DNA from: Torulaspora globosa
Lineage: Eukaryota > Ascomycota > Saccharomycetes > Saccharomycetales > Saccharomycetaceae
Assembly (NCBI RefSeq): GCF_014133895.1
Contig: NC_050727.1
Coordinates: 1-64,000 of the forward strand
Direction of reading: 5' to 3'
Length of the DNA: 64,000 bases
In this document: positions 1 through 64,000 of the stretch, piece by piece
Numbering within the stretch: the stretch's first letter is position 1
Layout of the letters: every line of letters starts with the position of its first letter
Notes under the pieces: generated by a model
Told to the model about the DNA's origin: nothing
The model's database searches: none
What the model saw: only the letters and a program-made list of their open reading frames with translations
Translations under genes and position numbers: made by a program

Positions 1-311
1 AATCATTCCTCACATCTTCATCTTAAACCTAAAATCAATCAATAATTCACCACAACCTTTATCAATCAATCAAATATCCCACCACATCCACATCTTAAAT
101 CTAACAATCATTCTTCACATCTTCATCTTAAAAAACAAACAATCATTTCTCACATCCACAAAAAATAAATCAATCATCTCACCCATCTTCATGAATCAAT
201 CATCATCCACATCTTAAATCAATCAATCATCCACAAACACTAGTCATCTTGAATCAATCATCATCACAAACACTAATCATCAATCATCATCATCAATCAA
301 TCATTCCAACA
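1..311. repeat. Low-complexity AATCA/ATC-rich subtelomeric stretch
   Basis: The stretch is made almost entirely of short words such as AATCAATC, CATC and CACATCTTCATCTTAA in irregular succession, with almost no G on this strand. No gene is credible here. It runs straight into the GACGTC-bearing tandem array, so I read it as part of the subtelomeric repeat block. Confidence 0.75.
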
Positions 312-1160
312 CATTTACCCCGGAACTCCTTGTCCTGCATGACAACATTCCTCAAGACGTCTTATCATGCAGAGTCCACAGTAACATTAACCCGGACATT
401 CCTCGTGACGTCATATCATGCAGGTCATTGCCACATTACCCCGGACATTCCTCCTGACGCCATCGCATGCAGGTCATTGCCACATTACCCCGGACATTCC
501 TCGTGACGTCATATCATGCAGGTCATTGCCACATTACCCCGGACATTCCTCCTGACGCCATCGCATGCAGGTCATTGCCACATTACCCCCGGACATTCCT
601 CGTGACGTCTTATCATGCAGAGTCCACGGCAACATTAACCCGGACATTCCTCCTGACGCCATCGCATGCAGGTCATTGCCACATTACCCCGGACATTCCT
701 CGTGACGTCATATCATGCAGGTCATTGCCACATTACCCCTGACATTCCTCGTGACGTCTTATCATGCAGAGTCCACGGCAACATTAACCCGGACATTCCT
801 CCTGACGCCATCGCATGCAGGTCATTGCCACATTACCCCGGACATTCCTCGTGACGTCATATCATGCAGGTCATTGCCACATTACCCCTGACATTCCTCG
901 TGACGTCTTATCATGCAGAGTCCACGGCAACATTAACCCGGACATTCCTCCTGACGCCATCGCATGCAGGTCATTGCCACATTACCCCGGACATTCCTCG
1001 TGACGTCATATCATGCAGGTCATTGCCACATTACCCCTGACATTCCTCATGACGTCTTATCATGCACAACCATGGCAACCTACCCCGAACATTCCTCGCG
1101 ACGTCATATCATGCAGAAGTTTGGCATGTTACCCCGGACTTTCCTTATCATGCAGGGTCC
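312..1160. repeat. Subtelomeric tandem array, ~50-bp monomer, 149-bp higher-order unit
   Basis: About 17 monomers of roughly 50 bp. A typical monomer has a CATTACCCCGGACATTCCT block, then CGTGACGTCATATCATGCAG, then GTCATTGCCA. Three monomer types (TGACGTCATATC, TGACGCCATCGC, and TGACGTCTTATC with AGTCCACGGCAACATTAACC) alternate, so the sequence recurs every 149 bp (for example CGTGACGTCTTATC at 601, 750 and 899). The last two 149-bp units are nearly identical; the outer monomers are more diverged. Open frames across the array only reflect the repeat. Many monomers carry TGACGTC(A), a CRE/ATF-type palindrome, and TTACCCCGG or TTAACCCGG, close to but not the Reb1 core TTACCCG. Confidence 0.9.
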
Positions 1161-1599
1161 TGTCGGACTTTGCCTTACCGGTCGTTATCGGCCGTTATCG
1201 CTCTCGGAGTTTTCGCACTTCGGCGATATCGGAATCCACCTCGGATATCGCTCCCCACGGAATACTGTCCCTGTTACCCCGATTCGGGTCTTACGCTAAA
1301 ATTTTGACGCGCTTTGGACACAGACCAGTGTTACATGACCACAACACAAAAGGTCTTGCGCAATCCGCTTTCTGCATTCAACATTGCTTGGGTAAAGTAT
1401 TTAATCACACCGGGATGTCTACCTCATCATATCACACGCTTATCACACCACAAAAGATCTTGTCAACCGTTGCTCGACGTTTCCTGGTTTAATTATACTT
1501 ACTGTTGGTGAGTTGTCTCGTCTTAAGAGTGAGAATAAAAAACCTTTGTGTCGCCCGCGCCTCGCTGCGTCGGCTCCTTGAAAAAAAAAGACCCAAAAG
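1161..1599. other. Subtelomeric spacer, no gene seen
   Basis: Unique-looking sequence between two repeat blocks. It holds CGTTATCGG-type near-duplications around 1180-1205 and an oligo-A run near 1581. No frame looks like a conserved protein on either strand. Confidence 0.5.
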
Positions 1600-1980
1600 A
1601 CTTTCTGCGACCCACGCAAAAAAAAAAATTGCGACGACGCGCGACGACGCGGGCAAGAAAAACTTATTCGACTTTTTCGGATGTATGGGTTACGAGAATC
1701 TGGATGTATGGGTTTCAAGAACAGTCACACAGCCGGGATCTACTACCACCGATGGATTCTACGTGATCGGCTCTGTGTGCTACGGCTCTAAAACTTTCTG
1801 CGACCCACGCAAAAAACATTTTTCACCCGATTGCGACGACGCGCGACGACGCGCTCAAGAAAAACTTATTCCACATTTTAGGAGGTATGGGTTTCGAGAA
1901 TCTGGATGTATGGGTTTCAAGAACAGTCACACAGCTGGACTTTGGTCGATCTACTACCACCCATGGATTCTGCGTGCTAT
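1600..1980. repeat. Two tandem copies of a ~193-bp unit
   Basis: ACTTTCTGCGACCCACGC occurs at 1600 and again at 1793. The copies continue in register through GCGACGACGCGCGACGACGC, AAGAAAAACTTATTC, the doubled GGATGTATGGGTT words and AGAACAGTCACACAGC to CTACTACCACC. The second copy has small insertions and deletions. The first copy carries an A10 run where the second has AAAAAACATTTTT. No coding function is evident. Confidence 0.85.
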
Positions 1981-2160
1981 GATCGGCTCCACTTGACCCC
2001 TGACAGGTTCCATGTGCTATGATAGGCCCCTCTTGACCCTCTGCGTGCTATGACCGGCTCCTCTTGACGCTCTTTGATCGCTGTACCTCCCCGGGGGGCC
2101 ACTATATGCCCTTTGCCTCCCACTGACAGGTTCCATGCGCTATGATTGCTCCTCTGGACC
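1974..2160. repeat. Short direct repeats around GTGCTATGA
   Basis: GTGCTATGA followed by a GGCTCC/GGCCCC-type block and CTTGAC recurs at 1974, 2014 and 2045, and a GCGCTATGA variant lies at 2137. TGACAGGTTCCATG also occurs twice (about 2001 and 2124). The array is degenerate and follows directly on the 193-bp repeat. Confidence 0.7.
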
Positions 2161-2447
2161 ACCCCCGGCTCACCTCCTCTTGTCTATCTGCTCCGCAACT
2201 GCACAAGTCAATCTTTGTTTTTGCTGGATTTTCTATTTGCTCGACTAAACTTGTATCTGCAAAATGCTGAGAAACCTAGGACAAGATTTTGCAATAATCT
2301 GTCGTGAGAGATGCTATCTAGGTGTTACCCGGACTCTAGGCACGCCTGAAAATTTTCAACCGTCGAGGACGTTACTCATAGACGTCCAAGACAGTGGATA
2401 GCGGATGATGTACTAGGAGTGGGCTGCTGGTACGGGGCGTAATGTAG

Positions 2448-2685
2448 CTGTGATAGGCTCAAGTGTTTGGGAATAGGGTAGTTGGAGTGTGGATGGTGGT
2501 TTAATTGTTTGGGAGTAAGGTTGTTGTAGTGTAAGGTCGGGGTTGTTTAAGTGTTTGGGAGTAAGGCTGTTGGGGAGTAAGGTTGTTGTAGTGTAAGGTC
2601 GGGGTAGTTTAAGTGTTTGGGAGTAAGGTTGTTGTAGTGTAAGGTTGGGGTAGTAGAGTCGTTGGGTGTGGATAGTGGTCTGATA
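2448..2685 (+). repeat. G/T-rich tandem repeat with telomere-like texture
   Basis: The words GTTTGGGAGTAAGG, TTGTTGTAGTGTAAGG and TCGGGGT alternate, with about three full passes (from about 2449, 2505 and 2585). The + strand is G/T-rich and nearly free of C. A left-end telomere would show its C-rich strand here, so this is not the terminal telomeric tract in its usual orientation. It could be an internal or inverted degenerate telomere-like tract. Confidence 0.7.
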
Positions 2686-3480
2686 TTATTCTTGGACTTG
2701 GTTATCTTGCGGATGGTAGACAGCTCAGCCCAGGAGCAGTTCTCTTAACATTGTGCCATGGTTATTCTCGTGTATGCTCTGTATGATTCTTGGATTGGGT
2801 ATGTTGCGAATGGTAGACCGCTATGTCCAACGTGAAGAGGCCTTATCATTGTGCCGTGGATATGTCTCTTGCATGGTATCTTGAGGATGGTAAACAGCTG
2901 AGCCCAAGTGCAGTGGTCTCATCATTGTGTGGTGATTTCCTATGCTATTATGATTCTTGAAGTTTGCGGTTGTAGACAGCTTAGCCCAAGTGCAGTACTC
3001 CCTGCAGTGGTGGTTTCCCACGCTCTTGTATGATGCTCTTTGATTCTTGGATATGGATATCTTGAGGATTAGATGGTTCAGGTCAAGTGAAGTGGTCTTA
3101 TCACAGTGTGGTGGCTTTTTTTCCTCAAGTGTGCGAATTGTAGACAGCCCAAGTGAAGTAGTCTTATCAGTGCGCCTTATGAGTCTTGAAGTTTGCGGAT
3201 TACAATGCTGCCTAACCTCGTGCCTTGGATATACGCCCTGGAGTGGTGATTTCCCTACTCTTGCATGGTACCTTGCGAATGGCTCAGCCCAAGGGAAGTG
3301 GTGATTTCGCATGTTCTTGCATGGTACCTTGCGAATGGCCCTGCAGTAGTAGTTCTTAAACTCTCAAAGTGCCAAGTGTCCTGACTCTTAAAGTGCCAAG
3401 CGCCCCTAGTGGTTTCCTTTGTATGATTCTTAAGCGTACCGACCTGCTCAAGTGCCAAGCGCAGTACTGCAAAGTGCCCC
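2686..3480. repeat. Degenerate ~80-110-bp subtelomeric repeats
   Basis: Recurring words are GATTCTTGGAT, TTGCGGATGGTAGACAGC, CAGCCCAAGTGCAGTGGTC, TTATCATTGTG and CTTGCATGGTACCTTGCGAATGG. They occur in the same order several times with heavy divergence. CTTGCATGGTACCTTGCGAATGGC appears twice in near-identical form (about 3262 and 3317). Reading frames spanning this stretch on either strand are repeat-driven and not credible genes. Confidence 0.7.
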
Positions 3481-3745
3481 TCTCTTGCGAAATCTGATTG
3501 ACTGTCGTTTACAACTGCGCCATTTGTTTTCGCATCCTCGTCGTCGCGTCGCGCATAAAATTTTTCGCCATAAAATTTTTCGTCTCCTCGCCTCCATATA
3601 AAAGCACAGGTGTTTTTCTCCCACCCAGAGTAACAGCGCAAAGCCCAGACAGTCCCCTAGGCCCTCTTGGCGCTATCTCTTGGGTCTTCTCGGCCCTTGG
3701 GTTAGAATCTAACCTGCCTCGATAAGCATTGGGCCATGGCATTCA

Positions 3746-6700
3746 TCAAGCAATAGGGACCCTCATTCGGCCGTTCAGGTGAGTTGGACTATGTACACTG
3801 CCTAGGTAAAAGCGCCCCGGAACGGTGCCAGCTCTGGAATATCCGCCATTTCTAGAGATTGCAACATGTACAAGGGAAAACTCAACGCACCTTTGGAGTG
3901 CCAACCAGTGTGGAAACAGCCGTATTTCATCAAGCTGTTCCACAAGCAGCTTCACTTTTTCCAGATTGGAAATTGTACCTCCTCATGCAAATAGGTCTGT
4001 TCCACAAGCAGCTTCACTTGCTTCATAAGAGAAGCGTTGTAGAACAGACCTATTTGCATGAGGAGGTACAATTTCCAATCTGGAAACGACGACGTGCTAC
4101 ATCTGTAGCCCCGTTTGCGCTTTAAATGCTGTTCTCCAAACTGTTCTTTCAGGTAACCTGCGCCTTGAAACCTACCGCTGCTTTGCGAACGGATGCGGCC
4201 AAATATCTGTTCAATTTCAGGACATTCGACCAATTCTTCTGTGTGATCTTTATGTTCCCAGATCTGCCGTAGAGCAGTCCATTCAAAGTTGAAAAACAAC
4301 TGCGCTACATTTATTTGTTGTTCGCTCAATCTGTGCCATAAGCAACGGTATGTCTCGTAAATTTCTCTGGCGGTTTTCGAAAAGACACCACTGAGACGGA
4401 CGCCCCTCTCTGATTCAAGAGCTCTTATTGGTTTCTTCGAGCTCAGCAGATTCAGATACCACACTATTGGCATTTCCAATGTCACCTCTTTATGGAACTC
4501 AGTGAGATATGGGAATGGGTCCTTGTAGTAGGGCTCTATCTCCTTCAGATGTTCTTCAAATTGTTCATCATCCAGCAGCATTCTCCGGACAGCGAGAACC
4601 TCTATAGCAATGCGGCGATATGACTTTCCTTGTGTCTCTGCTGTTCCGTCTGGTCGAGGACACAGACAGGCACCGCAATCTTTGCATTTTCCATAGGCCG
4701 TGAAAACTCCCCAAGGGCAAAAATGGATGTCAATACCGTAGAGAAATAGGTTGCTCAGAGCGTATCCCCTGAATCCCAGAAAATAAAAGATTTCGCTAAA
4801 GCCCTCCCATCCGTGATAATTACTTTTGAATCTCTTCGCATCAGCAGTGCGGAATGGGAGGTTGTTGTTGGCTGAAGTCAAACCGCCAGAGGTGCGGCTC
4901 ACGTACCCGTCTGTCCCTACCACGTCCGCCATTATATCTACATCTCCCTGCAGATGTTGGGTAGCTACAGGCAAAGTTTCAAATGCTTCACAGCACCCAC
5001 TGTGCGGATTTGAACCAGGGACCAATTCAAGGTTATAGAACTTTCGTATCTGAGCAGCTAGACAGGCTTCTTTCACTGCCGGCAGCAAAGGATCATTATA
5101 ACTTGGATATCTGCCTTCGCCTCTCAGAAGAAAACACAGTCCTGACTCTCTCAGCCGCCCAATCATCTGGATGAATTCCAATATATTGGGACTGAAATTG
5201 ATGATGATCACCATCTTTAGGCTCGCAATACTGATGCCCTCCGTTACCAGCTTCGTCCCGATCAGCAGTTCTTTGCTGCCGTCGTTCATGAAGGACCGCG
5301 CCCGCGCAGCCTTCTGCTCAGAGGACAAGTTTCCATGTACCCACACAAGGTTGAATAGAGGCGCCCATTCGCTTGCCAACGCCTCCACGAGGCTGATCTC
5401 ATTGACAACGACGATGGCCTTCGAGTTTGGCCGACGTTTAAACAGCCCTCGCAGCATCTTTACAGCCTCCAGTTTGGGGTCGTCAGAGCTTTTGAACTCT
5501 TTGTGAATATGTCCCAGGGGCATCTCAGCGACAAGGTTAGCACAAGGTTGCTTTGGAGTAATCTTTACTTGGTCGGTAACCTGCTCCACACTTGTCGGAG
5601 CTCTTTCCAGCCCTTTGAAGCCGATCTGATGTAACGCCCCCTCCGCAATGTCTGGAGGAGCAGTGGCACTGAAAAACAGGGTCTTTTCAAAGGCGTCAAA
5701 GTTCAGATTCCGCATTCTCTTGAAGCGGCTGGAGCGGTACGTTTCGCTCAGCAAGTTGTGAAACTCATCAATAATGATATATCCGAGCTTCATATCTTTT
5801 CTCCTCAAACTACTCCCCACCGTGTTGCCCCATCCACAAATCCTTTCCCCAAACCGGTAGGAATCCAGATCACCACATAATCACACCGTCGTGCCCCAGC
5901 TCTATGAATTTTCTAATGTTTGACACCTGCAGACAGTTGCTTTTCTGCAACCGAGCTATGCAAGCAGTCAAAAGAACAGTGTAGGGCACAAACACGAACG
6001 AGACGTATTTGCAAGTGGTCTTAGAAGCTAGCGCTGCTAGCGGCAGTTGAAACAGTTCGGTTTTTCCGTACCCAGGAGCCGCCTGGACAATCAGAGAGGC
6101 TCTTTGGGACATGTAGATGTCCATGCAGAGCGACTGTTGCTTCGAATCACGGAACTGAAAGTCGGGGCCAAATAGACTCCGGCCCGCAACAAACAGGTCG
6201 TCCGAATCGCGGATCTCCCTAGGTCTCTCTTTGACAGGCCAGGAATAATTTAACACCCTGTCGTTTTCAACATTTTCAACCACTGTTTCGTCGGCATCGC
6301 CCTCGACATTTTCAACTGTTTTGCCGGCATCCCCCTCAACATTTTCAACTGGATCGTCGTTAACATCACCCTTACTCTTCCCATCTGCGCCTCCAGAGCT
6401 TTCCCAAGGTAAGACCTTTTCGAGTCCGAGCCAAGCTATCCATCTCTCTGAGGCACGTTCCTGCAAGACGGTGGCAGTCGTGCCGCTTACATGAGAGAGA
6501 GAAAAATCATCCACCCCGTAGACCGTCAGTCCCGTCCTGGCCGAGTGATTGGCCATGAGTTCGTTCACCATGGACTCCATGAGATCGGTGGGTATCTCGC
6601 CACCAACATAATTTTTCGAGACAGCCGACATTGCCTGGCGCAGCTCCCTAAAGGTGAGCTTTTCTCTGTCACCTTGAGGAAACTTAAACAGGTATCTGCG

Positions 6701-8640
6701 AAAGGCAGAATATTTTACAAAATCGCCCGATGTTGTATCGAGAAACAGATACGTTTGAAGGGCAGTGCGCGAAACAGCTTGTCGGGTGACGTCCTTTCGA
6801 AGGACTACATCCTGTATATCCATCCAGTTATCGACACGGAAAGCACCATAATCTTTACCCAGAGCGTTTATTTGCATCTGTCTAAGAACGACAATGAAAT
6901 AGAACAAGTGGGGGGGAAGTAGTCTTTAGGATCGGAGCTGTTGCGCCGGTTTTGTTGTAATCGCAAAAGAGCTGCACGCGTCTGGAAACGTCCTCAACGT
7001 AGACATTTCTTTGAGGGCCGCTGAAGGCAAGGAGCTGCAACTCTGGGAAACGGTACGGGAATCCAGCTGCAAAGTACACCATCCACATCAAGGTACATGC
7101 GATTTCATCGACAGCATGGGCAACCTGTTTGTTGACTGCTTCTGATAGTCTTCCATGTTTCTCCCTCCTGAATTTAGGCATCAAGACTTGACGATATTCT
7201 ACGGGAATCAGATGCAACAGTGATCCTCCATCCCAAAACTTGTCTGTGCCCCTTTTTGCTTCTCTGAAGGAGACATCGCGATTCCTCAAGATGGCTCCTG
7301 CAATTTGATCCACAGTGGGCATGAAGAACAGTTTGTCCAATTTTTCGAAATTCTCCCTAAAGACAGAATGGCACTCAAAGTAAAAATCACGAATGTAACT
7401 GCGATCAAACAGCTTACCCAGAATCATAATTCCTTGCGCTGAGGGCACCAGGGATATCTGGTAGCGATTAAGGTTCTCCTCCTCCTCAACTGTTTTATGG
7501 TAAACTGTCGTGATCCATTTCCACATTGGAGTACCAGATTCGTCATCGAAAAGATCATCATCTGCAGCAGAGCACATGCAGGCGAATGTCAGGAACGCTT
7601 TCAAACTGTCCAAGGTTTTTCTGATACCCCTTGCTGATTTGGGATTCCTGATTCCCTTCATGTCGTCGTTGCCCGCAGCAGGAGTTCCGACCTTATGTGT
7701 TTCGTCATCCTCATCTTCGTCTTCTTCGTTGTCTGAATCATCGGGAATAAACCTGCTAGGCACAGACGAACCAAACTTTATCGCACAGCACATAACCAAG
7801 GTTTCAAGGACATGGCCAAGCGTGTCTTTTCCTTTCATCATATCAACGCACACTTGAGACAAGTAAGTCACATCAATGTCCCTACTCTCCTTATCGGCAA
7901 ATGCCGTCTGAAGCTTGCCAGTATCGATCTCAGTGTAGCCCGCCGAGCCCCTAGGTTTCTTATAGGCAGCAAAAATAGATAAACGGTTAACACGTAGCAG
8001 TAAAAACAAAATTGGCGCTATTCTGACACTGTACTGCTTGATTGTGTCGCGCCGGAATTTCTTTATCAAAGATTCCTTATAAACAAAGCTGTTGAAGCAA
8101 CTCCTCATGGCACAACGTTTAGGAGTCAAGGAAGCAAGATCATAACAGCGAGTCATGACTTCCTGAGCAATCTTTGTGAAAAAGCCTCTTTTGCCGTCAA
8201 ACTCCCTGAGAATAGCAAAGTCAGCTTAAGTAAAGTGTAAGTTACAATGTTAATCCTCTCGGGGATTACATGTCCTCTGGTGGCATGAACCGTACGTATT
8301 TTTTCACATTATGTGGAAAGGTGATTGGGAACATCTTTGATTTCGTCGTTCGAGGACCCATCACATTTTGAAGAAGTCGGGTTTCTGGTTCTTTACCAAC
8401 CGAATCTTTTTGGGGGCTGACTGATGTGCCTAGTAGGTAGGACTTTAAATCAGTCTTGCATAGTTTTGAAATGGCTTGCAAATTGATGACTTTATGGATA
8501 AACTTACCTGAATATGGGTTCCTGACCACTTTCCATACATAAGTAATCGTGCCCAATACCATCTGTTTTATCTCCCGTGTTTCGCCGTATAATGCGGTAA
8601 GTTCTATACATAAAGGATGGGCAGGATATGTCACCGCCAA
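3746..8640 (-). pseudogene. Decayed Y'-type (YRF1-like) subtelomeric helicase gene
   Basis: Homologue of the S. cerevisiae Y' element helicase (Yrf1 family, a SF2-type DNA helicase amplified next to telomeres). On the minus strand the helicase motifs are in order: Walker A APGYGKTE near 6060-6085, DEFHN near 5755-5771, IGTKLVTEGIS near 5230-5263 and QMIGRLRESG near 5140-5170. The cysteine-containing segment and the C-terminal IGLFYN...LLEQ...LFPHWL region follow. The frame is broken repeatedly: around 8266 and 8200 (N-terminal homology continues in other frames), at a G7 run at 6910-6916, near 5870 just before the DEFHN block, and by a 62-bp insertion at about 3935-4019 that separates the last coding piece (3746-3955). 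No ATG fits the left-most piece (8640). I infer a pseudogene; the G7 break alone could be a sequencing error, the other breaks together could not. Confidence 0.85.
3958..4086. repeat. 45-bp perfect inverted repeat with flanking 23-bp direct repeat
   Basis: Bases 3958-4002 are the exact reverse complement of 4042-4086, separated by a 39-bp loop. In addition CTGTTCCACAAGCAGCTTCA occurs at 3935 and again at 3997 (23 identical bases, offset 62). The whole lies inside the C-terminal coding part of the helicase remnant. It looks like a 62-bp insertion copied from the opposite strand of the adjacent coding sequence, and it shifts the frame. Confidence 0.92.
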
Positions 8641-8643
8641 ATC

Positions 8644-8868
8644 CTTTGATTTTCACCAAAAAAAGAAGCCTTTCATTTGTCGCCAAGGGAACGCGAAGCT
8701 CGCCGCGGGACAGCGCAGAAGAATCGTTTGAGAGTCATTACGAGCATGACTCATGACTCAGACACAGTCATTGGTGACTCGTCCGGTTACTCATGGTTTC
8801 ATGACCTTCGTGGTAATATCCAATCGATGCTCAAAGAAGCACCCAACAAGTGGATCCAACAACTGCAC
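8644..8868 (+). repeat. Dispersed repeat, copy A (BIO3 upstream region)
   Basis: About 220 bp resemble the reverse complement of 55085-55303. Shared blocks in order are CACCAAAAAAAGAAGC, TCATTTGTCGCCAAGGGA, ACGCGAAGC, ATGACTCA, ACTCATGG, ATGACC, TTCGTGG, CAACAA and ATCCAACAAC. Divergence is moderate, with small gaps. The copy ends about 75 bp before the BIO3 start codon, so it contains most of that gene's promoter. Its origin (solo LTR, old promoter duplication or other mobile piece) is unresolved. Confidence 0.7.
8733..8760 (+). promoter_or_regulatory. Clustered TGACTCA (Gcn4/bZIP-type) sites upstream of BIO3
   Basis: Two adjacent TGACTCA heptamers (8747-8753 and 8754-8760) match the Gcn4 consensus. 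They overlap an inverted pair GAGTCAT(7)ATGACTC. Further TGACTC and TTACTCATG words follow to 8795. They lie roughly 185-210 bp before the BIO3 start. Regulation by amino-acid starvation or another bZIP factor is inferred from motif identity only. The pair resembles, but does not match, the biotin-response element AATCA-N8-TGAYT, because the spacing here is 9. Confidence 0.5.
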
Positions 8869-8943
8869 TGGGGCAGGGGTGATGTTGCTACATAAAGCGT
8901 ACGTCCCGCAGGGCCTTCCAATTCTCGAGACCAACTCTCCAAC

Positions 8944-10389
8944 ATGTCCCCCTATTCTCCACAAGTACAAGAGCTCCTTGAGTGGGATAAAGAACACCTA
9001 TGGCATCCGTTTTCCACCCTCAGTAACCCGTTCCCTGTGTACCCCGTGCGCTCCGCAGAGGGCTGCCAGATTACTCTGGATACCAGAGACCACCAAAAAG
9101 TCGTAGAGGCAATGTCCTCCTGGTGGTGCGTGATCCACGGTTACGATAACCAAGAACTCAAGGATGCCATGAAGCAACAGATTGACCAAATGTCCCACGT
9201 CATGTTTGGCGGATTGACGCACAAACCAGCGGTCGAGCTGGGTAAGAAGCTCTTGCGCGTTATTGACCATCCTCGACTCCACTCGATATTCTTCGCCGAC
9301 ACAGGCTCCGTCGCTGTCGAAGTGGCAATGAAGCTGGCCATTCAGTACAACTACTGCAAAGGCTCGAAAAAGTCCAAGTTCCTCACCATAAGGAATGGCT
9401 ATCACGGTGACACTTTTGGCGCGATGAGCGTCGGAGACCCAAGCAACCCGATGCGCACGTTCTTCAAAGAGCACCTGCCACAAAACATTTTCGTCAAGGC
9501 ACCTACCCTCCTACACACGCTGCCAACGTCCAACATATGTCTCGAGAATCCAGAACTTTTCAAAGAGTCCGCCAAATGGCACCCCCAAGACTTTGCCGAG
9601 TTCCAAAAGGCAATTGATGAACATCATGACAGTATATGCGCTGTCATCTTGGAGCCGCTTCTTCAAGGAGCCGGCGGCGTCAGACTCTATCATCCTCAAT
9701 TCTTGATTGAGGCGAGAAAGGCCTGCAACAAATATGGGATCCCTTTCATCATGGACGAGGTCGCCACCGGGTTTGGTCGTACCGGAGAGATTTTTGCGTT
9801 CAAACACTGCCGCGAGTACCAAAGGCTCTCAAATGTTCCACCGGAGGACCAAGTTGACGTCTTCCCAGACATACTCTGCGTCGGAAAGGGTCTGACTGGA
9901 GGATCCTTGAGCTTCAGCGCGGTCGTGACCACCGCCGAGATTGCCGCCGGCGTTTCTATGTCTGACGGTCCGACTCGGGGCTATTTTATGCATGGGCCGA
10001 CGTTCATGGCGAATCCATTAGCGTGCAGCGTAGCAAGCAAATCCCTCGATATCTTGCTGAGGGGAGAATGGAAGATCCAAGTCATGGCGATCGAGAAGCA
10101 ATTGTTTCAAGAGTTGTATCTGGATATCACACGCGATGAGCGTCTCATGAAGAGCGTCGTCGACCATGTAAGAGTTGCAGGGGCCGTCGGAGTCGTGCAA
10201 CTCCAAGACCCGATCAATGTTCCTTGGTTTCAAGAGCAATGTATTCTGCGCAACGTTTATCTCCGGCCTTTCAAAAACATCTGCTATGTCATACCCCCAT
10301 TCACAATATCAAGAGAGGAGTTGAAGGTAGTGACAAAGGCCATAAAAGAGGTACTCAACGTTTGCTTGGAAAAAAAGTATCAAGCTTGA
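8944..10389 (+). CDS. BIO3: 7,8-diaminopelargonic acid aminotransferase (biotin synthesis)
   Basis: Class-III PLP-dependent aminotransferase that converts 7-keto-8-aminopelargonate to 7,8-diaminopelargonate in biotin synthesis. The 481-residue length fits the family. Visible landmarks are DKEHLWHPF at the N-terminus, SSWWCVIHGY, the glycine-rich NGYHGDTFGAMS, IMDEVATGFGRTG (cofactor-binding Asp) and the Schiff-base lysine in CVGKGLTGG near residue 315. The ATG at 8944 is the first in frame and starts exactly where homologues do. In S. cerevisiae BIO3 and BIO4 are regarded as acquired from bacteria and sit together near a telomere; here no BIO4 is adjacent. The gene lies between a decayed helicase and an oxygenase gene, in subtelomeric DNA. 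The frame is intact, so the gene is probably functional. Confidence 0.95.
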   Translation: MSPYSPQVQELLEWDKEHLWHPFSTLSNPFPVYPVRSAEGCQITLDTRDHQKVVEAMSSWWCVIHGYDNQELKDAMKQQIDQMSHVMFGGLTHKPAVELGKKLLRVIDHPRLHSIFFADTGSVAVEVAMKLAIQYNYCKGSKKSKFLTIRNGYHGDTFGAMSVGDPSNPMRTFFKEHLPQNIFVKAPTLLHTLPTSNICLENPELFKESAKWHPQDFAEFQKAIDEHHDSICAVILEPLLQGAGGVRLYHPQFLIEARKACNKYGIPFIMDEVATGFGRTGEIFAFKHCREYQRLSNVPPEDQVDVFPDILCVGKGLTGGSLSFSAVVTTAEIAAGVSMSDGPTRGYFMHGPTFMANPLACSVASKSLDILLRGEWKIQVMAIEKQLFQELYLDITRDERLMKSVVDHVRVAGAVGVVQLQDPINVPWFQEQCILRNVYLRPFKNICYVIPPFTISREELKVVTKAIKEVLNVCLEKKYQA

Positions 10390-10528
10390 TTCTTTGTATT
10401 CACTCTGCGACGCGCTCGGGCCTGCGTTCAGACTCACTTTGGATAAACCTACATAGTTGAATCTCGTAACCAAGAGATAAACGCGCTCATCGCAACCGTT
10501 GAGTTATGTGGCCTGAGTCGTCCCGCTA

Positions 10529-10543
10529 ATGACTCAGAGTCAT
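10529..10543. promoter_or_regulatory. 15-bp palindrome ATGACTCAGAGTCAT upstream of oxygenase gene
   Basis: A perfect inverted repeat around a central A that contains TGACTCA (10530-10536). It is 113 bp before the start codon of the downstream oxygenase and 52 bp before its TATA box. The same half-site (ATGACTC) forms inverted pairs upstream of BIO3, so the two neighbouring genes may answer to the same bZIP-type regulator. That link is inference. Confidence 0.5.
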
Positions 10544-10594
10544 CGCCCAACAATTTAAATAGCCCACAACGATGCTTGGACCGTTTCCAATTGG

Positions 10595-10602
10595 TATAAA
10601 AG
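10595..10602 (+). promoter_or_regulatory. TATA box (TATAAAAG) of the oxygenase gene
   Basis: Consensus TATAAAAG 55 bp before the ATG at 10657. A TTG at 10606 in the same frame lies too close to the TATA box to be translated, which decides the start in favour of 10657. Confidence 0.6.
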
Positions 10603-10656
10603 GCCTTGTTTGAAACCATAGCATGCCATGATAATTTCTCTCACTCACCAGGCAGA

Positions 10657-11688
10657 ATGTCCACCAAGAACCTACATTTATTTGACACCTTTGAAAAGGA
10701 CGGCAAGAAATTTGCCCGGATCCCAAAGCATACCATCAATGCTGGTACCTCCCCCAAGTACTCAGACCTTGTCGTCAAAGACAAGTCCGACTTCAAAGCA
10801 ATTGTTGAAAAGCTGGAACTTTACGGACTTTGTGTTGTGAAGCATTACCTAGAGCCAGAAACTTGTGAGCACATCAAGAAAGAGCTGGAGCCACATTATT
10901 TCCGCCACCAAGAATGGAATGGTTCTCCGTTCCCAAAAGAAACTACTGTCGTCACCAGAGCGGCTTTGGCGTCCCCAACTTGCATGGACAAGATAGCCCT
11001 CGATGACACATTCTACAAGGTCTCTTACCATTTCATGTCAGAGTCGAATGTCTTCTGGATCGGCGACGGCAAGTTGAGACGTTCAGAGACGGATGTGCAA
11101 CTGTACTCGAGCATCATTTACAGGGTTGGCGCCGGTGCCGGCGACCAGATGTATCATCGTGAAGACATGGCGCTGCACAATGCACATCCTCGCCGCGAAA
11201 AGTACCACTACGGCGATGACGTCCAGGTTGGCCTTGCTGTTGCTTTGACACCTATGAACAAGACAAACGGAGCCACCAGGGCTATCATTGGATCTCACTT
11301 GTGGGGCCCTCTTGATGGACCATACGAATTCGACCCTCAGCGCGAACTCTACCTGGAGCTGGAAGAAGGCGACGGGACGTTTATGCTTGGCAGCACATAC
11401 CATGCAGCAAGTTCTAATCACAGTGACGCAGATAGAATCGGAGCGTTCTTTTTCATGAGCAAGACCTACTTGAGACAAGAGGAAAATTACCATGCGGACA
11501 TGGAGCCCGCTTTCTTTGAGAACATGTCATTCAAGGCTCTCAAGATACTTGGCTTGCACACCAGCCTACCTTTCTGTGGTCACATTGGCTACAGAAGCCC
11601 AGCCTTTGTGCTCAATCCAAAACTCAAAGAGGCGTCGCAAGCTGGTAAGGGCAATTACACTGAAGTTATATACCCAGTGTTTGAGTAA
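10657..11688 (+). CDS. Phytanoyl-CoA dioxygenase (PhyH) family Fe(II)/2-oxoglutarate oxygenase
   Basis: A 343-residue protein starting MSTKNLHLF. It has the PhyH layout: an N-terminal segment with LYGLCVVKHYL (entry strand of the double-stranded beta-helix), an HRED motif near residue 168 supplying the proximal Fe(II) ligands, a central GLAVALTPMNKTNGATRAIIGSH block typical of the fold, and a distal His in STYHAASSNHSDADRIGAFF, where the Arg would bind 2-oxoglutarate. Fungal relatives occur in secondary metabolism and as orphan oxygenases; the substrate cannot be named. No signal peptide or obvious peroxisomal C-terminal tripeptide (ends PVFE). It follows BIO3 on the same strand with its own TATA box, and runs convergent with the transporter gene. 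It is not part of the conserved core of the family and is likely accessory. Confidence 0.8.
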   Translation: MSTKNLHLFDTFEKDGKKFARIPKHTINAGTSPKYSDLVVKDKSDFKAIVEKLELYGLCVVKHYLEPETCEHIKKELEPHYFRHQEWNGSPFPKETTVVTRAALASPTCMDKIALDDTFYKVSYHFMSESNVFWIGDGKLRRSETDVQLYSSIIYRVGAGAGDQMYHREDMALHNAHPRREKYHYGDDVQVGLAVALTPMNKTNGATRAIIGSHLWGPLDGPYEFDPQRELYLELEEGDGTFMLGSTYHAASSNHSDADRIGAFFFMSKTYLRQEENYHADMEPAFFENMSFKALKILGLHTSLPFCGHIGYRSPAFVLNPKLKEASQAGKGNYTEVIYPVFE

Positions 11689-11732
11689 AAGATAGTCCTG
11701 TATCCGTTTATCTAAAAATCATTACATCTTCT

Positions 11733-13445
11733 CTAATAAGTTAGCTTACCCTTTCTTAGGTAAGCAATGTTCTCTCTGACTATTTGCCTGACAGGCTTCT
11801 CGAAAATATCATCAATCTCTTCCAGCGTTCTGTTCTTTGTTTCTGGCATGAACAACAACTGGTATGGAATACCAATGGCGATCGCAATGCCACCGTAAAA
11901 GCCCAAAGTCAAACCTGTGTACGTGAACGCACTTTGCATTCTTTCGAAATTGTATGTCACAGTAAAGGCGAACAGATACAGCAGAGCTGAACAAACAGTC
12001 ATACCCACAGACCTAGTACCCAACGAAAAAGACTCGGAAGGCAGCACCCATGTCAATGCCGCATAGGAACCGAATGCCATGTTGTAAATAATCTGACCCG
12101 TCAGATATACACCCTCTGCTGCGATCAAGTTTGAATCCTGATACAGATATCCGACACCCACCAACACCAAACCGATCGAAAACAAGACAATTGTCATTGA
12201 CCATGTACGTCTTCCGAATTTATCCATCCACAAGATGGCAGGAATCGTACCAATCAGCAGAGCAGCACCGCCCACCATAGACATTGCTACCGCTCTCTTC
12301 TCAGAGAAACCTATCTGACGCATTAGTGTCGACATGTAATACATGATGGCATTGATACCCGTCAACTGACCCAAAGCAATCATGATACTCGAATGAACCA
12401 GAGCACGACGGTTACGAGGAACGCATACCAGGTTGAACAACGATTGGAAATGGGTTTCGCTGCTACGCAGCTGTCTGTCTTGGTCGGCCGCCTGTCTCAA
12501 CTCTAAAAATTCAACTTTATTGGCCTCAACGTTCACGTCTCTCAATCTCTTCCAGACATTCCAGGACTCACCGACACGGTCCTTGTGCATCAACCAACGG
12601 GGAGATTCCGGTAGAAACAAAAGACCAACAAACAAAATTGTAGAAAAGACCAGAGAGGAGCCCACCATGTATCTCCAACCACCCTTCACGTCGAAAAAGA
12701 TCACACCGATTATGTAGCCGAACAGTTCTCCCAATGCAATATTAAACTGATACAAAGAAACCAGGCTACCTCTCACAGACGATGGAACAGACTCGGAGAT
12801 GTAGACACCAATACCACCACCTTCAATACCAACTCCAACTCCAACCAGGAATCTGCCCGCGTACATTTCGTGATGATTCGTTGCAGCAGCACAAATGATA
12901 GCCCCAATGGTGTAAAACACACACGATATAACCAAAGCCTTCTTACGACCAAAATACTCGCTCAGTGGAGTCAGGAGAATAGATCCGGCGACGGCACCCA
13001 AAGGCATCAGCGAAGACACTAATGAAGCTTGGTGAGTTGACAAATGCAGCATCTTGTTCATGCCAATAGAGGCACCAGAAATGATGGACTGATCGATACC
13101 AGAGAGAATACCAGCAAATGCTGCAAAAGCACCCAGCATTATCACCATGTGGTTTTTGTTTTCAAAATGAACTTCAAACTCCAAAGCCGCCAGTTTTCCC
13201 CAAAACGAACGTTCACGCTTGTGGGAATTGCCCAAGTCGTCCAGGGCTCTAATCTCTTGGCCCAAGTTCAAATTCGTGTCCAGAAATTCGGACACCTTAC
13301 CGCCTGCATCTTCCTCGAGGTCCAGTTTTTTATTTGATGGATCCTCATACACCTCTTTAGCAGGCACTTCTCCAAGCTCAATGTGAGAAGTGCTCGAAGA
13401 TTTATCCTCACTTCTTAGGAACGGATATTGGGGACTAGGTGGCAT
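11733..13445 (-). CDS. MFS sugar/polyol transporter (sugar porter family)
   Basis: 570 residues from the ATG at 13445; an in-frame GTG at 13499 lies only about 30 bp after the TATA box and is not used as start. A hydrophilic N-terminus of about 95 residues is followed by twelve predicted membrane segments. Sugar-porter signatures are GIDQSIISG in TM1, GRKKA after TM2, the R-x-G-x-G pair GRFLVGVGVG, PESPRWL before the central loop, GQLTGINAIMYY in TM7, DKFGRR, and PETKNRTLEEIDDIF at the C-terminus. The Q-L-T-G-I-N signature is shared by hexose, inositol and other polyol carriers, so the substrate is open. The gene is divergent from an aldose 1-epimerase, and the shared 723-bp gap is packed with GCGGGG motifs, which suggests glucose-repressed sugar use. 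Intact. Confidence 0.88.
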   Translation of the reverse strand: MPPSPQYPFLRSEDKSSSTSHIELGEVPAKEVYEDPSNKKLDLEEDAGGKVSEFLDTNLNLGQEIRALDDLGNSHKRERSFWGKLAALEFEVHFENKNHMVIMLGAFAAFAGILSGIDQSIISGASIGMNKMLHLSTHQASLVSSLMPLGAVAGSILLTPLSEYFGRKKALVISCVFYTIGAIICAAATNHHEMYAGRFLVGVGVGIEGGGIGVYISESVPSSVRGSLVSLYQFNIALGELFGYIIGVIFFDVKGGWRYMVGSSLVFSTILFVGLLFLPESPRWLMHKDRVGESWNVWKRLRDVNVEANKVEFLELRQAADQDRQLRSSETHFQSLFNLVCVPRNRRALVHSSIMIALGQLTGINAIMYYMSTLMRQIGFSEKRAVAMSMVGGAALLIGTIPAILWMDKFGRRTWSMTIVLFSIGLVLVGVGYLYQDSNLIAAEGVYLTGQIIYNMAFGSYAALTWVLPSESFSLGTRSVGMTVCSALLYLFAFTVTYNFERMQSAFTYTGLTLGFYGGIAIAIGIPYQLLFMPETKNRTLEEIDDIFEKPVRQIVRENIAYLRKGKLTY

Positions 13446-13529
13446 ACTGAATGCTGTCTTTTTATGTTGTATAGACAATTGCCTCCGATTCAACAACACT
13501 GGAGTGGAACCATGATCAAAACAGCCGCT

Positions 13530-13536
13530 TTATATA
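13530..13536 (-). promoter_or_regulatory. TATA box of the MFS transporter gene
   Basis: On the minus strand GCTATATAAAG places a TATATAA-type box about 85 bp before the ATG at 13445. This spacing is normal for yeast promoters. Confidence 0.5.
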
Positions 13537-13681
13537 GCTGACGCTTTGCATCAACCAGATGTCTTGGCATCGAATCGAAGACGGACTCAAATGTACATTT
13601 TTCCACGACGAACATCTGCACTGCTCCTGAAAATTTTCCGACGACGAGGGGGGGCAAATGCTGAGAAAACTCGCAGGAAGT

Positions 13682-13823
13682 GCGGGGCAAGAATTATTCC
13701 GTCGCTCGACATGCCCAGCAGAAATTTTTCCGTCCCCCTCGAGATGCCCCGCAGAAATTTTTCCAGTTGGACGCGGGGCAGCCAGACGCGGGGCAGCCAG
13801 ACGCGGGGCAGCCGGGCGCGGGG
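13682..13823. promoter_or_regulatory. Cluster of six GCGGGG (Mig1-type) motifs in a divergent promoter
   Basis: GCGGGG occurs at 13682-13687, 13773-13778, 13788-13793, 13803-13808 and 13818-13823, and inverted (CCCCGC) at 13747-13752. Mig1 binds (G/C)(C/T)GGGG and prefers an A/T-rich 5' flank. The inverted site has one (AAAAATTTCT precedes GCGGGG on the minus strand); the four inside the minisatellite do not. The cluster lies between a sugar transporter and an aldose 1-epimerase, genes whose repression by glucose would make sense. Motifs are seen; repression is inferred. Confidence 0.55.
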
Positions 13824-13829
13824 CAGTGG
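13770..13829. repeat. 15-bp minisatellite, four units
   Basis: Four consecutive units of GACGCGGGGCAGCCA; the last two carry changes (…CCG and GGCGCGGGGCAGTGG). Each unit contributes one GCGGGG. Just upstream, GCCCAGCAGAAATTTTTCCG and GCCCCGCAGAAATTTTTCCA form another imperfect duplication. Confidence 0.9.
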
Positions 13830-14168
13830 AACATCTCGTTATGCCATTCTCGACTAGCTGGGTGTAACGCCACTGGCTATGTTGCAGCCGCCCCTTTCAT
13901 TCATGTCCATCCCGTCTTTCCCCCTGCCTTGGCTCTTCAGAAGCAGCCGGACAACTTGTTAGTAAGCAGGACTTTTTCGAAAAAAGTGGGTCTACTCCGT
14001 TTCTATCTGCAAGCCCCACGTTTGCTCTATCGCGGGTTAACTATTCCGAATCGAATGCTTAAGCTAGCAACGAAGCGTCAGGAGACTTGGTTGCCTTACT
14101 CCTTGCAAAAGTATAAAATATCACAAAGTAGTCAAACATAGAGAGAAACGACGACAAGAACATAGACA

Positions 14169-15197
14169 ATGTCATCTGCCGAAACAAACCACAGCGACGA
14201 AAACGGATTCATCTCGATCGGTGAGCCCGGTAAGTTCGAAGCTACGATCGCCAGACTCGGTGCCACGTTAGTCGACCTAAAGGTCAATGACCAGTCTGTA
14301 GTTTTAGGCTACCCCACCGCTAATGACTACGTCTCTGATAGAGGTAACTATATCGGGGCTACCGTCGGGCGCTACGCGAACCGTATTTACAAAGGCGTTT
14401 ACACTCTGCCAGATGGCCCACACAAACTGGCTGTCAACAACTGCGGTAATGCAAACCATAGCAGTATAAGCTCTTTTCATCTCAAGACATTCGAGGGCCA
14501 ACCGAAGCGCTTGTCTACCAATGTCTACACTCTCGAACTATCATTGCTGGATGATCACACGAGGTGCAACGAGTTTCCAGGGGATTTACAGGTTACCGTG
14601 AAATACATTTTGGACGCTGCGGTGATGACCTTGGACTTTGAGTATCAAGCACATTTGGTTAGTGGAGAAGCCACTCCTATCAATATGACCAACCATACGT
14701 ATTTCAATCTGAACAAGGCAAAAAGCGAGGCTTCCATCAGCGGTACAGCAATTCGGCTTTGCTCCAACAGGGCGTTGGAAGTTAGTGAAGGAGCTCTGAT
14801 TCCGACCGGAAAAATTATAGAAAAGGAAGTTGCTACGTTTGTGTCCCCCAGCCCCACCGTTCTTGGAGATGGTGGACCAAAATTTGATACCAGTTTTATC
14901 GTCAATGCAAACCAGGACTTGAAGTCGACCGATTCGGTCAGCGTGAACAAATTGGTACCCATCTTGAAGGCATATCATCCGGAATCAAAGATATCTTTGG
15001 AGGTGTCAACTACGGAACCTACTTTTGTTTTCTATACAGGCGATAATCTGTTCGACAATTTCCAGCCCCGAGCTGGTTTTTGCGTTGAACAGGGCAGGTA
15101 CGTTAACGCAATCAATAGAGATGAGTGGAGAGATTGCGTTCTTTTGAAAAAAGGTGAATTATACACATCCAAGACCCAATACCGCTTCCAAACTTGA
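14169..15197 (+). CDS. Aldose 1-epimerase (galactose mutarotase family)
   Basis: 342 residues interconverting alpha and beta anomers of aldoses such as glucose or galactose in the cytosol. Family landmarks are the start segment with [31 protein letters not shown] (substrate-binding Asn-Arg), [10 protein letters not shown] with the catalytic His near residue 177, the DTSF segment, and a late [14 protein letters not shown] carrying the catalytic Glu. Length and motifs match the stand-alone mutarotases of yeast (YHR210C/YNR071C type) and the C-terminal domain of Gal10; the epimerase domain of Gal10 is absent. A TATA box (TATAAAATA, about 14111) precedes the ATG. Divergent from the sugar transporter with a shared GCGGGG-rich promoter. 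No Gal4 site with the proper 11-bp spacing was seen. Confidence 0.92.
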
Positions 15198-17808
15198 GTG
15201 TGATTCGGGTCTTTCGTTTAACGTTTCATAGAATGTATTCTGTAATGACAAGTGAGGGCGCATTTAGCGTACCTCCGATCGCAACATTGGCCGCCGGTTC
15301 GATATGGAAAGCACAGGCTTGTATGAAAGTAATGCTTAATGGTTATCTGATGGTACAATATTACCTTTGAGCACACACGTCAAGATCATGTGTAAAGCTA
15401 ACTACGTTAAGTTGGATAATTCCGTTGTGGATCTCCCCCCCATCCTTCGCATAAGTGGACATAAGTACCCAAATTATGTTACGTTTGGTCGAGGTTGATT
15501 TGTAATCGGCTGGTACTCAATCTCGTTTCCTATTCGGACGGCTTTCCGTTTAGTTTGACAGCCACGCTTATCATCAGTGTTGAACAATCGCGCCGATAAT
15601 CTATTATCAGTATTAGCAATCTGCTCAGTCAGGAATCGACTTCAAGAAGCGTCCGCTCCTCGTCAATGTGAGTCACTTACTCCGCCTGGGTAAACAGACA
15701 CACCACTTCAGAGACAATGTTCCTACGCTGAACGGTTCGCTGTCTTTGCATATGGGAACTACAAGCCGTGTGATAAACTGCATGTCTCACCGCTATGCCT
15801 TAAAGACGCTAACAAATGCGGAAAGTGAACCGCATTCGGTGCAATAGCGCAAATAACTGCTATTGATCTTTCTTTGGCGGTTCGCTGATAACGACCGATC
15901 TCAGTAGCGCTTTCTTTCGGTCCTGATAAACATACGATATCTGCGGATCTAGATATGATGCAGCCACCATCCAAATAAGAAGTTAAGTACCGGCAAAGAG
16001 TACCTGTAACCGAAAAGCCAGGCATAACAGGCAGACAAGAATATGGTCAAATTTTGCAATCAAGCCAATCCTCTTTAGAAATCGGAAACCTATTGTAAAT
16101 TAATGTGACTCACCCGCTCCCCGCCAAAAGAACGGAAACGGCGAGCATTAGCAAATTCAAGTGCTAGGGATCCGAAAGAGTAGCGAGTCTAATAACTGGC
16201 AAAGCACTGTTAATATGGCCTGACGATGGACGTGGAGATGACGCATCTGCACATTAATACTGAAGGCGTGCCGGTCGCACAAGTAATTATCACCATAGAA
16301 GCACAATGCTTAAATCGTGCGCGCAATGGGAACACGCCGCAATCATGACCCTGTTGCAGCGTCGTTGCGGCGGTAGGCTATTAGACTACACAAAGTGAAG
16401 GCCAAGCAGACCTTGACACTTTGCAAATCAGTAACGGAATGTTCACTAAACACCTCAATGGTCGTCCAAGTATCGAGCAACTAGTGGCGAAGAGACAGCG
16501 ACTCCGTGACTGTTATCCAATGCACAGTGTACTGCAAAGAACCCATCCACAGGCAGTTAGCGCGCCGCCACTACCAGTCTTGAGAAGACGGGATACGCCA
16601 TGACATTGGTCTAAAGATGCGGTGCACGCTGAAATTTGACGCCCAACTCGACGGAAAGAAACGAAACATTAGCCACAATGATTGAGTCATACTATGAGTT
16701 TCTGAAGTATGCTGCTTCTCGCATATATTCAATAGCATCGAATAAAGCAAACCGCTGACTGTTTCTGACTGGTAAGTCTCGCGGCCAGCAGATATAGATT
16801 ACGGCTCCATCTAGGCTGCTGAATCATTGCTGTTTCCAGTCTTCTAGTGCAATGAACCTCAAGCTGCATGTGCTCTATTGAGATCCCCATTGGTCATCGA
16901 TGGCACGGATGTCCACTCTCACAATATAGGCATGTAAAGCGAGCAGCTAGTATTTTCCTTGGCTGATCGTAGCGTTTTCTTTGAAGGAGAGGTTCACCAG
17001 TTCGAGCGTAACAGTACTCATAAGATGAACCTCTATATCTATCACTCGCCGGTTGTTCTGTATCAATACAAATGGTCCTTTCTGCTTCCACAAATATCTT
17101 ACTCTGCCTTTCGTCATTATCTTCCAAGTTGACTTCAAACACTATTGAATACGTTCATAGTTTTGAGTATTTCATTCCTATGCAGAGGAGCCTTTGCAAA
17201 TTAGACAGTCCCTCTCCCATGCACGGTAGGCTTTCCTCTCCTGTAGCCTATGTTGTTTGCTGTTTGTTGATGTTTTGGTCTTGTAATTTGACCCCCTTAT
17301 TTTCGATCTTTTCTAGATCAGGAGATTTATGGTCGTGCGCGACGAATGTTGGTATTTTTCTTTGTTTTGTTTACAGTTGAAGCTTTGCGGCGCGTCAATC
17401 TTCGCGTTGTTTTTGAAAAATATAATAAACAGCCGTTCCATCTGGTGTAAACACATCTTTACAAACCGTCAACAATCGTTCCGAAAGATATTTATAACCA
17501 ATAAACCGCTGGTAACTAGCGGCAAAGCTTCTCAGCATGCGATCCATTTTAAGGCTAGTTTCGAAAACAGGCGTTACACGCACGATCAACTTTGCAATGC
17601 TTCAAAAGTGATGGCAATCATCCTAAACATCAAAAAGCAAATTACCAAAAATTAGATGAATGTTTTATACAGCTCTAATCAATCTGGTCCTGTAATGCGG
17701 ATTCAAAAAATAGTGATAGAAAAGCAATATTCTCCTGTGGTCGATTCGCATGATAGCTCCCCCCGGGTAGTATCTACTTAAAATGCTTAAAAATTCCAAC
17801 ATCTCTAT
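15198..17808. other. 2.6-kb gap without a recognisable gene
   Basis: Ordinary base composition, no frame with protein-like character beyond chance, no centromere elements (no CDEI plus A/T core plus TTCCGAA arrangement), and no long repeats found by eye. ACTACACAAAGTG occurs here at about 16385 and again at about 17986 across the tRNA gene, which is too little to call an LTR pair. The gap ends at the tRNA gene, so old, unrecognisable Ty insertions would not be surprising. Confidence 0.5.
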
Positions 17809-17882
17809 GGTTTCGTGGTCTAGTTGGTTATGGCATCTGCTTAACACGCAGAACGTCCCCAGTTCGATCCTGGGCGAAATCA
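17809..17882 (+). tRNA. tRNA-Val (anticodon AAC)
   Basis: 74-nt cloverleaf. The acceptor arm GGTTTCG/CGAAATC has one G-U pair and discriminator A. The D-arm contains TCTAGTTGGTTA, and the anticodon stem TCTGC/GCAGA encloses loop TTAACAC with AAC at 17843-17845. The T-arm has GTTCGATCC (B box). There is no intron and CCA is not encoded, as usual in yeast. A run of T follows at 17883-17887 (Pol III terminator). Confidence 0.97.
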
Positions 17883-19068
17883 TTTTTATATTTTTTGTTT
17901 ACGTTTGCCCGTACACCCCGACAAGCTTGCTTCTTTGTTTACAGTACACCACGGCCGTCGGTTGGTGTCCACTATTTACATGACACTACACAAAGTGCCA
18001 GCCACCATTGTCACCTTGTCGTAAGAACCACATACAACCTCCCATGTCGGCAACGGAGACTGACGGACTGAAATACTCGAATCCAAACTCTGACATGAAA
18101 AGCAGCCAAAGTTAGACTGATCAAATTTAGCCGCCGACGTAATACACAGTGCTCACTTTTCATAAATTGATTTGTCTACCACCTGGCCAAAAATACCACC
18201 ACTTGCTCAAAGCCGCCGACCGCCGCCGTCATCCGGCTGACACATCAAGTCACAACATTGCTACAGCGCAACCCGTCCCCACTCCTCGCCCAAGCTTCTC
18301 AACTCTACTTCCAAGCATTACTTTCCCCCTCCCAACAAGACATCATCAATGCAAATACAAATCTACAAAATCTTTTAATTAACTCTCCCGCTCATATCTT
18401 TGATCCACCCACTCCACAAACCCACACTTCGGCTTGACAAAATTAAACTGCTGCGAGAAAGAGTCCAGTTGGACAGCTGGGGCATGGCGAAACTGAGGTC
18501 TGTGAGCTCAGGAACAAGCAAGAAATAAATGTCACTATATACGTATATTTACACAACATCGCAATACGCTGTTTGCCAACTATACACCTTTGGCAGTGGA
18601 ACTGGTATGGTATGCAGAGGCAGAAAAAACATGGGAGGGTAACGCAAGCACACACCATACACAAAAACGTTCCCAAGATGCTTCCAAAAGTCCGCTCACA
18701 CCCCAGAAATATGGGGGTCCCGAACAAAAGCACTCACATAGTTATGTTCACTTGATCAAGAAAAACCAAACACATACAAGTGCGTCTGTCTCGGTACGCA
18801 ATACAGCTATGATACAGCCACCATACACGTACAAAAAACATCCTCTCTGTATAGCATCCTCAGATATTCTTCGCGCGCCTCTACTAATCTTGATAACAGG
18901 TCCCTTTTTTCCCCACGCGCTTGAAACAGGGCGGTCTAGTCGGTCTGAGAAGCAGAGACGCGGTATCCTGTGATGCCTCAAAATACAACGCCATCATTCA
19001 TTTAAATACGCAGAGGTAAACGAAAATACGCCGTTCGGTCAAGGCAATGATGAGCGTGAAATTGCAAG
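17883..19068. other. Gap between tRNA and HMG-box gene, no gene called
   Basis: Several frames of 60-130 codons overlap one another on both strands (for example 18443-18733 minus and 18590-18973 plus). They lack recognisable domains and have compositions expected by chance in A/C-rich DNA. The part from about 18150 to 18430 is C/A-rich. Nothing conserved is evident. Confidence 0.45.
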
Positions 19069-20382
19069 ATGGTTTCGGCAGTTGAATGCACATTGCCAAA
19101 GACCAGCGACGTCGATAACGGTTCGAAGGACTTTTTATTTCTCAGGACGGAAGATAAGAAACAAGCGAACTCGATTAAATATAAGTTTGTGGGCCAAAGA
19201 GTATGCGAAACCAGCAAACTGGCTGAGTTTAGCCTCTCAGATGAAGCAAGCACCAAGGCGGGTTCTTCGACACACGCTATAGGAAGGCCACGCAACTGTT
19301 TCATCATCATGCGTACACTAGTCCATAGTGTAGTGCTGAGGTGTCTCAAGAGATGCGATATTTCTTCACTGACTCACGTATCTGCAATCACTTCACAACT
19401 ATGGGGGAAGAATGATGGAATATTTCAGCTATACTTTGAGCTTCTTTCACAATTAGAAGAGCACTGGCATCTAAACATTTATCCTGAGTATCGTTACCAT
19501 AAAGTCAATAAAATAAGTCGGCAACTGGAGAATAAGCTCGTGTATCAGAATATGTTAAATCGGATGCGCTTTTTTACAGCATCTTCGCTGTCATCGAAAT
19601 TGGAAGGTATTCTAAGCTCCGCACGTGCTTCTGCTGCGGATACTGCCGCTGATGCCCCTGCTGCTCCAGGTGTTCCCCTTGCCGCCGATCCGGTCGGTTC
19701 CACCTATGCCTACTCTTCGTTGTCCTCTTATCAAGATGGCGTAAACCATCAACTTCCTTCTCGCCAACAAAACCGCCCGGTGACAAGTAGTGTCGAGCCA
19801 GCTACAAATCGACAGCTCGGGCAACAACAAGATCCAGCAAACGTCCCAGACCGCAATCCCTTCAAGACACATCACGACAGATGCTTCAGGCCCAAGAGCA
19901 TGAAGAGTGATACTAAGAGAGTCCGCAAGCAGAGGTGTACGGTAAAGATGCAGGGTAACATGTGTGATCGGATCAAGCTTGGCTCGGAAAAGAAGGAACG
20001 CCGTGCTACCGCGCACCCTTCGAAGAGACTGAAAGTATCCGGAGTTACCAGAACCGGTGGTTGCAGATCACCGAAGAGGGATACAAAATCTCTATGTCCT
20101 ATAACCATTGGACAGAAAGAAGATCCTTGTGAGATGGCATTGGATCCTTCTTTATCGGTTGAGAAGTACGGCTCATTCATTTCCCAGCATAACCAAGCAA
20201 CCGGTTCGCCTCTTCGAGGCGACCCGAGTCGTTGCGACGTCTCATCCACCGCTTTGGCGTCTGTGCATGCCAGCGCCAAGAACATGAGTTCCCTCGGCTT
20301 CGATTCCAGCTCATTGCACTCGAAGCTGCGGTGTATGGTTGGCACCAAGCAGCATCTGGAAGTACAAGATCTTTATGTTTAA
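19069..20382 (+). CDS. HMG-box (MATA_HMG-type) DNA-binding protein
   Basis: 437 residues; ATG at 19069 is the first in frame. Residues about 73-145 form an HMG box: RPRNCFIIMRTLVHSVV at its start (compare the R-P-x-N-A-F-I signature), an S-x-x-T-S-Q-L-W-G helix where homologues have I-x-G-x-x-W, and the ending LLSQLEEHWHLNIYPEYRYHKV, with the Y-P-E-Y-x-Y hallmark of MATA_HMG and Rox1-type boxes. The rest is low-complexity: an Ala-rich stretch near 185-215, then basic Lys/Arg-rich patches that could serve nuclear import. Such boxes occur in Rox1-type repressors and in the mating-type a2 proteins of non-duplicated yeasts. The box is diverged (F for the usual W in helix 3), so the role is open. 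It lies in a fast-evolving, gene-poor stretch. An intact frame argues for a real gene. Confidence 0.7.
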   Translation: MVSAVECTLPKTSDVDNGSKDFLFLRTEDKKQANSIKYKFVGQRVCETSKLAEFSLSDEASTKAGSSTHAIGRPRNCFIIMRTLVHSVVLRCLKRCDISSLTHVSAITSQLWGKNDGIFQLYFELLSQLEEHWHLNIYPEYRYHKVNKISRQLENKLVYQNMLNRMRFFTASSLSSKLEGILSSARASAADTAADAPAAPGVPLAADPVGSTYAYSSLSSYQDGVNHQLPSRQQNRPVTSSVEPATNRQLGQQQDPANVPDRNPFKTHHDRCFRPKSMKSDTKRVRKQRCTVKMQGNMCDRIKLGSEKKERRATAHPSKRLKVSGVTRTGGCRSPKRDTKSLCPITIGQKEDPCEMALDPSLSVEKYGSFISQHNQATGSPLRGDPSRCDVSSTALASVHASAKNMSSLGFDSSSLHSKLRCMVGTKQHLEVQDLYV

Positions 20383-20948
20383 CCTGCGCGCAGATCCACT
20401 CGCTCGCCCCTCCTATCCTTCTTTTGGAGCCTTTTCGCCGTCAGAAGAGGAAAGCTTCAAAAGGGTTGCGTGGTAGAGAATGATACATCTCTCAGCGGTT
20501 CAGACCATATTACAACGAGGGGAGATCAATTGCCTGTTGAATCAGATCTGCTACTAATTTACTTGTGTCAAGAGAAATAGTGGAGTATTGAGCACTCGGG
20601 CTATTAAAATGAGTGGAAAGACGCGAGACACATTCGGTTCAAGAGAGGAAAATCATCAGGATAGCTTTCTAACTGCGCCTGTTTTCCGTCCTCCCTTCTG
20701 GATCACAGATCTAATAACAAATTTTGAATTAGGCTTATTATTATTCCACAACCTACCATTATTATCCATGGGTTTTTATTTCCATGTTACTGTCGCCGGT
20801 TTCTTTTTTTTTTTTTCCTTGGGTTTTCTCGTTTCAATGATCATCTTCGTCCTCACTGCATGATGGTGGACCGGGTACCAGGTATGTCAGTCTACTGCAG
20901 CTCTCTCGGTTTACTGAAAGAAACCATTTTGTTGATCCTTAGTTTGAG
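20383..20948. other. Gap between convergent genes, no gene called
   Basis: Contains a 91-codon frame (20588-20863) whose hydrophobic end is produced by a T-run and C/T-rich DNA around 20808-20825. I do not call it a gene. The rest shows nothing recognisable. Confidence 0.45.
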
Positions 20949-22355
20949 CTACATGAACTTTCTTCCCACTAATAATCCAACAGTTTCCACATAAAGGGCT
21001 AGCTGTTCTTCGTAGCTACAAAAGCGTTTGAAACGCTCCGCCAGATCAACAAACGATATAGAGCCATCCGTTCCAGGCGGCAGCTTCGAAGACTCCAAAA
21101 ACTTACCTTCCGGAGTGCTCCCCGCCGTTTCTCTCACACTTTCCATAATGACACACTTACTGCCCAAGTTCTCGAAATGCAACATGATCTGCCGCCAAAC
21201 AAAGGGATTTGGTAGCCCGTCAGCGGATGTCTCCTTTGAAGAATTTTTTGCGCCTGCGCGAAATTCCTTCAGCGTATGATCGATGACATCGAACAATCGT
21301 TGAGTGCGGATTACCATGGGCTCCTTCGCAGATTCCACTGCTGCCCAACTCATCAGTCTGTGCTTCGATAGACGTGCCTTCTCTTCGACTGTGGCGGTGT
21401 TTAAAAAATTGGCACCTTCTGGGTTTATTACCATTCTGGATCGTAAGTCAATAAGAAGTCGATCGACGATCACGAAGCGGTCCGATATTTTCTCGCTCCC
21501 AGCGTCGCCATCAACAATTCGATCCAGGAATGCCGGAAATATCCTTTCGCTTGCCAGTGTAAGATTTTTGACAATCTGCCTCGCGCCATCCCTATACAAT
21601 TCACTTATTTCATCGGATCGGTCGGGAAACTCAAGGAGCACTTTTTTCATTTTCTCGAGCTTATGCATGCTTTGACGCTCGCAGAATTTCAATAAGATGT
21701 TCCGAAAGCGATCAGATGTCTGCCTTCTTGTTTCTTGCGACATGCCAGGCACCTGCTCGATTATTCTGGGGCTGACAGGGTTCCTTACGCATTGCAAAAG
21801 CTCTTTCTCACTGAGAAGCTTGATGTCTGGTTTCGCCGTATCATTTCCTGTAGCGCTTAGCCCAAAAGCACCCTTCATTTTCGGGCTATCTATTCTAGCC
21901 AAGTCCTTGGACTGCTGCTGGATTACCGCCGCAAAAGCAGGGCTCTGCTCCAATGGCATCTCGTATACAACATATCTTGGGCGTCGTGGACCTCTCCTCC
22001 TTGCCACTCTTATCTCCAGGGCAACGTGAGTTGCGCTTTTAGGATCGGTTTTCCGGCAGTAATATTTCCCTTTAGTTCTCACAAAATTGACGTACACCTT
22101 GTCCTTAGCAAGCTCAAAAAGTAAGCTGTGTCCCGTGATGTAGAAATTCGAACTCATGCGCTCCATCTTCAGGAGCATGTCGGGTTTGTACAAGCTCACC
22201 AAACGTCGGACCTTCTCCTTTGTTTCATGAGAAAGGGCCTGGCCTATGGCGAGCTGGTCAACCCTCGGAGAAGAAAGGCTCACCAGAAAGCCGTCAATAA
22301 TGGTAAAACGGCCCTCTAACACTGTGATCGTTGGGTATCTGCGACTAGAGATCAT
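20949..22355 (-). CDS. Unrecognised basic protein
   Basis: 468 residues from the ATG at 22355; an in-frame TTG further upstream (22394) is not a yeast start. I do not recognise the family. The N-terminal 180 residues look folded, with alternating hydrophobic strands (ITVLEGRFTIIDGFLVSL, KVYVNFVRTKGKYYCRK, ATHVALEIRVARRRG). A basic RRRGPRRPRY patch lies near 140-150. The C-terminal half is mainly helical with many charged residues, and the tail reads SYEEQLALYVETVGLLVGRKFM. No signal peptide, membrane segment or zinc-binding cluster is visible. It converges with the HMG-box gene. The long intact frame and amino-acid composition support a real gene; it may be lineage-restricted. Confidence 0.6.
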   Translation of the reverse strand: MISSRRYPTITVLEGRFTIIDGFLVSLSSPRVDQLAIGQALSHETKEKVRRLVSLYKPDMLLKMERMSSNFYITGHSLLFELAKDKVYVNFVRTKGKYYCRKTDPKSATHVALEIRVARRRGPRRPRYVVYEMPLEQSPAFAAVIQQQSKDLARIDSPKMKGAFGLSATGNDTAKPDIKLLSEKELLQCVRNPVSPRIIEQVPGMSQETRRQTSDRFRNILLKFCERQSMHKLEKMKKVLLEFPDRSDEISELYRDGARQIVKNLTLASERIFPAFLDRIVDGDAGSEKISDRFVIVDRLLIDLRSRMVINPEGANFLNTATVEEKARLSKHRLMSWAAVESAKEPMVIRTQRLFDVIDHTLKEFRAGAKNSSKETSADGLPNPFVWRQIMLHFENLGSKCVIMESVRETAGSTPEGKFLESSKLPPGTDGSISFVDLAERFKRFCSYEEQLALYVETVGLLVGRKFM

Positions 22356-23030
22356 TTCTGACGCTCTTCTGAATTTGGCGAATTGCTGATTCAAACCTTC
22401 ACAATACCCTTCTTTTACCTGATAAAATGTGAATTCGCAAAGCGGTTAGAGTGCCTCTCAAATATGAAAGGTGAAATAATTATTAAGTCCCGAAACGGCG
22501 TTGCGACAACGTGAAAAAGAGCGAAACCCAGTAAATCATTGGATTTGTTTTTCAGTAATTTATGGGTAAAGATTAGTTTTAAACCACCGAGACGGTAACT
22601 ACGTTACGTACAGAATTTCCTCTCCCCACATGACCCACCTAGAGCCTTTCTGACATCATTTTCTTGAAGATGTACGAGTTTTCTTTATATATAATTGCGC
22701 TCATGGGCTCAGCCACAACTACCCGTACTGCCTGCTAAATGCCATCATTTTTTTCTTTTGCACATCAAGTTATCAAAAGGGTTCTTTTTCACTAGCGTGC
22801 TGTTACCGATACACCGATACACGCAGATGCGTAAGATGACGCTCTGCTATATGTGAGAGCTCACCGCAAGAACAAGTACCATGCCGCAGCTTGCAAGAGA
22901 TGAGTGAGAGAATCTTGAGCTGCTCTTGGTTATGCCGCAATTATCAGCTTCATTTCGTACGAGATAACTAGCAGTAGCTTGAACTTTAAGGCCTATTAAG
23001 CATATGATTGCTCATTAAGAAAACCCTCCA
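22356..23030. other. Gap left of the retrotransposon relic
   Basis: Promoter region of the minus-strand gene at 20949-22355, followed by sequence without a gene. A TATATATAA-like run (about 22686) is present. No convincing LTR could be delimited, although one would be expected near the retrotransposon relic. Confidence 0.4.
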
Positions 23031-24530
23031 ACTACGAGACTAGATGGATAGAAAGCTTCTTCACGAGGAAGGTACCCAAGGATAATTATCCTGTATGGTT
23101 TAAGCAAGGGCTAGACGAAGGAATTTCCGTCATTGACATGATCATGGTGGCTTTCAAGCGCAGGAACGAGCAAGAAGATGCTGCGACATCTTGGTTCACA
23201 AAGTACTCATATGAGGGCGAATCGATCCTTCAGTGTATCTTGCGAAAATTGAAGGAGCGCTTAGCCGTTTTGAATCCGTCACCGACGTGAACTTTCCTGA
23301 ATCCAAGAATCGCTTCTTGACTGGCGGATTAAAAGGCGAATATGCCAAAATCCGTTCTCTCGTGAAAGCGGGCAAGATTGACACAACAATTATTGCCGCG
23401 ATCCAATCTATTTATATCGCTCAGGAAACGTCTGGAAAGGGTTCGAGGGAAAATCCAACTCCACGCTCAATGAAATGCTCCACATGTCATAAAACAGACC
23501 ATGTCGCAAAAGTATTGTGACAAGAGGATCATAGACAAGAGTGTCACGGTCGAGAAATCTACAGGATACCCAAGAAAAAAGACAGAAACTGGTTTCAAGA
23601 AGACACGAGCTAAAAAACTTGGCAGAAGAAAACTGTAAATTACATGGACACATCAAACTCAATAAGTGACGAGGAAGCAGATGAAGATTGTGAGGATCAC
23701 GATTCCAACCACCATCTTAGGCTTCCACAACTGACGGACGAGTGAGTCTAAAAGAGCCATGGCATATGCAATATATCTGTTGATAGACTCCGGCGCATCT
23801 ACTTCGGTATCGAAGCAGGAGGAATAGCTGCACAACAAATCTTATAATCCGAAGTGCATATTACAGGATGCTCAAGGAAACTATATGAAAGTAGATTCTA
23901 AAGGGAAGATTTTACTACACTTCCTCAACAGCCGACCTTGTACTGTGAACGCCCTATCGTCGCCAGATGCGGAATTGAATGATCTCAGCATTGATGAGTT
24001 AGCTCAAAAGGGATACTTTCCCAACTTTCGTAAGCAATACATTGAGAATAAGAACGGAACACCGGTTGCTAGAATACTAAAGAAAGGACCATACTACTGG
24101 TTATCATCAAAGTACCTAGCACTACCGTCGCCAGAAAGGAACCACGGAAATATGAATATCAACACGATGAGATACTCCCTGGATTACATTCATCGATTAT
24201 TCGGCATGTGAATGTTAGAACCTTGAAATCAGCCTTGAAAAATGGTTCGATAGCTGGAATTCATATAAACTTTGGAGCCGAGCCGTTTTCACTGAGGCCG
24301 TCCGTTTGCAGTTGCCAAGTTTGTCGTGCATCATGGTTCTGCCTAACATACGCATTGATGTTATGATAGACCTTTTTAGTCCACATAAGACACGGAGCGT
24401 CAGGGCGTCTTCGCAGATACCAGAACATATTGCTAGCCGTCCTAGGTAAGAAACGTGAACTTCGACAGCAAGGCGCTTCTCTGTACTCTTTTATGAGGCT
24501 TGCCATAAGTTCAGTTCTGTTAACAAGATG
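23031..24530 (+). mobile_element. Ty1/copia-type retrotransposon relic (gag-PR-IN fragments)
   Basis: Fragments of Gag and Pol lie in order on the plus strand in several frames. A Gag block at about 23036-23240 (TRWIESFFTRK...) is out of frame with a second block, 23233-23520, that ends in a CCHC knuckle, CSTCHKTDH, whose last Cys is displaced by a frameshift. Then follow the aspartic protease core LIDSGAS near 23780-23805, linker/integrase sequence 23885-24211 (YWLSSKY, SLDYIHRLFG, as in the integrase His/Cys zinc region), and a last piece with NVRTLKSALKNGSI and CxxC to about 24530. Stops and frameshifts rule out function. No reverse transcriptase or RNase H remains, and no LTRs were identified. 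The gene order protease-integrase fits copia-type elements. Confidence 0.8.
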
Positions 24531-24906
24531 TTGAAAACCCCGCTCATTTGGTGTTTAGTATACCCAGCGATTACAGGTTAATTATCTGAAACTGGTGCCT
24601 TTGGTATTTTTTTAGCCACAAAAGGCTTTCGTCTCAAAGAGTTTATAACGATGCGCCAGATCATATAATAATAAGCTTCAGCTACGTTATAATCAAGTTT
24701 TTTACTTTACAGGAGTGTTGTATCTCAGATTTGAAAGTGTGTATCTGGTCAGTTTAGCAATCAACAACCGTTCCCCACGAGAGTACGCAGGGCATTCTCG
24801 CTAGTCTTTCAGTTTTTCTGAAATTATATATTATTATTAACAGTTATTCAAGAATATAATTATTCAAGAATGTATATAAAGTCCCTTTGAGGGGATTACA
24901 CTATCC
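24531..24906. other. A/T-rich gap downstream of the permease gene
   Basis: A/T-rich, with a direct repeat of ATTATTCAAGAAT (about 24842 and 24857) and a TATATAAAG-like word. It covers the 3' end region of the minus-strand permease and the right edge of the retrotransposon relic. No gene. Confidence 0.45.
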
Positions 24907-26493
24907 TTATAGCGGATAGATAAACGCCTTGTTTTCCAGGTCAGTGAGGTCCAACATAGCAATGTTGGTCTCTATGGCTTGGCCATCTATTTCCACCATT
25001 CCCTGTGCTTCGCTAGCGTGCGCCAGCCTTTCGTCATTTCTTCTGCGAAGTAAATACCAGATTACTAGGGCAATCAACGGAGCAAGGAAAAATGATAATA
25101 CAATTTGCACAATCCAGGCAGGAACATAACGAGGGGCGTCCTTACTTCTCCAGATTTGAGGCGAAATAATATTAGCCACACTGTACCAGAACATAACGAC
25201 GGCGTTTCTGGTCAATCTCTTCGTATAACCACCACAGCTTGTTGTGTTCCAGCTAAACATCAGAATCCAGGGGATGCCAAAGAGTGGACAAGCTAGACAT
25301 AGCATTGCTAGCAGTGCGATTTTCTTATCCCAATCTATGGTCACCAGCGCAATCGAAGCGGCGAATGATGGAACACTCCAAAAGACTACCGAAAATGCTG
25401 TGTAGTTTCTTTTGTATAGCAGGAAAACCGTCGCAATAACCGCACAAACAGATGCAAATCCGCCTGCTGCAACTGAGACTAAAGTCGAGGACAGATTAGA
25501 AATGTTGCCAATACCCTCGAATAGCAAGTTCTGCTGATAAGCCAGATTATTTGCCAATTGTTGGAAAAGGAAGAAAAGGCCGAAAAGCCATGTTATAGGA
25601 TCTCTGAAAGCTTCGATGACTTGATATTTTTTGATCACCTTCTGCTCAATCGAAGATTTGCTGCTTTGCTGTACCCTTCTGATGACCCAAACTTTCTCTT
25701 CCGTGGTCAAGAACTTGGCATCCGTTGGATTGTTCGGATAAATGAGTGCCACCAATATTGTTAGCAGGAACGTGCAACCACCTATGATGATGAAGAAAAG
25801 TTTCCAAATGGGCACGCTGGACTTGGCGTGCAAAATCCCGTAGGCGATGAAACCTACAGGAATGGTAACGCCAATAGACGAGATATACCAGATGGGGCCG
25901 TACGAGTTTTTCTCATCTGGAGTTAAGAACTGGTTCATCGTCATATTCAAAGATGGCAAAGCAACAGATTCTACGAAACCTAGGAAAAATCTTAGCGCAA
26001 TTACGCCCTGTTCATTATATGCAACACAGTGCAGAAAAATGATGATTGTCCAGATTGCACACATAGCCAGAACAACTCTTCCTATCGGGAACTTTTGCAC
26101 AAAAATCAGGTTTGCCTGTCCAATGATATAACCGACATAGAAGAGTGTGTTAGCGTTGCTGTAGCTGCTCTGTGTAAGACCAGTGTCTTCCCATAGACCA
26201 AATATAGAGGCATAGGATAACGTTGCCTTATCAGAATACATGGTAATGTTAACTAGAAAAGTTAGCCCCACGACGATAAATGCCACTTTCCGTCTCAACC
26301 TACGTTCCTGCTCCTCAGTGATCGGGGCAACCTGGGAATCGTGCTCTTCCAAAAATTCCAATGTAACGTCTGCATCTCTAGAATTAACAACCTTGTATTC
26401 ATCTTTGATACGACTTGTGCTAACTGAGTTTTTCTCCTTCGCAGTAATGGGAATTACATCAACCTCCGAAGAGGACGGACTTGTTGAAGCCAT
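24907..26493 (-). CDS. Dal5-family (anion:cation symporter) MFS permease
   Basis: 528 residues with about 80 hydrophilic residues, then twelve predicted membrane segments. Hallmarks of the yeast allantoate permease family are RRKVAFIVVGLTFLVNITMYSDKATLSYASIFGL in TM1, SNANTLFYVGYIIGQ, RFFLGFVESVALPS in the TM4 region, a central YPNNPTDAKFLTTEEK loop and, in the second half, SWNTTSCGGYTKRLTRNAVVMFWYSVANIISPQIW. Members carry allantoate, nicotinate, pantothenate, cysteine or sulfonates. The overall look is nearest to YIL166C (Soa1, sulfonate/thiosulfate), but that is recall of the family, not an alignment. The start ATG at 26493 is the only sensible one. Upstream lie two GATAAG sites, in keeping with nitrogen-controlled family members. 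Intact, probably functional. Confidence 0.85.
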   Translation of the reverse strand: MASTSPSSSEVDVIPITAKEKNSVSTSRIKDEYKVVNSRDADVTLEFLEEHDSQVAPITEEQERRLRRKVAFIVVGLTFLVNITMYSDKATLSYASIFGLWEDTGLTQSSYSNANTLFYVGYIIGQANLIFVQKFPIGRVVLAMCAIWTIIIFLHCVAYNEQGVIALRFFLGFVESVALPSLNMTMNQFLTPDEKNSYGPIWYISSIGVTIPVGFIAYGILHAKSSVPIWKLFFIIIGGCTFLLTILVALIYPNNPTDAKFLTTEEKVWVIRRVQQSSKSSIEQKVIKKYQVIEAFRDPITWLFGLFFLFQQLANNLAYQQNLLFEGIGNISNLSSTLVSVAAGGFASVCAVIATVFLLYKRNYTAFSVVFWSVPSFAASIALVTIDWDKKIALLAMLCLACPLFGIPWILMFSWNTTSCGGYTKRLTRNAVVMFWYSVANIISPQIWRSKDAPRYVPAWIVQIVLSFFLAPLIALVIWYLLRRRNDERLAHASEAQGMVEIDGQAIETNIAMLDLTDLENKAFIYPL

Positions 26494-27548
26494 TGTTGGT
26501 TTGAGCTATTAATGCATTTCCACATAAGGAAAAGCTATCGGCCTGAATTTCCAGCCTTACTTTATATTCGAGATATGAAATCTTTATCCTGTCATTGAGT
26601 ATGTCGATCGCACCTATCCACACAAGCATTTTTAGTCATCGAGAATGTAATTGCATCTCAGAACGGGAGCTCTGTCTTTTGATAAGTTATGCTGTCTTTC
26701 TGATAAGTTACGCTGTCTTCTGTGGGCCTACCTAGGTAAGCTGTGGCTTTTTGCTGTCTCGAAAAAAAAAAAACACACTTTGAGTTTATCAGGCAGGAAT
26801 ATCAACGGTGTACGGAAATGAGATGATTGGATTATGAAGTCAAATGTGGCCACTGTAGCACCCAATTTTGAACCCCAGTGTGTAGGGATCACCAGCTTAT
26901 CCCTTTAAAGCTTAATCTGAATACAGCCACTCGGTCGTACAATCTCTTACTGTCAGTTCGAGGCTGCATATCTTGAGATCTGCGCTGGCATGCCGTATGT
27001 TGTTATCCTAGCAGCGTGGCTTCGATGTCTTTCAGGACCCGACGAAAAGGTCTGCGTAGCATGATGATCCATTGCCGAGGTAGCGCTACGGGTTCTCCGA
27101 GTCGCTTAAAATATCCTTATGTCTTCTAATAGCCTGCGCAAGGTTCATTAATTGAAGCGTAGCAATAGGGACCGGGAGGTGAGTGCGGTAGAAGCTCTTT
27201 CCTTGTCAGTAGTCCAGCCCAGCTTAGAGAAGAGTTTCCAAGTGTAACGACCAAGTTACTGCTCTTACGACGGTCCAATTGCCTTACGATCTACCGCTAT
27301 TTGGGCAAAATGTTTGCCCTCTTTTTTTTTTCAGATCAGCGTAAATCACTTGCTCTGAGAGAAACCAAGCGCGTCCGATGAACTTTTCACAGTTGCGATG
27401 AGCTTGTCCTCGGCAAACTGAAGAAATAATAACCACCAAATTGAATCTTTCTTTACACCTCTGCTAGGGATTGGACAGTAGTAGCTTGTTCTACCGCGTC
27501 GATATAGTACGTTATTTTTATGGGGCAACCAGAGGTCATTGAGATACA
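26494..27548. other. Divergent promoter region between permease and mannosyltransferase genes
   Basis: About 1 kb without a gene. It contains the duplicated GATAAG sites (26681-26707), a further inverted GATAAG (CTTATC at 26896-26901), AAGCTGTGG at about 26738 (one mismatch to the Met31/32 word AAACTGTGG) and an A-run near 26761. No RNA gene was recognised. Confidence 0.5.
26681..26707 (+). promoter_or_regulatory. Pair of GATAAG (GATA-factor) sites in a duplicated 22-bp word
   Basis: GATAAG at 26681-26686 and 26702-26707, each inside a near-identical block CTGTCTTT-x-TGATAAGTTA(T/C)G. About 190-215 bp before the permease start. Two close GATAAG sites form the classical UAS-NTR through which Gln3/Gat1 activate genes such as DAL5 in poor nitrogen. 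The function here is inferred from motif and gene family. Confidence 0.6.
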
Positions 27549-29435
27549 ATGTTAAGAAGGCGCTTTAATTTTTTTCTGGTGCTTGTGCTAGTGGCTGTTG
27601 TGCTGTTTATGAAAAGTCCTAGCGAATGGCTGTCGTCCGGTCGGTCTTCCAAGAGGCGATGGCAGCGAAATCCTCAGGTTGTTCCACGGAAATCAGATCT
27701 TCTGCATGTTGACATTTCACAGGAGCTGAACCAAAGAGATTGGGACCTCTCACCAGTTAATCTACGTACTATAAAGCAGAAATATGAGGATGAGGAAATC
27801 GTGGGATTTGTTTCTAATCTGGATGTGAAAAAAGTTCTTGAGAAAAAAGCTAGAACTGCAAAAAACCATGATTATGATGGCGTCCTTAAGGGCACGCTTT
27901 CCGCTAAGGAATATCAAGATTTAATCACATGCCCCGACCTTGCCTATCGTTCCAAAATCCAGCATTCGGCTAACAAGAAGCTTCTAAAAGATGATCTAGC
28001 CGCACTCAGGTATGAGCTTATTACGAACCCGAGTTTCCTTTCAAAGGAAGTGACTGGAGAGGATGAGCAGGAAATGAGTGTGCCCGACATCATCCACAAA
28101 AAGTGGTTCCAGTTTGGTAGTTCGGCTGTTTGGCTTGAAAGCGAGCAGTGCTACGTGGTGTACTCCAGAGTAATATATTCTTCGGTCCATGTTAGAAACA
28201 GGCCGCACGTCTCTTTAGTTAGGGCACAGGCCTTCGATAAAGATTGGAATGAGCTAAAGGACAAATGGATCCCTTATGTAGATGTGCCGCTCGGAAAGGA
28301 TATGGACAGAGTTATAAAGGAGATAGATGATGCATTGGGGATAACTGACTGCAGCGCGCTTAAGTCGAACCATGCAGCATATGACGCCTGTATGGTTGAA
28401 AATACAAAAAACAGTCTTGAAGCAAAAAGGAGAAGAGAAAGTATACTTTCCAGATATTATATGAAATATCCAACCATTCTAAACATTCCATTTAAAACTG
28501 ACGGTGATTGGAAAGGTCCAGAAGATCCTAAGGTTGTTTTGAGAAAAACCGATCAATCAGAAGAACCTGTTGTCTTGTATAACATACATGACGATGACCT
28601 TGATAGAAGAATAATGGTGGCTTATATGCCACATAGAAAGATTGAACCAATGGTGAAACTGAGCGTGAACGGGCGTGAACAAAGAGGAATGGAAAAGAAC
28701 TGGACTCCTTTTTTCCACCACGAGACTGGTGAATCAGTCATGTCTCGTGGCTTCATCCATTTCATTTACAGCTTTAGTCCACTTGAAATATTGAAATGCT
28801 CTCTAAACGACGGTATCTGTAGCTTAGTTTTTGATGCAGACACCTTAAAAGTGAGCGATGCCAATAAATTTGATGGCATAAGAGGCGGGACACAGTACAT
28901 TCCTTTGCCGGCAATCCTACCTAGAGTCAGTGAGGATCAAATTTGGATCGGATTTCCCAAGCAACATATCGAAAACTGCGGATGTGGAGATTTCTATTAT
29001 AGACCAATGTTGGGTGTCTTGGTCGAGCGGCATGGAGTGTACAGTCAAGAACTAATGGTTCCTGCGTTGGGTTTTAATATGGATGTGCTTTCCTGGGACT
29101 TGCAAACGACTGAATGCAAGGATACTAATATTCTAAGCCCTAATTCCATTGGTTACTGGGAGGTGGTGAGACAAGATCCTCAAACTAAAAAGTACGAGGA
29201 CTATCTAACTTTGACTGTCTCAGAGGCAGATTCTAACACCAAAGTTATCACTTTGAAGGGCGTATTGAATTTCGTTCTTGGCGTCTATCAGGAGAAAGAC
29301 ATTAAAGAGAAATTTGAAATAGATGATCAATCGGATAGCATTGTTGGACATACTTTACATTGTCTGGTCCACTCGGCATTCGATCAATGCAAATCTTATG
29401 GTGAAGCCCATCCTGGACCCGCTGAAGGAGAATAA
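27549..29435 (+). CDS. Beta-mannosyltransferase (BMT/WRY family, GT91)
   Basis: 628 residues. A short basic N-terminus (MLRRRF) is followed by one membrane segment (residues about 6-23, FNFFLVLVLVAVVLFM), the type-II topology of Golgi glycosyltransferases, then a stem and a large lumenal domain. Conserved BMT-type blocks include HKKWFQFGSSAVWLESEQCYVVYSRVIYS, a GPEDPKV motif near residue 325 (GPEDPR in homologues), SRGFIHFIYSFSPLEILKC, RGGTQYIPLP and QHIENCGCGDFYYRPMLGVL. In Candida albicans the family adds beta-1,2-mannose to cell-wall mannans and glycolipids; S. cerevisiae has none, while Kluyveromyces and other non-duplicated yeasts do. Acceptor and linkage are not predictable here. Intact, and located just outside the conserved core, convergent with PRE5. 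Confidence 0.85.
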   Translation: MLRRRFNFFLVLVLVAVVLFMKSPSEWLSSGRSSKRRWQRNPQVVPRKSDLLHVDISQELNQRDWDLSPVNLRTIKQKYEDEEIVGFVSNLDVKKVLEKKARTAKNHDYDGVLKGTLSAKEYQDLITCPDLAYRSKIQHSANKKLLKDDLAALRYELITNPSFLSKEVTGEDEQEMSVPDIIHKKWFQFGSSAVWLESEQCYVVYSRVIYSSVHVRNRPHVSLVRAQAFDKDWNELKDKWIPYVDVPLGKDMDRVIKEIDDALGITDCSALKSNHAAYDACMVENTKNSLEAKRRRESILSRYYMKYPTILNIPFKTDGDWKGPEDPKVVLRKTDQSEEPVVLYNIHDDDLDRRIMVAYMPHRKIEPMVKLSVNGREQRGMEKNWTPFFHHETGESVMSRGFIHFIYSFSPLEILKCSLNDGICSLVFDADTLKVSDANKFDGIRGGTQYIPLPAILPRVSEDQIWIGFPKQHIENCGCGDFYYRPMLGVLVERHGVYSQELMVPALGFNMDVLSWDLQTTECKDTNILSPNSIGYWEVVRQDPQTKKYEDYLTLTVSEADSNTKVITLKGVLNFVLGVYQEKDIKEKFEIDDQSDSIVGHTLHCLVHSAFDQCKSYGEAHPGPAEGE

Positions 29436-29634
29436 GCCCATGGTACACACAAATTAGATGCGCGGCTACCTAGTTTTTTTTGGCCTACGACATGAGACAT
29501 TCCGTTAAGTTCATCATAACGTAAAATCGTTACTACCTCAAATCTATTCAAGCTAGTAGTCGGTTCTCATGTTTAATCCTAGACCTTGAATAGTATAGTA
29601 GCTGTGTTACGTACATTCTATATCCGATGCATGA

Positions 29635-30336
29635 CTATAGGTAAGGTGACACAGCATCACCATCGTACTGCGTGAAAGGCATGTTCTCCCCCACAATGGC
29701 GATAGACAGGTTATTGATGGTTAGAGTCTCGTCCTTCAAGGACTGTCTCAAAGCTTCGACGCCCTGCTTGATCAGCTCCTGTGGATCTTCTATCTCCAAA
29801 AACTCGTCTAGTGTTCTCTCCAAATACGTCTTAGCGCCTTGAGAACGGGCTCCAATCGCAGAACCATACAGTTCCAACGTATTACCTGAAGGCTGGAACT
29901 CCAAAAGATGGGCGCCACTCCTGTCATACCCTATGATCAACAGGCCCACCCCGTAAGGCCTGCCCCCGTAAGATTGCGTGTTTTTCTGCGCCTTGTCACA
30001 GAGAAGATGTCCTGCTCTCTCGACGGAAAGCTTTCTGTTGAACACCAGGCTAGAATAATTGCACTGCTGTCTCAGATAGTTGCTCAGTACACGCGCATCG
30101 GGTGCCAAACCCGCCAGCGACAACCCCATATGTTCATCGCACTTGATGATCTTCTTCTGATACGACGAAAGCTCGTCTGCGTTCCGCTTGAGCGCGACCA
30201 GCACTGCGTGTCTCTTGGATCTCAGACCCACCGTGACGCTCCCCTGTTTGATCGCCTCCAAAGCGTATTCTACCTGGAACAGCCTGCCTGTGGGGGAAAA
30301 GGTGACCGTATCACCATCGTAATTGTTTCTGAACAT
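29635..30336 (-). CDS. PRE5: 20S proteasome subunit alpha-6
   Basis: 233 residues, nearly identical in its first 170 residues to S. cerevisiae Pre5 (YMR314W). It forms part of the outer alpha ring that gates the proteolytic chamber. The N-terminus MFRNNYDGDTVTFSPTGRLF contains the alpha-subunit signature (YD...FSPTGRLFQVEYA). Further landmarks are KKIIKCDEHMGLSLAGL and SYGGRPYGVGLLIIGYD. The C-terminal tail after residue 175 is more diverged. The start is fixed by homology. It shares a 196-bp divergent promoter with TGL3 and has a perfect PACE (Rpn4 site) 58 bp upstream, as expected for a proteasome gene. It is the leftmost gene of the conserved gene block. Confidence 0.97.
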   Translation of the reverse strand: MFRNNYDGDTVTFSPTGRLFQVEYALEAIKQGSVTVGLRSKRHAVLVALKRNADELSSYQKKIIKCDEHMGLSLAGLAPDARVLSNYLRQQCNYSSLVFNRKLSVERAGHLLCDKAQKNTQSYGGRPYGVGLLIIGYDRSGAHLLEFQPSGNTLELYGSAIGARSQGAKTYLERTLDEFLEIEDPQELIKQGVEALRQSLKDETLTINNLSIAIVGENMPFTQYDGDAVSPYL

Positions 30337-30393
30337 CTCTAACCTCGCAATCGATCCAGCTCAACCGCCGCTGAACTGCCTCTTGATGCTTCT

Positions 30394-30402
30394 TTTGCCA
30401 CC
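30394..30402 (-). promoter_or_regulatory. PACE element (Rpn4-binding site) of PRE5
   Basis: GGTGGCAAA on the minus strand, an exact match to the proteasome-associated control element recognised by Rpn4, 58 bp before the PRE5 start codon. Confidence 0.85.
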
Positions 30403-30532
30403 AACCTTTCCTAGCTACTGAAATTTCATTAGCGTTCTTCGTCCCAGATGATGTTTCCAAAGGGGACCTTCGAAGTCCATCACTAAGCTATATAATAACT
30501 CAGCGACACAATAGCTGTTTGCTGACGGGAGC

Positions 30533-32350
30533 ATGGCGGTAGGCTGGAACTCGGTGATACTTAAGCAGGATATACGGCTGGTAGCTGAAATGCTAACGAA
30601 CTGGATACTCAGCATTGTGTATGCCACTTTAGACCGGATCCCGCCGGTGGTGTGGCAGGTAATCCATGTAATATCGGATATCTACTTCTTTTGGATCCAC
30701 AAGCTGCTGAGCTATTTGCGCCCGAATTCTCGAGTGCTGTATTATGAGGCTAGCAAAGAGTTGGAGCAGTGCACAACATATGAGGATTGGTATGCGAAGG
30801 CGACTATTGTGGATGAGATAACAGGGGCGAACTTGTGGAGAAGGAACTTCTTCTCTGTACGTTATGATTTCAACGCTGTGTTGGAGCAGCATTCGCACCT
30901 CCGTAGAGCGCTTGAAGCAGGCGACATAGAAGCTATCAAGGATAAACTTTTGGCGAATGGGCCTTGTATGTTGCGGAATTTCGGTGGGATCGTAGACAGA
31001 AGGCTTTTCACAAAATCTCTCATCGGCACCAAGTTGCTCATCGAACAGTACCTGGATAGGATAATCGAGGGGTTGGATGTTTTGGACAGAGCGGGTACGT
31101 CGACCTACTTTTTTCAAAGATGCAAACTTTCGCTGGGAACCACTGCCCTCATCCTGCAGGGCGGGTCCTTGTTTGGAATGTTTCATCTAGGCGTGATAAA
31201 AAGGCTGTTCTTCCAGAATCTTATCCCCAACGTGATCAGCGGTAGCTCGATGGGATCATGCATGGCTAGCCTTTATGCATGTATGTCTAACCAAGAGTTG
31301 AGGAGGCTTTTGCACGGAGAAAACATATTGAATATGATAAAACTAGATGTCGAACTACTTCGAAGCTGCGGGTACGGCAACGTCGATCAGCATTTAAACC
31401 TGGGCACTTTGATCCAAAACCTAATCCATCATGGTTATTCTCAGGACATCTATCTGTTCATTCAGTTTGTGCTGAAGTATATTGTGAAAGATTTGACTTT
31501 CGAGGAAGCCTTTCAAAACACGGGTAAAATTCTAAGCATAGTCATTCATCCGACAGATAGGTCATGTCCAAATCTATTAAACTACGTTACGGCCCCCAAT
31601 GTCCTGATTAGTTCTGCGATCAACTGTAGTTTGGGTTCTGGTGTAATATCGAATGATACTAAGTTGCTTTGTAGGAATCTCGACAACGAAATTGTGTCGT
31701 TTCTTTCAGAGGAGAAGACTAAGATAACAAAATTTTTGGCCCCTGAGAATGCTACTGTTCTTGCGAACAGCGAAAGTCCATACACGAGATTAACCGAGTT
31801 ATTCAATGTTAACAACTTTATTGTGTCTTTGGCACGACCCTACCTTGCGCCACTTGTGGTCAATGACCTCAAGCACGAAATCAAAACGTCGAGGTACTAT
31901 TTTTATAAGCACTATCCCGATACGCAAGCTACAGTGGACCTATCAGAACTTGGATTTCCTCAGCTGAATTTCACCGAAATGGAACCTCTAGCCTTCAAAT
32001 TCAAGTACCATCTGGAGAGAAAGCTTAAGAATATCGCAACCATGGAATTTCGCCATAGGATGGAGATGTTAGATAACTTGGGTCTGCTCAGCTCGTGGAT
32101 CAAGAGACTAACTATCGATGAGAAGACCCCAAGGTCAGCCACCGAAATCACCATTGTTCCGAGAATGAAAAGTTTATCTTTGACCAGGATTATCGAGGGT
32201 CAACTAGATAATATCCCATATGGGATAACGTGTGGAGAGCAAAGTACTTGGCCTGTATTGTCACTGATAAGGACAAGATCATCAGTTGAGTTCAAATTAG
32301 ATAGAATAATAAGAGCTAGGAGGAGCCGACTGACCCGATACGTAAATTAG
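30533..32350 (+). CDS. TGL3: Patatin-domain triacylglycerol lipase of lipid droplets
   Basis: 605 residues (S. cerevisiae Tgl3 is about 640). The main storage-fat lipase, which hydrolyses triacylglycerol on lipid droplets and also has lysophospholipid acyltransferase activity. The N-terminal region begins with amphipathic/hydrophobic helices (ILSIVYATLDRIPPVVWQVIHVISDIYFFW) that fit membrane or droplet contact. The patatin domain starts at LQGGSLFGMFHLGVIKRL (residues about 205-222, oxyanion glycine loop). The nucleophile Ser lies in GSSMG (GXSXG) near residue 237. Synteny with PRE5 and ELP6 matches YMR314-312. Its stop codon lies only 4 bp from the stop codon of the convergent ELP6, so the 3' UTRs must overlap. 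Confidence 0.95.
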   Translation: MAVGWNSVILKQDIRLVAEMLTNWILSIVYATLDRIPPVVWQVIHVISDIYFFWIHKLLSYLRPNSRVLYYEASKELEQCTTYEDWYAKATIVDEITGANLWRRNFFSVRYDFNAVLEQHSHLRRALEAGDIEAIKDKLLANGPCMLRNFGGIVDRRLFTKSLIGTKLLIEQYLDRIIEGLDVLDRAGTSTYFFQRCKLSLGTTALILQGGSLFGMFHLGVIKRLFFQNLIPNVISGSSMGSCMASLYACMSNQELRRLLHGENILNMIKLDVELLRSCGYGNVDQHLNLGTLIQNLIHHGYSQDIYLFIQFVLKYIVKDLTFEEAFQNTGKILSIVIHPTDRSCPNLLNYVTAPNVLISSAINCSLGSGVISNDTKLLCRNLDNEIVSFLSEEKTKITKFLAPENATVLANSESPYTRLTELFNVNNFIVSLARPYLAPLVVNDLKHEIKTSRYYFYKHYPDTQATVDLSELGFPQLNFTEMEPLAFKFKYHLERKLKNIATMEFRHRMEMLDNLGLLSSWIKRLTIDEKTPRSATEITIVPRMKSLSLTRIIEGQLDNIPYGITCGEQSTWPVLSLIRTRSSVEFKLDRIIRARRSRLTRYVN

Positions 32351-32354
32351 CCGG

Positions 32355-33143
32355 TCATCTATAGAACAATTTCGTACTGTCTCGTTGGTTTAGATACAGG
32401 TATTCGTTCTCAACAACATGGCAAGAGATCTGAGTCGAAGAAGTGCCTCCTCTGGTTATTCGTAGTGAACCAGTCACATCCGTAGCCCGGCCAGTTTCTA
32501 GTGGTCTCAACGAAAGAACTGCTATTGACTTGTAAAGGCAACCCGACGCAAATCTGGCGAACTGTACTGAATCTCTATTATCTCCATCGAGACTGTAACA
32601 TATGTTTGTTGATATCAACAGTATCCCACATTTCGTCATGAGAGGCAAAATGAACTTTCGGTGCAATTCATCGCTTGTCAGGCCGTCTAGCAGCGTCAAA
32701 AGTATCTCCGGCTGCTCCAGGACTATCATTGACGAAGGTGCTTCTGTGAAGGCATCCAAAAGTTCCGACAGCACTTTCGCCCTTGGCTTACCAATGTTTT
32801 TGGCTACGAAGTCCGTAAGCAGATCGACTACACGGTATGAGTTTGCGTCAATCTTCAGCTTTTTCAGTACATCAGTGAACTGCCTTCCATTATGTATGAA
32901 GGATCCGATCGTAACAGGCAGATCTGACGATGTTCCATGGGGAGCAGGCTGAGAAGCACCACTCAAAGAGTGTGGAGACCCTGTTATTTTCGATTCTACC
33001 AGCGCGTTTATCAGCCAGAACGGCGAATTAGAGGGACTCGAAGTTATCGTGATAAGGTTGTGGCTTCCTCCTGAGCATAATTCCTTCGAAAGAACCGAAT
33101 TGTCGCTAAAAATGACAAGCTCCTGAGTCTGGACGCTACCCAT
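32355..33143 (-). CDS. ELP6: Elongator complex subunit 6
   Basis: 262 residues (S. cerevisiae Elp6 about 270). Forms the Elp456 RecA-like hexameric ring of Elongator, needed for wobble-uridine modification of tRNAs. It starts MGSVQTQELVIFSDNSVLSKE; the body has the RecA-like alternation of strands and helices without a Walker A lysine, as is typical for Elp4-6. ITVLD-type walls are seen as SSMIVLEQPEILLTLLDGL. Assignment rests on sequence resemblance and on its place between TGL3 and the ZUO1/ERV29 pair, matching YMR312W. It converges with TGL3 with 4 bp between the stops and is divergent from ZUO1 (174 bp). Confidence 0.88.
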   Translation of the reverse strand: MGSVQTQELVIFSDNSVLSKELCSGGSHNLITITSSPSNSPFWLINALVESKITGSPHSLSGASQPAPHGTSSDLPVTIGSFIHNGRQFTDVLKKLKIDANSYRVVDLLTDFVAKNIGKPRAKVLSELLDAFTEAPSSMIVLEQPEILLTLLDGLTSDELHRKFILPLMTKCGILLISTNICYSLDGDNRDSVQFARFASGCLYKSIAVLSLRPLETGRATDVTGSLRITRGGTSSTQISCHVVENEYLYLNQRDSTKLFYR

Positions 33144-33317
33144 AATTGATAAGATCTTTTCCTAGGTGACAATTTACATCGTCTGCGGTCCAATTACTGG
33201 CATTTTTCAATCTCATCGAACGTCTATCTGCCCTTTAGTAGGAGTGAAAAAATCCTGTATAAAATTTTCCACCACTTTAAAGCATTTGCAAAATAGACAA
33301 GTTAAGCAGGTCTGATC

Positions 33318-34619
33318 ATGCTCACTCTTCCTGAACTAAAGTCTGACATTACTGTCAATGTTATTGCCGATGCAAAGAAGTCCGAAGCTATTCGTCGCCC
33401 AGTTGAACCTGTTGGGAAACACTTCTTGCACCATGCTCAGAGAACCTTGAGAAACCACACCTGGTCGGAGTTTGAGAAAATCCAAGCTGAACAAAATGTC
33501 AAGAGGGTCGATGAGTCCAACAATGACCCTGACGAGTTGCTTTTCGATGACGAATTGACCGACGAGTCCCTATTGGAGCATGATCCAAGAGACTGGAAGA
33601 CTGCCGACTTGTATGCTGCTATGGGGTTGTCGAAGTTGCGTTACAGAGCCACCAACACACAGATCATCAAGGCCCACAGAAAGCAGGTGTTGAAGCACCA
33701 TCCCGACAAGAAGTCAGCCTCTGGTGCCGGCTTGGAGCAAGACGGATTCTTCAAGATTATTCAAAAGGCGTATGAAACGTTGACTGACCCCACTAAGAGA
33801 GCTCAGTATGACTCCTGTGACTTCAACGCAGACGTCGAGCCGCCAAAGAAGGGTACCGAATACGATTTTTTCGAGGCCTGGGGTCCCGTCTTTGCCGCAG
33901 AGGCTCGTTTCTCTAAGAAGACCCCCGTCCCACCGCTAGGTGACATGGACACTCCAAAGAAAGAGGTTGAGCAATTCTACTCCTTCTGGCACAGATTCGA
34001 CTCATGGAGGACCTTTGAGTTCTTGGACGAAGATGTCCCAGACGACTCCTCCAACAGAGACCAGAAGCGTTACACCGAGAGAAAGAACAAGGCTGCCAGA
34101 GACAAGAAGAAGACTGCGGACAACGCAAGATTAGTCAAGCTGGTTGAGAGAGCCGCAAACGAGGACCCACGTATCAAGAAATTCAAGGAGGAGGAGAAGA
34201 AGGAGAAGGAGAGAAGAAAGTGGGAACGTGAGGCCGGAGCCAGAGCTGAGGCTGAAGCTGCAGCCAAGGCTGCTGCTGAGGCCAAACTCAAGGCCGAAGC
34301 CGAGGCCGCCGCCTCCGCTGCTGCCAAGGTCGACAAGAAGAAGGCTAAGGAAGCAGCTAAGGCCGCTAAAAAGAAGAACAAGAGAACCATTCGTGGGGCA
34401 CCAAAGGACGCAGACTACTTTGGTGATGCGGCAAATGCTGCCACCATTGATGAACAGACCGGCTTCATCGTCGACTCTTTGGACGACGAGCAACTGGTCT
34501 CCGTCGCGGAAAAGATCAAAAGCGACCCAGCCTCCACAAGGCAGATCTTGCAAGAGATTTCCAAGTCTCTCAGCGACGCTGGCAAGCTGCCTGCTAGCGT
34601 TCTATCTTACTACTTGTAG
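33318..34619 (+). CDS. ZUO1: Zuotin, J-protein of the ribosome-associated complex
   Basis: 433 residues, the usual length. With Ssz1 it forms RAC, which sits at the tunnel exit of the 60S subunit and stimulates the Hsp70 Ssb on nascent chains. Order of parts: N-terminal Ssz1-binding segment; J domain (about residues 95-170) with the catalytic HPD in KHHPDKK near residue 127; zuotin homology region; a long highly charged helix (about 255-360) with the Ala/Glu/Lys-rich EAAAKAAAEAKLKAEAEAAA stretch that contacts rRNA; and the C-terminal four-helix bundle ending LPASVLSYYL. TATAAAA at 33258-33264 precedes the start. Codon use is strongly biased, as in highly expressed genes. The G/C-rich charged helix generates long antisense and +1 open frames that are not genes. 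Confidence 0.97.
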   Translation: MLTLPELKSDITVNVIADAKKSEAIRRPVEPVGKHFLHHAQRTLRNHTWSEFEKIQAEQNVKRVDESNNDPDELLFDDELTDESLLEHDPRDWKTADLYAAMGLSKLRYRATNTQIIKAHRKQVLKHHPDKKSASGAGLEQDGFFKIIQKAYETLTDPTKRAQYDSCDFNADVEPPKKGTEYDFFEAWGPVFAAEARFSKKTPVPPLGDMDTPKKEVEQFYSFWHRFDSWRTFEFLDEDVPDDSSNRDQKRYTERKNKAARDKKKTADNARLVKLVERAANEDPRIKKFKEEEKKEKERRKWEREAGARAEAEAAAKAAAEAKLKAEAEAAASAAAKVDKKKAKEAAKAAKKKNKRTIRGAPKDADYFGDAANAATIDEQTGFIVDSLDDEQLVSVAEKIKSDPASTRQILQEISKSLSDAGKLPASVLSYYL

Positions 34620-34806
34620 TCGTATCTAATTCTATAGACAATCACTGTCCGGGCTCTTTTTCTTAAGAGAGCGCCGGACACTTTTAGCTTTGAGGTTTTC
34701 AGTCTAAAGGACAAGCTGGATAGCTCAAAGGAAGTGTAGTTTGCACATAGTCTGAGGTCTGAAGAGGGGGCAGAACGAGCCATTGAGCGTTGATTTTGGT
34801 GTGATA

Positions 34807-35736
34807 ATGTCGTATAGAGGGTCTTTGAGCAACTTGAATGGTGCTGCGGCTCCCAGTCGTCAAGGAAACGGGTACGGCGCGTTTGCTGTCCGCAGAGATG
34901 GATCATCTGGTGGATTCAGTTTGCAGAATGTGATGAAAAGCGTGGAGGCATACAGCAAGCAGATCGAGAACTTGACGGACCATGCTTTGGCGCAGAAACT
35001 GAGACCGTACATTCCGGGGATTGCCAGATTTTTCATTACTGCAACATTCTATGAGGATTCGTTTCGTATCGTGTCGCAGTGGTCGGATCAGATCTTTTAT
35101 TTGCACAAGTGGAAGCACTACCCTTACTTCTTTGTCGTGCTGTTCTTGATCCTCGTGACTGTCTCTATGCTAATCGGTGCGACTTTGCTTGTGTTGCGCA
35201 AGCAAACGGTGTATGCCACCGGGATTTTGTGCGGATGCATTATACTTCAGGCGTTGATCTACGGTTTGTTCACTGGCTCTTCATTTGTTCTGAGAAACAT
35301 CAGTGTCATTGGTGGGCTGTTGATCGCATTCAGTGATTCCATTGTTCAAAACAAAACTACCTTCGGTATGCTGCCGGAACTAAACCCAAAGGATGGCAGG
35401 ACTAAGGGCTATCTTTTGTTTGCCGGAAGGTTGCTCATTGTTCTCATGTTTATCGCATTCACATTCAGCAAATCATGGCTCACAGTCTTCCTGACCATCG
35501 TGTTTACCATCTGCTTCGCTATCGGGTACAAGACCAAGCTTGCATCAATAATGCTGGGTCTCATTCTGACTTTCTACAATGTCACCCTCAACAACTACTG
35601 GTTCTACGACCAGACTAAGAGGGATTTCCTCAAGTACGAATTCTACCAGAACCTAAGCATCATTGGAGGTCTACTGCTGGTCACCAACACTGGTGCTGGA
35701 GAATTATCGGTAGATGAGAAGAAGAAGATTTACTGA
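34807..35736 (+). CDS. ERV29: COPII cargo receptor Erv29 (SURF4 family)
   Basis: 309 residues from the ATG at 34807, where homologues start (MSYRG...); the TTG 24 bp upstream is not used. It is a polytopic ER membrane protein that loads soluble cargo such as pro-alpha-factor and carboxypeptidase Y into COPII vesicles. Conserved segments are FFITATFYEDSFRIVSQWSDQ, KHYPYFFVV followed by several hydrophobic spans, FTGSSFVLRNISVIGGLL, FTFSKSW and FYQNLSIIGGLLLVTNTGAGELSVDEKKKIY. The C-terminal KKIY fits a KKxx retrieval signal to the ER. Same strand and order as ZUO1, as in YGR285-284. Confidence 0.97.
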   Translation: MSYRGSLSNLNGAAAPSRQGNGYGAFAVRRDGSSGGFSLQNVMKSVEAYSKQIENLTDHALAQKLRPYIPGIARFFITATFYEDSFRIVSQWSDQIFYLHKWKHYPYFFVVLFLILVTVSMLIGATLLVLRKQTVYATGILCGCIILQALIYGLFTGSSFVLRNISVIGGLLIAFSDSIVQNKTTFGMLPELNPKDGRTKGYLLFAGRLLIVLMFIAFTFSKSWLTVFLTIVFTICFAIGYKTKLASIMLGLILTFYNVTLNNYWFYDQTKRDFLKYEFYQNLSIIGGLLLVTNTGAGELSVDEKKKIY

Positions 35737-35833
35737 TGACCCACGCAAAAGCTGAGCAGGAGGCCAGCCAACCATTATGTAGAACTAAGGCATATTATCC
35801 TGTATAGTATCTCTGGAGCGCCAGCAATAGGCA

Positions 35834-35841
35834 TTACCCGG
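35834..35841 (+). promoter_or_regulatory. Reb1-type site upstream of GLC8
   Basis: TTACCCGG, the Reb1 general regulatory factor core, about 117 bp before the GLC8 start. Position and match are typical for nucleosome-depleted yeast promoters. Confidence 0.55.
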
Positions 35842-35957
35842 TGCATAGGGAAGTACAGTAAGAAGGGGGTCCTACGTATACATCGCTATGACTGAGACTC
35901 TGGCTACCTACAAGGAACCCAGACCAAGGTCTAGAGTCTCGAATCATTGTCTAAGTG

Positions 35958-36617
35958 ATGGGAGGGATACTGAAAAACCCACTTCCTGCGAACCAAGCAG
36001 TTTCCGATAACGAGGAATCTATTTCGGAGTTCAGAAAACAGGTTTTGATGAATACCCAGCTGAATGCCAAGCTAACATCAAAGAAACGCGAAGGGCTAGC
36101 AAGAGCCGGGGGCTCCCACGTTCTTCCCAAGGATACGCTGTCGCTGAAGCACCAGCAGGATGCTGAAGAGCGTTTGCAGTGGAACCAAAAGAACCTGGCT
36201 GCAAATGAACTCACTAAGCAGCAGTACCAAGATATCCATATTGATGAACCAAAGACACCATATCAGGGAGCGATTGACCCGAACGGTGAGTATTACAAGG
36301 ATGACGATGAAGACGAGGCAGAGTTGCAAAACTTCTCTTTGGATCCAAGTTCGGGACCTGTGCTCGAGACTAAAACCGAGGCTGCGAGTAGCGAGTCGGT
36401 AACCGATCCTCAACCAGATAGAGATGAGCACGCAAGACGTTTTGAAGAAATGAGGAAAAAGCACTATAACCTGAAGGAGGCTCTTCAGAGCAGGCGATTG
36501 CGGGACGACGACGATGATGAAGACGATGAAGATGAAGACGACGAAGACGATGAAGACGATGAAGACGATGAAGAAGACGACAAGCGGGAGAAACCACTCA
36601 ACTCGGATGGCCCATAA
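35958..36617 (+). CDS. GLC8: Regulator of protein phosphatase 1 (inhibitor-2 homologue)
   Basis: 219 residues from the ATG at 35958; the GTG just before it is not a start, and homologues begin MGGILKNP. Modulates the phosphatase Glc7; in S. cerevisiae phosphorylation by Pho85 on the Thr of the DEPKTPY motif turns it into an activator. Visible: GGILKNP at the N-terminus (PP1-docking segment), NAKLTSKKR, LPKDTLSLKHQQDAEERLQWNQKNLA, the IHIDEPKTPYQGAIDPNGEYY block near residues 93-115, RFEEMRKKHYNLKEAL, and a long Asp/Glu run (about residues 188-210) made of GAY-GAR codon repeats. The acidic repeat is prone to length change. Assigned YMR311C by synteny. Confidence 0.95.
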   Translation: MGGILKNPLPANQAVSDNEESISEFRKQVLMNTQLNAKLTSKKREGLARAGGSHVLPKDTLSLKHQQDAEERLQWNQKNLAANELTKQQYQDIHIDEPKTPYQGAIDPNGEYYKDDDEDEAELQNFSLDPSSGPVLETKTEAASSESVTDPQPDRDEHARRFEEMRKKHYNLKEALQSRRLRDDDDDEDDEDEDDEDDEDDEDDEEDDKREKPLNSDGP

Positions 36618-36763
36618 TCCCAGTTATGTACATCTATCTATCGAAGGATCATTACTTACGGAGTTTGAATCGCAGTGAAGAAATTTTGAATCAGCGATGA
36701 GCTGAACAGTCGCTCAGATTGCAAGGCTTCAAGTCGGTACTGTGTTTGTTATAGCAGCCAGTC

Positions 36764-37855
36764 ATGCCTCCCAAGCGTGTGAGCAAGCCAGATGCAGATC
36801 GCACGTCGAAGAAAGCGCGCAACGCCGCTAGCCAGATCTCGAAACTGAAGAAAACAATTAAGGTACTGTCGAAGACGGTCAATTACAGTTTATGCATACC
36901 GACGACAATACTGGCCAACTGCCGAAATTTGGAGCAGATAACGTCTGCTGTTTACCAGGTTGCCAAGGCGGCGACGATATTCAACGTTGGCGAGATAGTG
37001 ATACTAGATCTTGGTCAGAAGGGCAACAGAGAAACTAAACACCAGAACTCGCTCTCCGATGCGATGCTGATTGCCTCTCTTCTACAGTACTTCGTCACCC
37101 CTCCGTACCTGGTGAACACGGTGTTCAAGAAACAATACAGAAGATACTTCAAAGAAGCCAGTAAACTGCCCCGACTCTCGTCGCTGCCCTTCATGCGACA
37201 CCTCGGGCAGGACAGGGGCCGCTACCGGGAGGGTCTTGCCATCAGAATGAGCAAGCCGGGCTCCGGCAGCACGGCCAAGAAGGGCAAGGAGTTCAAGCAG
37301 ACCAAGTACATCAGCATCGGCAAAGCAGAGCCGCTGGAGCTCAAGGCGCAGCTTGTCCCGGTCAACGTGCGTGTCACCGTCGACACCGTCGAGCACCGCG
37401 TGGTGTCGCCGCAGGAGGCCTACGGCGACTTTGTAGGTGCTCAGGCCTCGTACGGCTACCACGTGCGCGTTGCCAAGAGCTTCGGCTCCGTCTTCACCGA
37501 GTGCGCGCTGCCCAACGGCTACTCCCAGGCCATCTGGGCCAACAGCGGCGACTACTACTACAGCGACCAGCTGACCAAGCACCGCAAGGTCGAAACCAAG
37601 CTTCCGTATGTCGCGCGCATCGTGAGACCCGACGACGATCGCGCCTCCGCGCCCCCCGCCAACGTGCTCCTCGTTTGCGGCAGATGGGACCACATCAACG
37701 CTAGTTTCCAGCAATCAAAGCACCAATTCGACGGCTGTGACGGCGCCCACCAGTTCTTCGACGGCCAATTGCGGCTGCCGGGCTCCGCCCCCCAGGGTCT
37801 CGTCCCCATCCAGGACTGCTGCATGATCTCCCTGGCCCTCGTCGCCACCCTCTAG
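36764..37855 (+). CDS. SPOUT-class putative RNA methyltransferase (YMR310C/YGR283C homologue)
   Basis: 363 residues. A Lys/Arg-rich N-terminus (MPPKRVSKPDADRTSKKARN) is followed by a predicted alpha/beta-knot methyltransferase domain: TVNYSLCIPTTILANCRNLEQITSAVYQVAKAATIFNVGEIVILD at the start, LLQYFVTPPYLVNTVFKK, a beta-barrel-like insertion, and DYYYSDQLTKHRKVETKLPYVARIVRP. The C-terminal knot ends GSAPQGLVPIQDCCMISLALVATL. S. cerevisiae has two copies (YMR310C, YGR283C) from the genome duplication; here one gene sits between GLC8 and BGL2, where both would trace back. The substrate is unproven; the family includes human SPOUT1. The 3' half (from about 37200) is visibly richer in G/C than the 5' half. 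Confidence 0.9.
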   Translation: MPPKRVSKPDADRTSKKARNAASQISKLKKTIKVLSKTVNYSLCIPTTILANCRNLEQITSAVYQVAKAATIFNVGEIVILDLGQKGNRETKHQNSLSDAMLIASLLQYFVTPPYLVNTVFKKQYRRYFKEASKLPRLSSLPFMRHLGQDRGRYREGLAIRMSKPGSGSTAKKGKEFKQTKYISIGKAEPLELKAQLVPVNVRVTVDTVEHRVVSPQEAYGDFVGAQASYGYHVRVAKSFGSVFTECALPNGYSQAIWANSGDYYYSDQLTKHRKVETKLPYVARIVRPDDDRASAPPANVLLVCGRWDHINASFQQSKHQFDGCDGAHQFFDGQLRLPGSAPQGLVPIQDCCMISLALVATL

Positions 37856-38064
37856 GCATGCAGCCTTCAGACACTCAGATCGCGGGCCAATCGAGCTCTT
37901 CACTATGTAGATCTATTTTTAGTGGGCCCTCGTATAAATTTTTCACGACGCTCCTTAGAAGACGTCATAAACAAAGGCAGGTTGGAAGTTGATCGAGAAA
38001 AGATCTCACTTTTAAAGAGTCGATCAAAGAAACAAGATCGCTGCAAACATAGATCAAGCCTACG

Positions 38065-38994
38065 ATGCGTTTCTCTACTCTCGCTACTGGATTGCTGCTA
38101 GCTGCCACGCAGGTCGCCGCCGTCGGCGACCTGGGTTTCAACCTGGGTGTGAAAAACAACGACGGCACCTGTAAGAGCACGTCTGACTTCGAGGCAGACT
38201 TGGATGTGTTGAAGCCATACGGCGACGTTGTGAAGATCTATGCGGTGTCCGACTGCAACACGTTGCAGAACCTGGGCCCTGCTGTGGAAAACAAGGGCTT
38301 CCGTGTGTTCTTGGGGGTGTGGCCCAACGACGACGCGCACTTCGAGGCCGAGAAGAACGCGTTGAAGACATACTTGCCGGAGTTAAAGACCTCCACGGTT
38401 GCCGGTATTCTTGTCGGCTCCGAGGCGCTGTACCGTGGGGATCTCACCGCGCCTGAGCTGGCCGACAAGATCAACGACGTCAAGAGCACTGTCGCCGGCA
38501 TCCAGGGCTCCGACGGCAAGTCGTACTCCGGTGTGCAGGTCGGTACCGTCGACTCCTGGAACGTGCTGGTCGCAGGTTACAATGCGCCAGCCATCGAGGC
38601 CAGTGACATCGTGATGGCCAACGCCTTCTCGTACTGGCAAGGCCAGGCGATGAACAACGCCTCGTACTCCTTCTTCGACGACATCATGCAGGCGTTGCAG
38701 ACCATCCAGACCGTCAAGGGCACCACCGACATCAGCTTCTGGGTCGGTGAGACTGGCTGGCCAACCGGCGGAACCAACTTCGGAGCTGCCTACCCATCCG
38801 TCCAGAATGCGCAGCAGTTCTGGCAGGAGGGCGTTTGCGCCATGAGAGGCTGGGGCGTCAACGTGATCGCCTTCGAGGCCTTCGACGAGGACTGGAAGCC
38901 AGACACCTCTGGTATCTCCGACGTCGAGAAGCACTGGGGTATCTGGACCTCGGACAAGAGTTTGAAGTACAACATAACCTGCAGCTTCGATTAA
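38065..38994 (+). CDS. BGL2: Cell-wall endo-beta-1,3-glucanase/glucanosyltransferase (GH17)
   Basis: 309 residues with a signal peptide (MRFSTLATGLLLAATQVAA, cleavage near residue 19), secreted to the cell wall, where it cuts and rejoins beta-1,3-glucan chains. GH17 barrel landmarks are LGFNLGVKNNDGTCK, VKIYAVSDCNTLQNL, the acid/base Glu in GSEALYRG (about residue 119) and the nucleophile Glu in WVGETGWPTGG (about residue 229). Length matches Bgl2 (about 313), not the longer Scw4/Scw10. TATAAA at 37933-37938. The very uniform codon choice indicates high expression. It follows the methyltransferase gene, as YGR282C follows YGR283C. Confidence 0.96.
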   Translation: MRFSTLATGLLLAATQVAAVGDLGFNLGVKNNDGTCKSTSDFEADLDVLKPYGDVVKIYAVSDCNTLQNLGPAVENKGFRVFLGVWPNDDAHFEAEKNALKTYLPELKTSTVAGILVGSEALYRGDLTAPELADKINDVKSTVAGIQGSDGKSYSGVQVGTVDSWNVLVAGYNAPAIEASDIVMANAFSYWQGQAMNNASYSFFDDIMQALQTIQTVKGTTDISFWVGETGWPTGGTNFGAAYPSVQNAQQFWQEGVCAMRGWGVNVIAFEAFDEDWKPDTSGISDVEKHWGIWTSDKSLKYNITCSFD

Positions 38995-39255
38995 GCGGTC
39001 TCGCCGGCCCCCCGCTGCTACTACTTATGATATCCCACTACGTTTTTTCTTGATTCTTCTGGCCCGCGAATGGACCGTATATAGCTCTTTTAAAGCCCTT
39101 TTTGAACAAGACATTAGCCGGCACCTGTGTTGGCGGTCCGGGATCCACCAACCGATGTAGCCCCAGCTAAGGTCTACCTTACGACCCACCTTGGTTCGAT
39201 GGCTCGAAATCGGTATTATTCTCAGTTACGTGTAAGATGATTTTTCATCGATGCG

Positions 39256-39274
39256 CAGGCTTGTTCAATGAGTA
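39256..39274 (+). repeat. hAT-1 left terminal inverted repeat
   Basis: 19 bases starting CAGGC, exact inverse of 42422-42440. Preceded directly by the target duplication TCGATGCG (39248-39255). Confidence 0.96.
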
Positions 39275-39744
39275 TCATAATGTACGGAATTAACGGGTTA
39301 CCTGCTATTTCTCTTTATTTACGATCATCGAGTACTTGAAACCGGACCTCGTTATTGACGTGATTTTGTTTGAGTACTCATTTTTGAGAAATATATTTAC
39401 CTGATTGCCTACCCGTTTGCAATTTATACGTTTTTCAAGAGGCTGCAACAACATCAATCAATTCATGTTTAGCCGCTTAACACACTTTTATAAAACATTT
39501 AACACTTTTATAAGAAAACAATTCAGACTCACTGTATTCAAAGGATGATAGGTAATTCGATCCATAGAGTACTGTCTAGTATAGTTTCAGATCAATCCCG
39601 AGTCTCAGGGCACCTCATAGGGTCAGAAACCCTAAATCAACGCGTGAAGTATAAATTTTGGCGAAAACGCGTCAACATCAGAAAACTTCACAACTTTGGT
39701 CGTTACTTACAAGAGATCATCATATAAATCATCAGTGTGAAAAT

Positions 39745-42207
39745 ATGTCAGGTGCTAGCACTCATGCAACCCCGATTGTTATCCAGCAAGATATGCCGTT
39801 TACAAATACTTCAAGCCTAAGCGCTCCTATTCCTTCGCGTTCATGCCCGGCAACACCAGCTGAAATGGTCAGATCTACCCCGAACACAACGTTGAAGGTC
39901 AAGAAAAGTCCAAAGAAAAGCCCCTCACGTTGGATGGAGCGATCATCTTTCAAGATACATTTTACCCTCCTGAATTTGAACAACAAAAAGAGAGCCAAAT
40001 GTATTTACTGTGGGAAGATGTTTAAAGAGGGAGAATCGACCGGAAACTTGTCAAAGCATATTACTGCTGTCCATCCCAGTGCTATAAAGAGCAAGAAACC
40101 GAAAGTAAGCAAAGAGCAAACTCTGGATATGCTTCCCAGGAGATCGAAGTCGCTCAGACTGAGCGACTCTCTGGTGCAGGAATGCCAGAAAAACCCTGAG
40201 ATTCTAGAAACGCTACTTTTGATATCGGAGGGCTTTTTACCCTTCAACTTTGTAAGGCTTCTAAGTTGGGGGATGATAAACCGAAGGCACGCAGCCAATG
40301 CCTTCATCCAATCAAGAACAACGCTATCGACCAAAATTAACCTTTTTAAAAGATACCTGAATGAGACGCTGCATTACAACTTAAAAGACACCACCATGGT
40401 TAATATTCAGTTGGATATATGGACCTCTCCTAGCAATATTTCATTTCTCGCGGTAATGGTTTCTTTTGCTCCGAATATCCTCAATATGGAATCACTGGAA
40501 CTGGCCAATGATGCGAAAATTCTACTGAACAACCGAGGGGAATCCCGCAACTGTCATTTACTAGAGTTTGTTAGTCTGGGGCATAAGCGACACACTGGTT
40601 TAAACATATACAAGGTTTTCAAGGAGATTTTACATAGACATGACCTTGTTGACAAGCTTGGAACTATAACCATGGACAACGCTACAAATAATGAGTCTTT
40701 TCACAAGAGTCTTGTCTATGACTACTTGAACACAATAAAGCCTTCTGGACATCAAATGTTGGGCAAAGTTCGCTTTATCCGTTGCGCTAACCATGTGTTA
40801 AATTTGATCTTCGGGAGAATCATAAAGAGTTTGTGTGAAGACCTCTTATTTGCCGACGCCTTCAGTAAAGTGACCAAGCTGGCGAAAATCATGAGGCGCT
40901 CAACTGCGGTCAATGCAAGTTTGAAAGAACATGGTATACCACTTATACCATATGAATCACAAACCAGATGGATTTATACCTGGAGACAAGTTACTGTTTT
41001 TTTACAAAATTATGCAGCCTATTCGAAATGGTTCGAAGCACTCGACACAGAATCCCATACTCACATCATCAATCGAGTCCAGAGTATCATAGCATTTGAG
41101 GAAAAGACAATTCAAATGCTGACATACTTCGTTGAGTGCTGTGATATATTCGGTGAACTGAATTTCACATTTCAGAATGATGAGATTAACAATCTCCCTC
41201 AAGGCGTTCCTCTTTACTACCTACTAGGTCACTACTACAAACTGTGCTTGAGTGCGTTTGCCGGAAACCATATTCCTAAAACTCCAGGTATGGATTTCTC
41301 TTATTTCAATGGCCCAGAGTATCTATCTTTGGATGATAAAAGAATTGTTCTTCAAGCAATCAAAGATTCCTACGGCTGCTACCAAGACTACTTATCTCAT
41401 ATCCAGGTGAATCCTTTGTTCTACGTTGCAGTGATCCTAGATCCAACGGCAAAACAAGACAAGCTTTATGAAATAATGGAAGACGAGGAGTTCACGGTTA
41501 GAATAAGCGAAGTTAACTCATTCATGCGCAACTACCTGAAAGTACAGAGGTTTAGCTGTGTTACGGAACAGGAGCGGAAAAAGATTCCTAAAGCTCCTAG
41601 CCATAAAAACCTGCTGTCGTTTAATATACGTGTCGCACCTGATCCGTCGAGGCATACCGGATCGGCTGCCATGGAAGCTGAGTGCAATGATGGAAGTCTT
41701 GAAGAATGGGTAAAATATCAGAGAGAGCCTGTAATCGCAGGAAACTCTAGACAGGAAGCGATAAAATGGTGGTATGACTACCGCCATACTTATCCGATGC
41801 TTTTTAAATTGGCAATGTCTTTGTTCTACACCAAGTTTACCTCCTGTGATGTGGAAAGGTGTTTCTCGCTCGCTGGCAGGGTTGTTAGGAAAGATCGAGC
41901 ACGTTTAAGTCACAATAACATAGGAACGTTGATGATTTTAAGGGATCGATTTTCAAATTTTGGTTTTTATAATGGCGGCCTAGTATCCGATGCTATCTTG
42001 GATGATGATGATTTCGATATTAACCTTGACGATACTACTTACGTTGACTCTCTTCCGGACGTTCCAGACCACGAGCGAGAAGACAGCGACGATGCCATTT
42101 TTGAAGAATGGCCACAAGAATCCTGGTCTCCAGAAACTCCCACTGCTCCCCGGACACCCGAGGATTCTCTTCGACAGGCTACAGATAGTCCTACACCTGT
42201 GGGCTGA
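39745..42207 (+). CDS. hAT-1 transposase
   Basis: 820 residues from the first in-frame ATG (39745); the frame is open further up only to a TTG. A disordered Ser/Thr/Pro-rich start is followed by a BED zinc finger (CIYC...LSKHITAVH, about residues 85-110), then an RNase H-like catalytic core with QLDIWTSPS (first Asp), TMDNATNN (second Asp), and CANHVLNLIF with the C-x-x-H motif of hAT enzymes. The insertion domain follows, and the C-terminal hAT dimerisation region WYDYRHTYPMLFKLA...FTSCDVERCFSLAG...RARLSHNNIGTLMILRDRF (about 672-740) contains the third acidic residue in DVER. It ends in an acidic tail. All hallmarks and the full frame are present, so catalytic activity is plausible. Confidence 0.93.
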   Translation: MSGASTHATPIVIQQDMPFTNTSSLSAPIPSRSCPATPAEMVRSTPNTTLKVKKSPKKSPSRWMERSSFKIHFTLLNLNNKKRAKCIYCGKMFKEGESTGNLSKHITAVHPSAIKSKKPKVSKEQTLDMLPRRSKSLRLSDSLVQECQKNPEILETLLLISEGFLPFNFVRLLSWGMINRRHAANAFIQSRTTLSTKINLFKRYLNETLHYNLKDTTMVNIQLDIWTSPSNISFLAVMVSFAPNILNMESLELANDAKILLNNRGESRNCHLLEFVSLGHKRHTGLNIYKVFKEILHRHDLVDKLGTITMDNATNNESFHKSLVYDYLNTIKPSGHQMLGKVRFIRCANHVLNLIFGRIIKSLCEDLLFADAFSKVTKLAKIMRRSTAVNASLKEHGIPLIPYESQTRWIYTWRQVTVFLQNYAAYSKWFEALDTESHTHIINRVQSIIAFEEKTIQMLTYFVECCDIFGELNFTFQNDEINNLPQGVPLYYLLGHYYKLCLSAFAGNHIPKTPGMDFSYFNGPEYLSLDDKRIVLQAIKDSYGCYQDYLSHIQVNPLFYVAVILDPTAKQDKLYEIMEDEEFTVRISEVNSFMRNYLKVQRFSCVTEQERKKIPKAPSHKNLLSFNIRVAPDPSRHTGSAAMEAECNDGSLEEWVKYQREPVIAGNSRQEAIKWWYDYRHTYPMLFKLAMSLFYTKFTSCDVERCFSLAGRVVRKDRARLSHNNIGTLMILRDRFSNFGFYNGGLVSDAILDDDDFDINLDDTTYVDSLPDVPDHEREDSDDAIFEEWPQESWSPETPTAPRTPEDSLRQATDSPTPVG

Positions 42208-42412
42208 CAGACACACCTTAAGTGTGAATCCTAGATGCTTCGCTAAATTTCGTGTAAAGTAATACATCCTAAATCGTGACCCACGAATAATACTCAGAAA
42301 CTACCCAATTTGTGAATAGTGATAAACTCATAATTACTCACACTCTCTACGATGAGTGGGTTTCGCGCATACCCATTACTCGAAATGGCGCTACCGAGTT
42401 GGAGCAGAGCTA

Positions 42413-42420
42413 TTACCCGG
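42413..42420 (+). promoter_or_regulatory. Reb1-type site inside the right end of hAT-1
   Basis: TTACCCGG, an exact Reb1 core, lies 20 bp from the right tip of the transposon and 160 bp before the NIP1 start codon. It could open chromatin over the NIP1 promoter. Effect inferred only. Confidence 0.4.
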
Positions 42421-42421
42421 T

Positions 42422-42440
42422 TACTCATTGAACAAGCCTG
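42422..42440 (-). repeat. hAT-1 right terminal inverted repeat
   Basis: Exact inverse of 39256-39274, followed directly by the second copy of TCGATGCG (42441-42448). Confidence 0.96.
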
Positions 42441-42580
42441 TCGATGCGGTACGGAAAAATTTTACCAGGGCAGTGAACGGTTAGAGATGAGGGAAAGAAA
42501 GTACCATCACTATAGCACAAAGGCAGGTCTAGAGATCGTTCACGGGAGCTAGAATCGAAGTCATACACTATTGTGGAACC

Positions 42581-45007
42581 ATGTCTCGTTTTTTTGCAGC
42601 CAATTATGACTATGATAGTGCAAGTTCATCATCAGAAGAGGACTTACTGTCCTCATCTGATGAGGAATCACTAAATTCTTCTTTGAGCGAAGGGGAGGAG
42701 GAATCCGATGATTCCTTTTTCAACGATTCTGAGTCTGAGTCTGACATCGACTCGGATGATTCGGAGGGCAGACCTTACGGACCCGATTGGTTCAAGAAAG
42801 CAGAGTTCAGAAAGGGTGGGACTAACAAATTCTTGAAAGGTGCCAACTATTCAGATTCGGAATCGGAGGATGAAGGCAAGAAAGTGGTCAAGTCGGCCAA
42901 GGAGAAGTTGTTGGATGAGATGCAAGCCGTCTACTCAAGTATCGAGAATGCTGAAATGACGCAGGACTGGGTGACGATCTTGGCAGAGCTGGACAATATC
43001 TCACGTCTCCTGATCAGAGCCCAACAACAGAACTACGGTACCCCAAACATTTTCATCAAGGTCTTGGCGCAGATCGAGGATGCGGTGACAGACGCAGAGC
43101 AAGCCGATATCAAAAACAAGGCTGTTGCCAGGGCCTACAACACGACAAAGCAAAGAGTTAGAAAGGTGGCAAGGGAAAACGAGGGTTTGCTTGCTAAATT
43201 TAGAGAGAACCCAGAATCCTTCGATAAGGAAAATACTGCCGATCTTGGCGCCGAAGACCGTGAGGCAACTCCAATTTTCGGTAAGAAAGGTATTAACCTG
43301 TCATCTTTGGCCACAGCTTCCTCGGAAGTTGGATTTTTCTCCGCTCTACGAATCGTGTTGGATACTAGAGGTAAGAAAAGTGTTGACCAATATGGTTTAA
43401 TCAAGACTATGCAGGAATTGCTCGAGATCGCCAAAACACCTTACGAGACGATAATGGCTTATCTAACTCTAATTCCAATCAGGTTCGACGCTTCTGCAAA
43501 TCTTTCGTATCAGCCAATTGAGCAATGGAAGGCAGCTTACAGCGAAACACTCAGACTTTTAGAGATACTGAATGAGCACATCGATACTTATCAGGTTTCA
43601 GAGTTGGCTGAGCGGAACGAGTTCATCGAGGATGAGCCCCAAGCCGACGCTAACGGAGTTAAGAAGATTTTGGGCTCTGTTTTCTCATTTGTTGAGAGGC
43701 TTGATGATGAATTTAACAAATCTTTGTTGAACACTGATCCCCACTCAAGTGATTATTTGGTCCGCCTAAGAGATGAGCAATTAATTTACAATTTGATTTT
43801 GAGGACACAAATTTACCTCGAGGCTACTCTTCCCGAAGAAGAAAGGGAAAGACTTTTGGCACGTCCTTTGGTTAAAAGGTTGGATCACATCTACTACAAA
43901 TCAACCTCGCTGATTAGCATAATCGAGAGCAACGCTTGGAAAAGTCTGCCATCTAATTTCACTTCCAGTTATGTTCCTTTCAATGGTATCGCCGATGACA
44001 AGTATGTCACGAACCTAGTTGGAACATTAGCTGACAGTTTACGCAAACATAAGAATGGTGGGTTACGGAAGCGTGCCGTGCTTTATCAAGTGTACTTCAC
44101 TGCCTTGAATATTGATTTCAGCACCGCCAAAGATATGTTGATTGAATCGAAAGTTCAGACCTATATCAACAATTCTGATCCTTCCCTGCAAATTCTATTC
44201 AACAGAGTGGTTGTGCAACTTGGTTTGGCAGCATTTAAACTATGCTTGATTGAAGACTGTCATCAGGTTCTAAACGAATTGCTAGCAAGCTCGCATTTGC
44301 GCGAGATCCTCGGTCAACAAACATTGCAAAGGATCTCGGCTAATGTGGGATCGTCAACTAGTGCAGATGAACGTGAACAACTGTGCTTGCCTTACCATCA
44401 ACATATCAACCTAGATCTAATCGATCTTGTTTTCATGACATGCTCGCTTTTGATAGAAGTACCCCAGATGACGGCATTCTATTCGGGCATCAAAGTGAAA
44501 AGAATTCCCTACTCCCAGAAATCCATTCGCCGCGCCTTAGAGCACTATGATAAATCGGCATTCCAGGGGCCACCGGAGACACTGAGAGACTATGTTTTGC
44601 ATGCTGCTAAGTCGATGCAGAAGGGTGATTGGAAAAAGTGTAACTTTTACTTGAGGTCCATCCCTACATGGAAGTTGTTATCCAATGCAGACACTGTGTT
44701 GGAGAGCCTTGCCGAGAGGGTTCAAATCGGATCATTGAAAACATTCTTTTTCACTTATAAGAGGTTCTACGACAAAATTTCTTTGAGCAAACTATCAGAA
44801 CTCTTTAACGTTCCACAGGAAAAGGTCGTGGAGATTATGGAGTTTGTCATTGCAGAATATGACATTGACGCTAGATTGGACGGAAACAAGAGCACCGTTA
44901 TTGTTGAAGGCGACGAAATAACTAAATTGGAAGAGGTCGCCTTGAAATTGAACAAGGAAGTAAAAATTGCAAAAGAACGCTTGAACCCAACCGCTGGTCG
45001 TCGTTAA
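42581..45007 (+). CDS. NIP1: Translation initiation factor eIF3 subunit c
   Basis: 808 residues (S. cerevisiae Nip1 812). An essential eIF3 core subunit that binds eIF1 and eIF5 and helps assemble the 43S preinitiation complex. The N-terminal 90 residues are Ser/Asp/Glu-rich ([17 protein letters not shown]...), the eIF1/eIF5-binding tail. A helical-repeat body follows (residues about 110-580), and a C-terminal PCI domain ends in a winged helix ([42 protein letters not shown], about 700-750). It corresponds to YMR309C. Its upstream region is cut at -132 by the hAT-1 insertion; what remains holds no perfect TATA box. Confidence 0.97.
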
Positions 45008-45321
45008 TTTTAGTGATGATTCTCTGTCCAGATTCTACTGCTTCTCAGAGGCTCTCATGGTTGCATACCTGTACATTATATCTCTCAAATGAGTTGCGCA
45101 AATATATATCTGAATATGTACGACGAAAGAGTTCGTTATTTGATGCCTAGTTAGACAGAGGAATGCATGTTCTGACTATTCGTAACAGCAACCCACAATT
45201 TTGACATGCGTCATTGCTTAGCATACTGCAAATTCAAATTCCTTCTGATTGAAGCCGAAGTGTTTTTCGGCTCAATAAATATTAAATGTAATCTAAGATG
45301 CTAAGACAAATTAATTACGAT

Positions 45322-48300
45322 TCAATTAAAATCGGCCTCGGTTAAACCAGATCTGTTACACATTTCCCTGAAGATGCCGTCGGTTCTTTCATAAAGAGCT
45401 TTAGGCGTATCAAGCTCTGCAATCTCACCTTTGTCAAGTACAAGGATTCGGTCATAGGACAAAATGGTCTTTAGACGGTGAGCGATACAAAGAATGGTAC
45501 AGTTTCCGAAGGATGCCGAGATTCGCGATTGAATTTTGTTATCAGTTTCATAATCAACTGATGAGGTCGCTTCATCCAAAATTAAAATCTTAGATTGACG
45601 AACAAGTGCTCTAGCCAAAGCAAGCAATTGTCTCTCCCCTAGCGAGAAATTGCTTCCCTCTTCTTCCACCTTCTGATCCAAATGGAATTTGTGCAAATTT
45701 GACAGCGACCCGCTTTCGTCGGGTTTTTGTTTCTGCACGACATCCAGTTCCGCCGCAGTGATTATGCCTCCGTTGACCAAGGCCTCCCAAAGCTTATCAT
45801 CAGAACTTTCTTGGAAAGGATCTAAATTCTTTCTGATCGTGCCCCTGAAAAGCACAGGATCTTGGGGAATGATCGAAAGCTTGCGTCGTAGATCATAAAG
45901 ACCTATCTTGCTAATATCGATTCCGTCAATTAAGATTCTACCATCTGCCAACTCATTGATCCTATAAAGTGCACTCATGATCGTTGATTTACCAGCACCT
46001 GTGCGTCCACATATTCCTATCTTTTCTCCTCTTTTGATCTGCAAGTTTAGATTATGCAAAACAACTGGCAATCCAGGCCTGTACGCAAAAGATACTTCTT
46101 CGAAGATAATCTCGCCCTCAGAAGGCCAATTTTCCGGAGGAGAACTTTCAGGGATCTTGTAGTCGGCCTCCAACGGCAAATCCGTTGCATAGGCGACCAA
46201 CCTCTCCGCACTGTTCATGTCATTCTCTGTTTGAGTAAAAGCTCTTAGGATGGTGTTCAAAAGACCTGGGAGCTGTAAAACATAGGTCAACAAGACACCA
46301 GTCGATGCAGCTGAAATATGAAATTGTCGCGTAACACAAAGTAGAGTAATTATCAGGGCAAACGCTATAGCGACCATATCCAAAAAGATAGCGACCCACC
46401 TCTGGAGGGCAACCACCAAGTATCCCGCTTCATTCGTTTTGTTGATCAAAAAGTCAGTTTTAACAAGGAACCTTTCTTGGTTCCGGTAAGCTTTTATTGT
46501 ATCCATGCCCCCAAGCACCTCATTGAAATTATTGTAAACAAAAGAGCGTTGCACAGCTTCCAGTCTCTTAACCTCTCTACCAGTGGCCTGATAGTGATTT
46601 GCAATAAGAACAAAGAATAGCACTAGAAAGGGTACCGCAATAGCGAACCAAGGCAGGTAAACAATGCACAGAACACATACCCCTACAATATTCGCGAATT
46701 GGGTCATGAACAAACGCAGTGATTCCATCAACTCGTTATCTAAGCTGTCCGTGTCCTTGGTGAAACGATTGAGAATTCTACCGATCGGTGTAGTATCAAG
46801 ATAGGCCATAGATGTATGCAAAATTCTGCCAACTGCTTGCAAGTTCAATCTTTTAGAAGCTCGAACCCCCATATAACAAAGCATTGTGAATTGGCCAGTC
46901 ATGAAAAGAAACCCGCCAAAGACGAAAAATGAGTATAAACCCATGTAGAAACTTGCTGATCTATTGGCGAACTTCTGTTCTGTCCAGTAAGACAACCACA
47001 CAGATGAGAAAAGGGAGCAGAAAGTTGTAGCGACGACTAAAAACAAGTAACCTGGAATGGCCAAGAAACCCCATTTCCCGACAGCTGCCTCAATGTATTT
47101 CTTGTAGACGTTCAATTTTAAGCTATTGACAGCCCGCTCCTCCTTAGAAGTTAAACGACCACTAACTTCCACTTCTTTAGATCTCTTACTGAGCTGCTTT
47201 TGTAGTTCGGACCAATCTTTCGTTCTTTCTTTGTTCAACTCAGTCTCTGCATCGCCTAAACCTTCTTGCTCCGCCTCATCAGTCTCCTCAGCTTCCGACT
47301 TTTGGGCGGCAAACTGGAGCAGGTTCTTTAAAGTGAGATTTGTTTGTTTGAGATCTTCCAACTTTCCGATCTCAAATGATCCGTCGGCTCCCAGCACAAT
47401 AATACGAGAAGCCTTCTCAATTAATGATAATTGGTGAGTGGCCAAAATTCTGGTTTTGTTTTGAAGTAGACCTAGCATGCATTCATCCATAATGTGCTTT
47501 CCGACCCGGGAATCCACAGCGCTCAAAACATCATCGAATAAGAAAATATCCTTCTGTTTGTAAACACTTCTAGCCAAGTTTATCCGCGCCTTCTGACCTC
47601 CAGACAAGGTTATACCGCGTTCACCGATTTCAGTCATATCTCCTGCTGGTAACATATCAATATCTGCTTGCAAGGAACAAACACGAATGACCTCTTTAAA
47701 GCGTTTTTCGTCAAATGGTGAGCCAAACAGTATATTATCACGCACAGTCGCGTTCTGAATCCAGGGATAACCGCACATAAGCAAATCACCATTGACCTCT
47801 ACATTCCCAGATATCCTACGCATAAAGCCAGCCATCGCATTCAATAAAGATGTCTTACCAGTCCCGATGGGACCTGTCACCATGATAAATTCTCCTTTCT
47901 CTATTTCGAAATTCAAGCAGTTAAAACCATGAAATGATTTCTTCTCCTTAGCCTCGCTTTGATGACTGTTGTCGATTTTAGATGACTGTGGTTCTTCGTC
48001 GCTTTTTGAATTTTTCTTACGTGATTTCTTGGCTGAGCTATTCTGTAGCTTCTTTTTCTCCTCTGCTAAGTCATTAACCTCAAAGTCTTCCCATTCAAAA
48101 GATGCATCAGTCATTCTCAGTACTACATTTTTGGGCATATCAGACGTGGGACGAATGCTCTCAACATTGTCAGTCCGTTCTTCGGGAGCCTCAAGCAAAT
48201 CTTGTAACCTACCAAGTCCAAGGATCATGTCAATACCAGTTGCAATAGATATGGGTAAAAAGAACATCTGCAGACTCAGCACTTGAAACAATGAAAGAGA

Positions 48301-49704
48301 AGCGAAGATATTTCCTGGAGATCTGCCACCACGGTTAACCTTATACATGGCCAAGAAGGTCACGAGCGATGCGATATTAGGTAATGAAAGTGCTAAACCA
48401 ATCATGAAGTTCCTTGTATACAACATGTTCCGCACTTTACTGATCTCTTTCGATCTTATATCTCTGACATTTTTTTCGTAAGCATCCTCCCACGCATAAT
48501 ACTTGACCATTTTCATATTGTTGAGAAGCTCTCTCATAATAGTCACCCTAGAGTCAGTCAGTTTGTTGGATTTCATCCTCAACTCAATGACGATTTTAAA
48601 GGCAAAAAGAGTTAGGAAAAACATCAAAATGAAAACACCAATACCCACCAAGGCTATTGGGCCAACATTGACAATCAATAATACGATGCAAATGGCAAAG
48701 ATAGCTGGAAAGCCGGCCAGGAATGGTTGAAACGAAAGGGCAAACTCAATTCTCGATAAATCAGTAGTAACGAATGAAGTAACCTTACCGTTAGGATACT
48801 TATGCCTAGCATAAGCTGATGCATGAAACATTTTGTTCAGTGCGGCTTTAGTTAAAACGGATTTGGCCTGCACGCCGATGGTTTGAGAAGCCAAAAAGAA
48901 ATGATTGAAGAAAATACCGTTCAACAACAGCATTAGACATGCACCAATAGCATAACCTACGCCGCTGTTGACAGGTAAATGAGGCATCAAAGCCTTTTTC
49001 TCAACAAACTCAATTAAGCGCTTGGTGATCATGGGATTAAAACCAGAAGTACAGTTCGCAAGGATGGCACACAAAACAGCCCACAGATATTGGCGTTGAA
49101 ATGTGAAATATAAAGCTCTTAGCGTTGTTAATCTGGGGAGTCTCGCATTAGCGAGTACTTCTTCTTCGGTAGCGCCGGGATTCTTCTCTAGGTATTGTCT
49201 TCGAGATTTATCAAAATAATATCTCATGTTTCTGTCAAAAGAGTCAAATAATTTCTCAATGGACATCCTCTCGTCCATCTTAAAAAGATCATTCGGCTGC
49301 ACCGTTCTCTTGTAGCCGACTCGTATTATCGGGATCACCCACCACAGGAAAACCCTCGATAAATAATTAGCACGATGCATAGGGAACGTCCTTCTCTCAT
49401 CATCTTTTTCGGGCACAAGTGGCAACTTCTTTCTATGCAGAAAAGAAAACAACCGTTTCTGTGCGTAAACGTCTGATTGAGTAACCTTTTCCAGGTCATC
49501 ACTGTTCAGAAACGTTTCTGGCCTGTTGCGATTGACGATGTACTCCCCCGTTCCAGAGAGTTCCTGGTTCTCCTGAGAAGCATCGTTGTACGATAGCTTG
49601 GCTTCCACGGAACTTCTCCTCGAACCAGATTTGTCCTCAGGAGTAGACCTGTAGCTTGATCCCGTGGAGTCGGTGGAAGCACCCTTCAAAGCGTTTTTCC
49701 CCAT
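45322..49704 (-). CDS. YOR1: ABC-type multidrug/oligomycin exporter (ABCC family)
   Basis: 1460 residues (S. cerevisiae Yor1 1477), from ATG 49704; the GTG before it is not used. A plasma-membrane pump with order TMD1-NBD1-R-like linker-TMD2-NBD2. NBD1 has Walker A GPIGTGKTS near residue 611, signature LSGGQKARINLARS near 698 and Walker B DIFLFDDVLSA. The linker (about 800-870) is acidic and basic by turns. NBD2 has Walker A GRTGAGKST near 1231, an altered signature LSLGERQ near 1355 and Walker B ILILDEATSSVD. FQ/ABCC-type motifs such as AYLDTTPIGRILNRFTKDTDSLDNEL are clear. It corresponds to YGR281W. The divergent region toward PSE1 has a perfect pleiotropic drug response element 312 bp upstream. 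Converges with NIP1 over 314 bp of ordinary terminator DNA. Confidence 0.97.
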   Translation of the reverse strand: MGKNALKGASTDSTGSSYRSTPEDKSGSRRSSVEAKLSYNDASQENQELSGTGEYIVNRNRPETFLNSDDLEKVTQSDVYAQKRLFSFLHRKKLPLVPEKDDERRTFPMHRANYLSRVFLWWVIPIIRVGYKRTVQPNDLFKMDERMSIEKLFDSFDRNMRYYFDKSRRQYLEKNPGATEEEVLANARLPRLTTLRALYFTFQRQYLWAVLCAILANCTSGFNPMITKRLIEFVEKKALMPHLPVNSGVGYAIGACLMLLLNGIFFNHFFLASQTIGVQAKSVLTKAALNKMFHASAYARHKYPNGKVTSFVTTDLSRIEFALSFQPFLAGFPAIFAICIVLLIVNVGPIALVGIGVFILMFFLTLFAFKIVIELRMKSNKLTDSRVTIMRELLNNMKMVKYYAWEDAYEKNVRDIRSKEISKVRNMLYTRNFMIGLALSLPNIASLVTFLAMYKVNRGGRSPGNIFASLSLFQVLSLQMFFLPISIATGIDMILGLGRLQDLLEAPEERTDNVESIRPTSDMPKNVVLRMTDASFEWEDFEVNDLAEEKKKLQNSSAKKSRKKNSKSDEEPQSSKIDNSHQSEAKEKKSFHGFNCLNFEIEKGEFIMVTGPIGTGKTSLLNAMAGFMRRISGNVEVNGDLLMCGYPWIQNATVRDNILFGSPFDEKRFKEVIRVCSLQADIDMLPAGDMTEIGERGITLSGGQKARINLARSVYKQKDIFLFDDVLSAVDSRVGKHIMDECMLGLLQNKTRILATHQLSLIEKASRIIVLGADGSFEIGKLEDLKQTNLTLKNLLQFAAQKSEAEETDEAEQEGLGDAETELNKERTKDWSELQKQLSKRSKEVEVSGRLTSKEERAVNSLKLNVYKKYIEAAVGKWGFLAIPGYLFLVVATTFCSLFSSVWLSYWTEQKFANRSASFYMGLYSFFVFGGFLFMTGQFTMLCYMGVRASKRLNLQAVGRILHTSMAYLDTTPIGRILNRFTKDTDSLDNELMESLRLFMTQFANIVGVCVLCIVYLPWFAIAVPFLVLFFVLIANHYQATGREVKRLEAVQRSFVYNNFNEVLGGMDTIKAYRNQERFLVKTDFLINKTNEAGYLVVALQRWVAIFLDMVAIAFALIITLLCVTRQFHISAASTGVLLTYVLQLPGLLNTILRAFTQTENDMNSAERLVAYATDLPLEADYKIPESSPPENWPSEGEIIFEEVSFAYRPGLPVVLHNLNLQIKRGEKIGICGRTGAGKSTIMSALYRINELADGRILIDGIDISKIGLYDLRRKLSIIPQDPVLFRGTIRKNLDPFQESSDDKLWEALVNGGIITAAELDVVQKQKPDESGSLSNLHKFHLDQKVEEEGSNFSLGERQLLALARALVRQSKILILDEATSSVDYETDNKIQSRISASFGNCTILCIAHRLKTILSYDRILVLDKGEIAELDTPKALYERTDGIFREMCNRSGLTEADFN

Positions 49705-51398
49705 CACCGGTCTGCTTCAGTCAATTCCAGTTCACTTCGCTTCACTACGGGTGTCTAATACTAATCCTGCCGTTCAGTTAAAAGTTTTCTTAATGCAACG
49801 GTAACCGCTTTAATCAGCTCTTAAGTATGACAAATCAAACGCGAGATGCGACAGGGAAAAACGAGCGATGCCTACTTCCATCCAAAGTGAGATCAAAATG
49901 CGGCTCATCTCCGCTTAAAGTTCTGAAAGCCTTGGCATATCACTTTGTTGCTGTTGGAGCCCTGATTACGCGATATGACAATAGCAGTGGCTTAAATCCG
50001 GCTTCCGTGGGACTTCGGTCCGCGGAACTCATTGCTCGAGTTTGCTAGCCGTCGTGTGAGATGATATCACGCGATGGTCGCCCGATAATCAAAGCGGCGG
50101 CTAGCTGAACCTTCAACTTCCATCTGATCGATCGCCGCATTACAGCCATTGACATATGTTTGATGGTGTTTCGAATGATGCAATTCATTTGTCTCGGCTG
50201 AGATATATGGTTCTAAGGCATCGTAGACCAGCCAAGCTCTGGTACTGTGACCTTCATAATGGCTTCACAACTCCGGAGTCGATGTTAGAGATACTTGGCC
50301 TCGAGAGTAATATAGCATCATCTTGTATACTCTACTCCCGAATTCTCAAGCTCTAGACTCACTCACAAATTAGCTGCCCGCAGGGTGCTGGGTAATGCAG
50401 AGATGCGTCGATTGGCAACCGAGGTAAAACGCTCATGCCAAGAGGTTTCTACTATATATGCCACAAAAACAGACTGAAAAAAGGGCGCAATGATGCACGT
50501 GATCTTGGCGGCTAATTCCCAGCGTGGCGAATATAAAGACCCTCGTTCTCTTCACCAGACTAGAGCAGCTCTGAAGTTGCTATAACAAGACAGGAAAGTT
50601 GCTGGAAACCGGGGAGCTGGAAATGTAACCAAAAGTTTTATGGTCCAGAGGCTCGGTTTGAGACAGACGCGATTCGAGAAGAGCCAAATTTCCGCGGTCG
50701 GCGCAATAGAGGGGAGTCGAATATTTGAGACTTGACATGAAGCTATTGCAAGGTATATCGTATGTTAAGTTCGCTCCTGCGCGAACCGGGAACGATATCG
50801 ATGTTGTTCAATTTGTGGCGACCAGTGATGAGAAGATGGCTGGAAAGAGAGATTTGACACAGCCGGTGGAGACGCGAATGGGCAAAACATTGGTCTGCTC
50901 TTGCACGGAATAGGTCTCGGTTGCTGTGTCTGCTTCTCGCCGTCAAATCTGCGCCTTGAGACAAATCAAACTTGGAATTTCTCGGACGTCATCCAGCGTG
51001 ATATCTCAGAAGAGTGGTATACACAGAGTCGTTGTCGGCCGCTTAGCGTCTCTACAGAGGCAGCAGATCGGATTTATGAGTTCCAGTTCGGCGTCACAAG
51101 AGACGACCGGTACTGTTTCGGCCTCGCTTTTGTGAAAATATTTTCAACAAAACACAATTGCAGACAAAATAATGATTTAACCATGGCTAGAAGTTTCCTC
51201 AAGAGGGTGTGACAGAGCTTGGGTTTTGGGGACTTACATTTTGTCACGAGAGTACTTGACTGGCGTCATATTGGTGCAGTTTTCTTCATTTCGGTGACCA
51301 GAAAGCACAGTTGAAACCTGATTAGCCAGTTTGTGACGTTTCGGTCATCAAAGCAGCTAATTTTGAGCCCTCCGTTAGGATAATACCAAAGCTGCAAC
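49705..51398. other. 1.7-kb divergent intergenic region YOR1/PSE1
   Basis: No gene recognised; frames up to 103 codons are unconvincing. It contains a perfect PDRE (50019-50026), two near matches (TCCGTGGG at 50004, TCCGCGGT at 50691), ATCACGTG inverted near 50494 and TATAAAG near 50532. Its length is unusual for this compact block, so an unseen RNA or a lost gene is possible. Confidence 0.5.
50019..50026. promoter_or_regulatory. Pleiotropic drug response element (Pdr1/Pdr3-type) of YOR1
   Basis: TCCGCGGA, the palindromic consensus bound by Pdr1/Pdr3, 312 bp upstream of YOR1. YOR1 is a known target of these factors in S. cerevisiae, which makes the site likely functional. Confidence 0.7.
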
Positions 51399-54300
51399 AT
51401 GTCTGCGCTGCCAGAAGAGGTCAATAACACTTTAATCAAGGTTCTTCATGGCTTTGCATCTGCCGACAATGAGACGCGTGCTGCAGCTGAGAAGACTTTG
51501 AACCAAGATTGGATCACTGCAACTAATATTGAAGTGCTTTTGATTTTTTTCTCCGAGCAAGCCTCTTTTTCTCAGGATCTGACTTCTGCTGCCCTTTCAG
51601 CCGTTCTGTTCAGGAAATTGGCGCTAAGAGCCCCTCCATCGTCCAAGACTGTCATCATCGCTAAGAATATCACACAGATTAGTTCAAATGGTCTCAACCA
51701 AATAAGAGCCACTTTACTGAAGGGCTTCGTGTCGGAAAGGCCTGGAAATATAAGACACAAGCTCTCCGATGCAATAGCGGAGTGTGCACAGGAGGATCTC
51801 CCAGAATGGCCTGAATTGTTGCAAACCCTCATCGAGGCGCTCAAAAACGAGGACCCAAACTTCAGGGAATCAAGCTTCAGAATCCTCTCGATCGTGCCAC
51901 ATCTGATCAACAGCGTTGATGTGATGAACATTTTACCTATATTCGAAGCCGGGTTTACTGATTCTAACGATGACGTCAAAATTGCTGCCGTTACTGCATT
52001 TGTTGGTTACTTCAAGCAGCTACCGAAGGCGCATTGGTCTAAGATAGGCGTTCTTCTGCCCAGTCTGCTCAACAGTTTACCTAAATTTCTCGACGACGGG
52101 AAAGACGATGCTTTGGCATCTGTTTTTGAATCACTGATCGAATTGGTCGAACTCGCTCCAAAACTCTTTAAAGACATGTTTGACCAATTAATTCAATTTG
52201 CCAGCATAGTCATCAAGTTGACAGATCTTGAAACACCAGCCAGAACGACAGCCTTAGAGCTACTCACTGTCTTCAGTGAAAACTCCCCTCAAATGTGCAA
52301 ATCAAATCCAAACTATGCACAGTCCATGATCGTGGCCACTCTCCTCATGATGACGGAGGTATCAATCGACGATGATGACGCGACCGATTGGAGAGAATCG
52401 GACGACGCTGAAGATGAGGAAGAAGAGGTTGCATATGATCACGCACGTCAAGCTCTTGATCGTATCTCTCTGAAATTAGGAGGAAAGTACTTGGCAGCTC
52501 CACTTTTCCAATACTTGCAAGAAATGATCTCTTCTTCTCAATGGAGAGAACGCTTTGGTGCTCTGATGGCCCTCTCATCAGCAGCCGAAGGATGCCGCGA
52601 TGTTTTGATAGGCGAGATCCCAAAAATTTTGGATATGGTTTTACCTTTGATTAACGATCCTCATCCAAGGGTCCAATATGGATGCTGCAACGTCCTGGGA
52701 CAGATTTCGACAGATTTCGCCCCACTGATTCAGAGGACCTCCCATGACACAATCCTACCTGCATTGATCTCCAAATTAACGAATGAATCGATCGATAGGG
52801 TCCAAACGCATGCCGCAGCAGCTTTGGTCAATTTTTCAGAGCATGCAAATCAAGCGATTTTAGAGCCATACTTGGACAGTCTTTTAACGAACTTACTGAC
52901 TTTACTACAGAGCAGCAAGCTATATGTGCAAGAGCAGGCGCTAACCACTATTGCTTTCATTGCCGAAGCTGCGGAGAAGAAATTCATCAAATATTACGAT
53001 ACACTGATGCCACAGCTAATAAACGTTTTGAAAATGGATGTCGATGGAGCCAACCGGGTTTTAAAGGGAAAGTGCATTGAATGCGCAACTCTCATTGCAC
53101 TAGCTGTGGGAAAAGAGAAATTTTCTGAGCATTCGCAAGAATTAGTCAACTTGCTCATACTATACCAAAATAATGGTATCCAAGATGATGATCCTATCAA
53201 AACATACCTGGAGCATGGCTGGAGTAGGATATGCAGAATTTTAAGAGAAGATTTCGTTCCTCTACTTCCAATTGTGCTCCCCCCATTAATCGAAACGGCC
53301 AAAGCAACACAGGATGTAAGCTTAATCGAGGAGGAAGAAGCCGCTAATTTCCAACAGTATGTTGATTGGGATGTAGTGCAGATCCAAGGTAAGCATATTG
53401 CTATACACACATCCATACTTGACGACAAGGTTTCAGCTATGGAACTGCTGCAAGTTTATAGCACTGTACTCAAGAGCCAATTTGCTGGATTTGTCAGTGA
53501 AATTATGAATGACATAGCAATTCCTTCCATCGATTTTTACCTTCACGACGGTGTGCGAGCAACAGGTGCGGGCTTAATACCAGTTTTATTGTCTTGCTTG
53601 ATCTCAGCGGTTGGGTTACAGAATGATGAGGTACAACAACTCTGGTTATCAGCTTCCTCGAAACTAATATCTGGGATTATGTCGGAGCCAATGGCAGAAA
53701 TCACACAGATATATCATTCAGCATTGGTAGATGCAATCAATACGATGGGTGAAGGATGTTTGACGGAGGAAGCACAGGAGAGGTTCACTAAGGGAGTTTC
53801 TGCTAATTTAACAGACGTGTTCGAACGTGTTAGACAGCGCCACACAGAAGATGATGAATATAACGAGGAAGTGGATCAAGAATATGAAGACTTTACTGAC
53901 GAGGACCTCTTGGATGAGATTAATAAGTCTATTGGAGCCTTTTTCAAATCCACCAAGGGCCAGTATTTGTCTCATTTCCGAAGTTTGTGGCCCATAGTTT
54001 CCACCTATCTCCAAGACACTGAGATTGTACTAACTCTTTTCGCTTTAGTTGCCATTGGCGATATGATTCAATACAGTGGCGAAAATGCCGCTGTTTATAA
54101 AGATGAAATTGTAACCAAACTATCAACCTACTTGATTTCTCCAGAACCAAGTATTCGCCAAGCCGCAGCCTATACAATTGGTGTTTGCGCCCAGTATGCT
54201 CCCTCCACGTATGGTGACTTTTGTGTATCCTCTCTAGAGGTTCTATTCCAGGTGATCGGCATTCCAGACGCCAAGTCTGACGAAAACCAAACAGCCACTG

Positions 54301-54677
54301 AAAATGCAAGTGCTGCCATAGCGAAAATATTGCACTCTTTTGGCAGCAACATTCCTGATGTGAATAGATACGTTGAAAACTGGCTGCAAAGTCTTCCTAT
54401 AGTTGTCGATGACGAAGCTGCAGCTTTCGCTTACAAGTTTTTGAACCACCTGATTGATATCCAGTCGCCTGCGGTAACAGGCTCTCCAAACATCCCCAAA
54501 CTGGTTGGCAGTGTCGTACAAGCATTGCAGCATAAATCCATCTCGGGAAAAAATGCTGCGGCTGTTGTCGAGTCAACAAAAAGATTACTAGGAACTTTAC
54601 CTCAAGAAGAGGCAATGGGTATCTTCCAGAACTATCCTCCCGATCTGATGCAAACTGTTCAGGCTTGGTTCTCTTAA
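51399..54677 (+). CDS. PSE1: Karyopherin beta-3 / importin Kap121
   Basis: 1092 residues (S. cerevisiae Pse1 1089), a nuclear import receptor of the importin-beta family for ribosomal proteins, Pho4, Ste12 and other cargoes. It is made throughout of HEAT repeats: VNNTLIKVLHGFASADNETRAAAEKTLNQDW at the importin-beta N-terminal domain, RIVP-like helix pairs, an acidic loop (DDDDATDWRESDDAEDEEEE, about residues 325-345) characteristic of the Kap121/IPO5 group, QYGCCNVLGQISTDFAP, and a second acidic loop EDDEYNEEVDQEYEDFTDED (about 815-835). It ends VQAWFS. ATG 51399 is fixed by homology. Corresponds to YMR308C. Intact, no introns. Confidence 0.97.
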   Translation: MSALPEEVNNTLIKVLHGFASADNETRAAAEKTLNQDWITATNIEVLLIFFSEQASFSQDLTSAALSAVLFRKLALRAPPSSKTVIIAKNITQISSNGLNQIRATLLKGFVSERPGNIRHKLSDAIAECAQEDLPEWPELLQTLIEALKNEDPNFRESSFRILSIVPHLINSVDVMNILPIFEAGFTDSNDDVKIAAVTAFVGYFKQLPKAHWSKIGVLLPSLLNSLPKFLDDGKDDALASVFESLIELVELAPKLFKDMFDQLIQFASIVIKLTDLETPARTTALELLTVFSENSPQMCKSNPNYAQSMIVATLLMMTEVSIDDDDATDWRESDDAEDEEEEVAYDHARQALDRISLKLGGKYLAAPLFQYLQEMISSSQWRERFGALMALSSAAEGCRDVLIGEIPKILDMVLPLINDPHPRVQYGCCNVLGQISTDFAPLIQRTSHDTILPALISKLTNESIDRVQTHAAAALVNFSEHANQAILEPYLDSLLTNLLTLLQSSKLYVQEQALTTIAFIAEAAEKKFIKYYDTLMPQLINVLKMDVDGANRVLKGKCIECATLIALAVGKEKFSEHSQELVNLLILYQNNGIQDDDPIKTYLEHGWSRICRILREDFVPLLPIVLPPLIETAKATQDVSLIEEEEAANFQQYVDWDVVQIQGKHIAIHTSILDDKVSAMELLQVYSTVLKSQFAGFVSEIMNDIAIPSIDFYLHDGVRATGAGLIPVLLSCLISAVGLQNDEVQQLWLSASSKLISGIMSEPMAEITQIYHSALVDAINTMGEGCLTEEAQERFTKGVSANLTDVFERVRQRHTEDDEYNEEVDQEYEDFTDEDLLDEINKSIGAFFKSTKGQYLSHFRSLWPIVSTYLQDTEIVLTLFALVAIGDMIQYSGENAAVYKDEIVTKLSTYLISPEPSIRQAAAYTIGVCAQYAPSTYGDFCVSSLEVLFQVIGIPDAKSDENQTATENASAAIAKILHSFGSNIPDVNRYVENWLQSLPIVVDDEAAAFAYKFLNHLIDIQSPAVTGSPNIPKLVGSVVQALQHKSISGKNAAAVVESTKRLLGTLPQEEAMGIFQNYPPDLMQTVQAWFS

Positions 54678-55084
54678 TGTCATTATAACATTTTCTGCAT
54701 ATATTGTGTAATTTCCTCATACATCTCATTTGTCGGTTCAGCTTTTTATGATTTCGTGGGCCAAGATCATTTTCAGTTTTTTCTCACGACAATATTATCT
54801 GAATGCTTCTGAAATTAAACGCCCTATTAACCTTCATGATAAATCGCCAAGTCATCGTAATGAATATTTGAATAGCTCATCAAGATAAACTATTTGAGGT
54901 CACTTTCCGATCTAGTGAACAGCTTTCTTGCCAAACCTGCAAGAACCGAAAAGAGAGCTGGAAGCACGGGCAGCGAATATTTTGAGCGTTACGATGTATT
55001 GTGCCAGAATTATTAGAATTAAGAACCTCCTGCTGGTTGTCGATCCTATTTGCTGGCGCCAGACCGATGTAGTTGTGTACTTTG
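54678..55084. other. PSE1 3' flank, no gene
   Basis: A/T-rich for the first 200 bp (terminator region), then unremarkable sequence. Minus-strand frames extend in from the dispersed repeat copy B but are not conserved beyond it. Confidence 0.5.
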
Positions 55085-55303
55085 CAGGGGTCACGTTGTT
55101 GGATACATTTGTTGAGATCTGAGGGAGTATCGAAGTGCGTAAGAAACCACGAAATTAGGTCATGTAACCATGAGTGACCGGGCGAGTCGCCAATGGCTGT
55201 ATTTGAGTCATGTCCTTGAGTCAGGGGCAAACATGAGTCGTGTTCGTCAGCTCGCTTCGCGTCTCCCTTGGCGACAAATGAAGCTTCTTTTTTTGGTGTA
55301 AAT
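55085..55303 (-). repeat. Dispersed repeat, copy B
   Basis: On the minus strand it follows copy A (8644-8868) block by block: CACCAAAAAAAGAAGC, TCATTTGTCGCCAAGGGA, ACGCGAAGC, ATGACTCA, ACTCATGG, ATGACC, TTCGTGG, CAACAA, ATCCAACAAC. There is no biotin gene next to this copy. Minus-strand reading over it gives HDSNTAIGDSPGHSW where copy A gives HDSDTVIGDSSGYSW in its own frame, so a short conserved reading frame cannot be excluded. Confidence 0.7.
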
Positions 55304-56012
55304 CAGAGGTCTTGACATATTGAAGTCGTCAAAAGCTTCAAAAACGTGGCAAAAGTTCAATTACTGTAGAATTGGCCTGGCGCTGACAGTGGCACATCCC
55401 GCAAACTTGTCCACCCGTTATGTGGAGCGCGCAAGATTATCACATTATGCAGTGGAACACTGCAGGTATGCAACATTTAGCATGAAATAAATAAGGTGAA
55501 AGGCTGTTTTGAGTCCCTTTTTAAACCAGGCGGGATTGCTTATGTATGGAACTGTCAAGGTGGCCATAAAAGGAAGCGAACCAGGCACCCCTCGAGTTAT
55601 TCGGACTTTTGCAGCAAAAGCATTCAATTCCAATGAGCCATCAACCGCCTTGCTACTGATACTAGGGCTCTTATGTGTACAGATGAAAGGGGTCCTTGGC
55701 CGACATTCTTACCGGTTTCCGCAGCTGCAGCAGATTGCCTGTAGCAGACCATATTGAAACTTCTACGGCACGACAAGCCTCGCCGCCTACGGCACCATGC
55801 GTTGGCGAATAGGCATACTTGGTGGTGCCATTGATTTTTTGTCCTATATTGGATTAATTAATCTTAGATACGGTAGAGGCGTTAGCCATGTTTTCGGTAT
55901 TAAATTGCAAGTATTAAATTACAGCGCAGGACTGTATGTGACATCTTTCAGCACCGCATCGATTGTGAAGTTCGCTACACTAAAAGAAAATCCTTGCAAA
56001 CGTCAGCCGGCT
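55304..56012. other. Gap, no gene seen
   Basis: Sequence between the dispersed repeat and the broken small gene. Short frames only (for example 55509-55757, 55797-56141 plus strand), none with recognisable features. Contains TTAATTAA (about 55854). Confidence 0.45.
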
Positions 56013-56720
56013 TCACATTCCGCAATCACCTGTAAAACAGTCATAATAATCATTGCATTGACCATCCACACCGCCATAAGTGTTGAAATATATCTCTCCG
56101 TGCATGGCTGTTTGAACGTCACCGTTATTAAAGCCATTTGATGATATATCACCCAGATCATTCCCTATTGTTGGAGACACAATACTTATAACCATCATTT
56201 GCCTGCATGAAACCGTACATCTCCTGTTCTAACTGGTCATCGTGTATATTATTGACCCAGTTGAGTGATAAGTCGCGTTGACATTATCATAATTATATGA
56301 TACCCAAGATGCGTCAAATGACCCTCTCTTTGCATGTGACATGTTCGCCCAACCTCGAGCTAAAGTGTATTACCGAAGCTGTATCCCGTTGGGATGGTTG
56401 TCAAAGATTTGACTAACAACATTGCTTTGAGAAGAACTACTAATGAGATTGCCAATAGGACTCGCAGCAAGAGTCAGCAACGCCCTTTCAGTGACTGGTC
56501 CTCCATTTCCCCCTCCATTTCCCCCCCTATAACCTGCAATATTGGCTGCAGCCATCAAAGCAGCAAACACATAGGTAACTATGCACAACGGGCCAGTAGA
56601 CAAGCTGCACAACGCGACAGCCATAACCCCCCATATTCCTGCCATTTCTAGAGAGACGCCTGCTGGGCCTCTTGCCGTATCCATTTGAACTGCTCTCCTC
56701 ATAAATTGAGCCCCAACCAT
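56013..56720 (-). pseudogene. Broken small gene, membrane segments plus Cys-bearing tail, family unknown
   Basis: The minus-strand start (ATG at 56720) has a TATA box (GGTATAAAAAC) about 40 bp upstream. The first 116 codons encode a short N-terminus, two adjacent hydrophobic segments (GIWGVMAVALCSLS and CIVTYVFAALMAAA), a Gly/Asn-rich linker and a Ser-rich piece, then a stop at 56370. Protein-like sequence continues on the same strand: WVSYNYDNVNAT after the stop, EMYGFMQANDGYKYC in a shifted frame near 56185-56230, and finally GEIYFNTYGGVDGQCND back in the first frame to 56013. I infer one ancestral gene of about 235 codons broken by a stop and at least two frame changes. The layout (hydrophobic front, Cys-containing polar tail) resembles secreted or killer-type small proteins, but no family is recognised. 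It lies beside hAT-2. Confidence 0.55.
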
Positions 56721-56973
56721 TTTCGTGTGACGTTTACTGAGTTATAGGGGTCAATGTTTTTATACCCGAGACGGACAACAAATGCGCCAAGTGAAACCTT
56801 CATGTTGCCTTGGTTGCGTTAAGTGAATCTCCGCGGGAATTTAAAACGATCATATTGTCTTCGTGGCTTGATGTATAGAAGACGTCGGGTTTGTATTTTG
56901 TCTTTTCTACGGGCACCGCGGGGAGCGCCAAAGGGACCTGGAGGCACCCGTGCAAGAGATTTACGTGGAGCAG

Positions 56974-56991
56974 CACTGGGGACGAATACGA
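56974..56991 (+). repeat. hAT-2 left terminal inverted repeat
   Basis: 18 bases starting CACTGGGG, exact inverse of 60410-60427, followed by GAATAC subterminal repeats. Confidence 0.9.
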
Positions 56992-57247
56992 CGAATACAG
57001 AAAAATGGCCTGCGAATACAATATTCTTGGAATTTCGTGAATAACATCACTTTGCACGCGAATAAAATCATTCTCTACGTGAATACAATCACGTTCGACG
57101 GAAAACACACGTAGCCGCTGATATACAATGGTCCAAAGGCCAAAGGTATAAGCTATAGCTAGTCCATGATTGGGATCTATTAGAAAGGTCGTGGGTATAT
57201 AGGAGCTATAGTAGCATAGTTTTATTTTCAAGAGCGACCACAGGAAA

Positions 57248-60205
57248 TCATTCCTCTTCCTCACTAGAATCGCTGTCTGAGTAAATTGGAATGTATAACG
57301 GTGAATCTTCAGTTCCTGCTGGACATACATCAGTGATTTCTGGCTCAGTTTCCTCATCCTGAATCCACTGCTCTACCGGAATATCATCAATTTTCTGTAA
57401 ACCATGACCCATTCCAAAACACTTGAGTCGGTTACGCAGAACCATTGTGCGTTTCAGATTCGTACTTGACAATGAGAACCTATTCTCCAGTGCTGTCTTG
57501 CTGATCGAAAAAAATCTTTCTACATGAGCCGATGATAGCTTTGTATAATAGAAAGATAGAGCCAATTCAAACAAACCTGGATATCTATCTTGATTTGCGA
57601 TCCAATAATCGAGGTAACTAATGTCAGTTTGAATCGGTTCTTCCAGGTAACACTCCCATTCATTTTTGGAGTTTATAGCATTAACATACTTGCGTCTATG
57701 TCTACGCAGTTGCTTGAAAACCTTATAGCTTCTGCTGCGTGGATCCAAGGCAGCACGGGTTAAATCTTTTTGTACCTGACGGCTCCTGTTTTCTTTTACT
57801 CTATTCCTGAAATTGAACAGATAGTAATCCACATATCTTTCAGAAAGATCCAAAATCTGTTGCTGAAAGTCCTCTTCGAAAGCACTCTTGAGGATCGCAG
57901 TTTTGCAAAATGGTTGCAAAAGATGCGCTACCCAATATCCTGGTTCGGCAAGAGCAAGGCTCATGTATTTCTTAAACTTGGGATATGCGTCTTCGATGAT
58001 TGCAAGTAGATGGGTTAGTACGCTTGGTTCCACGGAAGATAAATGCCTCTTTTTAAGACCTAAAATTCGCAAATGATCGACTTTAGTTGAGCCATTCCTT
58101 ACTTCCCTGCATGATTTGAAAAAATCGTCAATTTGAAGATAGTATTCAATGCCATTTGGTAGATTATCGAGCATGTCATCCTGTAGCAGCATTGTGTACT
58201 CATCGAATATTCGAGTTAGACGAAGAAATATCTTCAGAACCTCTATTTCAGACGGCTCGTAACAGAATAAGGACAGATCATCCGATGTGAGCTGGAATCG
58301 CTTGTCCAATCGATTCTCGAAGTAAAAATCCTTCAGAGGTCCTGTCAGCTTTAAAAACACGGAAAGCTGCCTATAACGGGATACAAACCGAGTACAATTA
58401 TACCTTGGGATCGTTTTCGGAGTAAACTCCCTCAACTTATTTCTGATGAAGACATTTCTCTTCAAAATTACAGTTAATCGATCTATTCTGGATAATAAAG
58501 AGCTCTCAGATTTCTCAAATCCAGCCATTACATCTTGGAAAACTCGGTTTAGTAGATGATTCATGCATCTTACTTTTACTAATCCTCCCTCCTTATTAAC
58601 TCCTGGTGCGCCTTTAATGTCATGATCCAGCTCGCTAAGCATGGAGATGTTGTTGGAACCACTGTCAACAGTAACACTGCTGATTTTGCTTCCAATTGAG
58701 AAGCTTCTTAACGATCTCAATAAAGCCTCCTTCAAATTACTGCCTGTATGTCTTTCTTCGCTTAAATCCACAAAATCTATAATGTGAACATTTGGAGTTC
58801 CATTGGTTGTCACATCTCGGATAGTTAATCTGTCTCTGCCTCTGCGCAAATTAGGGCAGAACGAGACAAGAATAGCCAGATAGCTCTTTTGATTCGAGGA
58901 AGTCCACATGTCTAGAATAATATTGTAATTTAAAGACTTTCTCAGCGTATCTCTCATTTGAAGGTTAAATTGCTCCTCATATTTCTCCATCGTAGATACT
59001 AATCCCTTCCTCGAGGAAATGTAATTATGACTTCTGGCACCGGAACACTCCAAAAGTTTCTTGAAAGCGGGAGCTTCGGCCGTACTAAAAGGAATAATAG
59101 TCTCAATGAACAGATTCAGTTGGTTTATCCTGAGCTCGTTCGCGTACATGAAATTTAGCAGCTCGCGTCTGAGCCCAAATGGCTTCTTATTTATTGAAAG
59201 CACCCCTTTGATATCACTAAGCTGCGGTTGGCTCTTTTTCAGCTTCGTGCTAAACAGCTCAAAATCCTGTCTATGGTTTCTTCTGAGGTGTACGATGATG
59301 TTGAACGAGGTCGGATTGCCTTTGAGTGTAAAAACATGTCTGCAATCGCCATACTTACAGATGGCGTGCGGTTCAGGTGCAGCGTATTTGGTAACCCAAA
59401 TACGATAAGGAGATGTCTTAAGCCACGACTCTAGCTTTGCCAGATCACTTTCTGGCACGTTTCGCTCAGTAGTATGTTCAATATCTGGTTTATCGAAAGG
59501 ATTCATGGAAAATTCGTCAAACCCGAACTTATATTTGCTTTTGAATGCTTCCTCCAAGCTTAAAGTTCCCGCTTCGTCACTCTCGCTGGCTGATGTTTGA
59601 TTGCCATGTTCCTCGCTGCTCTCTGTTGAATCTGTAGAGTTGTGACTGTAAAATTGCTCAGGCTGAAGAGACATATCATGATGTCCTGGACCGTAAGCCA
59701 AGTTGTTAGTCGGAAAATTTATTATCTGTCGGATTGTTGACGTACCCAATCGTTGCAGTGGCCTCCCAGACAGATCTTGCGTCACAATGATGGAATTTTC
59801 CTGCGACTCTTGAGGGAGGGACACTCTCTGATTAAATTCCGTCGGTTCTTCTTTATCAGCAGCACTAGTCAAACGTTGTCTCATTTCAATCTGGCCTTTT
59901 TCCGTTTCGGAGCTATGTTCAGTTTGCATGCCACTTGGTAATGAATGGATATGGTCAATAGATCTATCTGAGAACTGGTTTCCATCCTGCTGATCATTTC
60001 CTGAAATCTTATCAATTTGATTGCTGTCGAAGAAATTCTGTCCATCTAACGGATCTTCTAAGGCATTCCCAGGGCTGTCAGAAACGAGGGTATCAGAGCA
60101 ACTAGGCTCGTCAAGGGAGTTTCTTCTCGTCTTGTCGCCCTTGCTTGTAGCACCGCTATTCAGTTGTTTGTAATTGTGCTTTTTTCTAGTTCTGAGATTA
60201 TACAT
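57248..60205 (-). CDS. hAT-2 transposase
   Basis: 985 residues, ATG at 60205. A long polar N-terminal region (about 270 residues) precedes a BED-type finger with C-x4-C and H-x4-H (CKYGDC...HLRRNH, about 285-312). The RNase H-like core shows ILDMWTSSNQKSYLAILVSF (first Asp), TVDSGSNN (second Asp) and CMNHLLNRVF (C-x-x-H). The hAT dimerisation region is DYWIANQDRYPGLFELALSFYYTKLSSAHVERFFSIS...LSSTNLKRTMVLRNRL (about 855-925), with the third acidic residue in HVER. An acidic Ser/Glu tail (DSDSSEEEE) ends it. Block order matches hAT-1 but identity is low. The frame is fully open. Either the element is still competent or the protein has been kept for a host role; the sequence alone does not decide. 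Confidence 0.9.
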   Translation of the reverse strand: MYNLRTRKKHNYKQLNSGATSKGDKTRRNSLDEPSCSDTLVSDSPGNALEDPLDGQNFFDSNQIDKISGNDQQDGNQFSDRSIDHIHSLPSGMQTEHSSETEKGQIEMRQRLTSAADKEEPTEFNQRVSLPQESQENSIIVTQDLSGRPLQRLGTSTIRQIINFPTNNLAYGPGHHDMSLQPEQFYSHNSTDSTESSEEHGNQTSASESDEAGTLSLEEAFKSKYKFGFDEFSMNPFDKPDIEHTTERNVPESDLAKLESWLKTSPYRIWVTKYAAPEPHAICKYGDCRHVFTLKGNPTSFNIIVHLRRNHRQDFELFSTKLKKSQPQLSDIKGVLSINKKPFGLRRELLNFMYANELRINQLNLFIETIIPFSTAEAPAFKKLLECSGARSHNYISSRKGLVSTMEKYEEQFNLQMRDTLRKSLNYNIILDMWTSSNQKSYLAILVSFCPNLRRGRDRLTIRDVTTNGTPNVHIIDFVDLSEERHTGSNLKEALLRSLRSFSIGSKISSVTVDSGSNNISMLSELDHDIKGAPGVNKEGGLVKVRCMNHLLNRVFQDVMAGFEKSESSLLSRIDRLTVILKRNVFIRNKLREFTPKTIPRYNCTRFVSRYRQLSVFLKLTGPLKDFYFENRLDKRFQLTSDDLSLFCYEPSEIEVLKIFLRLTRIFDEYTMLLQDDMLDNLPNGIEYYLQIDDFFKSCREVRNGSTKVDHLRILGLKKRHLSSVEPSVLTHLLAIIEDAYPKFKKYMSLALAEPGYWVAHLLQPFCKTAILKSAFEEDFQQQILDLSERYVDYYLFNFRNRVKENRSRQVQKDLTRAALDPRSRSYKVFKQLRRHRRKYVNAINSKNEWECYLEEPIQTDISYLDYWIANQDRYPGLFELALSFYYTKLSSAHVERFFSISKTALENRFSLSSTNLKRTMVLRNRLKCFGMGHGLQKIDDIPVEQWIQDEETEPEITDVCPAGTEDSPLYIPIYSDSDSSEEEE

Positions 60206-60409
60206 TGAAACTAATCGAAGCCACCTAAGCTATCCTATTCAGGGACCAGACATGGTAGCATGGAAGTGATGAAGTTGTTGATTGAAGTCAACGTTTTACG
60301 TTCGCTTCTCACTTAACGTGTAGAGATGTATTCGCGTTTGTATTCGGCCAATGTTGGTGTTATTCGAGCTTGTATTCATCACTCAATACGTTGTATTTGG
60401 GCTATGTAT

Positions 60410-60427
60410 TCGTATTCGTCCCCAGTG
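60410..60427 (-). repeat. hAT-2 right terminal inverted repeat
   Basis: Exact inverse of 56974-56991, preceded by TATTCG subterminal repeats (about 60325-60410). Confidence 0.9.
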
Positions 60428-60551
60428 CTAGCCTGGAGTCTTGGAGAAAGCATGCCATACGAAAGTGAAAAAAAATGAGATGCGATGAGATAGATTACTA
60501 GTTATCAACTGGAATACGGTCAAGCAGCATTGTGCTTGTATCAGGTTCTCA

Positions 60552-61382
60552 ATGGGGTTGGCAGCTACCAGGACGAAGCAGCGGTTTGGTCTAGATCCAA
60601 GAAACACGGCATGGAGCAATGACACGTCAAGATTCGGGCATACAATGCTTGAGAAATTCGGATGGAAGCCTGGCATGGGCCTTGGTATGGTCCCGGCAGA
60701 ATCACACAAATCACATATCAAGGTCACTATAAAGGATGATACTGTAGGCTTAGGTGCCAAGATAAAGCGGAAGGAAAGAAAAGATGAATTCGACAATGGA
60801 GAATGTGCAGGACTCGACGTCTTTCAGAGGATTCTAGGTAGGCTTAATGGAAAGGAAAAGGCTGTAACAGATGAGTTAGAGAAGCAGCGGATTGACAAAG
60901 TACTGAATGGAAAATGGGGAGTGCATTTTATCAAAGGTGAGGTATTGGCCAGTACGTGGGATCCAGAGACAAAGAAGCTGAAGAGTTATTCTAACGAAAA
61001 GAGCACAGTTTCTGAAGAATCAGCAAGTGATTCAGACGGCAGCGAAGAAGTCAAGGAGGTGATAAAAAAAGCGAAGAGAACGAAAGGATCGAAGCTCGAG
61101 GATAAATCCAAGGCAAGGTGTAGTAAGGAATCTAAGAAGCAAAGAAAGGAGCAGAAGAAGATGGTTAAGAAAGCAAAGAAGAAAGAGAAGAAGAAGCACA
61201 GGGAGGAAAACAAAGAGTTATCTAGGAGGATCGCTTATCTTGAGTCCAGCCCAACTGCGTCTAATATTCCTGCTAATGTCTCCACAAGATTATCTATTCG
61301 CGCCAAGCATATCCGGCAGAAAAGAGCTGCCACTATGGATTCAAAGGCTCTCAATGAGATCTTCATGGTTACCGATAATTGA
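60552..61382 (+). CDS. PXR1: G-patch protein of rRNA and snoRNA processing
   Basis: 276 residues (S. cerevisiae Pxr1/Gno1 271). A nucleolar cofactor of the helicase Prp43, needed for early pre-rRNA cleavages and snoRNA 3' trimming, and a telomerase inhibitor homologue of human PINX1. The start MGLAATRTKQRFGLDPRNTAWSNDTSRFG is followed by the G-patch (GHTMLEKFGWKPGMGLG, about residues 33-75). The C-terminal half is Lys/Glu-rich with KKx repeats (KKQRKEQKKMVKKAKKKEKK, about 190-215), as in homologues. It corresponds to YGR280C. Only 124 bp separate its start from the right end of hAT-2, so its promoter lies in that short strip or in the transposon end. Convergent with GAS1. Confidence 0.95.
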   Translation: MGLAATRTKQRFGLDPRNTAWSNDTSRFGHTMLEKFGWKPGMGLGMVPAESHKSHIKVTIKDDTVGLGAKIKRKERKDEFDNGECAGLDVFQRILGRLNGKEKAVTDELEKQRIDKVLNGKWGVHFIKGEVLASTWDPETKKLKSYSNEKSTVSEESASDSDGSEEVKEVIKKAKRTKGSKLEDKSKARCSKESKKQRKEQKKMVKKAKKKEKKKHREENKELSRRIAYLESSPTASNIPANVSTRLSIRAKHIRQKRAATMDSKALNEIFMVTDN

Positions 61383-61542
61383 CGGAACAACTGAGTGAAA
61401 TTCATGCATATCGCTATGGAATACTGGGATTTTTGTTAGTTAAGGTTCAAAATAAGTGCATGTATGTTCGCATGAACCATGGTTATAGAAATACATACTA
61501 CCTTAAAGAGATAGCTTCATTTTTGATTTGGATGTGACGCAT

Positions 61543-63198
61543 CTAAGCCAAAGCAAAACCGATACCAGCAACCAAGGAGATCGTGGCGATAGAAGACAGA
61601 ATGACTTGAGACAAGTTAATGTGAGCATTAGAAATGGCAGCGTTTTTCTTGCCAGTACTAGTGGAGCTACCAGAGGATCCACTTGAGGTTGAAGAGCCAG
61701 ACTTGCTGCTGGAACCGGAGCCAGAGCTCGATACTGACTTTGACCCACTGAAGGAGACAGAGGAACTTGGTTTATTGGTACCACTGCTACCAATTTGACT
61801 TAGAACGGTGGCGCAAGCGCTCTGAGTGGAAGCAGATTGTAGAGTAGCAGAACCGCTGAAATCACAGTTGGATTTGCTGCCACCATTCTTGGTGTAATAC
61901 AAGTTCAAAACGAAGGAGAGCTTGTCCTTAGCGTTACAGAACGAGTAAGAACCGTAGTCACCGGAAGTACCATTTGCAACGATACCGTCACAGGAAATTT
62001 GGGCGCAAACATAATCGAACAAGTCCTGGTAATCAGTTTCATTGACACTGTCATTGACAACACAAGACAAAGCAGCGGACATACAGTCACATAAGTCTTG
62101 GCTTGGAGTTGGTGGCAGTTCGGTGGCAGCCATCCAGTAAGTGTTGGTTGCAGGACAGTCCAAAGAAGTAGCAGAGGCAGAATAAGAAGCGGTGTTAGCA
62201 GAAGATGGTGAAATGTTATTGATCTCTGAAGAGTAGTAGCCGAAATCATCTAAAGTCTTCACATCACCGCTACCATCGATGCTGACCAAACCATAGTTGT
62301 TTGCCTCCTCGAAATACATATACACAATACCGCCTGACCAGACATTAGTCATATTTGGACCGTACAGTGCTTGAACTTCAGTGAACTTTCTGGGCGGAAT
62401 TGCGTTACAACCGTACTCAGAGAAGAAAATTGGGATACTCAAGTTAGCGAAGTCTTTAGTTCTATCAGCGTACCCAGAAGCCTCAAAGGTGGAATCACCA
62501 CACCATTCATACATGTTAATACCGTAAAAGTCCGCCTTCTCGTCACTGCTACCACAGGCAAAGAAATCGGCCATAGGAACTCTGGTGTCACTGTCATCAT
62601 TAGAAGAGTAACCGACCGGAATAGATCTGTAGTTTTTCTGCTTCATGTATGCCTTCATGTCTCTGATAGCAGCTTTAACAAAAGGAGATGCGTCGGTGTT
62701 AGTGCTGTTGTTGGTCACTTCGTTACCAGCGAAGAAACCCAAGACATTTGGGTACTTGGAAAATTCATCCACCACAGACGTGTAACGTTCATATAGACCC
62801 AGATCCCAGCTTGGGCTCATTCTGTCAATCGACTCTTTTGGAGCGGACAAATCAGCAATAACGTAGATACCTGCATCGTTCAAAGCATTCATACATTGGT
62901 CGTGGTTGAGAGTAGTGTTGATAGCGTAGACACGCACAACATTGGTGTTCAATTTTTGTAAGTATGGAATGTCTCTGGAACATTTACTGAAATCTGCTAA
63001 AGGATCGTTGATAGTTTCATCCTGCGTTCCATTGGCAGTGTCCGCTTGATAAGCGACACCTCTGACATAAAATTGAGAACCGTTGTTGGAGAAGAAAAAT
63101 TTGTTACCGACAACCTCAATGGCAGGCAAATCAGCAGCTGTTACGAAGCTGGAAAATAGCGACGCCACTGTAGCAGCAGCTAGACTCTTGAACAACAT
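61543..63198 (-). CDS. GAS1: GPI-anchored beta-1,3-glucanosyltransferase (GH72)
   Basis: 551 residues from ATG 63198 (the upstream GTG is not a start). A plasma-membrane/cell-wall enzyme that elongates beta-1,3-glucan. A signal peptide ([21 protein letters not shown]) is followed by the GH72 barrel: [34 protein letters not shown], acid/base Glu in [10 protein letters not shown] (about residue 159) and nucleophile Glu in IFFSEYGCN (about 257). A Cys-rich X8/CBM43 module follows ([19 protein letters not shown] to about residue 470), then a Ser/Gly-rich linker and a hydrophobic GPI-attachment tail ([18 protein letters not shown]). N-glycosylation sequons are frequent. Length matches Gas1 (559). 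It corresponds to YMR307W and has the codon use of a highly expressed gene. Confidence 0.97.
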
Positions 63199-63815
63199 GA
63201 TATTAATCACTTAGCGAAGTCAATGAGGGCTATCTGGACACTTTTAGTTAACTATAAGGGAGCGCACTAATCGAGACGAAAACGAAGGACCTGGTAGTAA
63301 AAGCGAAAGTTTCCACTAGGTTAGTCAGTCTTTGAACTTCGGCAAATGACGACCTGTTAAAGTACTCCAAACAAAAAAATATCACCGAAAACCTCGGTTT
63401 TAGGGCAGGGAAATTTTTTTTGAAACTTAAGCCCTCTTATATTTGCTTGATATCCCAACAGAGAAAAAATCACCTCAAGATCGTTGTCGAATCGTGTCGA
63501 TGCCTGCGACCGCGACGGATATTCGGCCCGCGAAAAATCTTACTCCCAGTCTTATCATGTTGTGCTTTCCAAAAAAAGCGTCCGTTGACATATGCACAGC
63601 TTGGAAATCTAATTTGCTTACCGTAAGCGTTCAAGCGTTCAAATTCGCGTCTGAAGAGAAGGTCTCCCCAGTTTCTTAAAACGTCGGGGCTCGAGCCCAG
63701 AAGAAAAAGAAAAAAGGCTCCAGCCAAGAAACGTCGAAAGGCCTCGCTGACGCACAGAGGTCTTGAGAAAGGCACAATGCGTTGATTCTGCTGAGCGCTA
63801 GGGCACTGTTCTGAA
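63199..63815. other. GAS1 upstream region
   Basis: Promoter side of GAS1. Frames up to about 100 codons (for example 63470-63775 minus) show no recognisable features. A/T-rich near 63370-63430. Confidence 0.45.
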
Positions 63816-63917
63816 ATGCGGAAAAGGAGGCGTAGTGGTCAGTATCGTAGATGGCGCATTTGGTCCTGTGTCGTTGTTGTTTTGGTGATTGGGCTGGATT
63901 ACGCCATCGAGCGGTGA
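63816..63917 (+). CDS. Possible 33-residue basic, membrane-segment ORF
   Basis: ATG at 63816 opens a 33-codon frame: a strongly basic start (MRKRRRSGQYRRWRIW) followed by a hydrophobic run (SCVVVVLVIGL) and a short tail. It lies 34 bp before the start of the partial gene at the right edge, so it could be an upstream ORF of that gene, a small membrane protein, or chance. Confidence 0.25.
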   Translation: MRKRRRSGQYRRWRIWSCVVVVLVIGLDYAIER

Positions 63918-63918
63918 G

Positions 63919-63927
63919 TTTGCCACC
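63919..63927 (-). promoter_or_regulatory. PACE-type word near the right edge
   Basis: GGTGGCAAA on the minus strand, identical to the PRE5 Rpn4 site, 24 bp before the partial gene. Very close to the start codon for an activator site, so possibly chance. Confidence 0.3.
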
Positions 63928-63951
63928 ATTTGAGACGGATCTGAAACCAGC

Positions 63952-64000
63952 ATGTCAGCGAAGAAGGGCGCTATCAGTAAGGCTAGTAAGGTGCCCAGGA
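63952..64000 (+). CDS. Partial gene cut by the window edge
   Basis: An ATG opens a frame with no stop to the end of the window: 16 codons, MSAKKGAISKASKVPR, a basic start. Too short to identify. Its being a gene rests on the open frame and on the spacing from GAS1. Confidence 0.35.
   Translation, partial: MSAKKGAISKASKVPR

Follow-up and report, generated by a model that had tools for sequence, protein, structure and literature searches.

The window analysed here, a stretch of 64,000 nucleotides from Torulaspora globosa, carries a hAT transposon between a BGL2-like GH17 gene upstream and the eIF3c gene NIP1 downstream, which are the neighbours that the original prediction had named. Every detail of that prediction that was checked is borne out; the coordinates of the features are collected in Table 1. 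The terminal inverted repeats (TIRs), described as identical, are 100% complementary over 19 nt, and the predicted 8-bp target site duplication (TSD), TCGATGCG, is present on both sides of the element. Subtracting the element and one copy of the duplication from the 3,586 bp between the two genes (38995-42580) gives 3,586 - 3,185 - 8 = 393 bp, the size that had been proposed for the empty gap. The assignment to the hAT superfamily also stands, as an 8-bp TSD, short TIRs, a DDE transposase, a BED finger and a dimerisation region are all present; the TSD is likewise 8 bp in a second copy, C2 (CTGATCAG), and 9 nt in a third, C4 (ATGTCCATA). Three features were absent from the original prediction: an Abf1-type site at a fixed distance, a Reb1 motif within the right end, and the second hAT element of the window (Rover1).

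Table 1 Features of the hAT element at NIP1 and of its surroundings in the window
Feature	Coordinates	Strand	Remarks
BGL2-like GH17 gene	38065..38994	+	upstream neighbour
Abf1-type site ATCATCTTACACG	39229..39241	-	host consensus, 14 bp from left terminus, 6 bp from TSD
6-bp gap	39242..39247	n/a	between Abf1-type site and TSD
Left TSD TCGATGCG	39248..39255	n/a	
hAT (Rover4-like) transposon	39256..42440	+	3,185 bp
Left TIR CAGGCTTGTTCAATGAGTA	39256..39274	+	19 nt
Abf1 consensus ATCATAATGTACG	39274..39286	+	left end, element position 19
Published Abf1 core match CTCTTTATTTACG	39311..39323	+	element position 56
Published Abf1 core match CTCGTTATTGACG	39348..39360	+	element position 93, 37-bp spacing
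Transposase ORF	39745..42207	+	820 aa; BED finger 71-111, dimerisation region 657-734
Abf1 consensus ATCGTGACCCACG	42273..42285	+	right end
CTATTACCCGG	42410..42420	+	Reb1 core TTACCCG at 42413-42419; invariant in aligned right ends
Right TIR	42422..42440	-	19 nt
Right TSD TCGATGCG	42441..42448	n/a	
AAAATTTT	42456..42463	n/a	presumably RRPE-like; between element and NIP1
GATGAG	42486..42491	+	presumably PAC-like; between element and NIP1
NIP1 (eIF3c)	42581..45007	+	downstream neighbour
Second hAT element (Rover1)	56974-60427		

The transposase had been described as one uninterrupted protein with a BED finger, catalytic blocks and a dimerisation region. Its frame contains no internal stop, and zf-BED (PF02892; 30.2 bits against a cut-off of 20.6) and Dimer_Tnp_hAT (PF05699; 43.9 bits against 21.4) both score above the Pfam cut-off. 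The catalytic residues, whose absence had been named beforehand as evidence against the prediction, are all present (D224, D311 and E704), as are CxxH at 347/350 and RW at 408/409, and the protein is of the RNase H-fold DDE type with a Hermes-like fold. By BLASTP, the nearest matches with a named Rover family are Rover4 transposases (36-43% identity), followed by those of Rover and Rover5 (28-33%). The Lachancea Rover4 proteins of L. mirantina (P0009-P0012) are 40-43% identical over 87-90% of the query, and all four have the BED finger and the three catalytic residues found here; these references come from another genus, and the comparison is one of proteins. Rover4 was reportedly defined by Sarilar et al. 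In the comparison with the sister strain, made by protein, the best HG537 match is 67% identical and has asparagine at both aspartate positions.

Genomes of T. globosa CBS 764 and CBS 2947 have been assembled (PMC7282813), and an announcement for Torulaspora microellipsoides describes 38 Rover elements, including MITEs, with intact, degenerate and MITE copies in the same genus, as here; its section on these elements makes no mention of an insertion-site rule (PMC6025943). Since Rover hATs have thus already been reported in Torulaspora, there is nothing unusual about the element as such, which adds a new member to a known family. Kat1 of Kluyveromyces lactis is also a yeast hAT transposase, the activity of which needs TIRs and subterminal repeats (PMC4763223), but it is a domesticated host gene for mating-type switching, whereas the present element is multicopy and mobile and has TSDs. 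Domestication of the copy at NIP1 was considered and rejected on account of its TIRs, its TSDs and the existence of several identical copies.

A search of the genome (9,281,121 bases in 8 contigs), which the original prediction had proposed as a check of copy number and identity, returned at least 16 matches to the element DNA. Three of these, C1 (the copy at NIP1), C2 and C4, are full copies without a single difference in 3,185 bp (100% identity), and a duplication of its own flanks each of them (8 bp in C1 and C2, 9 nt in C4). This indicates very recent movement and agrees with the recent insertion that had been predicted. Gene conversion or an assembly effect could also lie behind the identity of the three copies. 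A fourth full copy, C6:861428-864582, is 95% identical and has an 810-aa frame, a decayed copy at C6:500506-503481 (C6 old) is 86% identical, and MITEs or end fragments of the element occur on C2, C5, C6 and C7. Comparison of the C1 and C6 transposases over 810 codons with 104 differences gave a dN/dS of 0.36 (NG86) or 0.47 (YN00), which fits selection on the transposase. With an intact-looking transposase and identical copies bearing duplications, the suggestion that the element may be active is a fair one.

Distances of the insertions from genes were counted in bases from the element end to the start codon. The right end of C1 is 140 bases before that of NIP1, and C2 has its left end 152 bp before TIF5 (eIF5) and its right end 107 bp before EMC2. 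C4 lies 744 bp before RRP36 and 90 bp past the stop of a thioredoxin gene that we take to be MPD1-like, the right end of the old C6 copy is 146 bp upstream of DIS3, C5:504834 is 113 bp upstream of a PP2C gene, and the left end of C5:509449 is 143 bp upstream of a small ORF, presumably TIM11. An element end is thus found 107-152 bp from an ATG at five of the ten insertion loci. NIP1, TIF5, DIS3 and RRP36 are essential in S. cerevisiae.

Abf1 is a protein that opens yeast promoters, with the consensus RTCRYN5ACG, and the host has an ABF1 gene (PF04684, E 5.9e-119). Reading outward from the terminus, C1 has the 8-bp TSD, 6 bp and then ATCATCTTACACG, C2 has the 8-bp TSD, 6 bp and ATCGCTTTAAACG, and C4 has its 9-nt TSD, 6 bp and GGCGCTTTGTACG, which carries one mismatch. 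In all three copies whose duplications are clear, 6 bp thus separate the site from the TSD. At the C5 MITE, 15 bp lead to GTCATAGTTCACG; comparison by eye of its two 9-bp flanks shows 7 of 9 positions to be alike. In the C6 copy, the left end, which lies inside an older MITE, is followed outward by 14 bp and CTCACTCTCTACG, and the right end by 15 bp and GTCACTAGTGACG. The RTCRY half points to the element, and it is the left (5′) end of the element that faces the site in five of these six cases. An Abf1-type site is therefore at a fixed spacing, with a set polarity, in most of the well-preserved copies, as read from their sequences.

This spacing was evaluated over a grid of 14 intact termini, 100 offsets (0-99) and two polarities, in which the C2 MITE right end was placed at 324034 and from which the rows without TIRs (both ends of C6 old, C5:504834, C7 and the right end of C5:509113) were omitted. 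An exact consensus in the same polarity was found 14-15 bp outside four of the 14 termini, and no other 8/8 match occurred at offsets 0-99 of any of them. Nine matches of 7/8 or better were present: six at outward 14-15 (the four exact sites, a fifth that fits the published core and a sixth with one mismatch), two at inward 41, from a single flank present in duplicate on C5 and C6, and one at inward 14, where the palindromic C6 site is counted again. When 14 intergenic points were drawn at random 20,000 times, two strict matches at one spacing were reached in 73 sets and three in none. The published Abf1 core is CGTNNNNNRNGAB (PMC12305957), and the target motif agrees with it, including the five free positions. 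With this core, five of 14 termini matched at outward 14-15 and the two inward-41 matches recurred, while 208 of 20,000 random sets reached two, one reached three and none reached four. The Abf1 pattern was picked after a scan of seven motif patterns for six factors, and the random test was for Abf1 alone, over all offsets and both polarities; two of the 14 termini (the C5 MITE right end and the C6 MITE remnant) have a single duplicated flank in common.

The remaining copies do not follow this spacing. The C2 MITE and C5:509449, both with intact ends, have no Abf1 site at outward 14-15. Of the broken copies, C7 is 80 bp away from the nearest consensus; C6 old and C5:504834 have one nearby but off the exact spacing, at 18 and 7 bp, respectively, from where the BLAST match ends. 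That the element is an ordinary hAT and the Abf1 association a chance pattern in a small sample would fit the post hoc way in which it was found and the six fitting insertion points from one genome, two of which are the ends of one rearranged element (C6); with four exact sites at one spacing against no random placement in 20,000 reaching three, we consider this very improbable. A plain preference for nucleosome-free promoter DNA, in which Abf1 sites are merely common, would account for the five loci near an ATG and has a precedent in Hermes, which favours nucleosome-free DNA (PMC7534453), but it leaves the constant spacing and polarity unexplained, and no random set of intergenic points attained the counts seen. 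Such a preference alone seems quite unlikely.

The spacing also suggests a history for the C6 copy. An inverted duplicated segment is common to C5 and C6; its two main pieces are 88.7% and 94.7% identical, and what we take to be Ty3-like pol fragments lie nearby. On C6, the right end of the C5 MITE is followed by the full element, and 181 bp of flank are missing. Because both ends of this copy are at the Abf1 spacing and a TSD is absent, we infer that two same-orientation insertions recombined with deletion of the intervening DNA.

Abf1-type sites occur inside the element ends as well. The noncoding ends of the two hATs in the window contain six RTCRYN5ACG sites in 1,222 bp, two in the element at NIP1 and four in Rover1, whose transposase is 27% identical to that of the former. 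In dinucleotide shuffles of both elements pooled, six or more sites were reached in 0 of 5,000, and the pattern ranked first among 2,880 permuted or re-spaced patterns (six against four for the runner-up). Taken singly, the four sites of Rover1 were reached in 0 of 5,000 shuffles and the two of the NIP1-locus element in 65 of 5,000, a weak enrichment. The three core sites at positions 19, 56 and 93 of the left end, 37 bp apart, are all kept in C6. Among the seven left ends compared, the C2 MITE has two core sites and C7 and C5:509 one each, while no published-core site was found in those of the C5 MITE and C6 old, and individual internal sites are lost in several copies. Rover1 has sites 21 bp apart at 57046, 57067 and 57088; its C3 copy keeps all three with changed free bases, its C2 copy keeps one, and no Abf1 site was found in the C5 stretch. 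A double site at this 21-bp spacing has six matches in the genome, three of them in the C1 and C3 copies of Rover1.

These internal sites bear on the alternative that the transposase itself, for example through its BED finger, reads a target motif resembling RTCRYN5ACG and that Abf1 merely shares it. A like motif is indeed present three times in the left end, facing inward where the target site faces outward. Against this reading, the target motif fits the published core even in its five free positions, and host DNA outside the elements shows promoter enrichment of the strict consensus. Furthermore, the Rover1 ends carry the motif, yet no Abf1 site was found at 14-15 bp from the four Rover1 termini checked (two in the window, one on C3 and one on C5); on C3, an exact match was read by eye at offset 26 from the terminus. 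We consider recognition by the transposase unlikely. Our preferred reading is that Abf1 guides integration, with its binding at these sites inferred from the motif. Several results weigh against it: with the published core, promoter enrichment of the host motif is only mild (0.79 per kb in intergenic DNA versus 0.45 in ORFs), some intact-ended copies and the Rover1 termini are off the spacing, the ends of the NIP1-locus element taken singly are weakly enriched in the consensus, and several copies lack one or more of the internal sites. The transposase would excise the element at the 19-bp TIRs and join it to target cuts staggered by 8 (sometimes 9) bp, as is standard in hAT chemistry, and host Abf1 would steer integration to promoters, the element landing 6 bp beyond an Abf1-type site. 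On this view, the element is probably a yeast hAT of the Rover group that is autonomous, has moved recently and has its integration steered by Abf1.

In the right end, CTATTACCCGG is invariant in nine of nine aligned sequences, including those that have lost the TIR. This is the longest invariant run, 11 in 110 columns, with a permutation P of 0.0006 (0.00075 with seven less redundant ends). It has 13 exact matches in the genome (four for the reversed control), 11 of which are in right ends of the family. The Reb1 site is TTACCCG, and Reb1 has been proposed to block Pol II and clear nucleosomes (PMC7618759). The host has a REB1 gene (PF21559 above cut-off; PDB 5eyb, E 6.5e-37), and its product would presumably bind the right end. 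The evidence for the Reb1 core as a promoter motif in this genome was mixed: TTACCCGG has 261 matches genome-wide versus 192 for the reversed control, and in a sample of host DNA seven matches were intergenic and one was in an ORF compared to 34% intergenic for permuted 7-mers, 109 of 419 of which equal the Reb1 core in intergenic matches.

Alternatively, CTATTACCCGG and the internal Abf1-like motifs may be subterminal repeats bound by the transposase and unconnected to host factors. The ends of hATs carry repeats that are important for transposase activity (PMC10368747, PMC4763223), and conservation in the right end extends to further blocks. A rival candidate for such a repeat is TACTC/GAGTA, which occurs nine times in 722 noncoding nt versus three times in 2,463 coding nt; nine compares with 1.5 expected and was reached in 0 of 1,000 shuffles, but some 5-mer was as frequent in 339 of 1,000. 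Where an internal Abf1 site retains the consensus, its free or degenerate positions vary between copies, which also argues against this explanation, and we regard it as somewhat unlikely.

If host factors do bind these sites, the insertion would replace one promoter-opening site with a second. Calculated for the uninterrupted promoter, the Abf1-type site was 147-159 bp before the NIP1 ATG (132 + 8 + 6 bp between); the insertion would have displaced it from about -150 to 3.3 kb upstream, where it now lies, and put the Reb1 motif at -168, with its core 162-168 bp upstream of the ATG. By the same arithmetic, the old Abf1-type site of EMC2 was at 114-126 bp and the new Reb1 core is at 129-135 bp. 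With a Reb1 motif in this position, the essential NIP1 may retain a nucleosome-free promoter, and the motif may also halt transposase transcripts before they reach NIP1. Insertions of Ac/Ds, which is suspected of cryptic promoter activity, were tolerated as close as 35 bp (PMC7599172), and a promoter-opening site carried by the element itself is therefore a plausible reason for the survival of this insertion. The full model, which we regard as possible rather than probable, is that of a hAT that would contact Abf1 bound at a promoter and integrate at a constant 6 bp from it, appropriate the host Abf1 site to serve its own 5′ end, and give the displaced gene a Reb1 site at a near-equal distance from the ATG. 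If this is true, the element could occupy the promoters of essential genes while the cell stays viable.

Transposons of the hAT superfamily are usually described as loose in site choice. Factor-tethered integration is known from the retrotransposons Tf1 with Sap1, Ty3 with TFIIIB and Ty5 with Sir4, in which it is recruited by a bound host factor or occurs at a set distance from it, as proposed here. These are LTR retrotransposons, whereas the present element is a cut-and-paste hAT that would use Abf1. Hermes, the housefly hAT, differs in that it favours nTnnnnAn and nucleosome-free DNA rather than a fixed distance from a factor site (PMC7534453). The literature matches listed include no report of a hAT insertion linked to Abf1 or Reb1, and should the insertion rule hold, it would add a variant to the known ways in which hATs choose sites. 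A fixed spacing to the motif of a general regulatory factor would make this element a targeted cut-and-paste transposon, comparable in this respect to Ty3 or Tf1. The possible swap of promoter-opening sites would account for survival of the cell with an insertion just 140 bp ahead of an essential gene, and could yield a transposon tool that lands predictably in promoters.

The window carries a second hAT element, of the Rover1 family, which encodes an intact transposase of 985 aa (44% to a Rover1 protein of Lachancea) and is bounded by perfectly complementary 20-nt arms of the terminal inverted repeat CACTGGGGACGAATACGA. A target-site duplication was sought at this element and none was found, and a G-patch gene starts 124 bp past one of its ends. 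Within one Rover1 end (window 57046-57100), the Abf1 consensus RTCRYN5ACG was matched three times at a spacing of exactly 21 bp, and all three of these predicted sites are kept in the Rover1 copy on contig C3, with the free bases altered.

Coordinates of the Rover1 element in the window
Feature	Position	Strand	Contains
Second hAT element	56974-60427		terminal arms and transposase ORF
Rover1 transposase ORF	57248-60205	minus	

For the family of the main element, the flanks of the copy at C4:285904-289088 (L040) showed a target duplication, ATGTCCATA, of 9 nt rather than 8 nt; the duplication of the C5 MITE likewise appears to be 9 long. At L042 (C6:861312-864582), compared with the related MITE at L045 (C5:112334-112624), one element is enclosed by an older MITE remnant and 181 bp of flank is absent, the gap falling exactly at an element end, indicating that this arrangement probably arose by two insertions followed by recombination between them.

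By eye, two broken right ends, near C6:500506 (L044) and C5:504834 (L047), seem to have lost some 13 bp made up of terminus and duplication, and both seemingly adjoin an Abf1 consensus directly and in the same polarity. Fragments of both hAT families lie less than 5 kb apart at L047 (C5:504834-509449).

Among homologous proteins, P0005 (HG537_0H02090), the best homologue from the other T. globosa strain, HG537, has asparagine in place of aspartate at both catalytic aspartate positions. The Lachancea proteins P0015-P0020, named Rover or Rover5 except for the unnamed P0019, all retain the BED finger residues, second aspartate and glutamate, but in 6/6 the first of the catalytic aspartates, the histidine of CxxH and the RW residues are missing. 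This pattern suggests that these six may be domesticated DNA-binding proteins.
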